A stretch of 47,837 nt of DNA from Nitrospirota bacterium (GTDB taxonomy: Bacteria > Nitrospirota > Thermodesulfovibrionia > Thermodesulfovibrionales > UBA1546): NCBI GenBank assembly GCA_016208915.1, contig JACQXE010000031.1:1-47837 (forward strand), written 5' to 3'. Below, one piece after another: positions 1-47,837 of this stretch (positions are counted from its first letter, which is position 1; every line of letters starts with the position of its first letter). Made by a program: the position numbers and the translations under genes. The notes beneath the pieces were generated by a model. The model saw nothing but the letters and a program-made list of their open reading frames with translations, searched no databases and had not been told where the DNA came from.

Positions 1-85
1 ATTATGGCTTTGGGAGGCAGGGAACAGACTCCTTTAAGGGTTCCATGACCCAGGTGAAATGGAGTTCTCCTGCCTGTCCAACTTT
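1..85 (+). ncRNA. possible 3' part of a structured RNA, family not identified
   Basis: The left edge can fold. Bases 16-25 pair with 64-74 (GGCAGGGAAC against GTTCTCCTGCC, one bulged C), and GGGT at 38-41 pairs with ACCC at 48-51 inside. No reading frame is convincing. A terminator-like hairpin follows at once and would end such a transcript. The layout could be the end of a 6S-type RNA or a leader, but I do not recognise a family and the 5' part lies outside the window. Confidence 0.25.
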
Positions 86-105
86 AACGGGTAAAACCCG
101 TTTAT
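86..105 (+). terminator. intrinsic terminator-like hairpin
   Basis: AACGGGT, three A, ACCCGTT form a perfect 7-bp stem with a 3-nt loop, followed by TATATAAAT. It sits between the structured stretch at the left edge and hicB, so it probably ends the upstream transcript. The U-tract is imperfect. Confidence 0.45.
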
Positions 106-146
106 ATAAATCTTATAACACAAATTCTTAGTAGGAGGTGTTGTAA

Positions 147-380
147 TTGAAAAACTATAATCTTCAGGTGATTATAGAGCAGGATGAAGACGGTGTTTTT
201 ATTGCAGAATGTCCGGCTCTTCAGGGATGCTATGCTCAGGGAAAAACCTATGAGGAGGCAATCGAGAACATAAAGGATGTGATAGCAATGTGCATTGAAG
301 AACTGAGAGATGAAAAGAAAAAAATTAACCTTAAATATCCTGAAGTTATCGGCATAAAATCACTTGAGGTTGCAGTTTGA
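147..380 (+). CDS. hicB: HicB-family antitoxin
   Basis: 77 aa, single HicB/UPF0150 fold: an N-terminal strand, then EDGVFIAECPALQGCYAQG, then a helix rich in E/K (YEEAIENIKDVIAMCIEEL). This domain binds and neutralises the HicA mRNA interferase and usually autoregulates the operon. The start is TTG, chosen because GGAGG at 134-138 is correctly spaced and there is no in-frame ATG. It lacks the C-terminal DNA-binding extension of long HicB proteins. The stop overlaps the start of hicA, so the two are co-translated. Family assignment is clear; activity is inferred. Confidence 0.85.
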   Translation: MKNYNLQVIIEQDEDGVFIAECPALQGCYAQGKTYEEAIENIKDVIAMCIEELRDEKKKINLKYPEVIGIKSLEVAV

Positions 381-619
381 GTGGACATGGCCTACCAATA
401 CTAACTGCAAGGGAAATAATCAGAATCCTTGAGAAAATAGGATTTCAAAATACAAGAAAATCAAAAGGCAGTCATTTTAGATATATTCACCATGATGGAA
501 GAAAAACTACAATTCCGGTTCACAAAGGCAAAACAATCAGCAGGGGACTCTTAAGAAAAATTATCCGCGATATTGAGTTGTCTCCGGAAGATTTTATTAA
601 GCTCACAAAGGAGATCTAA
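377..619 (+). CDS. hicA: HicA-family mRNA interferase toxin
   Basis: 80 aa with a double-stranded-RNA-binding-like fold. The signature GSHFRYIHHDGRKTTIPVHK carries the catalytic His of the GSHxx(Y/F) motif, followed by the typical GLLRKIIRDIELSPEDF tail. HicA toxins cleave mRNA and tmRNA. The start is TTG, overlapping the hicB stop (TTGA), so translation is coupled. The order is antitoxin then toxin. It appears intact. No bases unlike its neighbours stand out, but the pair lies beside repeat-rich spacer DNA. Confidence 0.85.
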   Translation: MSGHGLPILTAREIIRILEKIGFQNTRKSKGSHFRYIHHDGRKTTIPVHKGKTISRGLLRKIIRDIELSPEDFIKLTKEI

Positions 620-1067
620 TCTGCTATAATCGCTCAAGGAAGACATCATTAAGGTTCAGCACAACTGCTCTCCTCGGCGAGTCCGCCTGAGTGCGGGGGC
701 GAGTCGCTGAGGCGACCGTGCAACCGGCTTCTGGGTTCACCCCGTTAGAAAGGCTGCAAGTTAATAGAGTATCAATTAGTAATATATTCGTACGTCTTAT
801 ATCACTTAAACGAAGAATTTCCATTTCTAACGGGGCAAAAAAATCGAGGCTCTACAATTTCCTTCTGATAATGCACGAGCCTGCCTACCGGACAGGCAGG
901 CACGTGTTTGTGTTCCACAAAAGTGCAGAAGAGCAATAGAGCCATAGTGCAATAGTATATAAGACGAAAAACTACAGTACTATGCTATGGAACTACGGGA
1001 CTTTGGAACCAAGACAATTGCATCTTTTAAGGTAATTTTGATATTATTTGGGTAGGAGGAGGCCACA
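620..1067. other. 448-bp repeat-rich spacer, no gene seen
   Basis: It holds a GC-rich stretch with several short inverted repeats (660-735), a long inverted repeat (740-835), a GCCTGCCT/AGGCAGGC micro-palindrome (879-901), and a degenerate purine-rich tract of GCAATAG-like units (920-1010). A similar tract follows the next toxin-antitoxin pair (about 1850-1945). The short open frames here look like chance. Confidence 0.6.
740..835. repeat. 96-bp inverted-repeat element (CCCCGTTAGAAA ends)
   Basis: CCCCGTTAGAAA (740-751) and TTTCTAACGGGG (824-835) are exact 12-bp inverted repeats around 72 AT-rich bases with no coding potential. The arrangement suits a non-autonomous MITE-like insertion or a long hairpin. 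Only one copy is in the window. Confidence 0.6.
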
Positions 1068-1466
1068 ATGCCTACAGAGTTAAAGACAGAGCATCCTTAC
1101 ATTATCAAAAATCCAGAAATCTGCGGCGGCTCGCCTGTTATATCTGGCACAAGAATTACAGTGCGTTTAATCGCCTCAATGGTGAAAAGCGGAAGTTCTG
1201 CGGAAGATATCCTCCTCGGCTATCCTCATCTTACATTTGCACAGATCCACGATGCCATCAGCTATTATTTTGATCATAAAACCGAGATTGAACAGGAAAT
1301 TCAGGAAAATACAATCAGAGCAATTATGAAAAGAGCTAATATGAGATTAGTTGTTGGTGAATCCGGTATTGACAGGCTTGTAACAGAAGAAGAGCTTGAA
1401 AAATTGTCAGATGAGGAAAAAGAAAAGACATATGCGTGGGACACCCTTCCTGAAAAATATGACTGA
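1068..1466 (+). CDS. DUF433-domain protein, probable antitoxin
   Basis: 132 aa. Residues about 10-70 form a DUF433 helix-turn-helix domain: a conserved NPEICGGSPVISGTRITV, then SAEDILLGYPHLTFAQIHDAI. DUF433 proteins are commonly antitoxin partners of PIN-like proteins. The C-terminal 60 residues are charged (KLSDEEKEKTYAWDTLPEKYD) and may wrap the toxin. AGGAGG lies just upstream of the ATG. The stop overlaps the next start by one base (TGATG), so this and the next gene form a two-gene operon. DNA binding and autoregulation are inferred from the family. Confidence 0.75.
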   Translation: MPTELKTEHPYIIKNPEICGGSPVISGTRITVRLIASMVKSGSSAEDILLGYPHLTFAQIHDAISYYFDHKTEIEQEIQENTIRAIMKRANMRLVVGESGIDRLVTEEELEKLSDEEKEKTYAWDTLPEKYD

Positions 1467-1819
1467 TGGCCCCTATTAGGCTTTATCTTGATGAAATGAT
1501 TCCTGTTGACCTCACCTTAATATTAAAGCAATACAATTATGATATCTTGTCTGCTAAAGATGCGGGAATGCTTGGCAAAAGTGATTTGGAGCAACTTGCA
1601 TTTGCAGTTTCTCAGAACAGAGCCATACTCACCTTCAATATCGGCGATTTTACAAGGCTTCACAAATCATGGCTCATTGAAAGTAAATTACATAAAGGTA
1701 TTATTGTATCTCCTGAGATAAAAATTACAGAGCTTATAAGGCTTACCCTCAAATTACTTGCCGTGACCAGAGATGGTGAAATTGAGAATCAACTTAGATT
1801 TCTACAGGAGTTTCAATAA
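1466..1819 (+). CDS. DUF5615 PIN-like nuclease, probable toxin
   Basis: 117 aa. It shows the pattern of PIN-like DUF5615/Mut7-C proteins: LYLDEMIPVDLTLILKQ with an early acidic D8-E9, then LGKSDLEQLAFAVSQNRAILTFNIGDFTRL, where the second acidic cluster falls after a beta strand. These acidic residues would bind metal in an RNase active site. The gene is translationally coupled to the DUF433 gene, the usual arrangement for this toxin-antitoxin class. It is full length for the family. The RNA target is unknown. Confidence 0.7.
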   Translation: MAPIRLYLDEMIPVDLTLILKQYNYDILSAKDAGMLGKSDLEQLAFAVSQNRAILTFNIGDFTRLHKSWLIESKLHKGIIVSPEIKITELIRLTLKLLAVTRDGEIENQLRFLQEFQ

Positions 1820-2033
1820 TCTTAATGCTTTTTTTTCCCCTTTAAATCATGCACGAGCATCTGTTTGTATTTCAGAAAGTGGAATAGCGAAGAAGCATGG
1901 AAAGGCGAAAACACCAAAGTGCAGGGGAGCGGAAATGCGATAAAACAAGCCCGTACATTCTCACAATTCTTTACCCATAAAAATATTCTGTGTTAAACTA
2001 ATAGAAACTACATGAAAATCCCCGGAAAGAAGT

Positions 2034-3821
2034 ATGCCTAAAAATATACGTAATTTTTCGATAATTGCCCATATCGACCACGGCAAGTCAACTCTTGCTG
2101 ACAGGCTGCTCGAATACACAGGCGCCTTGAGCGAGCGTGAGATGCAGGCGCAGGTATTGGATTCAATGGACCTCGAAAGGGAGAGAGGGATCACAATAAA
2201 GGCACATTCAGTAAGGTTGAACTATACTGCTGATGACGGCCAGAATTATATCCTCAACCTTATTGATACGCCGGGTCATGTAGATTTCTCTTATGAGGTC
2301 TCGCGGAGTCTTGCTTCCTGCGAAGGCGCCCTTCTCGTTGTTGATGCTTCACAGGGAGTTGAGGCGCAGACACTCGCAAATGCCCATCTCGCTGTTGAAA
2401 ACAACCTTGAGATAATACCTGTGATAAATAAAATAGACCTGCCTGCTGCTGATCTGGAAAAAACAAAAGAGCAGATAGAGGATGCAATTGGGATTGACTG
2501 TTCTGATGCAATATCTGCAAGCGCAAAAGAAGGCATAGGGACAAAAGATATACTTGAGTCTATTGTTAAAAGGATTCCACCCCCAAAAGGAGATGATAAT
2601 AAGCCGCTTAAGGCATTGATATTTGATTCATGGTTTGACAACTATCAGGGAGTTATTGTTCTCGTAAGAGTCTTTGACGGAAAAGTAAGAGCCGGCCAAA
2701 AGATTAAGCTTATGGCTAATGAAAATGTTTTGGAGGTATCACAGGTAGGAATCTTCTCACCAAAGATAGTGCCTGTTGATGAGCTCAGCTCCGGCGAGGT
2801 CGGCTATATAATTGCTGGGATTAAAAGCGTTACTGATACAAAGATAGGAGATACGATAACATATGCTGACAATCCTGCGCTGGAGCCATGCCACGGATAT
2901 AAGGATATAAAGCCGATGGTCTTCTGTGGGCTTTATCCAACACAGTCTCATCAGTACGAAAACCTCAGAGACGCGCTTAATAAGCTGCGATTGAACGACT
3001 CTTCATTTAATTATGAGCCTGAGACATCTCTGGCGCTCGGTTTTGGCTTCAGGTGTGGTTTTCTGGGTCTGCTTCACATGGAGATAATACAGGAGCGCCT
3101 TGAGCGTGAATTTGATCTTTCTCTTCTGAGCACTTCACCCACAGTTGTCTACAGGATTACAACTGCAAAAGGAGAGGTATTGCATATCGAAAACCCTGCA
3201 ATGCTCCCTGAGAAATACGAAAAGATAGAAGAGCCTTTTGTTGTTACGACCATCCTTGTGCCAAAAGATTTTATAGGCCCAATACTAGATCTCTGTCAGG
3301 AAAAAAGGGGAACGCAGAGAAGCTTTAACTTCATAGGCAAAGAAAGGATAAAGGTAGAGTATGAACTTCCTTTAAATGAAATACTCTGGGATTTTTACGA
3401 CAGACTGAAATCCCTTTCAAGAGGATATGCATCCATGGACTATGATTTTCTCGGCTACAGAGAATCAGACCTTGTCAGGCTGAACATCCTGCTGAACGGG
3501 GAATTGGTTGATGCCCTTTCTTTGATAGTTCACAAGGATAAGGCATATTATAAGGGACGACAGCTTGCCGAGAAATTAAAAGAGATTATACCAAGGCAAT
3601 TATTCGAGGTTGCGATACAGGCTGCCATTGGCAATAAGATCATAGCAAGGGAGTCGGTGAAGGCAGTGAGAAAAGATGTTATTGCCAAATGCTATGGCGG
3701 TGATATAACAAGAAAAAGAAAACTCCTTGAGAAACAGAAAGAGGGAAAGAAGCGCATGAAGCAGATCGGAAGGGTCGAACTTCCGCAGGAGGCGTTTCTT
3801 GCTGTGCTGAAGGTGAAATAG
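2034..3821 (+). CDS. lepA: elongation factor 4 (LepA)
   Basis: 595 aa, the usual LepA length. G1 is AHIDHGKS, the switch is [10 protein letters not shown]3 is DTPGHVDF and G4 is NKIDLP. Domain II, the EF-G-like domains III and V, and the LepA-specific C-terminal domain ([20 protein letters not shown]) follow. LepA is a ribosome-binding GTPase that acts on stalled or mistranslocated ribosomes and in 30S biogenesis. GGAAAG precedes the ATG. The radical SAM gene follows within a few bases, suggesting co-transcription. Confidence 0.97.
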
Positions 3822-3826
3822 ATTTG

Positions 3827-4780
3827 ATGATTATGAAGCAGAGATACAATTCCTTTGGCCCTTATATGAAAAAAAAGTTTGACACAAATGTTTATAAGGT
3901 TAATGTTGATGCAGGCTTTACATGCCCAAACAGAGACGGGACCCTCGGGGTCACAGGATGTATCTACTGCAACAACGACAGTTTCAGGCCGAGTTCCTGC
4001 AGGCCAAGCCTCTCGGTAACAGAGCAGATACATAACGGGATATCATATTTGGGCAAAAGATACAGGGCAGAAAAGTTTCTCGCATATTTCCAACCCTTTA
4101 CAAATACGTATGCAAAGGTTGAAGAACTTGAGCTGCTTTACAAAGAAGCGCTGGAAGAACCATCAGTAATCGGTCTCGCAATAGGCACAAGGCCTGATTG
4201 CATTGATGAAGAAAAGATCAAGTTTCTGGAGTCTTTAGCAAAAAAATATTTCATTCTCATAGAATACGGCCTTCAGTCGATATATGACAAGACACTCAGG
4301 TTTATACGCAGAGGGCACGACTACAGAAAATTCCTTGATGCAGTCGCATTAACCCAAAACAGAGGCATATTCATCGGTGCACATCTGATTGTAGGCTTTC
4401 CTACAGAAACAAGGGAAGAGATCCTCAGCATGGCTGATGAGGTCTCATGCCTGCCTATTCATTTCTTGAAGATACACCAGCTTCAGGTTGTGAAGGATAC
4501 GCCGTTGGCAGAACTTTACAGGAAAAACCCTTTTCATACATACGATTATGAGGAGTATCTTGACCTTGTCGTTGATTTCATAGAAAGGCTTTCCCCTGAG
4601 ATTATCCTTCAGCGGCTTTTTGCAACAGCTCCTGATGACATACTGATAGCACCGAGGTGGGACAGAAGCCGCCATCAGGTAAACAAGGGTATTGAGCAGA
4701 GATTCATTCAGAGGGACACATTTCAGGGCAGAAAATTCAGGGCATTCACCCTCTCTCTCAGTTCGTCTGCAAAAAATTGA
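3827..4780 (+). CDS. TIGR01212-family (YhcC-like) radical SAM protein
   Basis: About 317 aa. The iron-sulfur motif of this family is visible: CPNRDGTLGVTGCIYCNN, with the CxxC pair at the end and the leading Cys in CPNRD. The next conserved stretch, LAYFQPFTNTYA, is also typical. Function is unproven; relatives may act on RNA or small molecules. Several starts are possible (TTG 3824, ATG 3827, ATG 3833); 3827 has the best spacing to the purine-rich end of lepA. Its 3' end overlaps the convergent acyl-ligase gene by 58 bp. Confidence 0.85.
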   Translation: MIMKQRYNSFGPYMKKKFDTNVYKVNVDAGFTCPNRDGTLGVTGCIYCNNDSFRPSSCRPSLSVTEQIHNGISYLGKRYRAEKFLAYFQPFTNTYAKVEELELLYKEALEEPSVIGLAIGTRPDCIDEEKIKFLESLAKKYFILIEYGLQSIYDKTLRFIRRGHDYRKFLDAVALTQNRGIFIGAHLIVGFPTETREEILSMADEVSCLPIHFLKIHQLQVVKDTPLAELYRKNPFHTYDYEEYLDLVVDFIERLSPEIILQRLFATAPDDILIAPRWDRSRHQVNKGIEQRFIQRDTFQGRKFRAFTLSLSSSAKN

Positions 4781-7419
4781 TGCCTGTCCATCCCCTCGGG
4801 TTTTTTCGACAGGTCCAAATCTGAGGGATAAAACGGCTTGCCGAATATGAGTCTTACTTTTTTACACTTTGGCCAGTATGCTCCTCTCGGCAGGGCATCA
4901 AAGGTGCCTCTTATCAGCGCAGGCACAACAGGAATATTGAGTTCAAGCGCAAGCATGCCAATCCCTTTTTTGAATTCCATGAGATTCCCATCATAAGACC
5001 TGCCGCCTTCAGCAAATATGCAAAGAGATTTTCCGCTTCTTAGAACATATGCAGAAAGCTGAAGCGCCTTATTTAAATAAGTCTCAGGGTCTATTGGTAT
5101 TACATGGCTAAGCCGGGCAAAATATGCAGTGAGCCTGCCTGAAAAATATTCCTGAAATCCTTGGAAATAAAGATTCCTGAATATCTTTAACTGCGCCCCT
5201 GCGGCAATAACAAAACCGTCCATATTACTGCAATGGTTAGGAGCTATAATGAAATTTCCTTCAGGGATGTTTTCCGTGCCCCTGACTTTAAAGCTGAAAA
5301 ATATCTTCAGCAAAAACTTGGGGATTATCATTAGTGCCGACACAAAAAACCATTCAAAAAATCCCTGCTTAAGACCGATACTCTTTTTTTCGATATCTGC
5401 AGGTTCCTGTGAGAAGATATAAGCAATGCCCTTTTCTGGTTCCTGTCCTGAGATTGCAGTCTCCTTACTGCCTGCGCCTGAGTCCTTCAGCCTCTGGATA
5501 AGCTCTCCAACAGTATATACGTCAGACGCAAAGGTTTCAGGCAATTTTAAAGAGAATTCCTTTTCAAGACATACAACAAGTTCAATCCTCTGAAGCGAAT
5601 CAAGCCCGAGGTCAAGTTCGAGATTGTCTGTTGACCGTATCTGAAGCTTCTCCTTAATCAAGGGTTTTATGCATTCAACTACTCTTCTGCCTGTTTCATC
5701 TGAGAATAATGTTTTATCAACTTCTTCTGCCTTCTGGCTTCTCGCCTCTGGCCTCTCCATGAGGTCTTTAATCATAAACCTACGCAGTTTACCGAGCGGT
5801 GTTCTCGGCAATGGTTCCTGATAAAGGGTAAAACCTTTTATCCGCATATACGAAGGAAGCATGATTGAGACATGGGTTATCTGCCAGTTCAATGCCTCCC
5901 TGATATTTCCTATCCTCTGTTGCCTTGCATAATCAAAGTCAGGGACTATAATCGCATGCAGCGACGCTGTTCCGACCTTATCCTCCAGACCGAATATGCC
6001 TATTTCTTTAATGAGGGGAATTTTAAGATATTCTTTCTCCACATCCTCGGGATAAACATTCTTGCCTGAACCGAGGACAATCACCTCTTTTATCCTGCCT
6101 GTTATAAAAAGAAATCCGTCTTTATCCATATACCCAAGGTCTCCGCTGAAAAACCATCCGCCTCTTATTGCCTGAGATGTTGCTTCAGGATTTTTATAGT
6201 ACCCCTTCATAACCATAGGGCCATTTATTGTAATCTCGCCCTCTTCTGATATGCCCTTCGCCTTCTGCGTTGCAGAATCTGTTATCTTAATCTCAACAGA
6301 GGGCAGCGGGATGCCTACAGAGCCTGCCTTGCGTTTGTTTATCGGATTAAATGTCACAACAGGAGATGTCTCTGTAAGGCCGTAACCCTCAAGCACTGTG
6401 AAGCCTACTGCCTCAAGGTCATTCATCACCTGAGGTTCAAGCCTTGCGCCTCCGCATGCAAAAAATCTGAACTGTCTGCCTAATGCGTGGTGTGCTGATC
6501 TGAATATCACCTTTCCGATATTTATGCCTGTATTTCGTCTCAGCGTCCTGCAAAGTCTCAGAATATTCATCGCTAGCCATGATAAGGCCAAAGGGGCCTG
6601 TTTGAGTTTATTTATAATTCCATTCCTGATAAGCTCAAGAAGTTGCGGGACACTAATTAAAATGGTAACCCCCATCTCTTTTATAGAAGCTATGATTTCA
6701 CTACCTTTCAAACTCGGGGCATAGGTAATTCCTGCGCCAAGAAAAACAGGCACAAGGAATGTGCACATGAATGGATATGTGTGATGCAGCGGAAGAATCG
6801 AAAGCACATTGTCGCTTTCTGTAACAACGCGTGCCTTTATTAAAGCCTCTGCGTCAGAACAAAAATTCCTGTGGGTAAGCATTACCCCTTTCGGCATCCC
6901 TGTTGTGCCTGAGGTATATATCAGAGAAGCGATATCTTCAGGCGCTGTCTCTGGGAATTGGGTTGTTTTCTTAGTCTTACATATCTCTCTGAATTCATCG
7001 GAATCAAAGTTAATCTGCATGACACTCATCACCAAGCCTGTAAAAAGACCATTTACAGCCTCTGCTGAATTCTTTTCTGTTTTCGAACTGTGAAAAACTG
7101 CCCGGGCATCAGAGTCAGACAAAAGGTTCATTACGGCTTCTGCACTGAGCTGAGAATCTATGGGCACTGAGATAGCGCCCGCCATAAGTGTCCCCATGTA
7201 AGCCATGCACCACTCAGGTCTGTTCTCTGAGATTATTGCAACTCTATCCCCTTTGCTAATCCCTGCCCCAATGAGATAGTATGCAATTGATTCTGATGCA
7301 TTAAGGAATTCTCTGTAGGTTATTTTCTTCCATGTCTGGTCAAAATAGTTGAACGCGACATTATCTTTGTTCTTTGCTGCAGTGTTGAAAAATATGCTTT
7401 GAATGGTATATCCAAACAT
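4723..7419 (-). CDS. three-domain fusion: AMP-dependent acyl ligase, acyl carrier, PlsC-type acyltransferase
   Basis: 898 aa. The N-terminal 540 residues are an ANL-family ligase with YTSGTTGMPKGVMLTHRN and the A8 loop TGRIKEVIVLGSGKNVYPEDVE. An acyl carrier domain follows, with LGLDSLQRIEL and Ser608 placed to carry phosphopantetheine. The C-terminal 210 residues are a PlsC/LPLAT domain with NHCSNMD (His729, Asp734) and FAEGGRS; hydrophobic segments near 680-710 suggest membrane attachment. One chain could thus activate a fatty acid with ATP, hold it as a thioester and transfer it to a lysolipid, much like Aas with an added carrier. The acceptor is unknown. Confidence 0.88.
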   Translation of the reverse strand: MFGYTIQSIFFNTAAKNKDNVAFNYFDQTWKKITYREFLNASESIAYYLIGAGISKGDRVAIISENRPEWCMAYMGTLMAGAISVPIDSQLSAEAVMNLLSDSDARAVFHSSKTEKNSAEAVNGLFTGLVMSVMQINFDSDEFREICKTKKTTQFPETAPEDIASLIYTSGTTGMPKGVMLTHRNFCSDAEALIKARVVTESDNVLSILPLHHTYPFMCTFLVPVFLGAGITYAPSLKGSEIIASIKEMGVTILISVPQLLELIRNGIINKLKQAPLALSWLAMNILRLCRTLRRNTGINIGKVIFRSAHHALGRQFRFFACGGARLEPQVMNDLEAVGFTVLEGYGLTETSPVVTFNPINKRKAGSVGIPLPSVEIKITDSATQKAKGISEEGEITINGPMVMKGYYKNPEATSQAIRGGWFFSGDLGYMDKDGFLFITGRIKEVIVLGSGKNVYPEDVEKEYLKIPLIKEIGIFGLEDKVGTASLHAIIVPDFDYARQQRIGNIREALNWQITHVSIMLPSYMRIKGFTLYQEPLPRTPLGKLRRFMIKDLMERPEARSQKAEEVDKTLFSDETGRRVVECIKPLIKEKLQIRSTDNLELDLGLDSLQRIELVVCLEKEFSLKLPETFASDVYTVGELIQRLKDSGAGSKETAISGQEPEKGIAYIFSQEPADIEKKSIGLKQGFFEWFFVSALMIIPKFLLKIFFSFKVRGTENIPEGNFIIAPNHCSNMDGFVIAAGAQLKIFRNLYFQGFQEYFSGRLTAYFARLSHVIPIDPETYLNKALQLSAYVLRSGKSLCIFAEGGRSYDGNLMEFKKGIGMLALELNIPVVPALIRGTFDALPRGAYWPKCKKVRLIFGKPFYPSDLDLSKKPEGMDRHQFFADELRERVNALNFLP

Positions 7420-7488
7420 TTTTATTCATTATCTGAAAAGCAGAACAAAATAGCAATGTTTAAATGTCCCTTAATCTATGATAGAGTA

Positions 7489-7661
7489 GGCAGGACATAG
7501 CATTTTCGCTCATTCCCTGCCTGCCGGCAGGCAGGTCGGTCGTCCCGACCACTTCCGCCTCGGCGGATTCGCCTGAGGCGAAGAGGTTTTTGCCTCTTTA
7601 TATTTATATACATACTGTCGGAATATCAGCAAAAAAATCCGCTCAAAAACTATATCCTGCC
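7489..7661. repeat. dispersed inverted-repeat element, copy A
   Basis: The ends are GGCAGGACATAG (7489-7500) and CTATATCCTGCC (7650-7661), imperfect inverted repeats. Inside are TTTTCGCTCATTC, a perfect 20-bp palindrome (7516-7535), a TTCGCCTGAGGCGAA hairpin, GAGGTTTTTGCCTC, and CTGTCGGAATATCAGC with AAATCCGCTC. The same pieces in the same order, allowing for orientation, occur at 11707, 36123 and 37735. No ORF is present, so it is probably non-autonomous. It lies in the spacer upstream of hisI. Confidence 0.75.
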
Positions 7662-7713
7662 GGTCATATTAAATTTATGCTAAAATTTAAACAACATTTT
7701 GAGGAGGATTATC

Positions 7714-8037
7714 ATGATACCTGAATTAAAGTTCAATGAGAAAGGCCTGATTCCTGCGATTATACAGGATATAGAAAGCAACGAGGTTCTTATGATGGCT
7801 TATATGGACAAGATTGCTCTCGAGAAAACTTTGGACACAGGATTTGCGCATTTTTGGTCACGCTCAAGGCAAAAATACTGGATGAAAGGCGAAACATCAG
7901 GTAATGTCCAGGAAGTTAAGGAAATCCTTTATGACTGTGATGAGGATACTTTGCTTGTTAAAGTAATCCAGCGTGGCCCCGGAGCCTGTCATACAGGAAA
8001 CAGGACCTGCTTTTTCAGAAAAATAATAAAACGATAA
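7714..8037 (+). CDS. hisI: phosphoribosyl-AMP cyclohydrolase (HisI)
   Basis: 107 aa, monofunctional: there is no HisE pyrophosphohydrolase extension. It contains [25 protein letters not shown]-rich [11 protein letters not shown], and the metal-binding cluster DCDEDTLL with [13 protein letters not shown]. It opens the adenine ring of PR-AMP in step 3 of histidine synthesis, using zinc and magnesium. The ATG at 7714 is chosen over the upstream TTG at 7699 because GAGGAGG (7701-7707) is a well-spaced ribosome site and would otherwise be coding. No other his gene is adjacent. Confidence 0.95.
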
Positions 8038-8057
8038 TCTGCTTCCAATTTATATTT

Positions 8058-8636
8058 TTATCCGGCTTTATAAACCTTCATTACCTCGTCCCTTAAAACA
8101 AGGGCATCTACCTTATAGCCTAAAGCCTCGATATTCTCTCTACCGCCTTCCTGCCTGTCAATAAGGCAGATTACCTTAACTATCTCAAGCCCTGCCTCTT
8201 GAGCCCTGTTAATTGCCTCTATAGTTGATTTTCCTGTAGTGATTACATCATCAACAATTACAACACTGTCACCTGATTTCACATTGCCCTCTATCCACTG
8301 CATTGTGCCGTGAGATTTTGCAGTCTTTCTTACAACAAATGTTTCTACAGGTCTGTCTTTCAAATAGGATGTGTATGAGACAGCATATGCAACAGCGTCA
8401 GCCCCGAGTGTAAGCCCGCCTATGGCATTTACACTAAGGTCTTTTATCATTTCTAAAAGGAGAGTCCCGATAAGATACATACCCTCAGGATGCAGTGTTA
8501 CTGACTTGCAGTTGAAATAATAATTGGACATCCTGCCTGATACGAGCTTGAATATCGGCTTTTCGCTATACTTGAATGCCTTTTCATAAACAAGTCCTAT
8601 CAGTCTGTTTTTCTGCAAAGCAAGTTGCTCTGACAT
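8058..8636 (-). CDS. pyrE: orotate phosphoribosyltransferase
   Basis: 192 aa. The PRPP-binding loop VVIVDDVITTGKSTIEA is intact, with the acidic pair DD. The flexible-loop region VVRKTAKSHGTMQWIEG and the N-terminal FKLVSGRMSNYYFNCK are typical of OPRTase. It makes OMP from orotate and PRPP in pyrimidine synthesis. It converges with hisI and is divergent from folD across about 90 bp. Length is slightly short but normal for stand-alone PyrE. Confidence 0.92.
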   Translation of the reverse strand: MSEQLALQKNRLIGLVYEKAFKYSEKPIFKLVSGRMSNYYFNCKSVTLHPEGMYLIGTLLLEMIKDLSVNAIGGLTLGADAVAYAVSYTSYLKDRPVETFVVRKTAKSHGTMQWIEGNVKSGDSVVIVDDVITTGKSTIEAINRAQEAGLEIVKVICLIDRQEGGRENIEALGYKVDALVLRDEVMKVYKAG

Positions 8637-8728
8637 AGTGATTGAAAATACAATAAATATAAGGGGTTGTCAATGTCTATCCCAATATGTAAACTATAAA
8701 ATATTTTTTAAAAGCATGGTGGAGCGAG

Positions 8729-9667
8729 ATGCCAAAGATAATGGATGGGAAAAGGCTTGCTGAAGAAATAAAGTCTGCAGTCAAAAAACAGGTCAGAACA
8801 CTGAATGAGCGCGGAATTGACGTAGGCCTCGCTGTCGTATTGGCTGGAGATGACAAGGCATCAGAACAGTATTACCGCGCCATATTAGGCTCATGCAAAA
8901 GCACAGGGGTCACGGCATATAAGTACAAACAGCCGGAGACTATAACGATGAATGAACTCTTAAATGTTATCCATAGTCTGAACACTGATGAAAGGGTTAA
9001 CGGCATATTAATATTTCTTCCCCTCCCGAAAAGAATCAATGCAAGGAGAATCATTAATTCCATAGTCCCTGAAAAAGATGTTGACGGTCTCGGAGCAATA
9101 GCCGTAGGAAGACTCGCTGCAGAGGAAACAACATTCCAGATATTTAAGGACAACTGTCATGATATGGAAGAAGCATGCAAGGCCATATCCTCGCTGTCGA
9201 GTTTCATCCCATGCACTCCATTCGGTGTAATAAGGCTTCTCGAATATTATGGCGTTGAGATAAAGGGAAAGCACGCAGTTGTAATCGGTAAAAGCCTTGC
9301 TGTTGGAAAACCATTATCCACAATGCTCCTTGCAAAAGAAGCTACTGTAACAGTATGTCACAAAGAGACAAAAAACCTCTCAGATTTCACAAGACAGGCT
9401 GATATAATCTGCACAGCAACAGGTCAGCATGGACTTATAAAAGGTGACATGGTTAAGGACGGAGCTATTGTCGTTGATATAGGGATAAAGGTTCTAAATA
9501 ATGGTAAGATTGTGGGTGATGTTGATTTTGATTCAGTAAAAGACAAGTCATTATTGATAACGCCTGTGCCGGGAGGTGTGGGCCCGGTAACAATAGCAAT
9601 GCTTCTTGAAAATACAATGATGTCCGCTCAGAGGAGCGAGCTTCTCAAAAGTCCGCTGATGATATAA
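8729..9667 (+). CDS. folD: bifunctional methylenetetrahydrofolate dehydrogenase/cyclohydrolase
   Basis: 312 aa. The N-terminal domain has VVLAGDDKASEQYYRAILGSC (catalytic Tyr) and ILIFLPLPKRIN with EKDVDGLGAI. The Rossmann half has VVIGKSLAVGKPLSTMLL and TPVPGGVGPVTIAMLL. It interconverts methylene-, methenyl- and formyl-THF. Two variations from the usual consensus: the common YxxxK Lys position reads YYRAILGSCK, and VVGRSxxVGxP reads VIGKSLAVGKP. A catalytic Lys should be checked by alignment. It lies 9 bp before tgt. Confidence 0.9.
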   Translation: MPKIMDGKRLAEEIKSAVKKQVRTLNERGIDVGLAVVLAGDDKASEQYYRAILGSCKSTGVTAYKYKQPETITMNELLNVIHSLNTDERVNGILIFLPLPKRINARRIINSIVPEKDVDGLGAIAVGRLAAEETTFQIFKDNCHDMEEACKAISSLSSFIPCTPFGVIRLLEYYGVEIKGKHAVVIGKSLAVGKPLSTMLLAKEATVTVCHKETKNLSDFTRQADIICTATGQHGLIKGDMVKDGAIVVDIGIKVLNNGKIVGDVDFDSVKDKSLLITPVPGGVGPVTIAMLLENTMMSAQRSELLKSPLMI

Positions 9668-11688
<2,021 letters not shown>

Positions 11689-11706
11689 TCTATTACTCAC
11701 AATAAA

Positions 11707-11829
11707 GGCAGGACACAGCATTCTCACTCATTCTCGGGCTAAAGCCCTCCGAGGCTTTTGCCTCTTTGTTCTCAAAATATTTTTTGGGGACTATCGGCAA
11801 AAAAAACCGTTCAAATACTATGCCCTGCC
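11707..11829. repeat. dispersed inverted-repeat element, copy B
   Basis: The ends are GGCAGGACACAG (11707-11718) and CTATGCCCTGCC (11818-11829). Inside it has TTCTCACTCATTC, the hairpin GAGGCTTTTGCCTC, CTATCGGCAAAAAAAACCGTTC. It is the shortest of the four copies. Its right end overlaps the last codons of the DUF167 gene and provides that gene's TAG stop. Confidence 0.72.
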
Positions 11830-12066
11830 TTTAACAGATTGGCTTGAGATGTTAAGCTCCACTACCTTCTCCCGAGCCTTTTCACCCCGGATAATTTTTA
11901 TGCTGCTTTTCCTCACCTGAAAATAGTCTGCGAGGATTTCGATTAGTGCCTTATTTGCTTTCCCCTCCACCGCTGGGGCATTCACATAAACCTTGAATAC
12001 TTCTCCCTCTTGCACAATCCTGTTTTTTTTTGCATTTGGGATAACCTTGACTTTTATTTGTTTCAT
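11818..12066 (-). CDS. DUF167/YggU-family protein
   Basis: 82 aa. The family pattern is clear: KVIPNAKKNRIVQEGEVFKVYVNAPAVEGKANKALIEILADYF, then SSIKIIRGEKAREKVVELN. The family is small, widespread and of unknown function; the fold is a mixed alpha/beta domain. The final residues GRA and the TAG stop come from the end of repeat copy B, so the natural C-terminus has probably been replaced by the insertion. It is divergent from mutL across 86 bp. Confidence 0.85.
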   Translation of the reverse strand: MKQIKVKVIPNAKKNRIVQEGEVFKVYVNAPAVEGKANKALIEILADYFQVRKSSIKIIRGEKAREKVVELNISSQSVKGRA

Positions 12067-12152
12067 AATTATTAAGTTAAAATTAACACTTTTAACTTTA
12101 AACTTTCAACTTTTAGGTTGCCAAATTTCCCCCTTAATCTTTAAAATGTCTT

Positions 12153-13820
12153 ATGCCGTTGATAAAAATCCTGCCGGTTGATTTGAGAAACAAGATTGCT
12201 GCTGGTGAGGTTGTTGAGCGGCCTGCAGCAGTTGTAAAAGAACTCGTCGAAAATTCGATAGACGCAAAGAGCACAGAGATAAGTGTTGAGGTCTTGCATG
12301 GCGGAAAAAGAATGATCAAGATATCTGACAATGGCACTGGCATGGACAGGGAAGATGCGCTTTTGTGTTTCGAACCTCATGCAACGAGCAAGCTCAGTAC
12401 TGACGCTGGTTTATTTAATATAACAACTATGGGGTTCAGGGGAGAGGCATTGCCCTCTATCGCATCAGTATCAAAGATAAAACTAATAACAGGACTAAAG
12501 GGCGCTGATTCTGGCGTTTCAGTAGAATTAATCGGAGGGCAGGAAAAAGAGATTAAAGACGCTCCTTTTTCAGGAACTTCCGTAGAGGTCAAAGACTTAT
12601 TCTTTAATACTCCTGCACGAAAAAAATTTCTTAAGACCAATAGCACTGAACTTTATCACATTATTGACATTGTCACAAAAGAAGCGCTTTCACATCCTGA
12701 AATAAGTTTTAGCTTGATTACGGACAATCACGAGACAATGATTTTGCCAAAGGCTTCTGGCTTCAGGGAAAGAATCATGCAGATTTACGGTGATGAATTT
12801 CTATCAGGCCTGATTGAGATTAATAACTCTTACAGTGATATAAAAATGGAAAGCTTCCTTTCCAATACCTCAAACTTCAGGAACAATAAGACGTATCAGT
12901 TCCTTTTTATAAACAGGCGACCTGTAAAAGATCCGTCTGTTTCCCACGCAGTTTACAGCGCATATGAAGGCATTCTTCCTAAAGACAGACACCCTGTGTT
13001 TTTCCTGTTTCTGGAGCTTGATCCTAAAAAAGTCGATTTTAACGTGCATCCGACAAAAAGAGAGGCAAGGTTCGAAGACAAAGAGGGCATCCACAGATTC
13101 CTCAGAACAAGCATACGGGACGCAATAAAAGAAGAGAGGGCAGAATACACAAGACAGTTCACTGAACTGCCGGGCGAGGTGCCTGTTCATACCAGTAATT
13201 ATGAAGCAGTAATATCTCATGCTGTTTCAGAGATTTCGGAAAACACTGAGTTTGTCTATCAGCCATCTTTACCCTTCATCTATATGGGAGACACATTTAT
13301 TGCAATATCAGGTAAAAGCGGGCTGGAAATCATCGATTACCATGCTGCCCATGAGAGGATACTTTATGAAAGACTTCTGAAAAAAATAAACTTGAGCTCA
13401 CACCATCTGCTCTTCCCTGAACAGATAAAGCTCTCTCATAAAGAATACAGAATTATGCTTGAAAACAAAGGAATACTTCATGAATTCGGTATAGATATAG
13501 ATGATTTCGGGCATGACACAATAATTGTTCGTTCACTTCCTGATGCGCTGAGCAATGCCGATACAAGGGGAATACTTTTAGACATTGCATCTGCTATTAT
13601 CGAAGATATCGCTCCAAACAAATCTGTGAAAGAGGCGCTTGCAGCAAGAATCGCATGTCACAAATCAGTAAGGGGCAGAAAATTGCTCACCCAGGAAGAG
13701 TTCTCGAGACTTCTGACTGATCTTGAAAACGCAGAAAATCCTGATCAGTGCCCTCATGGAAGACCAACAAGGATTTTCTTTTCTTTAGATGATTTGAAAA
13801 AAATCTTTAAAAAGAAATAG
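12153..13820 (+). CDS. mutL: DNA mismatch repair protein MutL
   Basis: 555 aa. The GHKL ATPase part has VKELVENSIDAKST, ISDNGTGMDRED, ATSKLST and GFRGEALPSIASVSK. The transducer follows with NRRPVKDPSVSHAVY and FNVHPTKREARF. The C-terminal domain (QPSLPFIYMGDTFIAISGKSG onward) has SVRGRKLLTQEE and the zinc/processing motif QCPHGRPTRIFF. I do not see the DQHA(x)2E(x)4E endonuclease motif: the equivalent stretch reads IDYHAAHERILYERLL, which is close (xHAAHERxxYE) and may still be active. It couples MutS recognition to strand nicking. Confidence 0.94.
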   Translation: MPLIKILPVDLRNKIAAGEVVERPAAVVKELVENSIDAKSTEISVEVLHGGKRMIKISDNGTGMDREDALLCFEPHATSKLSTDAGLFNITTMGFRGEALPSIASVSKIKLITGLKGADSGVSVELIGGQEKEIKDAPFSGTSVEVKDLFFNTPARKKFLKTNSTELYHIIDIVTKEALSHPEISFSLITDNHETMILPKASGFRERIMQIYGDEFLSGLIEINNSYSDIKMESFLSNTSNFRNNKTYQFLFINRRPVKDPSVSHAVYSAYEGILPKDRHPVFFLFLELDPKKVDFNVHPTKREARFEDKEGIHRFLRTSIRDAIKEERAEYTRQFTELPGEVPVHTSNYEAVISHAVSEISENTEFVYQPSLPFIYMGDTFIAISGKSGLEIIDYHAAHERILYERLLKKINLSSHHLLFPEQIKLSHKEYRIMLENKGILHEFGIDIDDFGHDTIIVRSLPDALSNADTRGILLDIASAIIEDIAPNKSVKEALAARIACHKSVRGRKLLTQEEFSRLLTDLENAENPDQCPHGRPTRIFFSLDDLKKIFKKK

Positions 13821-13856
13821 TTGTATCAGCAATCCCCTATCAGTTATTATTCTTAA

Positions 13857-14870
13857 ATGGACTGTAAATTGACAGAAAAAGTGAAGGCTGCAGGCTGAGC
13901 CGGAAAACTGGGTCCGTCGGACCTGGAAAAGATTTTAAGCTCTACAGTACAGCCATCAAAAAATTCTGTGCTTGTGGGACCCGGAGATGATGCAGGAGTC
14001 TATCTCCTCCCCGGAAATCATGCAATTGTAGAAACTGTTGATATAATAACACCTGTTGTAAACAACCCATTCGAATTCGGTGCGATAAGCACTGCAAACT
14101 CCTTAAGTGATGTATACGCAATGGGCGGAAAACCTCTGACTGCACTCGCATTAGTAGGATTTTCATCCTGCGATTTCGGACCAAAGGTAATTGCAGAGAT
14201 ACTAAAAGGCGCTGTGGATATGCTCAATAAAGCAGGGGTTTCTTTATTGGGAGGGCACAGCTTTGAGAACCCTGAAATCAGATTCGGACTTTCAGTCACA
14301 GGCATAATCAACAAGGATAAAATACTCAGGAAAAGTGGTGCAATCCCCGGCAATGTGATAATAATTACAAAGCCTTTAGGAATCGGCGTTATTACAACTG
14401 CCCTGAAAGGCAGACGGCTCAAAGATAAAGATATAAGGACTGCAGTTAAGTGGATGCTTACATTAAATGACAAAGCCTCTGAGGCGGCCTTAAAGGCAGA
14501 TGCAAGCTCAGCAACTGACGTTACTGGTTTTGGGCTGCTTGGCCATGCATCTAACATGCTCGCCGGAACGGATGTGAATTTCATAATAGAACCTAAGGCA
14601 ATACCTGTGATCGACAAAACAAGAGCCATGATCGCCTCAGGCATGATACCTGAGGGTGCGTATAATAATCTCAAGTTTTTCGAGGGTGAGGTTGAGTATC
14701 CCCGTGGTTTTTCAGAAGACGAGAAGCTGCTCCTGGCAGATCCTCAGACATCAGGAGGCCTGCTGATAACTCTTGCGGCAGACAGGTTGGACGTCTTCAG
14801 AAAGATGGCTGTCCCGTGCACTGTTATAGGCAGGGTGGAAAAAGGAAAAGGAAAAATCAGGGTGATTTAA
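13857..14870 (+). CDS. selD: selenide, water dikinase with selenocysteine (SelD)
   Basis: 337 aa when the TGA at 13896-13898 is read as Sec14. The N-terminus then reads LTEKVKAAG-U-AGKLGP, matching the SelD Cys/Sec-x-x-Lys site (Sec14, Lys17; Cys17 and Lys20 in E. coli). Reading from the GTG at 13968 would remove this catalytic segment. Next come VGPGDDAGVY, NSLSDVYAMGGKP, GGHSFENPE and TDVTGFGLLGHASNM. It makes selenophosphate from selenide and ATP for tRNA-Sec and selenouridine. A SECIS-like hairpin follows the TGA, and selB is 9 kb away. GH57 starts 7 bp downstream. Confidence 0.94.
13896..13926 (+). promoter_or_regulatory. Sec UGA codon and SECIS-like hairpin of selD
   Basis: After the TGA (13896-13898) come 9 nt and then CTGGGTCC (13908-13915), loop GTC (13916-13918), GGACCTGG (13919-13926): an 8-bp stem including two G-U pairs. 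The loop carries G-U and lies about 18-20 nt after the TGA, the distance expected for SelB recognition in bacteria. It is inside the coding sequence, as bacterial SECIS elements are. Confidence 0.75.
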
Positions 14871-14877
14871 TCTCCAG

Positions 14878-16485
14878 ATGCAGAAAGGTTATCTCCTTCT
14901 TGTCCTTCATGCGCATCTGCCTTATATCAGGCATCCGGAACATGATTATTTTCTCGAGGAAAACTGGCTCTACGAGTCTATCACAGAAAGCTATATCCCC
15001 CTGCTCGATATATTCGACCATCTTCTGAATAAAAAAATTGAATTCAAGATAACATTATCACTCAGCCCAACACTCGTTGAGATGTTCAATGACCCTCTTC
15101 TAAGGGAAAGATATCTGAGATACATAAACAATCTCATCTCACTTTCAGAAAAAGAGATGCATAGAACCAAGGGGGATCCTTCATTTGAAAAGCTCGCAAA
15201 GATTTATAACAGCCGTTTCAGAAAAATTAAACACCTCTATGAGGAATCTTACAAGAAAGATTTAACATCTGCCTTCAGACGATTAAAAGAGGCCGGATGC
15301 GCTGAGATTATCACCTCTGCTGCCACCCATGGTTATCTGCCTTCTCTCGTTCTGCATCCACAGGCTGTAAGGGCGCAGATAAAAGTTGCAATGGCAAACC
15401 ATATAAAAAACTTCGGCAGCGCACCGGCAGGCATCTGGCTGCCTGAATGCGGTTATGCGCCTGAGATTGACCACATTATCAAAGAGGCTAATATAAAATT
15501 CTTCTTTATGGAAACTCACGGGATACTAAATGGGAGGCCCAAGCCTAAATATGATGTTTACAGGCCTGTATCATGTCCGTCAGGAGTTGTTGCCTTCGGC
15601 AGGGATATCAGTTCCTCCAAACAGGTCTGGAGTTCTGTCGAGGGTTACCCCGGAGATTTTCATTACAGGGATTTTTACAGGGACATCGGATTCGATCTGT
15701 CCCTTGATTATCTCAGACCTCATATACATCCTGATGGCATAAGGACATACACAGGGATAAAATACTACCGCATAACAGGCAAAACAGACAGCAAATTACC
15801 TTATATAAGAGAAGCTGCATTAAAGAAGGCAGAAGAACACGCTGAACATTTTATATTCAACAGAAAATGCCATATAGAGTTTTTAAGAAAAAAATCAATT
15901 GTCAATCCGGTAATAACATCACCGTATGATACAGAGTTGTTCGGTCACTGGTGGTTTGAGGGGCCGGACTGGCTCAATTTCCTTCTTGAAAAGATTGCAA
16001 AGAGACGGAACCTGTTCAAAACAATCACACCTTCAGAATATCTGCATGAGAATTCAGAATTTCAGAGCATCTCCCCATCAATGTCAAGCTGGGGAGATAA
16101 GGGCTATAATGAGGTCTGGCTGAACAGCTCGAATGCCTGGATATACAGACATGTCCACAAAATAACCGAAAGGATGATAGAGATTGCAAACAGGTTTCCC
16201 CGCGCTGAGGGACTGCTGAAAAGGACCCTGAATCAGGCAGCCAGAGAGGTGCTCATGTCACAGCACAGCGACTGGCCATTTATAATAAGAACTGGCACTG
16301 CAGCAGAATATGCTGCTAAAAGAATCTCTGAACACATAGAGCGATTTAATAAACTTTATCTCAGCGCTTTATCAGGCGATATAGATGAGAAATGGCTTCT
16401 TGAAATCGAAGAAAATGACAGGATATTCCAGGAGATGGATTACCGCGTCTATTCAGACCATGAAAGCAACTTGTCAAAGGGATAG
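14878..16485 (+). CDS. glycoside hydrolase family 57, probable 1,4-alpha-glucan branching enzyme
   Basis: 535 aa. The N-terminal barrel has LLVLHAHLPYIRHPEHD (HxH metal-like site), the nucleophile region GIWLPECGYAPEID, and the acid/base region ITSPYDTELFGHWWFEGPDW. DUF1957-like helices end the protein (SWGDKGYNEVWLN, MSQHSDWPF). These are the landmarks of GH57 branching enzymes, which form alpha-1,6 branches in glycogen. No glycogen synthase or ADP-glucose gene is next to it. The 3' end overlaps the convergent LysR gene by 37 bp. Confidence 0.88.
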   Translation: MQKGYLLLVLHAHLPYIRHPEHDYFLEENWLYESITESYIPLLDIFDHLLNKKIEFKITLSLSPTLVEMFNDPLLRERYLRYINNLISLSEKEMHRTKGDPSFEKLAKIYNSRFRKIKHLYEESYKKDLTSAFRRLKEAGCAEIITSAATHGYLPSLVLHPQAVRAQIKVAMANHIKNFGSAPAGIWLPECGYAPEIDHIIKEANIKFFFMETHGILNGRPKPKYDVYRPVSCPSGVVAFGRDISSSKQVWSSVEGYPGDFHYRDFYRDIGFDLSLDYLRPHIHPDGIRTYTGIKYYRITGKTDSKLPYIREAALKKAEEHAEHFIFNRKCHIEFLRKKSIVNPVITSPYDTELFGHWWFEGPDWLNFLLEKIAKRRNLFKTITPSEYLHENSEFQSISPSMSSWGDKGYNEVWLNSSNAWIYRHVHKITERMIEIANRFPRAEGLLKRTLNQAAREVLMSQHSDWPFIIRTGTAAEYAAKRISEHIERFNKLYLSALSGDIDEKWLLEIEENDRIFQEMDYRVYSDHESNLSKG

Positions 16486-17372
16486 GCTTTAAGGTATGTC
16501 AAAAACTCATCTACTGCATATGAGGCAATTGCATTTTTCTGGAAGATTAAAGAAAATTCCCTGAGCATCTTCTCATCCTTGAAGTTCAATTGTTTTAGCG
16601 TTCCGTATTTCAGCTCTTTTCTTATTGCCCAGCGTGATATAATTGCAATCCCCATACCGTTTTCGACAGAGTCTTTTATGGCCTCTGTACTGCCAAGAAT
16701 CATATTTATCATCATGTCCTGCGGGATAATCTTATGCTTGGCGAAATATTTTTCTATAACCTGCCTTGTCCCTGACCCTTCTTCCCTAAATATAAAAGGC
16801 TCCTTTACTATCTCCACAATAGATACGCTTTTCTTTTTGGCCCATGGATGAAGCGGCGATACAATCAAGGTCAATTCATCTGCAATAAGTTTTTCCACCG
16901 TCATCTTCTGTCTTGCTATGTCTCCTTCAACAAGACCTATGTCAATATTGCCTGCATTTAAAAGTTCCACCACCCTTTTTGTATTGCCGGCAAGCATATG
17001 TACCTTTATCTTAGGATGTGCCTTTCTGAAATCTGCAATAACGCCGGGAAGGAGATAATTTGCTATTGTGGTGCTTGCCCCGATGCTTATGCTGCCTTTT
17101 ACAAGGCCTGTCATTTCGCCGATGCTTTTTTCTGCAGCAGCATAAAGGTTCAGTATCTCTTTTGCATATTTATAGAGCGTCTCCCCTGCAGGTGTGAGCG
17201 TTACGGTACTGCTAGTCCTGTCAAATAATTTCGTCTCATACGTCTCCTCTAATGCCTGTATGAGAAGGCTGACTGCAGGCTGGGTGAGATGTATTATCTC
17301 AGATGCCTTGGAAAAGCTCTTCGTCTCTGCAACTGTGCAGAAGACTTTCAGTTTATGGTCTTCCATTCCCAT
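16449..17372 (-). CDS. LysR-family transcriptional regulator, possibly selenium-associated
   Basis: 307 aa. The winged helix is at 5-65 (LKVFCTVAETKSFSKASEIIHLTQPAVSLLIQALE), followed by a CysB-like periplasmic-binding fold (GSISIGASTTIANYLLPGVIADF; GLVEGDIARQK). From memory, it resembles the subfamily annotated as selenium-metabolism-associated LysR. selD two genes away is in keeping with that, but the link is only inferred. Two starts are possible (17372 or ATG 17366). It overlaps the convergent GH57 gene. Confidence 0.85.
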   Translation of the reverse strand: MGMEDHKLKVFCTVAETKSFSKASEIIHLTQPAVSLLIQALEETYETKLFDRTSSTVTLTPAGETLYKYAKEILNLYAAAEKSIGEMTGLVKGSISIGASTTIANYLLPGVIADFRKAHPKIKVHMLAGNTKRVVELLNAGNIDIGLVEGDIARQKMTVEKLIADELTLIVSPLHPWAKKKSVSIVEIVKEPFIFREEGSGTRQVIEKYFAKHKIIPQDMMINMILGSTEAIKDSVENGMGIAIISRWAIRKELKYGTLKQLNFKDEKMLREFSLIFQKNAIASYAVDEFLTYLKAYPFDKLLSWSE

Positions 17373-17409
17373 AATATTTTCTAATTATAGAATAAGATAA
17401 AAAAATAAT

Positions 17410-17832
17410 TCAACATGCTGCCTTAACTGCCTTCTTTGCGAGGGCATCCGCCTTTTTGTTCTGCTCTCTCGGTATATGTTGAATGTTGTATCCCTTAAAG
17501 GATTTAAGGAGGGAAATCACATGCTGATAAAGCTCCTTCAATTTTTCATTTTTTACCTTATAACTTCCCTTTATCTGCCTTACAAGGAGCTCAGAATCAA
17601 GAAATATCTGTAATCTGTCTACCTTCAAAGACCTTGCCTTAGACAGTCCTCTGATAAGTGCTGTGTATTCTGCAATGTTATTGGTAGCTATTCCGATAGG
17701 CTCTGATATTTCATAGGTGCTGTCTTTAAAAGTGAGAACTACCCCAATGCCAGACTCACCGGGATTCCCGCTTGATGCTCCATCGCAGTAAAGTAATGCG
17801 CTATTCGAAGAATCAGCATCTTCTTCAGTCAT
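17410..17832 (-). CDS. rnhA: ribonuclease H (RNase HI type)
   Basis: 140 aa. The RNase H fold shows YCDGASSGNPGESGIGVVL (first Asp), NIAEYTALIRGL (Glu), LQIFLDSELLVRQIKG (second Asp) and NKKADALAKKA (last Asp). This is the compact form without the basic protrusion of E. coli RNase HI. It degrades RNA in RNA-DNA hybrids. The start overlaps the end of the upstream zinc-ribbon gene by 8 bp, so the two are an operon. Confidence 0.92.
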   Translation of the reverse strand: MTEEDADSSNSALLYCDGASSGNPGESGIGVVLTFKDSTYEISEPIGIATNNIAEYTALIRGLSKARSLKVDRLQIFLDSELLVRQIKGSYKVKNEKLKELYQHVISLLKSFKGYNIQHIPREQNKKADALAKKAVKAAC

Positions 17833-18544
17833 TCTTCTCTACCCAGTACAGAATCCTCCTGCATTGTGGACACCGGATGACCTCGGAGTCTTTGTCCTTT
17901 TTTATCTCGACAAACATCTGGGGCGGTATATTCATATTACATCCCTGGCATATCTCATCCCTTGCCTCTATCACTGCAATGCCCCTTCCTGCCTTGAATA
18001 TTGTCATGTACTCGTTATATATGTCAGTATCGATTGTCTTTGTGAGATCAGCCCGTTTTGACTTATGCAGAGATAAATCTTTTTCTGCTTCAGCTATCTC
18101 TTTCTCAACCTCTTTCTTAAATGCTTCTACCTTATCTTTTTCAGCCTTCACCTTAAGGTCTGCTGCCTTCATGTCCTTATTGGCTGCCTCTACCGCTTCC
18201 ATCAGAGAGATTATTTCATCCTCCATTGCATAACGCTCCTTATCGAATGTCTCTATCTCCTTTAGGTGAGCCTGATATTCCTTATTGTTTTTTATTTCAG
18301 ATGAACGAATTTTGATTTTATCTATTTTCCCATTTATATCTTCAACTGCCCTCTCTTTCTCCTTTTTCTTCTTTTCAAGCTGTTCGCATTTCTGCCTCTC
18401 CTTGTCATAAAGCAGCTGGACATCTTTTAATGACTGTTCTGCTGCAAGGAGTTTGGTAGGCAATAAGTCTATAATCGCCTTTTTCTTGATGATAACAGAG
18501 TCTATTTCCTGAAGCTGGACAAGTAGTTTTATATCTTCCTGCAC
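17825..18544 (-). CDS. coiled-coil protein with C4 zinc ribbon (DUF164/CdsZ-like)
   Basis: 239 aa. Residues about 1-180 are a long charged coiled coil. The C-terminal 45 residues are a four-Cys zinc ribbon (CQGCNMNIPPQ ... IRCPQCRRILYW). The family is widespread and often precedes rnhA or RNase-like genes, as here; some members are reported as nucleic-acid binders. A precise role is not established. It is full length. Confidence 0.85.
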   Translation of the reverse strand: MQEDIKLLVQLQEIDSVIIKKKAIIDLLPTKLLAAEQSLKDVQLLYDKERQKCEQLEKKKKEKERAVEDINGKIDKIKIRSSEIKNNKEYQAHLKEIETFDKERYAMEDEIISLMEAVEAANKDMKAADLKVKAEKDKVEAFKKEVEKEIAEAEKDLSLHKSKRADLTKTIDTDIYNEYMTIFKAGRGIAVIEARDEICQGCNMNIPPQMFVEIKKDKDSEVIRCPQCRRILYWVEKND

Positions 18545-18628
18545 ACTCTCTGCCTTTCTACATCATTAAAATCTTAGCTTTCCTTATCGCGATTCTGTGC
18601 GATGCTGACTCCACCATGCAAAATCATT

Positions 18629-18704
18629 TGGTGGGCCCACCAGGACTCGAACCTGGGACCAACCGGTTATGAGCCGGTAGCTCTACCAACTGAGCTATGG
18701 GCCC
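18629..18704 (-). tRNA. tRNA with CAT anticodon (elongator Met, or Ile2)
   Basis: 76 nt including an encoded CCA (18629-18631 on +). The acceptor is GGGCCCA/TGGGCCC-like, the D arm has AGCTCAGTTGGTAGAGC, the anticodon stem is ACCGG/CCGGT around CTCATAA, and the T arm is CCAGG TTCGAGT CCTGG. The CAT anticodon means elongator tRNA-Met, or tRNA-Ile2 if C34 becomes lysidine. It does not have the initiator-type unpaired first base. Confidence 0.95.
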
Positions 18705-18739
18705 TCTCTGAAGAAAATATCTTTTATTCCAAGTTTTTA

Positions 18740-18768
18740 ATTTTATATGTTTAATTAAAATCGGTCAA
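18740..18768 (-). promoter_or_regulatory. sigma-70-type promoter for the tRNA gene
   Basis: Read on the minus strand, TTGACC (18763-18768) and TAAAAT (18740-18745) are separated by exactly 17 bp. A start about 7 nt later would lie roughly 30 nt before the tRNA. The -35 box overlaps the stop codon of rpoD, so the tRNA can be made apart from the dnaG-rpoD transcript. Confidence 0.6.
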
Positions 18769-20330
18769 GTGCCCTTAATAAATGTTCTCAGCCACTTGGT
18801 CCTCATCGGGTGTCTAAGTTTCCTGATTGCGCCAACTTCTATCTGCCTTATCCTTTCCCTCGTAACCTCAAATGCCTTTCCTACTTCCTCCAGAGTCTGG
18901 GGCAAATCTTCACCGATACCGAACCTTCTCCTCAATATCTTCTCCTCCTTCGGACTGAGAGTACACAGCGCTTTATCTATTTGCTTTTTAAGATCGTCTT
19001 TTATTGCAGAATCAAGCGGAGAGAGAATGGTTCTGTCTTCGATGAAATCACTCAGGTGGCTGTCTTCTTCGTTACCTATTGGAGTTTCGAGCGATATGGG
19101 GTCTTTCGATATCTTAAGTATGTTCTTAACCTTTTCAGCTGAAAGCCCTACCTTATAGGCTATCTCTTCAGGGACAGGTTCCCTTCCCAGTTCCTGCACC
19201 AGTTCTCTCGTAGTCTTTGTTATGCGGTTAATAGTCTCTACCATATGGACAGGTATCCTTATTGTGCGGGATTGGTCTGCAATTGCCCTCATAATCGCCT
19301 GCCTTATCCACCATGTTGCATATGTGCTGAATTTGTAGCCTCTTTCATATTCGAACTTATCGCATGCCCTCATCAGACCTATATTGCCTTCCTGTATAAG
19401 GTCAGAAAAGCTTAGGCCTCTGCCCATATATTTCTTCGCTATGCTTATAACAAGTCTCAGATTCGCCTCAATGAGCGCCCTTTTTGCTTCAAGGATGTTT
19501 AGTTCTCCCTCTATCAGAAGCTTAAGTATCCTTTTCATTTCTTCAGCCTTGATGCCAACTTCCTTCTCCTTTTTAGTCATCTCTTCCTTGCACTTTTTAT
19601 ATGCATTCAGGATTTCGAGCATTTCATTTTTTATATTGCCACTTTTGGCTCCCCTTCTTTTTATCCCTTGGATATCTATTTTATTCTGAATTAATTTTTT
19701 CCTGAGAGCTGACATCCGGTTGTCAATTTCAGCGAGATCTGACAGTGTCTTCTTAACATCTTCCGAGAATGCCATCACAGCGTCATCCCTCAGCCTCAGT
19801 TCGTTGATCTTACTTAGTATCTGAAGCATAATATTATCCGACATGCGCGATATTTTCTGGTTCGAAGAAGAAACTTTACCCTCAAGTTTTTTCAGATATA
19901 TTTTCCTTTTTTCGGCAAGTTTCTTTATCTGGGTTGTTATATTAAAAAACTTCTTGCCTTCGATCAGTATATCTTCGTCCAATGTCTCTTCACCATTCTG
20001 TATAATCTCCGAGAGTGGCGCCTCTCCATTCCCTATAAGTTCTCCGAGTTCGATAAGTTTTTCAAGTGTAAATGGCAGTGAGAATATTATCTCTGCAACT
20101 TTTTTTCTGCCCTGTTGTATCCTCTGGGCTATCTCCACCTCGCCTTCCTTTGTAAGCAAAGGGACATTGCTCATCTCCTTTAAATAAATCTTCAGGGGAT
20201 CATATTCAAGGTCTTCAAATATAGAGCCTTTACCTGCCTCATCAACCACTTCTTCTTCTAAAGCCTCTTTCAGAAAAGCAAAGCCTTCTTTTTCTTCGTC
20301 TCCTTCAAAGTACTCACGGTGTTCGATCAT
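18765..20330 (-). CDS. rpoD: RNA polymerase primary sigma factor (RpoD)
   Basis: 521 aa. Region 1.2 is [25 protein letters not shown]; a long non-conserved charged region follows. Region 2 has [29 protein letters not shown], region 3 HMVETINRI, region 4 [30 protein letters not shown]. These are primary-sigma hallmarks. It directs housekeeping transcription. The start overlaps the end of dnaG by 17 bp, preserving the primase-sigma pair of the macromolecular synthesis operon; rpsU is not adjacent. Confidence 0.97.
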
Positions 20331-22002
20331 CTTTCCCCCTACCTATTTTTTGTTTTTCCGCCAAGAGAGTGCTTAGAAGTTTGAGGTTGCCAGCGCTTTT
20401 GGCCTCCCCTATTTTTGCATCGATCTCATGATATGCCATCTTCCTGAGACAATCCCTGATATTTTTATCAACTTTCTCCACATCGAATCCAGGATGAAGC
20501 GAGAGTTTCGCGACCAGCGACTTTTCCTCATCTGACAATACGCTGAGCATATTATTTATATTCAACTTATCTGCCAAAGGCCTGATTTCATCAAATATCT
20601 TCCTTACAGCAGGATTATGCAGATTTTCTACTCTGAGATTATCAAAGACATAGGAGGCCTTGTCAGGGAATGAAACTATCGCGCTTAAAAGCAGCACATC
20701 CTCATTATAGGGCAGGCTGGCATGTTTTGAAGTATTTTGTAAAGATTTCTCTTGAACTGTTTTTTCCTCTTTTTTTGCCTCTCTCCTTATAATAGATTCT
20801 TTTATCCCTGACTTCTGGGCAAGCTCCTTAAAAAGCTCTTCTCTCAGAATTAAATCTTTTGCATTATCTATTATCCCAATCGCTGTCCTTATATTATCCA
20901 CCTTATCACTGCTCAGGCCAAGGATAAAATCTATCATTGATTTAGCCTTCGGCAAACGCAGCCTGAATGCATCGCTTCCGTGTTTCCTGAGAAAGCTGTC
21001 AGGGTCATCCTGCTCAGGCAATATCAAAACCTTACTTCTAAATCCGTATTCGTAAAGAAGAACAAGCGACCTCTTGGCAGCAGCAATGCCTGCATCATCT
21101 CCGTCAAAGAGTAACAGCACCTTTTTGGTGAATCTACCGAGTTTATTAAGGTGACCGGGTGTAAGGGCGGTTCCAAGAGGAGCAACCACATTCGTAAAGC
21201 CGTGCTGATAACACATTATAACATCCATATATCCTTCAACAACCATAGCATAATCTTTTTTTCTTATCTCATCTTTTGCAATATGAAGGCCATAGAGGGT
21301 TTCGCCTTTCTTAAACAATAGCGTCTCAGGAGAATTCAGATACTTTGGCATAGAATCATCCATAGCCCTGCCGCCAAAGGCAACTGCATCTCCATGAATA
21401 TTGAATATCGGGAAGATAATTCTACTTCTGAAGATATCATAAGGCCTGTCCTCCCCGCTTGCAACAAGTCCTGCCTGCAATATCATAGAATCTTCATATC
21501 CTTTGGACTTCAGATGCTCATATAAATTCCGCCATTCTTTTGGAGCATATCCCAGTGAAAAAGCCTCTACAGTCTCCTGCTTTAAGCCCCTCTTGACAAG
21601 ATATGAACGGGCTTCCTTTGATCCCTTAAGGTTTTCTCTAAAAAGACTTAGGGCTTCATTCTGAAGAGCAGAAAGTTTTTCTTTCTTCTCAGCCAGATCG
21701 CTGTCAAACTTGTAACCCGAAAGTTTTATGCCTGCCTTTTTTGCAAGAAGCTTAACTGTTTCCTGAAAAGTCATATTCTCATATTTCATGACAAATCCAA
21801 GGATATCACCGCCAGCCCCGCACCCAAAACAATGGAATATCTGTTTGCTCGGACTTACCATAAATGATGGTGTCTTTTCTACATGGAAAGGACAGTTCGC
21901 TCTGTAGTTCTGGCCTGCTTTTTTGAGTTCTACATAGTCTGATATGAGGTCGATTATATCAAGACGTGATTTTATATCTTCAAGAAGTGTGTCAGTTTTC
22001 AT
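20314..22002 (-). CDS. dnaG: DNA primase (DnaG)
   Basis: 562 aa from the ATG at 22002. The CHC2 zinc finger is CPFHVEKTP ... [10 protein letters not shown]; the TOPRIM core has [15 protein letters not shown] and [16 protein letters not shown]; a DnaB-interacting helical tail ends it. It makes RNA primers for replication. I reject the longer frame from 22089: its first 29 residues are encoded by the TGTCATTCCCG repeat and do not resemble primases, while [20 protein letters not shown] is a normal DnaG start. It overlaps rpoD. Confidence 0.96.
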
Positions 22003-22040
22003 ACATTTTATAGTGGACGCAAAAAATAAGTTGACATGAT

Positions 22041-22102
22041 TGTCATTCCCGCTTGTCGGAAATCTTTCTTTAAGAACGATGCTGGACAAGCCAGCATGAC
22101 AA
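22041..22102. repeat. TGTCATTCCCG-type inverted-repeat element
   Basis: One half reads TGTCATTCCCGCTTGTCGG; the other, on the opposite strand, TGTCATGCTGGCTTGTCCAG, with the outer ends complementary (TGTCAT / ATGACA). The second copy is at 42092-42207. It lies between dnaG and the NIF3 gene. Confidence 0.65.
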
Positions 22103-22151
22103 CTAATTTAAGTCTTTTACTATAATAACAATCCAGATGTTGCGAGAAAAT

Positions 22152-23111
22152 TTATTTAACCCTGCTTACCCTTTTAAACCCAGAGCATTCAATTATCTCT
22201 ACGGTTTTCCCCCTGCACAGTTCATCAAAAAGCAGATTCAGACCCAGGTTATCACTTGAGATATGACCTGCAATCACAACATTGAGATGACTCTTTTCCG
22301 CCTCTTTTCTGTGATCTTCACTCAAGTGCATTCCCACTATTGTATTGACCCCGCTCGCTGTCAGACTCTCAAATATCTCCTTTGAGCCTTCTGTGCCTCC
22401 TGTCATATCAACAAATATCTTCCCGGCCTTTCTGTCTTTTGAACCGATAAGTATCTTTGGACCTACTCCATTAAAACCCGCTGCCTTATATTCGGGGATA
22501 CTTTTCAAGATCTCGAGAACATCTGAGAGCTTATAGGGCTTATTTTCATCAAAAAGCCTCTGGAGATATGTTGCGACCATATTATCAGCAGGCGTATGGA
22601 GACATAGAAACGGGATTCCAATCAGCCGTGCTGCATCAACCGCCCTTGTGTGGTTTACAGGCATCAATTTCCTCTCGACCTCTTTAATCCTGCCTTCCAT
22701 CAGATCTTCTGCAATGTTTATGGGAACACCGAATTTCTGAAGTATGTCTGACTGCATCCGCATAACAGAATAGAGGTTTGCATATGCCCTTCCTTCAGGA
22801 TGGTGGGAGATAAGAAGGTCAATCCTCTTTCCCTTTGCCCTCAGGTTATCAGCGAGAAGCATCTCTCCAACCTCTATGTCTATGCCTGCAAGCACAGACT
22901 GTATCTCTTCAGCTCCCGTACCATTCAGTATTCGCGAATCAGAATATGGATTTTTCAGTGTCTCATCATCAAAAAATTCTTTCTCATCGTCTTTGAGTTT
23001 TTCAAAGTCTTTTTTCCTCGATTCCAGTTCCTTTAAGACGGCATCTTTACCTCGAGGGTCATTTCCAATTCCGATGGCTATTGCCATATTGTAGAGTTCA
23101 TTAAGAGTCAT
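22152..23111 (-). CDS. NIF3/YbgI-family protein
   Basis: 319 aa. The LLISHHPEG pair of His, the following H in VNHTRAVDAAR, and VGMHLSEDHRKEAEKSHLNVVIAGHISSDNLG are compatible with the two-metal site of NIF3-like proteins. The family is widespread, forms toroidal hexamers, and is loosely linked to cofactor or nucleotide metabolism; no reaction is established. The first 50 residues are an extra charged segment. It is alone and divergent from selB. Confidence 0.75.
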   Translation of the reverse strand: MTLNELYNMAIAIGIGNDPRGKDAVLKELESRKKDFEKLKDDEKEFFDDETLKNPYSDSRILNGTGAEEIQSVLAGIDIEVGEMLLADNLRAKGKRIDLLISHHPEGRAYANLYSVMRMQSDILQKFGVPINIAEDLMEGRIKEVERKLMPVNHTRAVDAARLIGIPFLCLHTPADNMVATYLQRLFDENKPYKLSDVLEILKSIPEYKAAGFNGVGPKILIGSKDRKAGKIFVDMTGGTEGSKEIFESLTASGVNTIVGMHLSEDHRKEAEKSHLNVVIAGHISSDNLGLNLLFDELCRGKTVEIIECSGFKRVSRVK

Positions 23112-23242
23112 TTTTTAGTCCTTTTTGAAGCAAATTATTAGTTTATTTTATTTTTTAGTTAGTTATTTGTCAATCGCTTAATATGCAGGCCTGCCTAAAA
23201 AAAAACACAAAAACTGAGAGGCTTTCATATATACTTTTATTA

Positions 23243-25123
23243 ATGCACTTTGTAATACTCGGTACAGCAGGACATATAGACCATGGGAAAAGCGCCCTTG
23301 TTAATGCCCTTACAGGTATTGACCCTGACAGGCTCAAAGAAGAAAAAGAGCGGGGGATTACTATTGACCTTGGTTTTGCTGATTTAACGTATCCTGACGG
23401 CCTGACAGTCGGCATAATTGATGTGCCCGGACATGAGAGGCTTGTAAGAAATATGCTGGCCGGCGCAGGCGGAATCGATATAGTTGTGCTTGTCATTGCA
23501 GCTGATGAAGGGATAATGCCTCAGAGCAAAGAGCATCTGGCAATATGCAATTTATTAAAAATAAAATCCGGGCTTATTGTCATTACAAAGATAGACCTCG
23601 CTGAAGCAGACGGGGTTAAACTTGTTGCAGAAGAGATCCGGAATTTTGTGAAAGGCACTTTTCTTGAAAATTCAGAGATAATACCTGTCTCATCAAAGAC
23701 CGGTGAAAACATCGATCTACTTAAGGAAAAAATCAGGGAAGTTGCTTTAAAAATCAGGCCCAAACTTACAAAAGGACTATTCAGGCTGCCGATAGACAGG
23801 GTATTCACACTGAAAGGATTCGGCACTGTTGTTACAGGCACAGCCCTCTCAGGAAGCATATCAGTAGATGATGCTGTAGATATACTTCCAACAGATATAA
23901 AGAGCAAGGTGCGGGGGCTTCACAGCCACGGCAAATCAATAAAGACTGCATATGCAGGCCAGAGAGTTGCCATCAATCTTACAGGCGTTGAAAAAGAAAG
24001 CCTGAGCAGGGGAGATGTTGTAGTTGTCCCGAACAGATTTGTTCCGACAAAGACTGTAGATGCAAATATTGAGCTGCTTAAAAATGCCCCTGTTTTAAAA
24101 AATAAAAGCCTTGTCCATTTTCACTCAGGAACAGTAGAGGTTATAGCAAGGATAATAATGTATGACAGGGAAGAGCTAAAATCAGGCGAAGGATGCTACT
24201 GCCAGTTCCGGCTCCAGGAGCCTGTCATTGTAATGTCAGGCGACAGATACATAATTAGAAGATTTTCTCCTGTCGAGACAATAGGCGGCGGTGAACTGCT
24301 CGATGTATACCCCACAAAGAGAAAAAAGAGCGAGGGGACCGATGACCTCGTAACATTTGAAAAAGGCACGTTCGATGAAAAAATAGCGATGAAGATTAGG
24401 AAAGCCGGAGCATACGGGATACCTGCATTGCTCATTGAAGGTTGGATAAATTCAGACATCCCTGTAATAAAAGAGTCCATCAAAAAATTGAAGGAAACCG
24501 GCATAATTGTACAATTTGAGGATATTCTTTTTCACAGCCTTCCTCTGAATTCTATAAAAGAGGAGGCAAAAAAGATCATCAGTGAATTTCATAAAAAAAA
24601 TCCCCTGAAAACAGGGACGCCTAAAGAAGAACTGCGGACGCATTTCAAGGTTGAGCAGAGAATATTTGATGCAATAATAAATTCAATGCGTGATATTGTG
24701 ATTGATAAAGATATCATACGTTTATCAGAATTCAGGGTTTCCCTGTCAGAGTCGGATGAAGGAATAAAAGCAAAAATACTCAATACCCTTGACCAGAGCG
24801 GCTTTCAGCCTCCACTCAAGGATGAGTTATCCAAGAATCTCGCCATACCGCCCAAGCAACTTGATGACCTGTTGAAACTTATGGCAAAGGAAGGAACGCT
24901 TGTAAGGATAAACGACTCCATGTATATTACAGCCTTCTCCCATAAAAAAATGGTGGATTCGCTGAAAAACTTTTTCAAAAAGAAACCTGAAATGACAGTC
25001 GCTGAGTTCAGGGATATACTTGGAACGTCAAGAAAATACGCACTACCGTTTCTCGAATACCTTGACGTTGCAAGAATTACAATGAGGGTCGGGGATTCAA
25101 GGAAGTTATTATTGAAAACTTAA
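23243..25123 (+). CDS. selB: selenocysteine-specific elongation factor (SelB)
   Basis: 626 aa. The GTPase begins at MHFVILGTAGHIDHGKS, with ERGITIDLGFADL, DVPGHERLVRNM and TKIDL. EF-Tu-like domains II and III follow (GTVVTGTALSGSI), and a SelB-specific domain IV with about four winged helices (residues about 380-626) binds the SECIS RNA. It delivers Sec-tRNA-Sec to UGA. I start at ATG 23243 because the 20 residues upstream are not conserved-looking. selA and selC are not in the window. The ald gene follows by 22 bp. Confidence 0.95.
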   Translation: MHFVILGTAGHIDHGKSALVNALTGIDPDRLKEEKERGITIDLGFADLTYPDGLTVGIIDVPGHERLVRNMLAGAGGIDIVVLVIAADEGIMPQSKEHLAICNLLKIKSGLIVITKIDLAEADGVKLVAEEIRNFVKGTFLENSEIIPVSSKTGENIDLLKEKIREVALKIRPKLTKGLFRLPIDRVFTLKGFGTVVTGTALSGSISVDDAVDILPTDIKSKVRGLHSHGKSIKTAYAGQRVAINLTGVEKESLSRGDVVVVPNRFVPTKTVDANIELLKNAPVLKNKSLVHFHSGTVEVIARIIMYDREELKSGEGCYCQFRLQEPVIVMSGDRYIIRRFSPVETIGGGELLDVYPTKRKKSEGTDDLVTFEKGTFDEKIAMKIRKAGAYGIPALLIEGWINSDIPVIKESIKKLKETGIIVQFEDILFHSLPLNSIKEEAKKIISEFHKKNPLKTGTPKEELRTHFKVEQRIFDAIINSMRDIVIDKDIIRLSEFRVSLSESDEGIKAKILNTLDQSGFQPPLKDELSKNLAIPPKQLDDLLKLMAKEGTLVRINDSMYITAFSHKKMVDSLKNFFKKKPEMTVAEFRDILGTSRKYALPFLEYLDVARITMRVGDSRKLLLKT

Positions 25124-25145
25124 GGCAAATCGAATAGGGCTTGCT

Positions 25146-26240
25146 ATGATTATAGGAGTTTCCAGAGAGATCAAGAAAGAAGAATACCGTGTTGCCATTA
25201 CTCCATCTGTTGTTAGAGAACTGAGGGCAACAGGACATACAATACTTGTAGAAACCAGCGCGGGCGAAGGGAGCGGCTTTTCTGATAATGAATATCTTGA
25301 AGCTGATGCAGATATAGTTGACAGAAGTACACTTTTCAATAAGGCAGACCTTATCATAAAGGTAAAAGAGCCGCTCACGCCTGAATATGAACTTCTCAGA
25401 GAAGGACAGGTGATATTCACATACCTTCATCTTGCCTCTAACCGCGAACTGACAGAACTGCTGCTTAAGAAAAAGATAACCAGCCTCGCATATGAGACAC
25501 TTCAAAAAGATGGCTCTCTCCCATTACTTTCACCGATGAGTGAGATTGCGGGAAAGATGGCGCCTCTTATGGGCGCATTTTTTCTCCAGAAGATTTATAA
25601 CGGCGAGGGAATACTTGTCACAGGTGCAATAGGTGTGAAACCAGCAAAGGCACTGATACTCGGCGCTGGAATCGTTGGAACAAATGCAGCACATGTCTGT
25701 ACTGGGCTTGGTATAGACACCACTGTTATGAACAGAGGCATTGACAGGTTACAGAAACTTGATGAGCTGTTTACGGGGAGGATAAAGACCCTGCCATTAA
25801 CAGAGCACAATATTCGGGAGGAGATTAAGGATTCTGACATCATTATTGGAGCGATTCTCGTTCCTGGAGGAAAGACCCCTGTTCTCATCACAAGAGATAT
25901 GCTTACGACTATGAAGAAAGGAGCTGTAATCATAGATGTTTCTGTTGATCAGGGAGGGTGTGTTGAAACATCGAGACCAACGACCCATGATAATCCCATA
26001 TATGAAGTTGATGGCATAATCCATTACACCGTTGCCAATATGCCTGGCGCTTATCCGAGGACATCAACGCTCGCACTTACAAATGCAACATTGCCGTACA
26101 TAAAAATATTGGCTGAACATGGAATTGAAAAAGCTATCAGGGAATTTCTTGAAATCAGAAGCGCCCTGAATACGTATAAAGGTGAAATTACGCATAAGAC
26201 GCTTGCAGAATCCTTGGAAATTCCTTTTAAAGAAATATAA
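25146..26240 (+). CDS. ald: alanine dehydrogenase
   Basis: 364 aa. N-terminal GVSREIKKEEYRVAITP, the pyruvate-binding Lys/His region FTYLHLASNRELTE, and the NAD-binding ALILGAGIVGTNAAHVCTGLG are diagnostic. The C-terminal GAYPRTSTLALTNATLPY is also conserved. It interconverts L-alanine and pyruvate with NAD. Full length. It may share a transcript with selB. Confidence 0.94.
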   Translation: MIIGVSREIKKEEYRVAITPSVVRELRATGHTILVETSAGEGSGFSDNEYLEADADIVDRSTLFNKADLIIKVKEPLTPEYELLREGQVIFTYLHLASNRELTELLLKKKITSLAYETLQKDGSLPLLSPMSEIAGKMAPLMGAFFLQKIYNGEGILVTGAIGVKPAKALILGAGIVGTNAAHVCTGLGIDTTVMNRGIDRLQKLDELFTGRIKTLPLTEHNIREEIKDSDIIIGAILVPGGKTPVLITRDMLTTMKKGAVIIDVSVDQGGCVETSRPTTHDNPIYEVDGIIHYTVANMPGAYPRTSTLALTNATLPYIKILAEHGIEKAIREFLEIRSALNTYKGEITHKTLAESLEIPFKEI

Positions 26241-26283
26241 TAAAATTGATGCATCGAAGACTTAGTGCTTAAAGGAGGAAGAC

Positions 26284-26565
26284 ATGCCAACTATTGATAA
26301 GCATGCAAAAATAAGTCTCGAAAGAACAGGAAAGGATTATCAGAGCATACATGAATGGATTGACGATCCAGAAAAAAAAGCCGAGAGGCATGACATCACA
26401 AAGATTTACGAGTACGGCAAAATAATAGAAAAGGAGTACGGCAAGGAAGGGCTTGAAGAATACATTCGGCATCTCCATGACGATGTGAAGGCAAAGTTCG
26501 AGCACATTCAACACGACCTTGAAAAAGCCATTGCTGAGACACTTGCATATTTTGGAGTTAAGTAG
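26284..26565 (+). CDS. conserved hypothetical, His/Glu-rich small protein
   Basis: 93 aa, not assigned to a function. It begins MPTIDKHAKISLERTGKDY and contains HEWIDDPEKKAERHDITKIY and EYIRHLHDDVKAKFEHIQHD. Histidines and acids at regular spacing could bind a metal, which is speculation. AGGAGG precedes the ATG. It is 14 bp before the HD gene, so it is probably in one operon with the HD protein and the MFS transporter. Confidence 0.7.
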   Translation: MPTIDKHAKISLERTGKDYQSIHEWIDDPEKKAERHDITKIYEYGKIIEKEYGKEGLEEYIRHLHDDVKAKFEHIQHDLEKAIAETLAYFGVK

Positions 26566-26578
26566 GAAGAAGGATAAA

Positions 26579-27127
26579 ATGAACTATAAAATAAAGGCTT
26601 CAGACATTGAAGTGCTGAGGAAAGCAGGAGTTTCTGAGGATGACATAAGGCATTGTATCAAAGTAGCAGAAAAGGCATTGGAGATTGCTCAACAGACAGG
26701 AGCAAAACTCAATATGGAACTTATTGGCAAGGGTGCGCTATTCCATGATCTTGGCAAGGCGAGAACCCATGAGATAGAGCATGGCAAGATCGGCGCTGAG
26801 ATAGGAAGGAACTTAGGATTATCAAAAGAGATCACAGATATCATGGAGAAACACATCAGGGGCGGGCTTACTGAGGAAGAGGCAAAGGAACTTAATTTGC
26901 CTGTCAGAGATTATGCATTAAAAAGACTTGAAGAGAAGATTGTCATTTATGCCGACAGACTCGTTGATATCATTATGGATGGAATTGTTCAGATTACATC
27001 AGAGAGAGAGGCAGAGGAACGATTTGAAGAGATACTGAGAAAATATCCAAAATATGGAAAGAATGAAAAGACCCTGAAGCGGTATTTAGGCTATCACAGA
27101 GAAATACAGGGTCTCATGAAAAAATGA
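26579..27127 (+). CDS. HD-domain phosphohydrolase (TIGR00295-like)
   Basis: 182 aa. The HD motif is GALFHDLGKARTHEIEHGKIGAEIG, with a further His in DIMEKHIRGG. HD proteins hydrolyse phosphoester bonds using two metals; the substrate is unknown. The ATG at 26579 is better than the in-frame ATG at 26519, which overlaps the previous gene and gives an unlike N-terminus. The stop overlaps the start of the MFS gene (ATGA), indicating coupling. Confidence 0.82.
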   Translation: MNYKIKASDIEVLRKAGVSEDDIRHCIKVAEKALEIAQQTGAKLNMELIGKGALFHDLGKARTHEIEHGKIGAEIGRNLGLSKEITDIMEKHIRGGLTEEEAKELNLPVRDYALKRLEEKIVIYADRLVDIIMDGIVQITSEREAEERFEEILRKYPKYGKNEKTLKRYLGYHREIQGLMKK

Positions 27128-28302
27128 GGCCGAGTCCATTCGTCCTGCTCTGCAGCACAGGACTTTTTGCAATATTCAGTTCTACGATCTCAAAAAGCCC
27201 TGTGCTTCCCTTATTTGCTGCACACCTTGGCGCAGACCCCTCAGGTGTGGGAATCGTTGCCGCAGTATCAGCATTTACAGGCATCATAGCAAGCATACCT
27301 GCAGGCATCCTATCGGACAGATTTGGAAGAAAAAAGATGCTGATGTTTTCTGTGTTGGTATTTTCGACCGCACCGTTTCTGTATCTTATGGTTGAACATA
27401 TCTGGCAGCTCGCAATAATCAGGTTTTATCATGGCCTTGCCACCGCTATATTTATCCCTGTTGCAATGGCAATGGTATCAGACATTTTTCATAAAGAAAG
27501 AGGGGAAAAGATAGGATGGTTTTCAACATCAACACTAATTGGCAGATTCATGGCGCCGATTATTGGAGGCAGCATTATTGGGGTCTTGGTATTCAATCCC
27601 GGATTAAGCTATAAGATTGTTTATCTTGTATGCGGTATTACAGGTATAATCGCATTGATAATTTCCTTTAAACTGCCGGACATCAATCAAAAGCCAAAGG
27701 GAACACAGAAATTAAGGGATTCTTTCCACAGTTTCAGGGAAGTAATGCTCAACAAGAGAATACTTTCAGCAAGCTCTCTAGAAGCAGCAATACTCTTTGC
27801 CTATGGGACATTTGAGACGTTCCTGCCCCTTTACTCTATCAAGGTCGGACTGAGTGCCTATGAGGTTGGAATATTTCTTTCTTCACAGGTTATTACTCTT
27901 GCGCTGACAAGACCGATGATGGGAAGGTTTTCTGACAGACATGGAAGAAGATCTCAGATATTTGTTGGTGCGATTATAGGAGCAATATGCATAGGGAGCT
28001 TTTCTTTACTCAAATCATTCTTCCCACTTCTTTTTTTAAGCATATTATTTGGATTAAGCTTTTCAATTGTAACATCTGCCACATCTGCATTTATTGCAGA
28101 CTTGAGCAGGTCTGAGACTCATGGCTCTGCGATGGGCATACTCGGTTCGATCATGGACATCGGTCATACAACAGGACCTCTGATATCAGGAATCGTAGCT
28201 TCATATTTTGGTTTTGAAAAAGCATTCTTAGGGGCATCCTTAGTCCTTTTAGCTGTAGCTTTTGTTTTCTGGTCAGGTGTGATTAATCGTAGTCCCAATT
28301 AA
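27124..28302 (+). CDS. major facilitator superfamily transporter
   Basis: 392 aa, about 12 predicted membrane segments. The loop 2-3 signature is GILSDRFGRKKMLMFS and its repeat in the second half is MGRFSDRHGRRSQIF, as in 12-TM drug or sugar efflux MFS proteins. Substrate unknown. It overlaps the HD gene by 4 bp. It is the last clearly core gene before the accessory region. Confidence 0.88.
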   Translation: MRPSPFVLLCSTGLFAIFSSTISKSPVLPLFAAHLGADPSGVGIVAAVSAFTGIIASIPAGILSDRFGRKKMLMFSVLVFSTAPFLYLMVEHIWQLAIIRFYHGLATAIFIPVAMAMVSDIFHKERGEKIGWFSTSTLIGRFMAPIIGGSIIGVLVFNPGLSYKIVYLVCGITGIIALIISFKLPDINQKPKGTQKLRDSFHSFREVMLNKRILSASSLEAAILFAYGTFETFLPLYSIKVGLSAYEVGIFLSSQVITLALTRPMMGRFSDRHGRRSQIFVGAIIGAICIGSFSLLKSFFPLLFLSILFGLSFSIVTSATSAFIADLSRSETHGSAMGILGSIMDIGHTTGPLISGIVASYFGFEKAFLGASLVLLAVAFVFWSGVINRSPN

Positions 28303-28323
28303 GATTTTCTTTTAAAATCGTTT

Positions 28324-28662
28324 TTATTCCAGACAAAGTGTCTTTTTCAATTTTGTTTTTATTTCAGCAAATACATTCAACGACAAAGCCCCTAATGATT
28401 TTCTGATAACCGAATTGTGAACTACCGCTATCTTCTCAGTCTTTATAATAGATTTCTTTTTTAGCCCTGTTTTTGTAAAGTAATCATCAGTTTCATCAAC
28501 AATAAACCATGATTCCTGAATTTTCTCCGGTATTTTTGAAAATATTCCGAGGATTATAACATCTTCTCCCTTTGCAGCTATAACAACGGCTGGTCTTACC
28601 TTAGAAGATATAAGGTCTGTGAAAGGGAAGTTAACAAGGACAACATCACCTGGCTTATACAT
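28324..28662 (-). CDS. PemK/MazF-like toxin
   Basis: 112 aa from the ATG at 28662, giving MYKPGDVVLVNFPFTDL. This opening, then KVRPAVVIAAKGEDVIILGIFSKIP, is the SH3-like MazF/PemK fold with its Arg-Pro-Ala-Val motif. Such toxins cut single-stranded mRNA. The longer frame from 28716 is not a MazF start. It overlaps the antitoxin gene by 8 bp, so the two are coupled. Family clear, specificity unknown. Confidence 0.75.
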   Translation of the reverse strand: MYKPGDVVLVNFPFTDLISSKVRPAVVIAAKGEDVIILGIFSKIPEKIQESWFIVDETDDYFTKTGLKKKSIIKTEKIAVVHNSVIRKSLGALSLNVFAEIKTKLKKTLCLE

Positions 28663-28846
28663 CACTGTAAATGTCTTCTTCCTTGTCTTCCCATTCAGGG
28701 AATGAGGTCTGGGCAACGCTCATCATCATGTGAGTCTCAAGATATTCGTGAATCTCATGATCTAGCTTGACGACCTGTTCCGGAGAAAGTTGCGGAAGAA
28801 GCTTCTTTATTTCCTCGACTGTTACATCAATAGTTACTTTCGGCAT
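28655..28846 (-). CDS. probable antitoxin of the PemK-like toxin
   Basis: 63 aa. It starts MPKVTIDVTVEEIKKLLPQLSP and continues QVVKLDHEIHEYLE, an amphipathic helix; the acidic tail (FPEWEDKEEDIYSDV) could occupy the toxin's basic groove. No named DNA-binding fold is evident. GGAGG precedes the start. The role is inferred from its position ahead of, and overlap with, the toxin. Confidence 0.6.
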   Translation of the reverse strand: MPKVTIDVTVEEIKKLLPQLSPEQVVKLDHEIHEYLETHMMMSVAQTSFPEWEDKEEDIYSDV

Positions 28847-28858
28847 AATCAGCCTCCT

Positions 28859-29314
28859 TTATGCCCTTATTTTACCTGAATCTCCGGCTAAAATCATTCT
28901 GCCCCTCATTGTTTTGCTCTTCTCAAGTGTCACCCCTCTTACATTAAGAGGGGATGGGGGAGTTATCTTCTTAGCTATTTGGGTTAAAACACTCTCTGTA
29001 TCATGAAGCATCTCGTGATTCCAAAACCGCATCACATCGATTCCTTGTGATTTAAGATACGCTGAGCGGGCTGTATCATACTCTTGATTGTTATCCTGCG
29101 CATGCTGGCCGCCGTCCAATTCTATAGCAAGTTTCAACTTCGGACAGTAAAAGTCCAGGATATAAGGTCCTGCGCTATATTGACGAACGAATCTCATTCC
29201 ACAAAAACGCCTGTTTCGTATATGCGACCAGAAAACTTTTTCCGCTTCCGTCTGATTCCGCCTCAGTTCCCGTCTCCGGTGTTTCAGTAATGGATCATTC
29301 CGTATATATTTCAT
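28859..29314 (-). CDS. DUF559 nuclease-fold protein bracketed by palindromes
   Basis: 151 aa. Residues about 8-118 are a DUF559 (very-short-patch-repair-like) domain: LRRNQTEAEKVFWSHIRNRRF, FYCPKLKLAIELDGGQHA with the catalytic-type E-x-D-G-x-x-H, and SQGIDVMRFWNHE. The fold suggests a nickase or endonuclease; activity is not shown. The start codon lies five bases from palindrome P4, and the tail PPSPLNVRG is encoded by palindrome P3. It lies upstream of the antitoxin/PemK pair on the same strand. Confidence 0.7.
   Translation of the reverse strand: MKYIRNDPLLKHRRRELRRNQTEAEKVFWSHIRNRRFCGMRFVRQYSAGPYILDFYCPKLKLAIELDGGQHAQDNNQEYDTARSAYLKSQGIDVMRFWNHEMLHDTESVLTQIAKKITPPSPLNVRGVTLEKSKTMRGRMILAGDSGKIRA
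28933..28969. repeat. palindrome P3, at the 3' end of the DUF559 gene
   Basis: CCCCTCTTA CAT TAAGAGGGG (28933-28953) followed by ATGGGGGAGTTATCTT. It encodes the tail of the DUF559 protein. Confidence 0.75.
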
Positions 29315-29318
29315 AACA

Positions 29319-29394
29319 CCCCCTCGCCCCCTCTTAACTTAAGAGGGGGCAATTTCTTCCCCCTTAGAGTAAGGGGAGAATGAGGGGGTTATCT
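29319..29394. repeat. palindrome P4, upstream of the DUF559 gene
   Basis: GCCCCCTCTTAA C TTAAGAGGGGGC is a 12-bp perfect stem (29326-29350). A second CCCCCTTA/TAAGGGG-like stem (29360-29375) and the tail GAGGGGGTTATCT (to 29394) follow. The tail is shared with P3 and P5. It sits directly upstream of the DUF559 start. Confidence 0.75.
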
Positions 29395-29397
29395 CTC

Positions 29398-29520
29398 TTA
29401 CTCTGATAACCTTTTTCCCTCAATCATCTTCCTCTCCTCTTCTGTTATCCCATACAGCCCATAAACAATCTCCTCTATCTTCTCATCCGTCACAGCAATC
29501 TCGTGTTCGAATTTTTCTCG
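29398..29520 (-). pseudogene. C-terminal scrap of a restriction-modification methylase
   Basis: Forty codons then TAA: EKFEHEIAVTDEKIEEIVYG and LYGITEEERKMIEGKR. This resembles the extreme C-terminus of Eco57I-like or type I/II DNA methyltransferases (TDxxIDxLVYxLYGLTEEE). No upstream part remains. It is a relic, not a gene. Confidence 0.5.
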
Positions 29521-29550
29521 CTCGGCGGATGGGTGGGTAATGCCTATTTT

Positions 29551-29892
29551 TTAGCTCTCCTGAGAGACTGCTTTTTCTAATGTGATAATAAGAGGAGGAA
29601 GGTCGTCTGTAATGGTATCCCATACTCTATCAAGATCAATATCAAAATAGACGTGGATAAGGCGGTTCCTCATGGCAATAATATTTGCCCATGGAATTTC
29701 TTTATGCCTTTCACGGAATTCCTTTGAAATAGTAGATGCAGCTTCTCCAATAATCTCGATTGACTTTACAATGGAAAGCGCAAGCATACGGTCAGATAGA
29801 AGATCTTTTCTGGTTTTATTCTTGGCAAAAGAGAGGGCTTCTTTTGCTGCATCAATCATATGCTGCAAGCGGATAAAGTCATCTTTCGGCAT
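29551..29892 (-). CDS. HEPN-domain toxin (HepT-like)
   Basis: 113 aa from the ATG at 29892 (MPKDDFIRLQHMIDAAKE). The RX4HXY motif is RNRLIHVY, as in HepT toxins, where the Arg and His form the RNase site and the Tyr is the target of AMPylation. The longer frame from 29925 is not conserved-looking. It overlaps the MNT partner by 14 bp and lies downstream of it. Predicted mRNA or tRNA cleavage. Confidence 0.8.
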   Translation of the reverse strand: MPKDDFIRLQHMIDAAKEALSFAKNKTRKDLLSDRMLALSIVKSIEIIGEAASTISKEFRERHKEIPWANIIAMRNRLIHVYFDIDLDRVWDTITDDLPPLIITLEKAVSQES

Positions 29893-30187
29893 ACTGAACC
29901 TCAGCCGATGAAAGCACCTCTTCACGAAAATAGCGGCTTAAGTCAGCAGGGGTTCTCAAGTCCACTTTTCTTCCTATGGTTTCAGATAACTCAAGTTCCA
30001 TACCTGCCAGTCGCAACAAACCCACAACCTGTCCGGGTTCGAATTCCACAAGCACATCCACATCGCTGTCTTGTGTGAAATGTTCGCTGATAACTGAACC
30101 AAAGAAGGAAAGTTTTCGAATATGATGCTTTCTACAGAATTCTGCTATTCTTTCACGAGGTATTTCTATCTTTGCCTTACTGCCCAT
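29879..30187 (-). CDS. minimal nucleotidyltransferase antitoxin (MntA-like)
   Basis: 102 aa. The GSX10DXD motif is GSVISEHFTQDSDVD, with a third acidic position after VEFEP and VDLRTP. MNT enzymes of this type transfer AMP to a Tyr of HepT and so detoxify it. It is followed at once by the HEPN gene. An upstream GAGGAG and the conserved flank at 30205-30238 precede it. Confidence 0.82.
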   Translation of the reverse strand: MGSKAKIEIPRERIAEFCRKHHIRKLSFFGSVISEHFTQDSDVDVLVEFEPGQVVGLLRLAGMELELSETIGRKVDLRTPADLSRYFREEVLSSAEVQYAER

Positions 30188-30261
30188 TATTATCTCCTCT
30201 ATGACCTTATTTTACCTTGAATCCTTCCCTAAAATCATCCGATGTCAATTATCTTTTCTTG

Positions 30262-30291
30262 CCCCTTAAGGTAAGGGGGATTGAAGGGGTT
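30262..30291. repeat. palindrome P5 (single copy at the sister locus)
   Basis: CCCCTTA AGG TAAGGGG (30262-30278) and the tail GATTGAAGGGGTTATCTT. It is flanked by the same short sequences as the P4-DUF559-P3 block. Confidence 0.7.
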
Positions 30292-30382
30292 ATCTTCTCC
30301 TCAATCATCTTCCTATCGCCTCCATCAAAAACCTCTCAGAACGATTTTGAAAAAGCAAAATTAAAGACCGGAACCTTAAGCC

Positions 30383-31595
30383 TTATTTATTATTGTCAAT
30401 CTTTTTTCCAAGATAGCCGCTTTCCTGATTAGTTTTCCATGTATCATATCTATGCGGCTGGTAATTCTTGGCAGCAAGCTCGATGATTTCTTCAACTTTT
30501 TTTAACAATGGTCTCTGCCAATTGCCACCAATAATTTCTTTATCCAAATTTCCAATAACAGCGTCAACCAGAAGTTCAGCTAACGCGGGCTTATCAAGGC
30601 TGTGTGCTGTCTTTTCTTCATAAAGAGTTGAGATTGTAGCACCTTTTTGTTTGCCAAAATCTTTTCTGAGCGCTGCTATTTCGTCTTGGGAAAAGGAATG
30701 CCTTTGCGAGAGCGAAGAAAGAGCGTTTGCAATCTCTCCATCAGAGAAATTATCAAATTCAAAACATTTATTCCAGATAAAAATATAATCCTCATTTGTT
30801 ATATATCTATTTGATTCAGCATACCTCGATTTTTTCTTTATTAGCTTACTCCTAAATGGGATAGCATTGTTTTCATTATCCAAGATTAAATAAACAATTG
30901 TCTGCAAATTGTGATAATGGTCAATAAATCGTTCAATTTTTCAGCCTGTAAAATTCCCGATGCCCTCTAACATCTCAATTCTTATGCCGATTGTATCGAA
31001 TGAGTATCCCATTTCCATGGCTAACTTTGGTATTTGCTCATACTCGGATCTACCTTCTACAATGATGATAAGTTTTGGTCTTGGGTTCAGATGAAATGCG
31101 TTCGTTAGGTACTCCAAAAAAAACCATATTTGAGTCAGGCACTCCCTTACCGTATACCCTTTCTTTCCAACCGCGTTCAGCACCAAAATCTTCTGGCAGT
31201 TTCTGACCTGTCAAATCCTTATAAAATAACCTTAACATCATTTCCATAGAGTAAAAAGTTTGAGATAGTAATGCGTCTCCTTTTAGGCGTTTTTTCTTTT
31301 CCAACGAAACAAATTGTACCAAGTCATACCAGTTCTCTATAGGATCACAGTGACGCGCTGATAGCGACATTGCTTCTTGATATTTTCTAATTCTATCCTC
31401 ATTTCCCCGCATTTTCGATAACTCAGATTTAGCGTTCCACTTTTTACAGTAAGCTCGCCAACTCCAATCATGATAGTATGAAGGATAAGAAACATTGATT
31501 GTTCTTCTATCAGCTTGAGTTTTTGGAAAATAACGGTTTGAGATTATCTGGCACACATTGGCTATCTCATCTGATATATTGTCTTTCCCCTTATC
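30383..31595 (-). pseudogene. broken TOPRIM-domain protein (OLD-nuclease-like)
   Basis: Three frames join into one protein: an N-terminal part (YYHDWSWRAYCKK ... ENWYDLVQF), then a TOPRIM-like part (KLIIIVEGRSEYEQIPKLAM with the Glu, and VYLILDNENNA with the DxD-type acids), then a C-terminal region. One break is a frameshift in an eight-A run (31116-31123 on +); the other is an in-frame TGA at 30941-30943. The 5' end stops at the IS30 scrap with no start codon. The N-terminal domain is not recognised. It may once have been a phage-defence nuclease, which is inference. Confidence 0.65.
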
Positions 31596-31760
31596 AATGG
31601 TCTTATTCGATGGTATTTGCCAAAAGGTACTGATTTCAGTAAGATTTCAGATGAGCAAGTTGCTCACATAGAATCTTTGATTAATAATCGCCCCAGAAAA
31701 TGTCTGGGATTTAAAACACCACTTGAAGTCGCTTCTTCTTGTGTTGCACTTCGAGGTTGA
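31596..31760 (+). mobile_element. C-terminal remnant of an IS30-family transposase
   Basis: 55 codons ending TGA: NGLIRWYLPKGTDFSKISD then LINNRPRKCLGFKTPLEV, the conserved end of IS30 transposases. No catalytic DDE part and no terminal repeat is left. It lies exactly between the truncated TOPRIM gene and the truncated AlkD-like gene. Confidence 0.8.
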
Positions 31761-31762
31761 AT

Positions 31763-32257
31763 GTGGGTGATGAAAAAAAACTTGGGCTCAGGATATTACA
31801 GTATTATCCGGAACACCTTGACTACACAGTGATGCCGATGCTCGAGAAAATGCTCATGCAATCCACAGGATGGGATTTTGTTGATGATATTTCGATTCAT
31901 CTTGTGGAAACTGTGTTGGAGAAAGAGAAAAGAACATATCAATATCTGAAGAGATGGAGCAGGTCAGATAATTTCTGGATGAAAAGGGCATCTTTGATCT
32001 CCCAGATCCTCCTTTTTAGAAATGGCAAGGGTGATAAGAAACTTTTCTTTAAATTTGCCGAGAAGATGGTAGGAGAAAAAGAGTTTTTCATCAGAAAGGC
32101 AATCGGTTGGGGGCTGAGGGAGATGTCAAAGGCTGACACTGAGAGTGTTTTTGATTTTCTGATAAGAATAAAAGATAAGGCATCCGGTCTTACATTGCGA
32201 GAGGGTTCAAAAAGACTTCCTGAGAAGATGAAGAAAATGGTTTTAGAGAAACATTAA
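31763..32257 (+). pseudogene. 5'-truncated AlkD-like DNA alkylation repair gene
   Basis: About 164 aa of HEAT-repeat glycosylase-like sequence: STGWDFVDDISIHL, KRWSRSDNFWMKRASLISQI, FFIRKAIGWGLREMSK. Full AlkD relatives are about 230 aa, so roughly the first quarter is missing. The IS30 scrap abuts it. A GTG at 31763 could start a stable fragment, but I treat the gene as broken. AlkD removes alkylated bases. Confidence 0.7.
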
Positions 32258-32401
32258 TGAAAGTTTTTTGGCAATAGGTCCCACTACTCCATAATAACGT
32301 AGCTTTTTATCTATAAAGCAAGCCCCACAATTTTTTCGGGAACAAATCACCACCTTCGGTTGTCTAAAAAGGCAAAAGATCAATAAAAGGAGGAATGGAA
32401 T

Positions 32402-33199
32402 ATGCGCTGCGTAATAGTCATAGTACTTACAGCAGTCTTTATGCTGTCTTCAGCACCGGCTTTTTCCCATTGGGGAGGCAGAGTACGTATTGAGGTTATC
32501 TCTGATAGGGGAAATGAGTTTTTGACTTTGCCTTTCAAAGAGTTCCAGACAGGAGGCACGCACGTAATCAAAAGGTATCTGGAGGCAAAAAAAGGAGAAA
32601 ATTACAGCATCGTCATAAGGAACAACATGTCAGAGCGGATCGGTGTCGCTATTGCCGTTGATGGAAGGAACATCATCACTGGCAAAAAATCATATCTCAA
32701 GAATAATGAGATGATGTATATCGTGGAACCCTATGGATATACGAAGCTTGAAGGATGGAGGACTGATGATAACACGGTACACCGTTTTTATTTCACAGAT
32801 GTGCAGGATTCCTATGCTGTAAGGACATTTAGCGACACATCAGCAATGGGCGTTATTGCAATTGCAGTGTTCAGAGAAAAAGACAGGCCGAAGATTCTAC
32901 ATGAAGAACAGATACAGAAGGAAAAGGCTCCGACAGCTCCGCAAGGCTCAGCAAAGGGTGAATTAAAGAGGTATGAGAATGATGCCGCAGGCACTGGTTT
33001 TGGTAATGAGACATATTCCCCTGTCATTAAGGTTGAGTTTGAGCCAGAGGTATTTCCCTTTGAAAAGATATTGGTAAAGTATGAATGGCATGAGGTTTTA
33101 TGTAAGAAAGGCATCTTAAAATGCTGGACTGAAGAGAGAAACAGGCTCTGGGATGAGAGTGAATATGCACCCTATCCGCCTGGGTATATTTATCGATGA
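32402..33199 (+). CDS. secreted hypothetical protein
   Basis: 265 aa with a clear signal peptide (MRCVIVIVLTAVFMLSSAPAFS, cleavage near AFS-HW). The body has FLTLPFKEFQTGGTHVIKRY, NMSERIGVAIAVDGRNIITG and SYLKNNEMMYIVEPYGYTKL, suggesting a beta-rich periplasmic domain. From about 175 it is charged and low in order. Function unknown. GGAGG precedes the ATG. It is alone, between gene remnants. Confidence 0.72.
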   Translation: MRCVIVIVLTAVFMLSSAPAFSHWGGRVRIEVISDRGNEFLTLPFKEFQTGGTHVIKRYLEAKKGENYSIVIRNNMSERIGVAIAVDGRNIITGKKSYLKNNEMMYIVEPYGYTKLEGWRTDDNTVHRFYFTDVQDSYAVRTFSDTSAMGVIAIAVFREKDRPKILHEEQIQKEKAPTAPQGSAKGELKRYENDAAGTGFGNETYSPVIKVEFEPEVFPFEKILVKYEWHEVLCKKGILKCWTEERNRLWDESEYAPYPPGYIYR

Positions 33200-33407
33200 A
33201 TCGCCGGCCTATGGTATTCCCGAAGATCCGGTAACAGTATCTGCCCATTGCTGTCTGGGCCCATACTGGTTTAGAAGGCTGAACAAAAACGAGTTCATAG
33301 CATATCAGGCTTCAGAGAGAGGCGGGGTTCTAACCGTTCGGGTTAAAGGAAACCGGGTCTGCATAGGCGGAAAGGCCATTACGGTTTCCCATGCAGAATT
33401 AAAATAA
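33189..33407 (+). pseudogene. C-terminal fragment of a PhzF-family isomerase
   Basis: In a frame different from the preceding gene: GIPEDPVTVSAHCCLGPYW, ASERGGVLTVRV, NRVCIGGKAITVSHAELK. The DPVTGSAH motif of PhzF is present except that Gly became Val. The N-terminal two-thirds is absent, so it is a relic. It overlaps the end of the secreted protein gene by about 10 bp. Confidence 0.65.
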
Positions 33408-33494
33408 TCAATAAATTACTGGTCTAATCTTAGCTAAATAATTTATTGACAGGGATTTATTGTGATATAATCTTACTATAAGGAAGGGATCCTT

Positions 33495-33743
33495 ATGGAT
33501 TTTTCAGAAACTATAAACAGCATCGTTTCTTTCTATGGGAACAATCCGATTATTGCCATTTTTATTGCCTTAGTGCTCATCTTTTTGATCTGGCGAAAGC
33601 CCAAATTTTTCTTCAGTGTTTTGTTTATCGCCCTCTTGTTCCTTGGAATAATTCATCTGATTATCAGTACGGCAGGTTCAGGAAAAGCACAGAAGGAAAA
33701 CCTGTTACAAAAAGAGGAAAAACAAATAGAACGCACCCAATAG
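33495..33743 (+). CDS. small membrane protein, unknown
   Basis: 82 aa. Two hydrophobic segments (about 18-34 and 37-57) and a lysine/glutamate-rich tail. AAGGAAGG lies upstream. It is not recognised. The position in a remnant-rich stretch lowers confidence, but the composition is protein-like. Confidence 0.5.
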   Translation: MDFSETINSIVSFYGNNPIIAIFIALVLIFLIWRKPKFFFSVLFIALLFLGIIHLIISTAGSGKAQKENLLQKEEKQIERTQ

Positions 33744-33749
33744 TTTTTT

Positions 33750-33911
33750 CCATACAGAAAGGCAGATTTGTGAAAGAGCCTCTGCAATTCTTCTCACATC
33801 TTTTAATGCTTTTCTGAATTCAGGGTCATCGGGGTCTGGATTCTTGTGATCTTCTGGAAAAGTACCATGCAGATTTATTTGAAACTGGATACCTATTGAT
33901 TTGGTTACCCT
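33750..33911 (-). pseudogene. short remnant of an unknown gene
   Basis: A start-less frame reads FQINLHGTFPEDHKNPDPDD then EFRKALKDVRRIAEALSQ. It is too regular to be chance-like, but no homologue comes to mind. It runs antisense into the small membrane gene. The adjoining 33915-34045 holds a degenerate spacer tract and no gene. Confidence 0.3.
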
Positions 33912-34045
33912 TTAGTCCTTTGTTCTTTTGCACTTCTGACTTCTGCGCTATTGCGTTGCTGCTGATGTAATGTGGGGTATCCCTAGTTTATTTAATTAAA
34001 CTGTCCCCGATTCCTTTTTTTGACAGGCCGCTGCTTTTACCTCCA

Positions 34046-34085
34046 AAAATAAAAATCCCCCTGCAGAAGCAAGGGGGATTTTGTC
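34046..34085 (-). terminator. intrinsic terminator of the cold-shock gene
   Basis: On the minus strand, AAATCCCCCTT, loop, AGGGGGATTTTT followed by A/T-rich DNA. The stem is 8 bp or more with a T-run. It lies just after the cold-shock stop codon. Confidence 0.8.
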
Positions 34086-34091
34086 GGTCAA

Positions 34092-34292
34092 TTACAGTTT
34101 AACTACATTGATCGCCTTGGGGCCTTTCGGGCCTTTTTCAGTATCAAAGCTGACCTTGTCACCCTCTGCAAGGCTCTTAAAGCCGTTGCCCTGGATGGAA
34201 GTATGGTGGACAAATACATCACCTTCGTCTTCGCTTGTGATAAAGCCAAAACCTTTGCTGTCGTTAAACCACTTTACTGTTCCATTAGCCAT
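34092..34292 (-). CDS. cold-shock protein (CspA family)
   Basis: 66 aa, a single cold-shock domain: [19 protein letters not shown] (RNP1) and VFVHHTSIQ (RNP2), ending [15 protein letters not shown]. It binds single-stranded RNA and DNA and melts mRNA structure. AAGGAGG precedes the ATG. It has its own terminator and, upstream, the terminator of the next gene, so it is monocistronic. Confidence 0.96.
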
Positions 34293-34338
34293 TTCTTTTA
34301 CCTCCTTTTCTGTAAACTCAAATCCTAGAAGGTCTCAA

Positions 34339-34375
34339 TAAAAAAAGGCCACAAAGTCAAAAGTCTTTGTGGCCT
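34339..34375 (-). terminator. intrinsic terminator after the radical SAM/HhH gene
   Basis: On the minus strand AGGCCACAAAG, loop, CTTTGTGGCCT then seven T. The 11-bp stem is perfect. It separates the radical SAM gene from the cold-shock gene. Confidence 0.85.
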
Positions 34376-34476
34376 CATCAACTGCAAAAACTTCTAAAAT
34401 TCTATGTTTAGAGTATCATGTCCTCGAACAGTTAGTCAAGATAATAATAACCGCGTTATCGGGTGATCAGTTGCAC

Positions 34477-35595
34477 TCAAAAGACCACATAGTTCTTCAC
34501 CTTTGCGAGCCTCTTGCCCCTTATACCCAGATCTTCGAGGCAGGTGATTTTTCTCTCATGTCGCACTTTGAGCATAATGCCAACAGTATGAGGTCCCAGT
34601 CCCGGAACCCTCAGTAATGTCTCTCTGTCTGCCCTGTTGATACTTACGGGATAAAACTCAGGATGGTTTTCTGCCCAGATTTCTTTTGGATCCTTATCCA
34701 GTTTTAAATTACCCTGCTCGTTAAAGAGAATGTCCTGTTTATGAAAGCCGTATCTGCGGATGAGAAAATCAGCCTGATACAGACGGTGTTCCCGCATAAA
34801 AAATTTTTCAGGGCTTGCGAGAAACTGTCTTTCTCCGGGTATCTCAGGGCTTCCCAAACCTTTTTGGTAGGCAGAAAAGTATACCCTCTTAAAATTCAGA
34901 CGTTTATACAGGCCGAAGGTGTAATCTACAATCTCAGAATCTGTTTCATCAGATGCGCCGACAATGAATTGTGTGGTGCATTTCACCCTTTCAAATCTGT
35001 TTCCTGCCCCTGTTAGTTTTGACATGAGTTTCAAGGGGCGGATGATATCATTCTCGTAATCTTTTTTGCCTGACAATACTTTAAACCGGTTTTTGCCCGG
35101 AGTTTCGATATTGAGTGATACAGTGCTCGCCAGCGAAAAGGAGTCCTCGATAGCGGCATCTGATGCGCCGGGAATGATCTTCAGGTGAATATATCCACAG
35201 TAGTTATGGTTATATCTGAGGATGTGTGCAACAGCATTGATTTTGTCCATAGTGTGGTCCGGATTACCTATGACTGCTGAACTCAGAAACAGGCCGAATA
35301 CTTTTTTCCTTCTCACATATTCCATAAAGACATTTGCGATCTCTTCCGGATGGAGTGTACAGCGGCGCACGTTCGTTTCTGAGCGGAGCGGGCAGTATTT
35401 ACAGTCATTCTTACAGGCATTCGAGAGGAGAGTTTTCAGAAGAACAGAATAGCCGCCCTGCGGAAGCGTTACAGGATAGAGCCATTTACCGTCAAGCCCT
35501 CTCCTTCTGCTGTCATCTTTCCTTGTTCCGCATGCGCAGGCAAGGTCATACTGAGAATCTTCCGAGAGTATCTTCAGTTTTTCGATAGTGTCCAT
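34477..35595 (-). CDS. radical SAM protein with helix-hairpin-helix (TIGR03916-like)
   Basis: 372 aa. The 4Fe-4S motif is NACKNDCKYCPLR (CxxxCxxC), after the family opening DSQYDLACACGTR. The barrel continues with LSSAVIGNPDHTMDKI and LNIETPGKNRFKVL. The C-terminus is a DNA-binding-type HhH (LRVPGLGPHTVGIML). Relatives are described as putative DNA modification/repair proteins and usually sit beside a uracil-DNA-glycosylase-like gene, which is absent here. Substrate unknown. Confidence 0.85.
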   Translation of the reverse strand: MDTIEKLKILSEDSQYDLACACGTRKDDSRRRGLDGKWLYPVTLPQGGYSVLLKTLLSNACKNDCKYCPLRSETNVRRCTLHPEEIANVFMEYVRRKKVFGLFLSSAVIGNPDHTMDKINAVAHILRYNHNYCGYIHLKIIPGASDAAIEDSFSLASTVSLNIETPGKNRFKVLSGKKDYENDIIRPLKLMSKLTGAGNRFERVKCTTQFIVGASDETDSEIVDYTFGLYKRLNFKRVYFSAYQKGLGSPEIPGERQFLASPEKFFMREHRLYQADFLIRRYGFHKQDILFNEQGNLKLDKDPKEIWAENHPEFYPVSINRADRETLLRVPGLGPHTVGIMLKVRHERKITCLEDLGIRGKRLAKVKNYVVF

Positions 35596-35688
35596 GGATT
35601 AAAAGAATCCTCTCTTTTCTATGATGCGTTTCATTGCATGTTCATTACTTCCCTTGACTAATATTACCGATTTATCTAAAAATTATCC

Positions 35689-36099
35689 ATGAAGCTCTTA
35701 ATGTTCTATACACATGAGTGGTGGTACAAGACTGCATTGAAGACACTTCCTGATGTGCCTGATACTGAAAAAGAAGAATCTATAAAAAATACAGTGGTGA
35801 TATTCTTTCATGCAGAGGCAGAGGATGAGGCAAAGAAAGACGGTGTATTGCAGAAATTTGTAAAGAACACTAAATGGCTCGCAGGCAAGTTCAATACAAA
35901 AAATGTAGTGCTACATTCTTTCAACCACCTTTCGATAAGCAAATCATCGCCTGAATTTGCAAAGGCATTGCTTGATGAGGTAATCGAACGGCTTGATAGA
36001 ACAGGTTATACTGTGATGCTCACTCCTTTTGGATATTTTAACGAATTTAAGATGCATGTGGCAGGGGATTCATTAGCTAAGGTGTATAAGGAGTTTTAA
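35689..36099 (+). CDS. stand-alone threonyl-tRNA synthetase-type editing domain
   Basis: 136 aa. MKLLMFYTHEWWYKTAL, VVLHSFNHLSISKSSPEFAK and TPFGYFNEFKMHVAGDSLAK match the D-aminoacyl-tRNA-deacylase-like editing domain found at the N-terminus of archaeal ThrRS. As a free-standing protein it may clear Ser-tRNA-Thr or D-aminoacyl-tRNA in trans. No synthetase gene is nearby. The assignment rests on motif recall. Confidence 0.72.
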   Translation: MKLLMFYTHEWWYKTALKTLPDVPDTEKEESIKNTVVIFFHAEAEDEAKKDGVLQKFVKNTKWLAGKFNTKNVVLHSFNHLSISKSSPEFAKALLDEVIERLDRTGYTVMLTPFGYFNEFKMHVAGDSLAKVYKEF

Positions 36100-36122
36100 A
36101 TATAGATTAATAATAAGATCAT

Positions 36123-36256
36123 ACAGACAGAACATAGTATTTGAGCGGCATTATTTTGCCGATATTCCGACAGCATACAATACAGATAATCAAGAGGCAA
36201 AATACCTCGGAGGTCGGAACGACCGAGAATGAGCGAAAATTTTATGTTCTGTCTGT
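36123..36256. repeat. dispersed inverted-repeat element, copy C
   Basis: Perfect 14-bp terminal inverted repeats ACAGACAGAACATA (36123-36136) and TATGTTCTGTCTGT (36243-36256). Inside: TTTGAGCGGC, TTTTGCCGATATTCCGACAG, GAGGCAAAATACCTC, a GGTCGG-AAC-GACC hairpin, GAATGAGCGAAAAT. It is the best preserved copy and ends just before the possible -10 box of the next gene. Confidence 0.8.
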
Positions 36257-36262
36257 TAATGC

Positions 36263-36268
36263 TATAAT
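36263..36268 (+). promoter_or_regulatory. possible -10 box (TATAAT)
   Basis: A consensus TATAAT sits 11 bp before the ATG at 36279. A start about 7 nt downstream would give an almost leaderless mRNA. No good -35 box is seen; the region upstream belongs to repeat copy C. Confidence 0.3.
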
Positions 36269-36278
36269 TTAAATACTT

Positions 36279-36467
36279 ATGGATATTTGTCCTGTTTGTA
36301 AGGAACTAATTGATAAATGCATATGTTGTCCTGAGTGAGGGCATGTCTGCCTCCTGGATTTGGGGGAGTTATATTGTCCTGTGTGCAAACCTGATCCATC
36401 AGAGATTCGCCGAGGCGAAAAAGAGATTATTAAGGCTACGTTAAGTCTTAAAAATATAAATAAATGA
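36279..36467 (+). CDS. candidate small selenoprotein, Cys-rich zinc-ribbon-like (in-frame TGA)
   Basis: 62 residues if the TGA at 36336-36338 is Sec20; no name recognised. Cys at 4, 7, 14, 16, 17, 24, 33 and 36 give CPVC, then CICCPE-U-GHVC, then YCPVC. Sec stands where a zinc-ribbon Cys would be expected. A hairpin follows the TGA at bacterial-SECIS distance. The terminal TGA overlaps the rarA ATG (ATGA), and I see no separate ribosome site for rarA, so rarA translation may depend on read-through. The segment at 36406-36419 is a TTCGCC-type micro-palindrome kept in frame. The alternative is a pseudogene with one Cys-to-stop change. Confidence 0.5.
36336..36366 (+). promoter_or_regulatory. 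in-frame UGA and candidate SECIS hairpin
   Basis: TGA 36336-36338, then CCTCC (36350-36354), loop TGGATTT (36355-36361), GGGGG (36362-36366), with one U-G pair. The loop lies 17-23 nt after the TGA and contains GG, close to the geometry of E. coli fdhF. A stem this short can occur by chance. Confidence 0.4.
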
Positions 36468-37705
36468 TGAGTCTTTTTAATAAACCTGAAAACCTAAAAG
36501 ACCCCCTTGCCTACCGGATGTGTCCGAGGACTCTCGATGAATATGTCGGACAGGAACATATCCTCGGAGAAGGGAAACTTTTGAGAAGGGCTATCGAAGC
36601 TGACAGGATTACCTCCATAATACTTTACGGGCCGCCCGGCACTGGAAAGACAGCACTTGCAAAGGTGATTGCGAACAAGACGAATGCGCATTTCGAGTGG
36701 CTTAATGCTGCAACAGTAGGACTCGATGAGCTCAGGAAAGTCATAAAAAAGGCAAAGACTCAAAAATCAGAAGGCGTTAGGACTATACTTTTTCTTGATG
36801 AGATTCACAGATTCAACAAGTTACAGCAGGATGCGCTTCTGCCTGATGTTGAAGAGGGAAATGTCACTCTTATTGCAGCAACAGTCGAAAATCCATTTTT
36901 TTATGTGAATTCGGCCCTGCTTTCAAGAAGTCAGGTATTTGAGCTTAAACCGCTATCCCGAGAAGACCTGCTCAGGGTATTAAGAAATGCATTGATTGAT
37001 AAAGAAAAAGGGCTTGGAAATCTTACTATTTCCTTTAAAGATGATTGCCTTGAGCATATTGCAAAGATGGCTGACGGAGATGCAAGAAAGGCGCTGTCTG
37101 CCTTGGAGATAGCTGTCCTTACAACACCCGCTGATGAAAAGGGAGAGATACTCATCACAAAAAAGATATCAGAAGAATCTATCCAGAAAAAAGCAGTTGT
37201 TTATGATAAAAAAGGAGACCAGCATTATGATACCATCTCTGCATTCATTAAAAGCATGCGGGGCTCTGATCCTGATGCAGCAATCTATTATCTTGCAAAA
37301 ATGCTTTACGCAGGGGAGGATCCGCGCTTTATTGCAAGACGCATAGTCATCTGCGCTGCTGAGGATGTTGGACTTAAAGACCCCACGGCATTGATACTTG
37401 CCACTTCTGCTCTGAAGGCAGTGGAACTTGTCGGTATGCCTGAGGCGCGCATACCTTTGGCAGAGGCAGTGATTTACATTGCGAATGCACCAAAGGGGAA
37501 TGCAGCCTATGTTGCAATTGAAGAGGCAATGAAAGATGTGGCTTCAGAGGAGACGCTCGACGTGCCTGACCATCTTAAAGACAGTCATTATCCCGGGGCA
37601 AAGGAACTCGGACATGGAAGCGGCTATAAATATCCGCATGATTATCCTGAAGGTCTTGTAGATCAGGAATACCTGAAAAAAAAGAAAAAATATTATAAGC
37701 CTTAG
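36464..37705 (+). CDS. rarA: replication-associated recombination protein A
   Basis: 413 aa. AAA+ module: Walker A LYGPPGTGKTALAKVIA, Walker B ILFLDEIHRFNKLQQD, sensor VENPFFYVNSALLSRS. The tetramerisation part has MLYAGEDPRFIARRIVICAAEDVGL and YLKKKKKYYKP. RarA/MgsA acts at stalled replication forks with SSB. The start is 36464 or 36467. No convincing ribosome site is visible, which fits coupling to the upstream small ORF. Confidence 0.95.
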   Translation: MMSLFNKPENLKDPLAYRMCPRTLDEYVGQEHILGEGKLLRRAIEADRITSIILYGPPGTGKTALAKVIANKTNAHFEWLNAATVGLDELRKVIKKAKTQKSEGVRTILFLDEIHRFNKLQQDALLPDVEEGNVTLIAATVENPFFYVNSALLSRSQVFELKPLSREDLLRVLRNALIDKEKGLGNLTISFKDDCLEHIAKMADGDARKALSALEIAVLTTPADEKGEILITKKISEESIQKKAVVYDKKGDQHYDTISAFIKSMRGSDPDAAIYYLAKMLYAGEDPRFIARRIVICAAEDVGLKDPTALILATSALKAVELVGMPEARIPLAEAVIYIANAPKGNAAYVAIEEAMKDVASEETLDVPDHLKDSHYPGAKELGHGSGYKYPHDYPEGLVDQEYLKKKKKYYKP

Positions 37706-37734
37706 TCCATATTATTCATAAATTTGCTCGGACA

Positions 37735-37880
37735 CAGACAGGACTATAATATTTAAGCGGATTTATTTTGCCGATATTCAGACACCCCCCTTAGTCCCCC
37801 CTTAGCAAGGGGGGATTTGAGGGGGGTGAGGCAAAATACCTCTTCGCCGAGGCGAAAGCAAAAATACTATATCCTGTCTG
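37735..37880. repeat. dispersed inverted-repeat element, copy D, with nested palindrome
   Basis: Ends CAGACAGGACTATA (37735-37748) and ATCCTGTCTG (37871-37880). Inside: TTTAAGCGGATTT, TTTTGCCGATATTCAGAC, GAGGCAAAATACCTC, TTCGCCGAGGCGAA (37844-37857). Between the two halves lies a C/G palindrome (37784-37828) that is absent from copies A-C, so it inserted later. Confidence 0.8.
37784..37828. repeat. palindrome P2 nested in repeat copy D
   Basis: CACCCCCC at 37783-37790, then CCCCCCTT AGC AAGGGGGG (37796-37814), ATTTGA, and GGGGGGTG. It is the same family as the insert in tgt. Confidence 0.75.
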
Positions 37881-37908
37881 GCTAAATATAGTTTATGAAT
37901 TATTTGGG

Positions 37909-39069
37909 TTAGAGCGCACTTTTACTTTTCCTGCTTCCCTCATACAATTCATACTCAAGAAGCCGGCATTCGATATTGCCGTTAAAAAATGGGATACGTC
38001 TTTTTGTTCTTAAGCCTACTTTCTTAGCGAGGTCGAAATTGCCGGTGAAGATATAACCCATATACCCCATACATCTCTGTTTAAAAAAATCACCGATTTC
38101 ATCGTATACCTTTTCAAGTTCTTCTTTTTGTCCCATTCTCTCACCATATTCAGGGTTCAGCATGATAATGCCTTTTTCTGTGGGAACCTGTGTTTCCCTG
38201 AAATCACAGATATTGAATTCTATGAGATGTCTAACTCCTGCTGTATCGGCATTCTTCTTTGCCGCTTCAATGGCATCACTGTTTATGTCTGTGGCGACTA
38301 CCTTATATTTGAGTAATTTCTTTGCTGATGTCTTTGCATCTTTTCGCAATTTTTCCCAGAGGATTTTATTAAATCCTTTCAGATACATAAAACCGAAATT
38401 GTCCCTTAGAATTCCGGGCGGCCTGTTCAGACCAATCAGAGCCGCTTCGATGGCGAGTGTGCCGCTCCCGCACATAGGATTAATAAAATTGCTGTTTCCG
38501 TTCCAGCCTGTTGCCATAATAAGGGCAGCAGCGAGTGTTTCCTGCATTGGCGCCTTGTAAGAAATCTTTCTATACCCCCTTTTAGAAAGTGGTTCTCCTG
38601 AAGTATCCAGATAGAGGCTGCAATCATTGCCCTTCCAATAAAGATAGACCACTGCCTTGCTTTGATCCGGGCCTGAATCAGGCCTCCTTCCGAATTGGGC
38701 ATAGAACCGATCAACTATGGCATCCTTGCATTTCTGGTTCGCAAATCTGGAATCTTTTATCGTAGGATTATCCACTGAGGAAGTGACGCTCATGTATCCA
38801 TCTTCATGAAGGTAGTCTTCCCACCGTACATCTCTTATTTCTTTATACATCTGGTCAGCATTTACTGCATGGAAATCTTTGAGATGATAGAGCACCCTAT
38901 GTCCGGTCCTCAGGAAAAGATTAAGCTTCATGGTGTCATCAAGACTTCCCTCAGTCTCTATGCCTGCAACATATTCAGCAATGATCGGGAATCCAAGCGA
39001 AAGCAATTCCTCCTTCAAATAAGGCGGAAGCCCCTTTGGGGAGGTTATGAGTATCCTGTCTTTCTTCAA
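37909..39069 (-). CDS. RlmL/YcbY-like THUMP-domain RNA methyltransferase
   Basis: 386 aa. An N-terminal THUMP-like part (ILITSPKGLPPYLKEELLSLG, VYLYWKGNDCSLYLDTSGEP), then a Rossmann methyltransferase with NPMCGSGTLAIEAA (motif I), VVATDINSDAIEAAKKNA and LNPEYGERMGQKEELEKVY, where the usual NPPY motif reads NPEYG. This resembles the 23S rRNA G2445 methyltransferase half of RlmL and is predicted to make m2G. Starts 9 bp after the HIT stop, so both form an operon. Confidence 0.86.
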   Translation of the reverse strand: MKKDRILITSPKGLPPYLKEELLSLGFPIIAEYVAGIETEGSLDDTMKLNLFLRTGHRVLYHLKDFHAVNADQMYKEIRDVRWEDYLHEDGYMSVTSSVDNPTIKDSRFANQKCKDAIVDRFYAQFGRRPDSGPDQSKAVVYLYWKGNDCSLYLDTSGEPLSKRGYRKISYKAPMQETLAAALIMATGWNGNSNFINPMCGSGTLAIEAALIGLNRPPGILRDNFGFMYLKGFNKILWEKLRKDAKTSAKKLLKYKVVATDINSDAIEAAKKNADTAGVRHLIEFNICDFRETQVPTEKGIIMLNPEYGERMGQKEELEKVYDEIGDFFKQRCMGYMGYIFTGNFDLAKKVGLRTKRRIPFFNGNIECRLLEYELYEGSRKSKSAL

Positions 39070-39078
39070 AAAGGCTGC

Positions 39079-39420
39079 CTATCCCGGGGGCCAGTGCATA
39101 TGGCGGCCACCGAGGATGTGAAGATGGATATGGAAAACAGTTTGCCCTGATTCAGGATTGCAGTTCATCACAAGCCTGAATCCACGTTCAGCTACGTTCT
39201 TGTCTCTTGCAATCTTATTTGCAATCTGAAACAAGTGGCCGATCAGATTATTATCACCTTCCTTCAGGTCAAGGGTTGTTGAGATATGTTTTCTCGGTAT
39301 CACAAGGGCATGAACCGGCGCCTGAGGATTGATATCTTCAAAGGCTACTGCTGACTCGTCTTCATATATTATTTTTGCAGGTATTTTCTTATTTAAGATA
39401 TCGCAGAATATGCAGCCCAT
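39079..39420 (-). CDS. HIT-family nucleotide hydrolase (HinT-like)
   Basis: 113 aa. CIFCDILNKKIPAKIIYEDE, INPQAPVHALVIPRKH and the catalytic triad HIHLHILGG (HxHxH) near the end. HinT-type proteins hydrolyse AMP-linked substrates. The ATG has no in-frame rival. It is first of the operon with the methyltransferase. Confidence 0.94.
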   Translation of the reverse strand: MGCIFCDILNKKIPAKIIYEDESAVAFEDINPQAPVHALVIPRKHISTTLDLKEGDNNLIGHLFQIANKIARDKNVAERGFRLVMNCNPESGQTVFHIHLHILGGRHMHWPPG

Positions 39421-39564
39421 AAATCCTCCGGAAGTATTTTTGTTAATTATATATCAAATTACAGGAATTATTTTCGAATGCAATAATATTAGCTTTAGGG
39501 ATGTTCCTCCAGCCGTCAGCCTTGCTTATTCCAAAAAATAGATGGTATATTTCTTTAACAAACC

Positions 39565-39969
39565 ATGGATCCGATTAGACTTGATGATGACAGCTATTGT
39601 TTTGCCTGCGGTAAAAAAAATGACTGCGGATTAAAGTTGTCCTTTAAATATTCTGAGGGAAAACTCAGAACTGAATTTACCCCTTCAAAGCTTCATCAGG
39701 GATATAAGGACATAACTCACGGCGGGATAATCACAACAGTGCTCGATGAGGCTATGATACAGGCTGCAATAGCAGAGGGGATACTCCCTGTCACTGCTGA
39801 GATAGATGTTAGGTTCAAAAAGCCGTTGATGGCAAATGAAGAAGCAGTGGCAGAGGCAGAAATAGTGAAAAAAAGCTCACGGCTGCTTGAGGCGCATGCA
39901 CGCCTTCTAAAAAAAGCAGACGGCAGTGTTATTGCTGAGGCATATTCTAAACTAATCCCTTCGCAATAG
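39565..39969 (+). CDS. PaaI-type hotdog thioesterase
   Basis: 134 aa. YCFACGKKNDCGLKLSFKY at the N-terminus, THGGIITTVLDEAMIQAAI (conserved HGG and catalytic Asp/Glu), VRFKKPLMANE. It probably hydrolyses an acyl-CoA; substrate unknown. It precedes the sensor kinase by 74 bp. Confidence 0.85.
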   Translation: MDPIRLDDDSYCFACGKKNDCGLKLSFKYSEGKLRTEFTPSKLHQGYKDITHGGIITTVLDEAMIQAAIAEGILPVTAEIDVRFKKPLMANEEAVAEAEIVKKSSRLLEAHARLLKKADGSVIAEAYSKLIPSQ

Positions 39970-40042
39970 CTCTTCTAAAACATCAGGACATATCTTTAGT
40001 ATACGGTTTATCTAACATGCTGATTTCTGTTATATTTGAGGA

Positions 40043-42076
40043 ATGAAAGGTTATCTGTTAATAGTCGGTGTACTTATAGTAGTAATCTCTGCCCTGATCA
40101 CTCTGAATGTGTTTTTCCAGCAGTCCCTCCAGATGGACATTGCCGAGCAATTTAACAAACAACAATTGATCCTCGCAAAATCAGCCGCATCTGATATGGA
40201 GACCTGTCTGAGGAATCAAAAAGAAGAGATTATTTCCTTTTCAATCATGATGTCAGGTCTGATCAGAAAAAACCGTGCTGATTTGAAGTATGAACTTGAT
40301 GAATATTTTCGAAGAAAGCCAAGCTCCAAGGCAAAGGTGGCAATTTTCAATAAAAACGGCGCTAGGATCTATTCATGGCAAAACGGCGACATCGCAGCAG
40401 GAAAGGAGCATATTAAAAAAGCCTTTTTGCTTTCACAAGGCCAGTCAATTGTGAGCTATGACAGCCGTATTGTTTATATGTCCGCTCCCATATACAGCAG
40501 AGGCGAGCTGGAAGGCGCAATTTTATATGAAAATCCTATAAGTATTGCTGCACACAGATTCCTGACCCCAATAATATCTGGGAGCAAAAGTTATGTATGG
40601 ATGATAGACAAGGAAGGAACCCTGCTATATCATCCGACACAACCTAATATGATCGGAGGAAATGTTTACAGAGCAAGCGAAGCCTGCTTCAAATGTCACA
40701 TGAACTTTGATCTTGAAAAAAAGATTATAGGAGGTAAGACCAGCGATTTCGGAAGGCATATTGCGCCTACAGGGGAAGACAGAATACTTGCCTTCCACAC
40801 TCTCAATATGGATACAATCTCATGGATGATTGTAGTTTCATCCCCTTATTCTGAGATAAGCCATGTCACAAAGCAGAGCATGAGGCTTTATTCATATTTA
40901 ATAATCTCGATCTTTATAACCACAAGCCTTGTCTCCTCATTGCTGATTGTATTTAACAAAAAAAGGATAAAGGCAGAAGAGATAGCAAAAAGAGAACAGG
41001 AACTTGAAAAATATGCCCTCATACTGGAAAGCAAAGTCAGAGATCGGACAGCAGAACTTGTCAGCGAAAAAGAAAAACTCAATTCGATCATAAGCGCCAT
41101 AGGAGGCGGCATTCTCCTTATAGACAAAAATGCAAAGATTCAATGGGCAAACCAGATAATAAAGGATATGGTCGGCATGGAGGTTGTCGGAAAATACTGC
41201 GAAGAGTTGTGGGCTGATTGTGATATTACAGGCTCCTACACCAAAGACAATATCGAGACAATAATACTTTCCGCTTTCCTTGGGCAGAAGGATAAATACT
41301 TTCAAATCACAACTGCTCCTGTAAAGGGCTTGGACGGCGATGTTCACGGATACATCAGGCTCGTACAGGATGTGACTGAGATTAAAAAAATGGAGGAGCA
41401 GATAATACATTCTGAAAAGCTTGCTTCTATCGGAAGGCTCGCAGCAGGCATCGCACATGAGATAGGAAACCCTCTGACCTCCATATTTTCGTTTGTTCAG
41501 ATACTCAGGGAAATGGAAGATGATTCTTTTAAAAAGGAAAGCCTCGAAACAATTTATTTCCATATAAACAGGATCTCAGAGATATTGAAACAGCTCTCAG
41601 GGTTTTCTAAAATGCCGGCAGGAGAAGCCAAAGAATGCAGGGTCAATGATATCATAGAAACCTCGATCAACCTGATACAGTACGACAAGAAGGCAAAGAA
41701 TATAGCGATAGTTAAGGATCTCTCAGCCTCGATGCCTGAGATAACTGCTGACGGGAACCAGCTATCACAGGTCTTTGTCAACCTGACCCTGAATGCAATA
41801 GACGCAATGCAGGATGGCGGCACGCTCACTGTCAAGAGCATGCTGACGGACGGCAGCATACTCATACAGTTTAAAGATACAGGAACAGGCATACCGAAGG
41901 AGGATTTGCCAAAGATATTCGACCCGTTCTTCACCACCAAGGAAAAGGGAACCGGGCTTGGGCTTGCAGTAAGCTATAATATAATCAAAAAAATGAACGG
42001 GACCTTAACAGTTGACAGCGAATTCGGCAAGGGGACTACATTTACAATAACATTACCGTACAGAGACGCAAGATGA
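40043..42076 (+). CDS. sensor histidine kinase with CxxCH in its periplasmic part
   Basis: 677 aa. TM1 at about 4-23; a periplasmic region to about 290 with Cache-like features (QSIVSYDSRIVYMSAPIYSR, YVWMIDKEGTLLYHPTQ); CFKCHMNF near 216, a CxxCH c-heme motif; TM2 about 286-308; coiled coil; PAS about 345-450; HisKA with RLAAGIAHEIGNPLTS; HATPase with NLTLNAIDAMQDGG, DTGTGIPKED and GTGLGLAVS. Followed by its NtrC-type partner. It could sense redox or a ligand through heme; haem attachment needs proof. Confidence 0.9.
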   Translation: MKGYLLIVGVLIVVISALITLNVFFQQSLQMDIAEQFNKQQLILAKSAASDMETCLRNQKEEIISFSIMMSGLIRKNRADLKYELDEYFRRKPSSKAKVAIFNKNGARIYSWQNGDIAAGKEHIKKAFLLSQGQSIVSYDSRIVYMSAPIYSRGELEGAILYENPISIAAHRFLTPIISGSKSYVWMIDKEGTLLYHPTQPNMIGGNVYRASEACFKCHMNFDLEKKIIGGKTSDFGRHIAPTGEDRILAFHTLNMDTISWMIVVSSPYSEISHVTKQSMRLYSYLIISIFITTSLVSSLLIVFNKKRIKAEEIAKREQELEKYALILESKVRDRTAELVSEKEKLNSIISAIGGGILLIDKNAKIQWANQIIKDMVGMEVVGKYCEELWADCDITGSYTKDNIETIILSAFLGQKDKYFQITTAPVKGLDGDVHGYIRLVQDVTEIKKMEEQIIHSEKLASIGRLAAGIAHEIGNPLTSIFSFVQILREMEDDSFKKESLETIYFHINRISEILKQLSGFSKMPAGEAKECRVNDIIETSINLIQYDKKAKNIAIVKDLSASMPEITADGNQLSQVFVNLTLNAIDAMQDGGTLTVKSMLTDGSILIQFKDTGTGIPKEDLPKIFDPFFTTKEKGTGLGLAVSYNIIKKMNGTLTVDSEFGKGTTFTITLPYRDAR

Positions 42077-42091
42077 CAGAATCTTTTAAAA

Positions 42092-42207
42092 TGTCATTCC
42101 CGCACAAGCGGGAATCCAGAGGATTAAAAGACTGGATTCCCCCGCATCAAGTGCGGGGCAGGCTCAGTCAAGTCCTGTCCTGAACTTGATTCAGGAACGG
42201 AATGACA
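42092..42207. repeat. TGTCATTCCCG-type inverted-repeat element
   Basis: Begins TGTCATTCCCGCACAAGCGG and ends CGGAATGACA, with inner hairpins (CCCGCACAAGCGGG; CCCGCATCAAGTGCGGG). Fills nearly the whole kinase-regulator gap, so it may affect coupling of their expression. A relative is at 22041. Confidence 0.75.
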
Positions 42208-42225
42208 AATGAGGAATATTTTCAA

Positions 42226-43584
42226 ATGAAACCCAAGATATTGGTAGTTGATGACGAGCCTGATATATGCAAGGCGCTTGAATTCCTCCTGAAAAGGGAA
42301 GACTATGCAGTAACCACTGTTTACAGCGGCGAAGAGGCTCTTGAAAAACTCAAGGCAGAAAAATTCGACATTGTGCTGACAGATCTCAAAATGGGCAAGG
42401 TTGACGGCCTGACAGTGCTGGAAAGGGCAAAGAACCTGAGCGCTGATACAGCAGTAATCATTATGACAGCCTTTGCCTCTATCGAGTCTGCAGTCGAGGC
42501 GATGAAGAAGGGCGCAACAGACTACATAGTAAAACCGTTCCTGAATGAAGAGATAAAAATCACCATAAGAAAGGTACTCGAACAGAGAAAAATAATAACA
42601 GAAAACATAGCGCTTAAACAGCAGATAAGCCAGCATATGGCATGCACGGACTTTGTTGCAAACTCAGAATCCATGCTAAAAATAACTGAAACGCTCGAAA
42701 AGGTAATCCCTACAAAAAGCAATATTTTTATCCTTGGTGAAAGCGGCACCGGGAAAGGACTTATAGCAGAACTTATCCATTGCAACAGTCCCCGAAGGGA
42801 TAAGCCCTTCATCTCAATAAACTGTTCTGCAATACCTGAGGGTCTTCTTGAGTCAGAGCTGTTTGGATATAAAAAGGGCGCATTTACAGGGGCTGTTTCT
42901 GACAAACTGGGGCTTATACCTCTTGCAGATGAGGGAACGCTTTTCCTTGACGAAATAGGAGACATGTCGATAAATCTTCAGGCAAAAGTACTTAAGGTAG
43001 TGGAGACAGGAGATGTCCATCCGCTTGGAGACACAAGGTCCAAGACTGTGGATGTGAGGCTAATCTCAGCAACAAACAAGGATATAGAAAATCTTATAAA
43101 AGATGGTAAATTCAGGGAGGATCTTTACTGGAGGCTGAATGTCATAGAGATAAAAATACCACCGCTAAGAGAAAGAAAAGACGACATTGAAATGCTGACA
43201 AAACAGTTTATATCCAAATTCGCAGAAGAGCATAAAAAGAATATCAAAGGCATTGACAGGGAGGCATTGGCCCTTTTCACCGAATATCCGTGGCCCGGCA
43301 ATGTAAGAGAACTGAGCAACATAATCGAAAGGTCGATTGTCCTTGCGCAGGGCAGCCAGCTGACTATGGACGACCTGCCTGACAAACTTAAAAAAGAGCT
43401 GCAGCATAGAGGCTCATATGATGCCTCATCCACGCTAAAGACATACATTGGTGACTACGAAAAAAATCTGCTTCTGAAAATATATGAATCCCGCAATAAA
43501 AATAAGGAAGAAACAGCTAAATCGCTCGGTATAGACCTTGCAACGCTTTACAGGAAATTTAAGAAGTATGGGATAGAGGAGTGA
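42226..43584 (+). CDS. sigma-54-dependent response regulator (NtrC family)
   Basis: 452 aa from ATG 42226. Receiver: LVVDDEPDICKALEF and VLTDLKMGKVDG (phospho-Asp). AAA+: GESGTGKGLIAELIH, ESELFGYKKGAFTGA (GAFTGA contacts sigma-54), GTLFLDEIGDMS. A Fis-like HTH ends it (ETAKSLGIDLATLYRKFKKYGI). I choose 42226 because GAGG lies just upstream and the ATG at 42202 is inside the repeat. Probable partner of the CxxCH kinase; target genes unproven. Confidence 0.94.
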   Translation: MKPKILVVDDEPDICKALEFLLKREDYAVTTVYSGEEALEKLKAEKFDIVLTDLKMGKVDGLTVLERAKNLSADTAVIIMTAFASIESAVEAMKKGATDYIVKPFLNEEIKITIRKVLEQRKIITENIALKQQISQHMACTDFVANSESMLKITETLEKVIPTKSNIFILGESGTGKGLIAELIHCNSPRRDKPFISINCSAIPEGLLESELFGYKKGAFTGAVSDKLGLIPLADEGTLFLDEIGDMSINLQAKVLKVVETGDVHPLGDTRSKTVDVRLISATNKDIENLIKDGKFREDLYWRLNVIEIKIPPLRERKDDIEMLTKQFISKFAEEHKKNIKGIDREALALFTEYPWPGNVRELSNIIERSIVLAQGSQLTMDDLPDKLKKELQHRGSYDASSTLKTYIGDYEKNLLLKIYESRNKNKEETAKSLGIDLATLYRKFKKYGIEE

Positions 43585-43868
43585 AAAAAGCATTTTATAT
43601 TGGTGCTATTATCGGAGGAGTTTTAGGTATTTCTGTTGCCCTTGGCATGGATATACTCCTTGGGAACAGCCTTGGAGGCGGATGGGCTGAGGCAGTAGCC
43701 GGCGATATAAACCGCCTGTTCAATGCCAGTTTCCCGAGTAATCATTATATAGTATTCGTCGGAGTTGTATTTGCTATCAGCATTATAGTAGCTCTTGGCG
43801 CTCTCATGGGTGGGATATCTACTGTAATGCTTGCAGGATTATTTAAGGCGCTTACTAAAGAAAAGTAG
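43581..43868 (+). CDS. small membrane protein, glycine-rich
   Basis: 95 aa with two hydrophobic segments (about 6-28, 57-85). The GTG start overlaps the regulator stop (GTGA), so it is translated with it. No family recognised. It may be an accessory of the two-component system; that is only context. Confidence 0.6.
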   Translation: MKKAFYIGAIIGGVLGISVALGMDILLGNSLGGGWAEAVAGDINRLFNASFPSNHYIVFVGVVFAISIIVALGALMGGISTVMLAGLFKALTKEK

Positions 43869-43878
43869 TGTCAGTTTT

Positions 43879-43909
43879 CAGTGTCAGTAAAGATTGTCTA
43901 CTGACACTG
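43879..43909. terminator. hairpin between convergent genes
   Basis: CAGTGTCAGTA (43879-43889) and TACTGACACTG (43899-43909) make a perfect 11-bp stem with a 9-nt loop. It lies between the ends of two convergent genes and could act on both strands, though a T-run is missing. Confidence 0.4.
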
Positions 43910-43914
43910 ACTTG

Positions 43915-44784
43915 TCACTTATGACACTTTTCGCAATCCGCTACCTGAGAAGCTACATTTCCGTTATGACAGGCGCCGCAGGACTTTCCTTCATACATGG
44001 CGTCCATTTTCATTTTGCTTCCGCCCTTTTGCATCACAAAAAGTTTTTTATGGCAGTCATTGCACTTGAATGCGCTTGCATGAAAATCATGGCTGAATTT
44101 TACAGGTGCAGCGCCCTTAGGTTTATAAACCAGAGGTGTTTTAGGCGCCGGAACTTTTGCATGACATTTTAGACATTCGGATGAAGTAAATGCCTTTTTG
44201 CCATTATGACACGTTCCGCAGTACTGTCCATGATAAATCGCTTCCATCGTCACTTTAGTCTTGCCGCTTTTCATCGGAAAGACAGTTGAATGGCATTCGT
44301 CGCAGCCGAATGCGCCTGTGTGAGAATCGTGGCTGAATTTAACAGCGGAATCACCTGTGCCTATAGTTATAGGTTGCTTTGGGCCTGCGAGAATGCTTGC
44401 CGGAGAGGCAGGTTTTTTCTGTGAAACAGCGTAGCCTTTCACTCCTGTATGGCATCGCGCGCACTGGGTATTAGATGCGAACGCCATTTTCCCGTTATGG
44501 CAGTAGCCGCAATATTTGCCCTTGTAAAGAGAGTCCATATTGAAATCGCTTTTTTCCTGCGCCTTTAGAGCCTTGGGTTTAAAGAGACCGCTATGGCACG
44601 CATCGCAGCCTAACCCCTTATCTTCCACATGAACCTTATGGCTGAATATTACGGACTTTACAGGTTTTGTATAGACAATGTCTCCTCCGTGGGAGACACT
44701 TTCAGCTGCGATCAGAATGTCATTTTTAACAAAAAGGATTGTTACAAGAGAAACAAACAAAGCAGCTAATATCAGTTTTTTCAT
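43915..44784 (-). CDS. nonaheme c-type cytochrome, three triheme repeats
   Basis: 289 aa with a signal peptide (KKLILAALFVSLVTILF). Nine CxxCH motifs occur as three repeats of three: CDACH, CGYCH, CARCH; CDECH, CGTCH, CLKCH; CNDCH, CGACH, CEKCH. Each repeat opens FSHxxH, which supplies distal His ligands as in c7-type triheme cytochromes. It should be periplasmic and carry electrons to or from the adjacent ferredoxin/NrfD pair. Downstream end of that operon. Electron partner unknown. Confidence 0.93.
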   Translation of the reverse strand: MKKLILAALFVSLVTILFVKNDILIAAESVSHGGDIVYTKPVKSVIFSHKVHVEDKGLGCDACHSGLFKPKALKAQEKSDFNMDSLYKGKYCGYCHNGKMAFASNTQCARCHTGVKGYAVSQKKPASPASILAGPKQPITIGTGDSAVKFSHDSHTGAFGCDECHSTVFPMKSGKTKVTMEAIYHGQYCGTCHNGKKAFTSSECLKCHAKVPAPKTPLVYKPKGAAPVKFSHDFHASAFKCNDCHKKLFVMQKGGSKMKMDAMYEGKSCGACHNGNVASQVADCEKCHK

Positions 44785-44808
44785 ATTTTAGCCCTTCCTT
44801 TTCCGGTA

Positions 44809-45573
44809 TTATCCCTTCATGTAAAATATATTTGGTTTTGCCCCAATCTCAGGGCGAAGCACCCAAACAGGCCTTGCAAGCTGATGGATACGCTTATAGA
44901 CCTCGCTGTTCATATCTGAGAGGTCTCCGAATATGCGTACGCCTGCGGGACATGCTGCTGCACATGCGGTCAGCTTCTCCCCCTTGGAGAGACGGGTATC
45001 GATACAGAAATTGCATTTATCGATCGCTTTTTTCTCTTCATTATAATATCTTGCATTATACGGACATGCCACAACACATGTTTTGCAGCCGATACATTTA
45101 TCATAATTCATCATCACAATGCCGTTTTTTTTATCCTTATACGTTGCCTTTGTCGGACAAGCCCTGACGCACGGAGGATTATTGCAGTGATTGCACAGGA
45201 CAGGAATAAATTCCTTTTTCTGGCCTATAGCATCAAGAACCTCTTTTTCAAGTATCATTGTACGATAGCCGTACTCAGGAACGTCGTTAGTCATGACACA
45301 TGCCTCCATACAGCGTTCACAATCAATACAGCGGTCCTGATGGATTACCATGCTGTAATGAGGCTTATAAGGATATTTCTCGGAGAATTCCTCCGGAGAT
45401 GCAAATACCTTGTTAATATTTGAAACCACAGAAAGGATTGTCCCGCCTGCAAAGATTCCGCTTATAGCCAAGCCAATTTTTAAAAACTCCCTGCGCTCTA
45501 TCGGAGAAACCGTTTCAATGCAGGCTTTTTTAAAGGGTTCGAATTCTGTTTTCTTCGAGTTCATACAGCTCAC
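44809..45573 (-). CDS. NrfC/DsrO-like periplasmic ferredoxin, Tat-type signal
   Basis: 254 aa. A Tat-type motif ERREFLKIGLAISGIFAGG near 27-46 indicates export. Four Cys clusters follow: CIDCERCMEAC, CNHCNNPPCVRAC, CIGCKTCVVACP, and CNFCID with CAAACP, enough for four [4Fe-4S] clusters. It links the membrane NrfD subunit to a periplasmic redox partner. It lies 6 bp after the NrfD-like gene and 24 bp before the cytochrome. Confidence 0.92.
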   Translation of the reverse strand: MSCMNSKKTEFEPFKKACIETVSPIERREFLKIGLAISGIFAGGTILSVVSNINKVFASPEEFSEKYPYKPHYSMVIHQDRCIDCERCMEACVMTNDVPEYGYRTMILEKEVLDAIGQKKEFIPVLCNHCNNPPCVRACPTKATYKDKKNGIVMMNYDKCIGCKTCVVACPYNARYYNEEKKAIDKCNFCIDTRLSKGEKLTACAAACPAGVRIFGDLSDMNSEVYKRIHQLARPVWVLRPEIGAKPNIFYMKG

Positions 45574-45579
45574 TCTCCT

Positions 45580-46830
45580 TTAATGTATTTCACTCTTATG
45601 TCCTGAGAATATTTTTTCGCCCAGAAGAAAGGCCGCGGCAACAATGCCAAAACCTCCTGCAACAACCATAATCTCATGGAAAGACGGTTTATATGGGAGG
45701 AGATGAAGATATTCCTTCACTCCTAAATCCTGAAATGAGGGCACAATCTGTCCTACTACAACCAGATCGTATCTCATTACAAAAATTCCAATTACCATCA
45801 GAAGGGATGCTGTGAACATCATGCCGAGGTTTCTGCCTTTTGAATAAAGAAGAAGCACAAACGGGATAGCCATACCTATTAAAACCTCAAACAACCAGAA
45901 ATTTAAGGCATAAGGCCCTGTCAGCAGCGCCTTTATTACTTCGACTTTTCCGGGAGAGGCAACAAGCCCGGTAATTATCTTCCATGTTGTGAAGAACATT
46001 ATCGCTGCTATCAAAAGTGTGCAGAGTTTGCCTACGACTTCCATTGCGCGTTCCATGGATTTATCCATTTTTTCGTTGTTGACTTTATAACCAAGCCATG
46101 TAAAGAATATGATAGCTGCGCAGCCTGAAGCCATTGCAGAAAGGATGAAATATATAGGCATATACGGCCCATACCAGTATTCACGGGCGTGGAGCATGCC
46201 AAATATAGCGCCCAGATTGCTGTGGGCTGCAATACCTGAGAGCAAACCCGAGAGCCCTGCATACATGGCAAGCCTGTTGTTTCCAATTAATAGGAATACG
46301 AATTCAACGGCCATGAAAAACATATATGCTCCATAAAGAGTTCCCATCCACCAGATGTTTGAGGTCAGGTTCGGAGAAATGACATTATAGAGAGCCATTC
46401 TCAAAGGGTTTTCAATATCCAAAAATATGACTGTGAACCCTGCAAAGATTGTTACAACAGACAGAAAGACAGAACGCTTGGCAATAGGCATAAAATCTTT
46501 CAGACCGAATACATGCCCTATTGAGGAGACAATGCAGAGTCCGGTGGATGTTACAACAAAAAACACGTAAGTTGATATAAGAATGCCCCATGGTATTTCA
46601 CGCGTTACATTGTATGCGTGCCTGTACCCTGTATTTATAGCATCCACCGCTACCATTGAAGATACAAAAACAACAAGACCTGTTATGACCAGCAGCACAT
46701 AATAAGACCTGCTCCCTGATAAAAACCCGACAATATTGGAGTACCAGCTTTCCACAACAGACGAGTCAAATGACCTCGCCAGTTCCTTTGCTATTTCCGA
46801 TATATTTCGGGATTTGGGTTCATTTGGCAT
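45580..46830 (-). CDS. NrfD/PsrC-family membrane subunit
   Basis: 416 aa, about 9-10 membrane segments. GSRSYYVLLVITGLVVF, EIPWGILISTYVFFV, MAVEFVFLLIGNNRLAMYAGL and PYALNFWLFEVLIGMAIPF are in keeping with NrfD/PsrC. These subunits exchange electrons with menaquinone and may move protons. With the ferredoxin and the cytochrome it forms a CISM-like quinone redox module. No catalytic molybdopterin subunit is in the window. Confidence 0.9.
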   Translation of the reverse strand: MPNEPKSRNISEIAKELARSFDSSVVESWYSNIVGFLSGSRSYYVLLVITGLVVFVSSMVAVDAINTGYRHAYNVTREIPWGILISTYVFFVVTSTGLCIVSSIGHVFGLKDFMPIAKRSVFLSVVTIFAGFTVIFLDIENPLRMALYNVISPNLTSNIWWMGTLYGAYMFFMAVEFVFLLIGNNRLAMYAGLSGLLSGIAAHSNLGAIFGMLHAREYWYGPYMPIYFILSAMASGCAAIIFFTWLGYKVNNEKMDKSMERAMEVVGKLCTLLIAAIMFFTTWKIITGLVASPGKVEVIKALLTGPYALNFWLFEVLIGMAIPFVLLLYSKGRNLGMMFTASLLMVIGIFVMRYDLVVVGQIVPSFQDLGVKEYLHLLPYKPSFHEIMVVAGGFGIVAAAFLLGEKIFSGHKSEIH

Positions 46831-46871
46831 ATATAGTTTCCTCCTTGATTCGTAACTCCTTATTTGCGCTT

Positions 46872-47243
46872 CTAAGACTCCCTTTCACTCTTGGTTTTTT
46901 CTCCGAGAACTTTTAACTCTTTCTTTACCTCTTTGTACGGTGAGCTGTCCATAATTAAAATCTCGCCATACTTGTTCTGGATATCTAATAACTCTTCCAG
47001 AGTGTTAATCACCATAACCCACTCTTTGTTTTTTTGTTTCTTTTCGCAGACCACCATGCCATTTTCCTCCCTATGGTTCACGCCGTCTTCCATCCAGTTT
47101 TTGTACCAAACCTTCTTTTTTGCTTCTTCAAGCGTGCTTACCATCCTGTAATCAAGCGGTGTTATCTCCTCTTCCTTTGCCTCATCGCACGGTTTTCTGG
47201 GCCCTGTCAGCCCTACTTTCTTACTGCTCACTATAAATTTCAT
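46872..47243 (-). CDS. hypothetical protein leading the NrfD operon
   Basis: 123 aa, soluble, Lys/Glu-rich. It contains WYKNWMEDGVNHREENGM and ELLDIQNKYGEILIMDSSPY. Not recognised. It has a ribosome site (GGGGGAAG) and a sigma-70-like promoter upstream, and lies 41 bp before the NrfD gene on the same strand, so it may be first of the operon. Confidence 0.6.
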   Translation of the reverse strand: MKFIVSSKKVGLTGPRKPCDEAKEEEITPLDYRMVSTLEEAKKKVWYKNWMEDGVNHREENGMVVCEKKQKNKEWVMVINTLEELLDIQNKYGEILIMDSSPYKEVKKELKVLGEKTKSERES

Positions 47244-47286
47244 AGTCTCTTCCCCCTTGCTGCGACTTCGGTTTTTTGTTCGTAAC

Positions 47287-47315
47287 AGTATAAATAATCT
47301 TTTCTTTTATTACAA
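47287..47315 (-). promoter_or_regulatory. sigma-70-like promoter
   Basis: On the minus strand TTGTAA (47310-47315) and TATACT (47287-47292) are 17 bp apart. A start near 47281 gives a leader of about 38 nt before the ATG at 47243. No sigma-54 (TGGCAC-N5-TTGC) site was seen here. Confidence 0.5.
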
Positions 47316-47389
47316 CAGTGAACCCTTCCCCGTTTTGTTCAGAGAAGGATTCAAAAAATTTGTGAGTCAAACCATTATCAGTTATATGA

Positions 47390-47713
47390 TTACTGAGCTT
47401 TCTCCATTACTTCTACATATCTGCCACTTCTGATAGCGTCTGCTATAAACCCTAAAGTCCACCCTGCTATGCCTGTGCCAAGAACAAACACCATGGCTGA
47501 AACAATTATCCCCATTATCATTGAAACTGCCACTATTATCCTTGGCAGGATTGCCGCGCTGACAGGACCCCCAAATATACCATTTGCAATCTTAAGTCCA
47601 ATTATACCGCCGATAACTGAACCGCTGAACAGTCCTACGAGCACAAAGAGAATAATGCCTGCGCCAGTTCCTAAATATAACCCCTTTTTTGCCATCTCTT
47701 TTCTTGCTTTCAT
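47390..47713 (-). CDS. small glycine-rich membrane protein
   Basis: 107 aa. Two to three hydrophobic segments (about 12-38, 52-70, 72-92). The sequence GLYLGTGAGIILFVLVGLFSG is Gly-rich. GGAGG precedes the ATG. Not recognised. It follows another small membrane gene that runs off the window edge. Confidence 0.6.
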   Translation of the reverse strand: MKARKEMAKKGLYLGTGAGIILFVLVGLFSGSVIGGIIGLKIANGIFGGPVSAAILPRIIVAVSMIMGIIVSAMVFVLGTGIAGWTLGFIADAIRSGRYVEVMEKAQ

Positions 47714-47741
47714 CTTAATCCTCCTTTCTTTATTTTAAAGT

Positions 47742-47837
47742 TTATAATTTCTTGTCAGCTTCAACTGCTGCCGCTTTATGAGCCTGCCTTATTGCTCCCA
47801 GCCCATATCCTATTAGCCACCCAAGCAATGATGATCC
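47742..47837 (-). CDS. C-terminal end of a small membrane protein (partial)
   Basis: The last 31 codons: SSLLGWLIGYGLGAIRQAHK then AAAVEADKKL and TAA. It is hydrophobic then charged, like the neighbouring gene, and continues past the right edge. Function unknown. Confidence 0.6.
   Translation of the reverse strand, partial: GSSLLGWLIGYGLGAIRQAHKAAAVEADKKL

Follow-up and report, generated by a model that had tools for sequence, protein, structure and literature searches.

How a short, cysteine-rich reading frame interrupted by a TGA comes to stand directly in front of rarA, and whether that TGA is a stop at all, is the question raised by positions 36279-36467 (forward strand) of the window, the whole 47,837-nucleotide stretch of the Nitrospirota contig JACQXE010000031.1 that was analysed. 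Re-translation bears out the preliminary description of a Cys-rich frame of 62 codons with one TGA at codon 20 (36336-36338, forward strand), which is the sole in-frame internal stop and is followed at the end of the frame by a terminal TGA. With the internal TGA written as U, the translation reads MDICPVCKELIDKCICCPEUGHVCLLDLGELYCPVCKPDPSEIRRGEKEIIKATLSLKNINK. We conclude, with a probability of roughly 0.93, that this frame encodes a member of a new family of small selenoproteins, about 45-65 amino acids long, and comparison with related sequences strongly supports the reading of codon 20 as selenocysteine (Sec).

The family extends well beyond the window. With the 62-residue frame as query and X placed at the UGA, 50 of 101 relatives yielded homologues; a profile built on the conserved part did so for 92 of 396 genomes sampled from the phylum. 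Most of the genomes are MAGs. A scan of named genomes returned 63 loci, mostly from Nitrospirae or Thermodesulfovibrionales MAGs; about ten are labelled Deltaproteobacteria or Proteobacteria, where every member seen has the Cys form, and two archaeal loci were set aside as short partial matches. Across 102 distinct coding sequences, the codon at the position of codon 20 is TGA in 63, TGC in 33 and TGT in 6, with no other residue, TAA or TAG at this column in the set. Conservation of UGA and its alternation with Cys, which the preliminary description had proposed as the check on Sec insertion, are therefore both found (63 TGA against 39 Cys codons). Residues C4, C7, C14, C20/U20, H22, C24, C33, P34 and C36 are invariant in the alignments, and C16 is invariant or nearly so; the predicted protein-sequence pattern of the family is C-x2-C-x6-C-x-C-C-x2-U-x-H-x-C-x8-C-x2-C. 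By parsimony, the Sec and Cys states have changed at least 15 times on a quick tree that is poorly supported, the protein being short. Two genomes (G253 and G375) each possess one Cys copy and one UGA copy.

Were the UGA a nonsense mutation or a sequencing error, the gene would be dead or truncated, and visible decay does exist in a few relatives, namely a frameshifted copy at locus L045 and a copy at L050 with a TAA and lost cysteines. Such decay, however, contrasts with the identical UGA codon in 63 distinct members, never replaced by TAA or TAG, and with purifying selection past the UGA. When UGA members are compared with each other, the median dN/dS is about 0.21 upstream of the UGA; for codons 31-39, which lie past the hairpin discussed below, it is 0.17. 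On either side of the UGA, third codon positions vary far more than the other two. Low dN/dS together with third-position variation past the UGA indicates that the region downstream is translated. A downstream hairpin, moreover, is enriched only in UGA members. A dead or truncated gene is on this evidence extremely improbable, and the nonsense-mutation reading of codon 20 was rejected on the conservation of UGA. The decayed copies at L045 and L050, and the loss of the gene from genome G007, indicate instead that the small selenoprotein gene is dispensable.

In bacteria, the signal associated with a Sec codon is a SECIS hairpin, and PMC13188914 (Fig 2) gives its constraints as a loop of 3-9 nt with a G in its first two positions, an upper stem of 4-16 bp, a spacing of 16-37 nt and a minimum free energy at or below -7.5 kcal/mol. 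In the window, the putative apical hairpin of a bacterial SECIS occupies 36350-36366 (forward strand) and consists of a 5-bp stem (36350-36354 paired with 36362-36366) and a 7-nt loop (36355-36361). The loop, UGGAUUU, has G at positions 2 and 3 and spans +17 to +23 from the UGA, leaving 16 nt between UGA and loop; it lies exactly where the preliminary description had placed it. Closed by a lower stem, the structure has an energy of -15.6 kcal/mol, and it falls within the published constraints quoted above. Taken alone, it is only modestly better than shuffled sequences (z -1.42), and the significance of the hairpin comes from comparison across the family rather than from the single window sequence.

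For that comparison, the 22-nt apical region was set against synonymous-codon shuffles that kept each protein. The local energy has a mean z of -2.07 in UGA members versus -0.03 in Cys members (Mann-Whitney p 2.6e-12). Of 63 UGA members, 56 form a hairpin with 5 bp or more around nt 19 (30.5 expected from synonymous shuffles), and of 39 Cys members 16 do so (18.4 expected). The Gly29 wobble gives GGG in 53/62 UGA versus 6/37 Cys members (p 1e-11), and the Leu26 wobble gives CTG in 53/60 versus 9/34 (p 4e-8). All these UGA/Cys contrasts are partly phylogenetic, related sequences not being independent. Only two UGA/Cys pairs are both independent and fully supported, and in these the hairpin follows the codon about 0.9 times on average and the reverse occurs almost never. 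Some UGA members display the same loop on differently paired stems, such as UCUCCUA/UAGGAGA in L009, GCCUGC/GCAGGU in L041 and UGCCCUCG/CGAGGGCG in L172. Because the register of the hairpin varies from member to member by one or two bases, pair counts by fixed columns were set aside. Hairpins are weak in the UGA members L151, L152, L156, L158, L162 and L167, which form one class-level group. Taken over the family, the comparison shows that UGA members carry a predicted SECIS-like hairpin and that Cys members do not maintain it. One Cys member with a TGT codon (L014, genome G012, at a contig end) has kept the hairpin in a genome that retains selA and tRNA-Sec, which suggests a recent switch from UGA to UGU.

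Decoding of UGA as Sec also depends on the cellular machinery, and the claim that the genome encodes selB and a selD that is itself of Sec type is confirmed within the window. The Sec-specific elongation factor gene selB lies at 23183-25123 (forward strand; TIGR00475, 394.6 bits against a cut-off of 242.25), and selD, with one internal TGA, at 13866-14783 (forward strand; TIGR00476, 327.1 bits). Outside the window, the same genome contains selA and a tRNA-Sec with a UCA anticodon and G73, the single SelC-type tRNA over the cut-off. In the phylum sample, selA occurs in 82 of the 92 genomes that have the family and in 92 of the 304 that do not (Fisher p 1e-24). SelB or tRNA-Sec scores above the cut-off in each of the seven UGA-bearing genomes that lack selA, and none of the 65 UGA-bearing genomes is without a Sec marker. 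The proposal that Sec is inserted at codon 20 is thus borne out by the conserved UGA, the alternation of UGA with Cys, the UGA-specific hairpin and the Sec machinery, all of which were found. In genome G087 (contig C105, 4711-5259), an intact tRNA-Sec lies beside fragments of a broken selA, one of which contains a TAA; this genome appears to have lost Sec synthesis recently.

Since the alternative residue of the family is Cys, it is also necessary to consider whether a SelC-like tRNA-Cys of the selC* type inserts Cys at the UGA instead. Elsewhere, some selC* tRNAs read UGA, and a UCA-anticodon selC* tRNA-Cys has been described; the selC* tRNA-Cys known from Nitrospirae has a GCA anticodon (PMC7609411). 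A second SelC-like tRNA is indeed found in relatives of the window genome (L198, L200, L201 and probably L199; that of L198 has U73), but its anticodon in L198, L200 and L201 is GCA and not UCA, which is consistent with selC* tRNA-Cys of the kind described. SelC-like tRNAs in relatives are accordingly a likeness to the selC* systems of PMC7609411, and the difference lies in the window genome itself, whose only SelC-type tRNA is UCA with G73, that is, tRNA-Sec and not a U73 tRNA, and which also possesses selA, selB and selD. Reading of the UGA as Cys is very unlikely on these grounds. A reassignment of UGA throughout the genome, for instance to Trp or Gly and without Sec, has a vanishingly small probability: the only other residue at the site is Cys, the Sec machinery is present, the other genes examined follow the standard code, and no support for reassignment was found.

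With selenocysteine as the preferred reading, the question becomes what kind of selenoprotein is encoded. No convincing match was found in Pfam (best E 0.65), in NCBIfam, NF041197 and NF041239 included (E up to 10), or in a plasmid tblastn search, and none of 37 members matched TIGR02605 (FmdB) at E up to 10. Profile matches in the PDB reach only E 0.005 and weaker and mostly reflect ferredoxin-like Cys spacing, and an AlphaFold2 model of moderate confidence (pLDDT 71.8) gave no Foldseek match to a solved structure. The zinc ribbon suggested in the preliminary description is plausible only as a Cys pattern; no match to the fold itself was found. A search of the literature for the family motif returned nothing relevant, and excerpts of the 2026 table of prokaryotic selenoproteins (PMC13188914) contain no recognisable counterpart. 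The suggestion that the protein is undescribed stands with respect to Pfam, NCBIfam and those excerpts of the 2026 table, and is qualified by a groundwater-MAG survey of the same year (deep-Sep, Deng et al.), which may list the family.

As far as these sources extend, the evidence supports a previously unlisted bacterial selenoprotein family that belongs to a known kind of system. It shares with the bacterial SECIS-dependent selenoproteins listed in PMC13188914 (Table 1) an in-frame UGA, Cys homologues, Sec genes in the genome, and a hairpin 16-37 nt downstream with a G in the first two loop positions. Unlike the families listed there, it has no model match, places its putative Sec within a cluster of C and H residues in a protein about 60 amino acids long and, in the order to which the window belongs, has its promoter directly at the start codon. 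The FmdB-family regulatory protein (TIGR02605), a zinc ribbon already predicted with Sec, is likewise small and CxxC-rich with Sec at a putative metal-ligand position, but its Cys spacing differs and there is no HMM match. The dual CXXC motif small protein NF041197 and the CC/Se motif family selenoprotein NF041239 are also small Cys-rich predicted selenoproteins, yet the family has no NCBIfam match.

Going by the established mechanism of Sec decoding in bacteria, SelB together with Sec-tRNA-Sec(UCA) would bind the hairpin, the loop of which begins at +17 from the UGA, and Sec would be inserted at residue 20; without selenium, translation would end after 19 residues. A small metal-binding or redox protein can be put forward tentatively as the product, in which the two CxxC pairs would bind a structural metal, and Sec20 together with C14, C16, H22 and C24 would make up a reactive or metal-binding centre; this role is drawn from the Cys/His/Sec pattern, the model being of moderate confidence and matching no solved structure.

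A further aspect of the gene, absent from the preliminary description, is how it appears to be expressed. A TATAAT promoter -10 element at 36263-36268 (forward strand) ends 10 nt before the start codon, and an exact TATAAT precedes the start in 44 of 62 UGA members, in 43 of them at 5-14 nt; over all members the count is 56 of 101, against 3 expected from shuffled upstream sequences. The start point set by such a -10 element leaves no room for a Shine-Dalgarno sequence downstream of it, and for this reason the mRNA of the small selenoprotein gene is probably leaderless or near-leaderless. Transcription from the adjacent TATAAT would start at or a few bases from the AUG, and translation would proceed on a leaderless mRNA. 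The TATAAT-at-start arrangement is characteristic of the order to which the window belongs, and several more distant members, including the UGA member L176, possess Shine-Dalgarno-like sites instead. Immediately upstream, positions 36120-36260 hold a repeat roughly 135 bp long, bounded by inverted ends of 20 nt (ACAGACAGAACATAGTATTT...); its right end abuts the TATAAT, and at least 40 related copies are present in the window genome. Further upstream, at 35689-36099, this bacterium encodes as a separate protein an editing domain of threonyl-tRNA synthetase of the 'archaea-specific' type (PF08915, E 1e-41).

Downstream of the frame, the next gene is rarA, encoding an MgsA-type AAA+ ATPase (36467-37705, forward strand; PF12002, PF16193, PF00004). 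The ATGA overlap of the two genes reported in the preliminary description is present at 36464-36467, but the rarA proteins of relatives begin MSLF, MDLF or MGLF, which makes the second ATG (36467) a more likely start than 36464 and reduces the overlap to 1 nt. The related observation that rarA has no ribosome site of its own was correct, as no Shine-Dalgarno-like site precedes it in the window. In 11 loci, all of the taxonomic family of the window, rarA lies downstream, and in six of these (L003-L008; five distinct coding sequences) the frame stops exactly 9 nt before it. Within this family, the small selenoprotein gene heads a bicistronic unit that also contains rarA, and a promoter-plus-operon arrangement with possible translational coupling to rarA is a reasonable reading of the sequences of the window's lineage.

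The preliminary description had named three observations that would speak against Sec: close relatives without the frame, relatives with other stops or frameshifts, or Cys throughout with this strain alone differing. None of these emerged as a pattern. Where close relatives lack an intact copy, the gene is cleanly deleted from G007, with TATAAT and rarA kept; its site upstream of rarA is taken in G003 by another small Cys-rich gene (L191, about 1195-1485); G010 has a frameshifted copy; and rarA of the window type was not found in the assemblies of G008 and G014, where the small gene is also missing. Outside the window's family, the gene precedes yajQ, an NfeD-type serine protease gene, DUF177/yceD, tadA or others, and it is fused in frame to tadA in L151 (a UGA form with the UGA inside the fused frame), L153, L157 and L165, the names yajQ, NfeD, DUF177 and TadA having been assigned by eye from translations. 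The proposed coupling to rarA accordingly holds as adjacency in the window's own taxonomic family, whereas other neighbours are found elsewhere, and there is no single partner gene that explains function. Assigning a function from the neighbours was rejected because the downstream genes differ by lineage.

This distribution also bears on whether the UGA is a termination-based selenium sensor, in which the frame would be a leader peptide that controls rarA and the protein itself would be irrelevant. The 9-nt gap of L003-L008, the 1-nt overlap in the window and the missing Shine-Dalgarno sequence of rarA would all suit such a device, but the protein is under purifying selection, the family stands upstream of many unrelated genes or is fused to TadA, the gap to rarA is large in L002 (168 nt) and L013 (133 nt or more), and G007 retains promoter and rarA without the gene. 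A sensor of this kind therefore has a slim chance of being correct. Returning to a genuine selenoprotein, a further and still unlikely elaboration is that it is made from a leaderless mRNA with Sec as a metal ligand, and that decoding of its UGA also gates translation of rarA in the window's lineage; if true, this would place a DNA-maintenance gene encoding a replication-repair ATPase under selenium-dependent control.

The small frame in front of rarA thus represents a widespread and so far unlisted selenoprotein family in Nitrospirota, with a Cys form in Deltaproteobacteria, that gene callers likely miss because its members have about 60 amino acids and an internal stop. Its switches between UGA and Cys with matching loss of the hairpin, together with genomes that hold a Cys and a UGA copy side by side, offer a test case for the origin and decay of SECIS elements, and its apparent leaderless start allows Sec decoding on leaderless mRNAs to be asked about.
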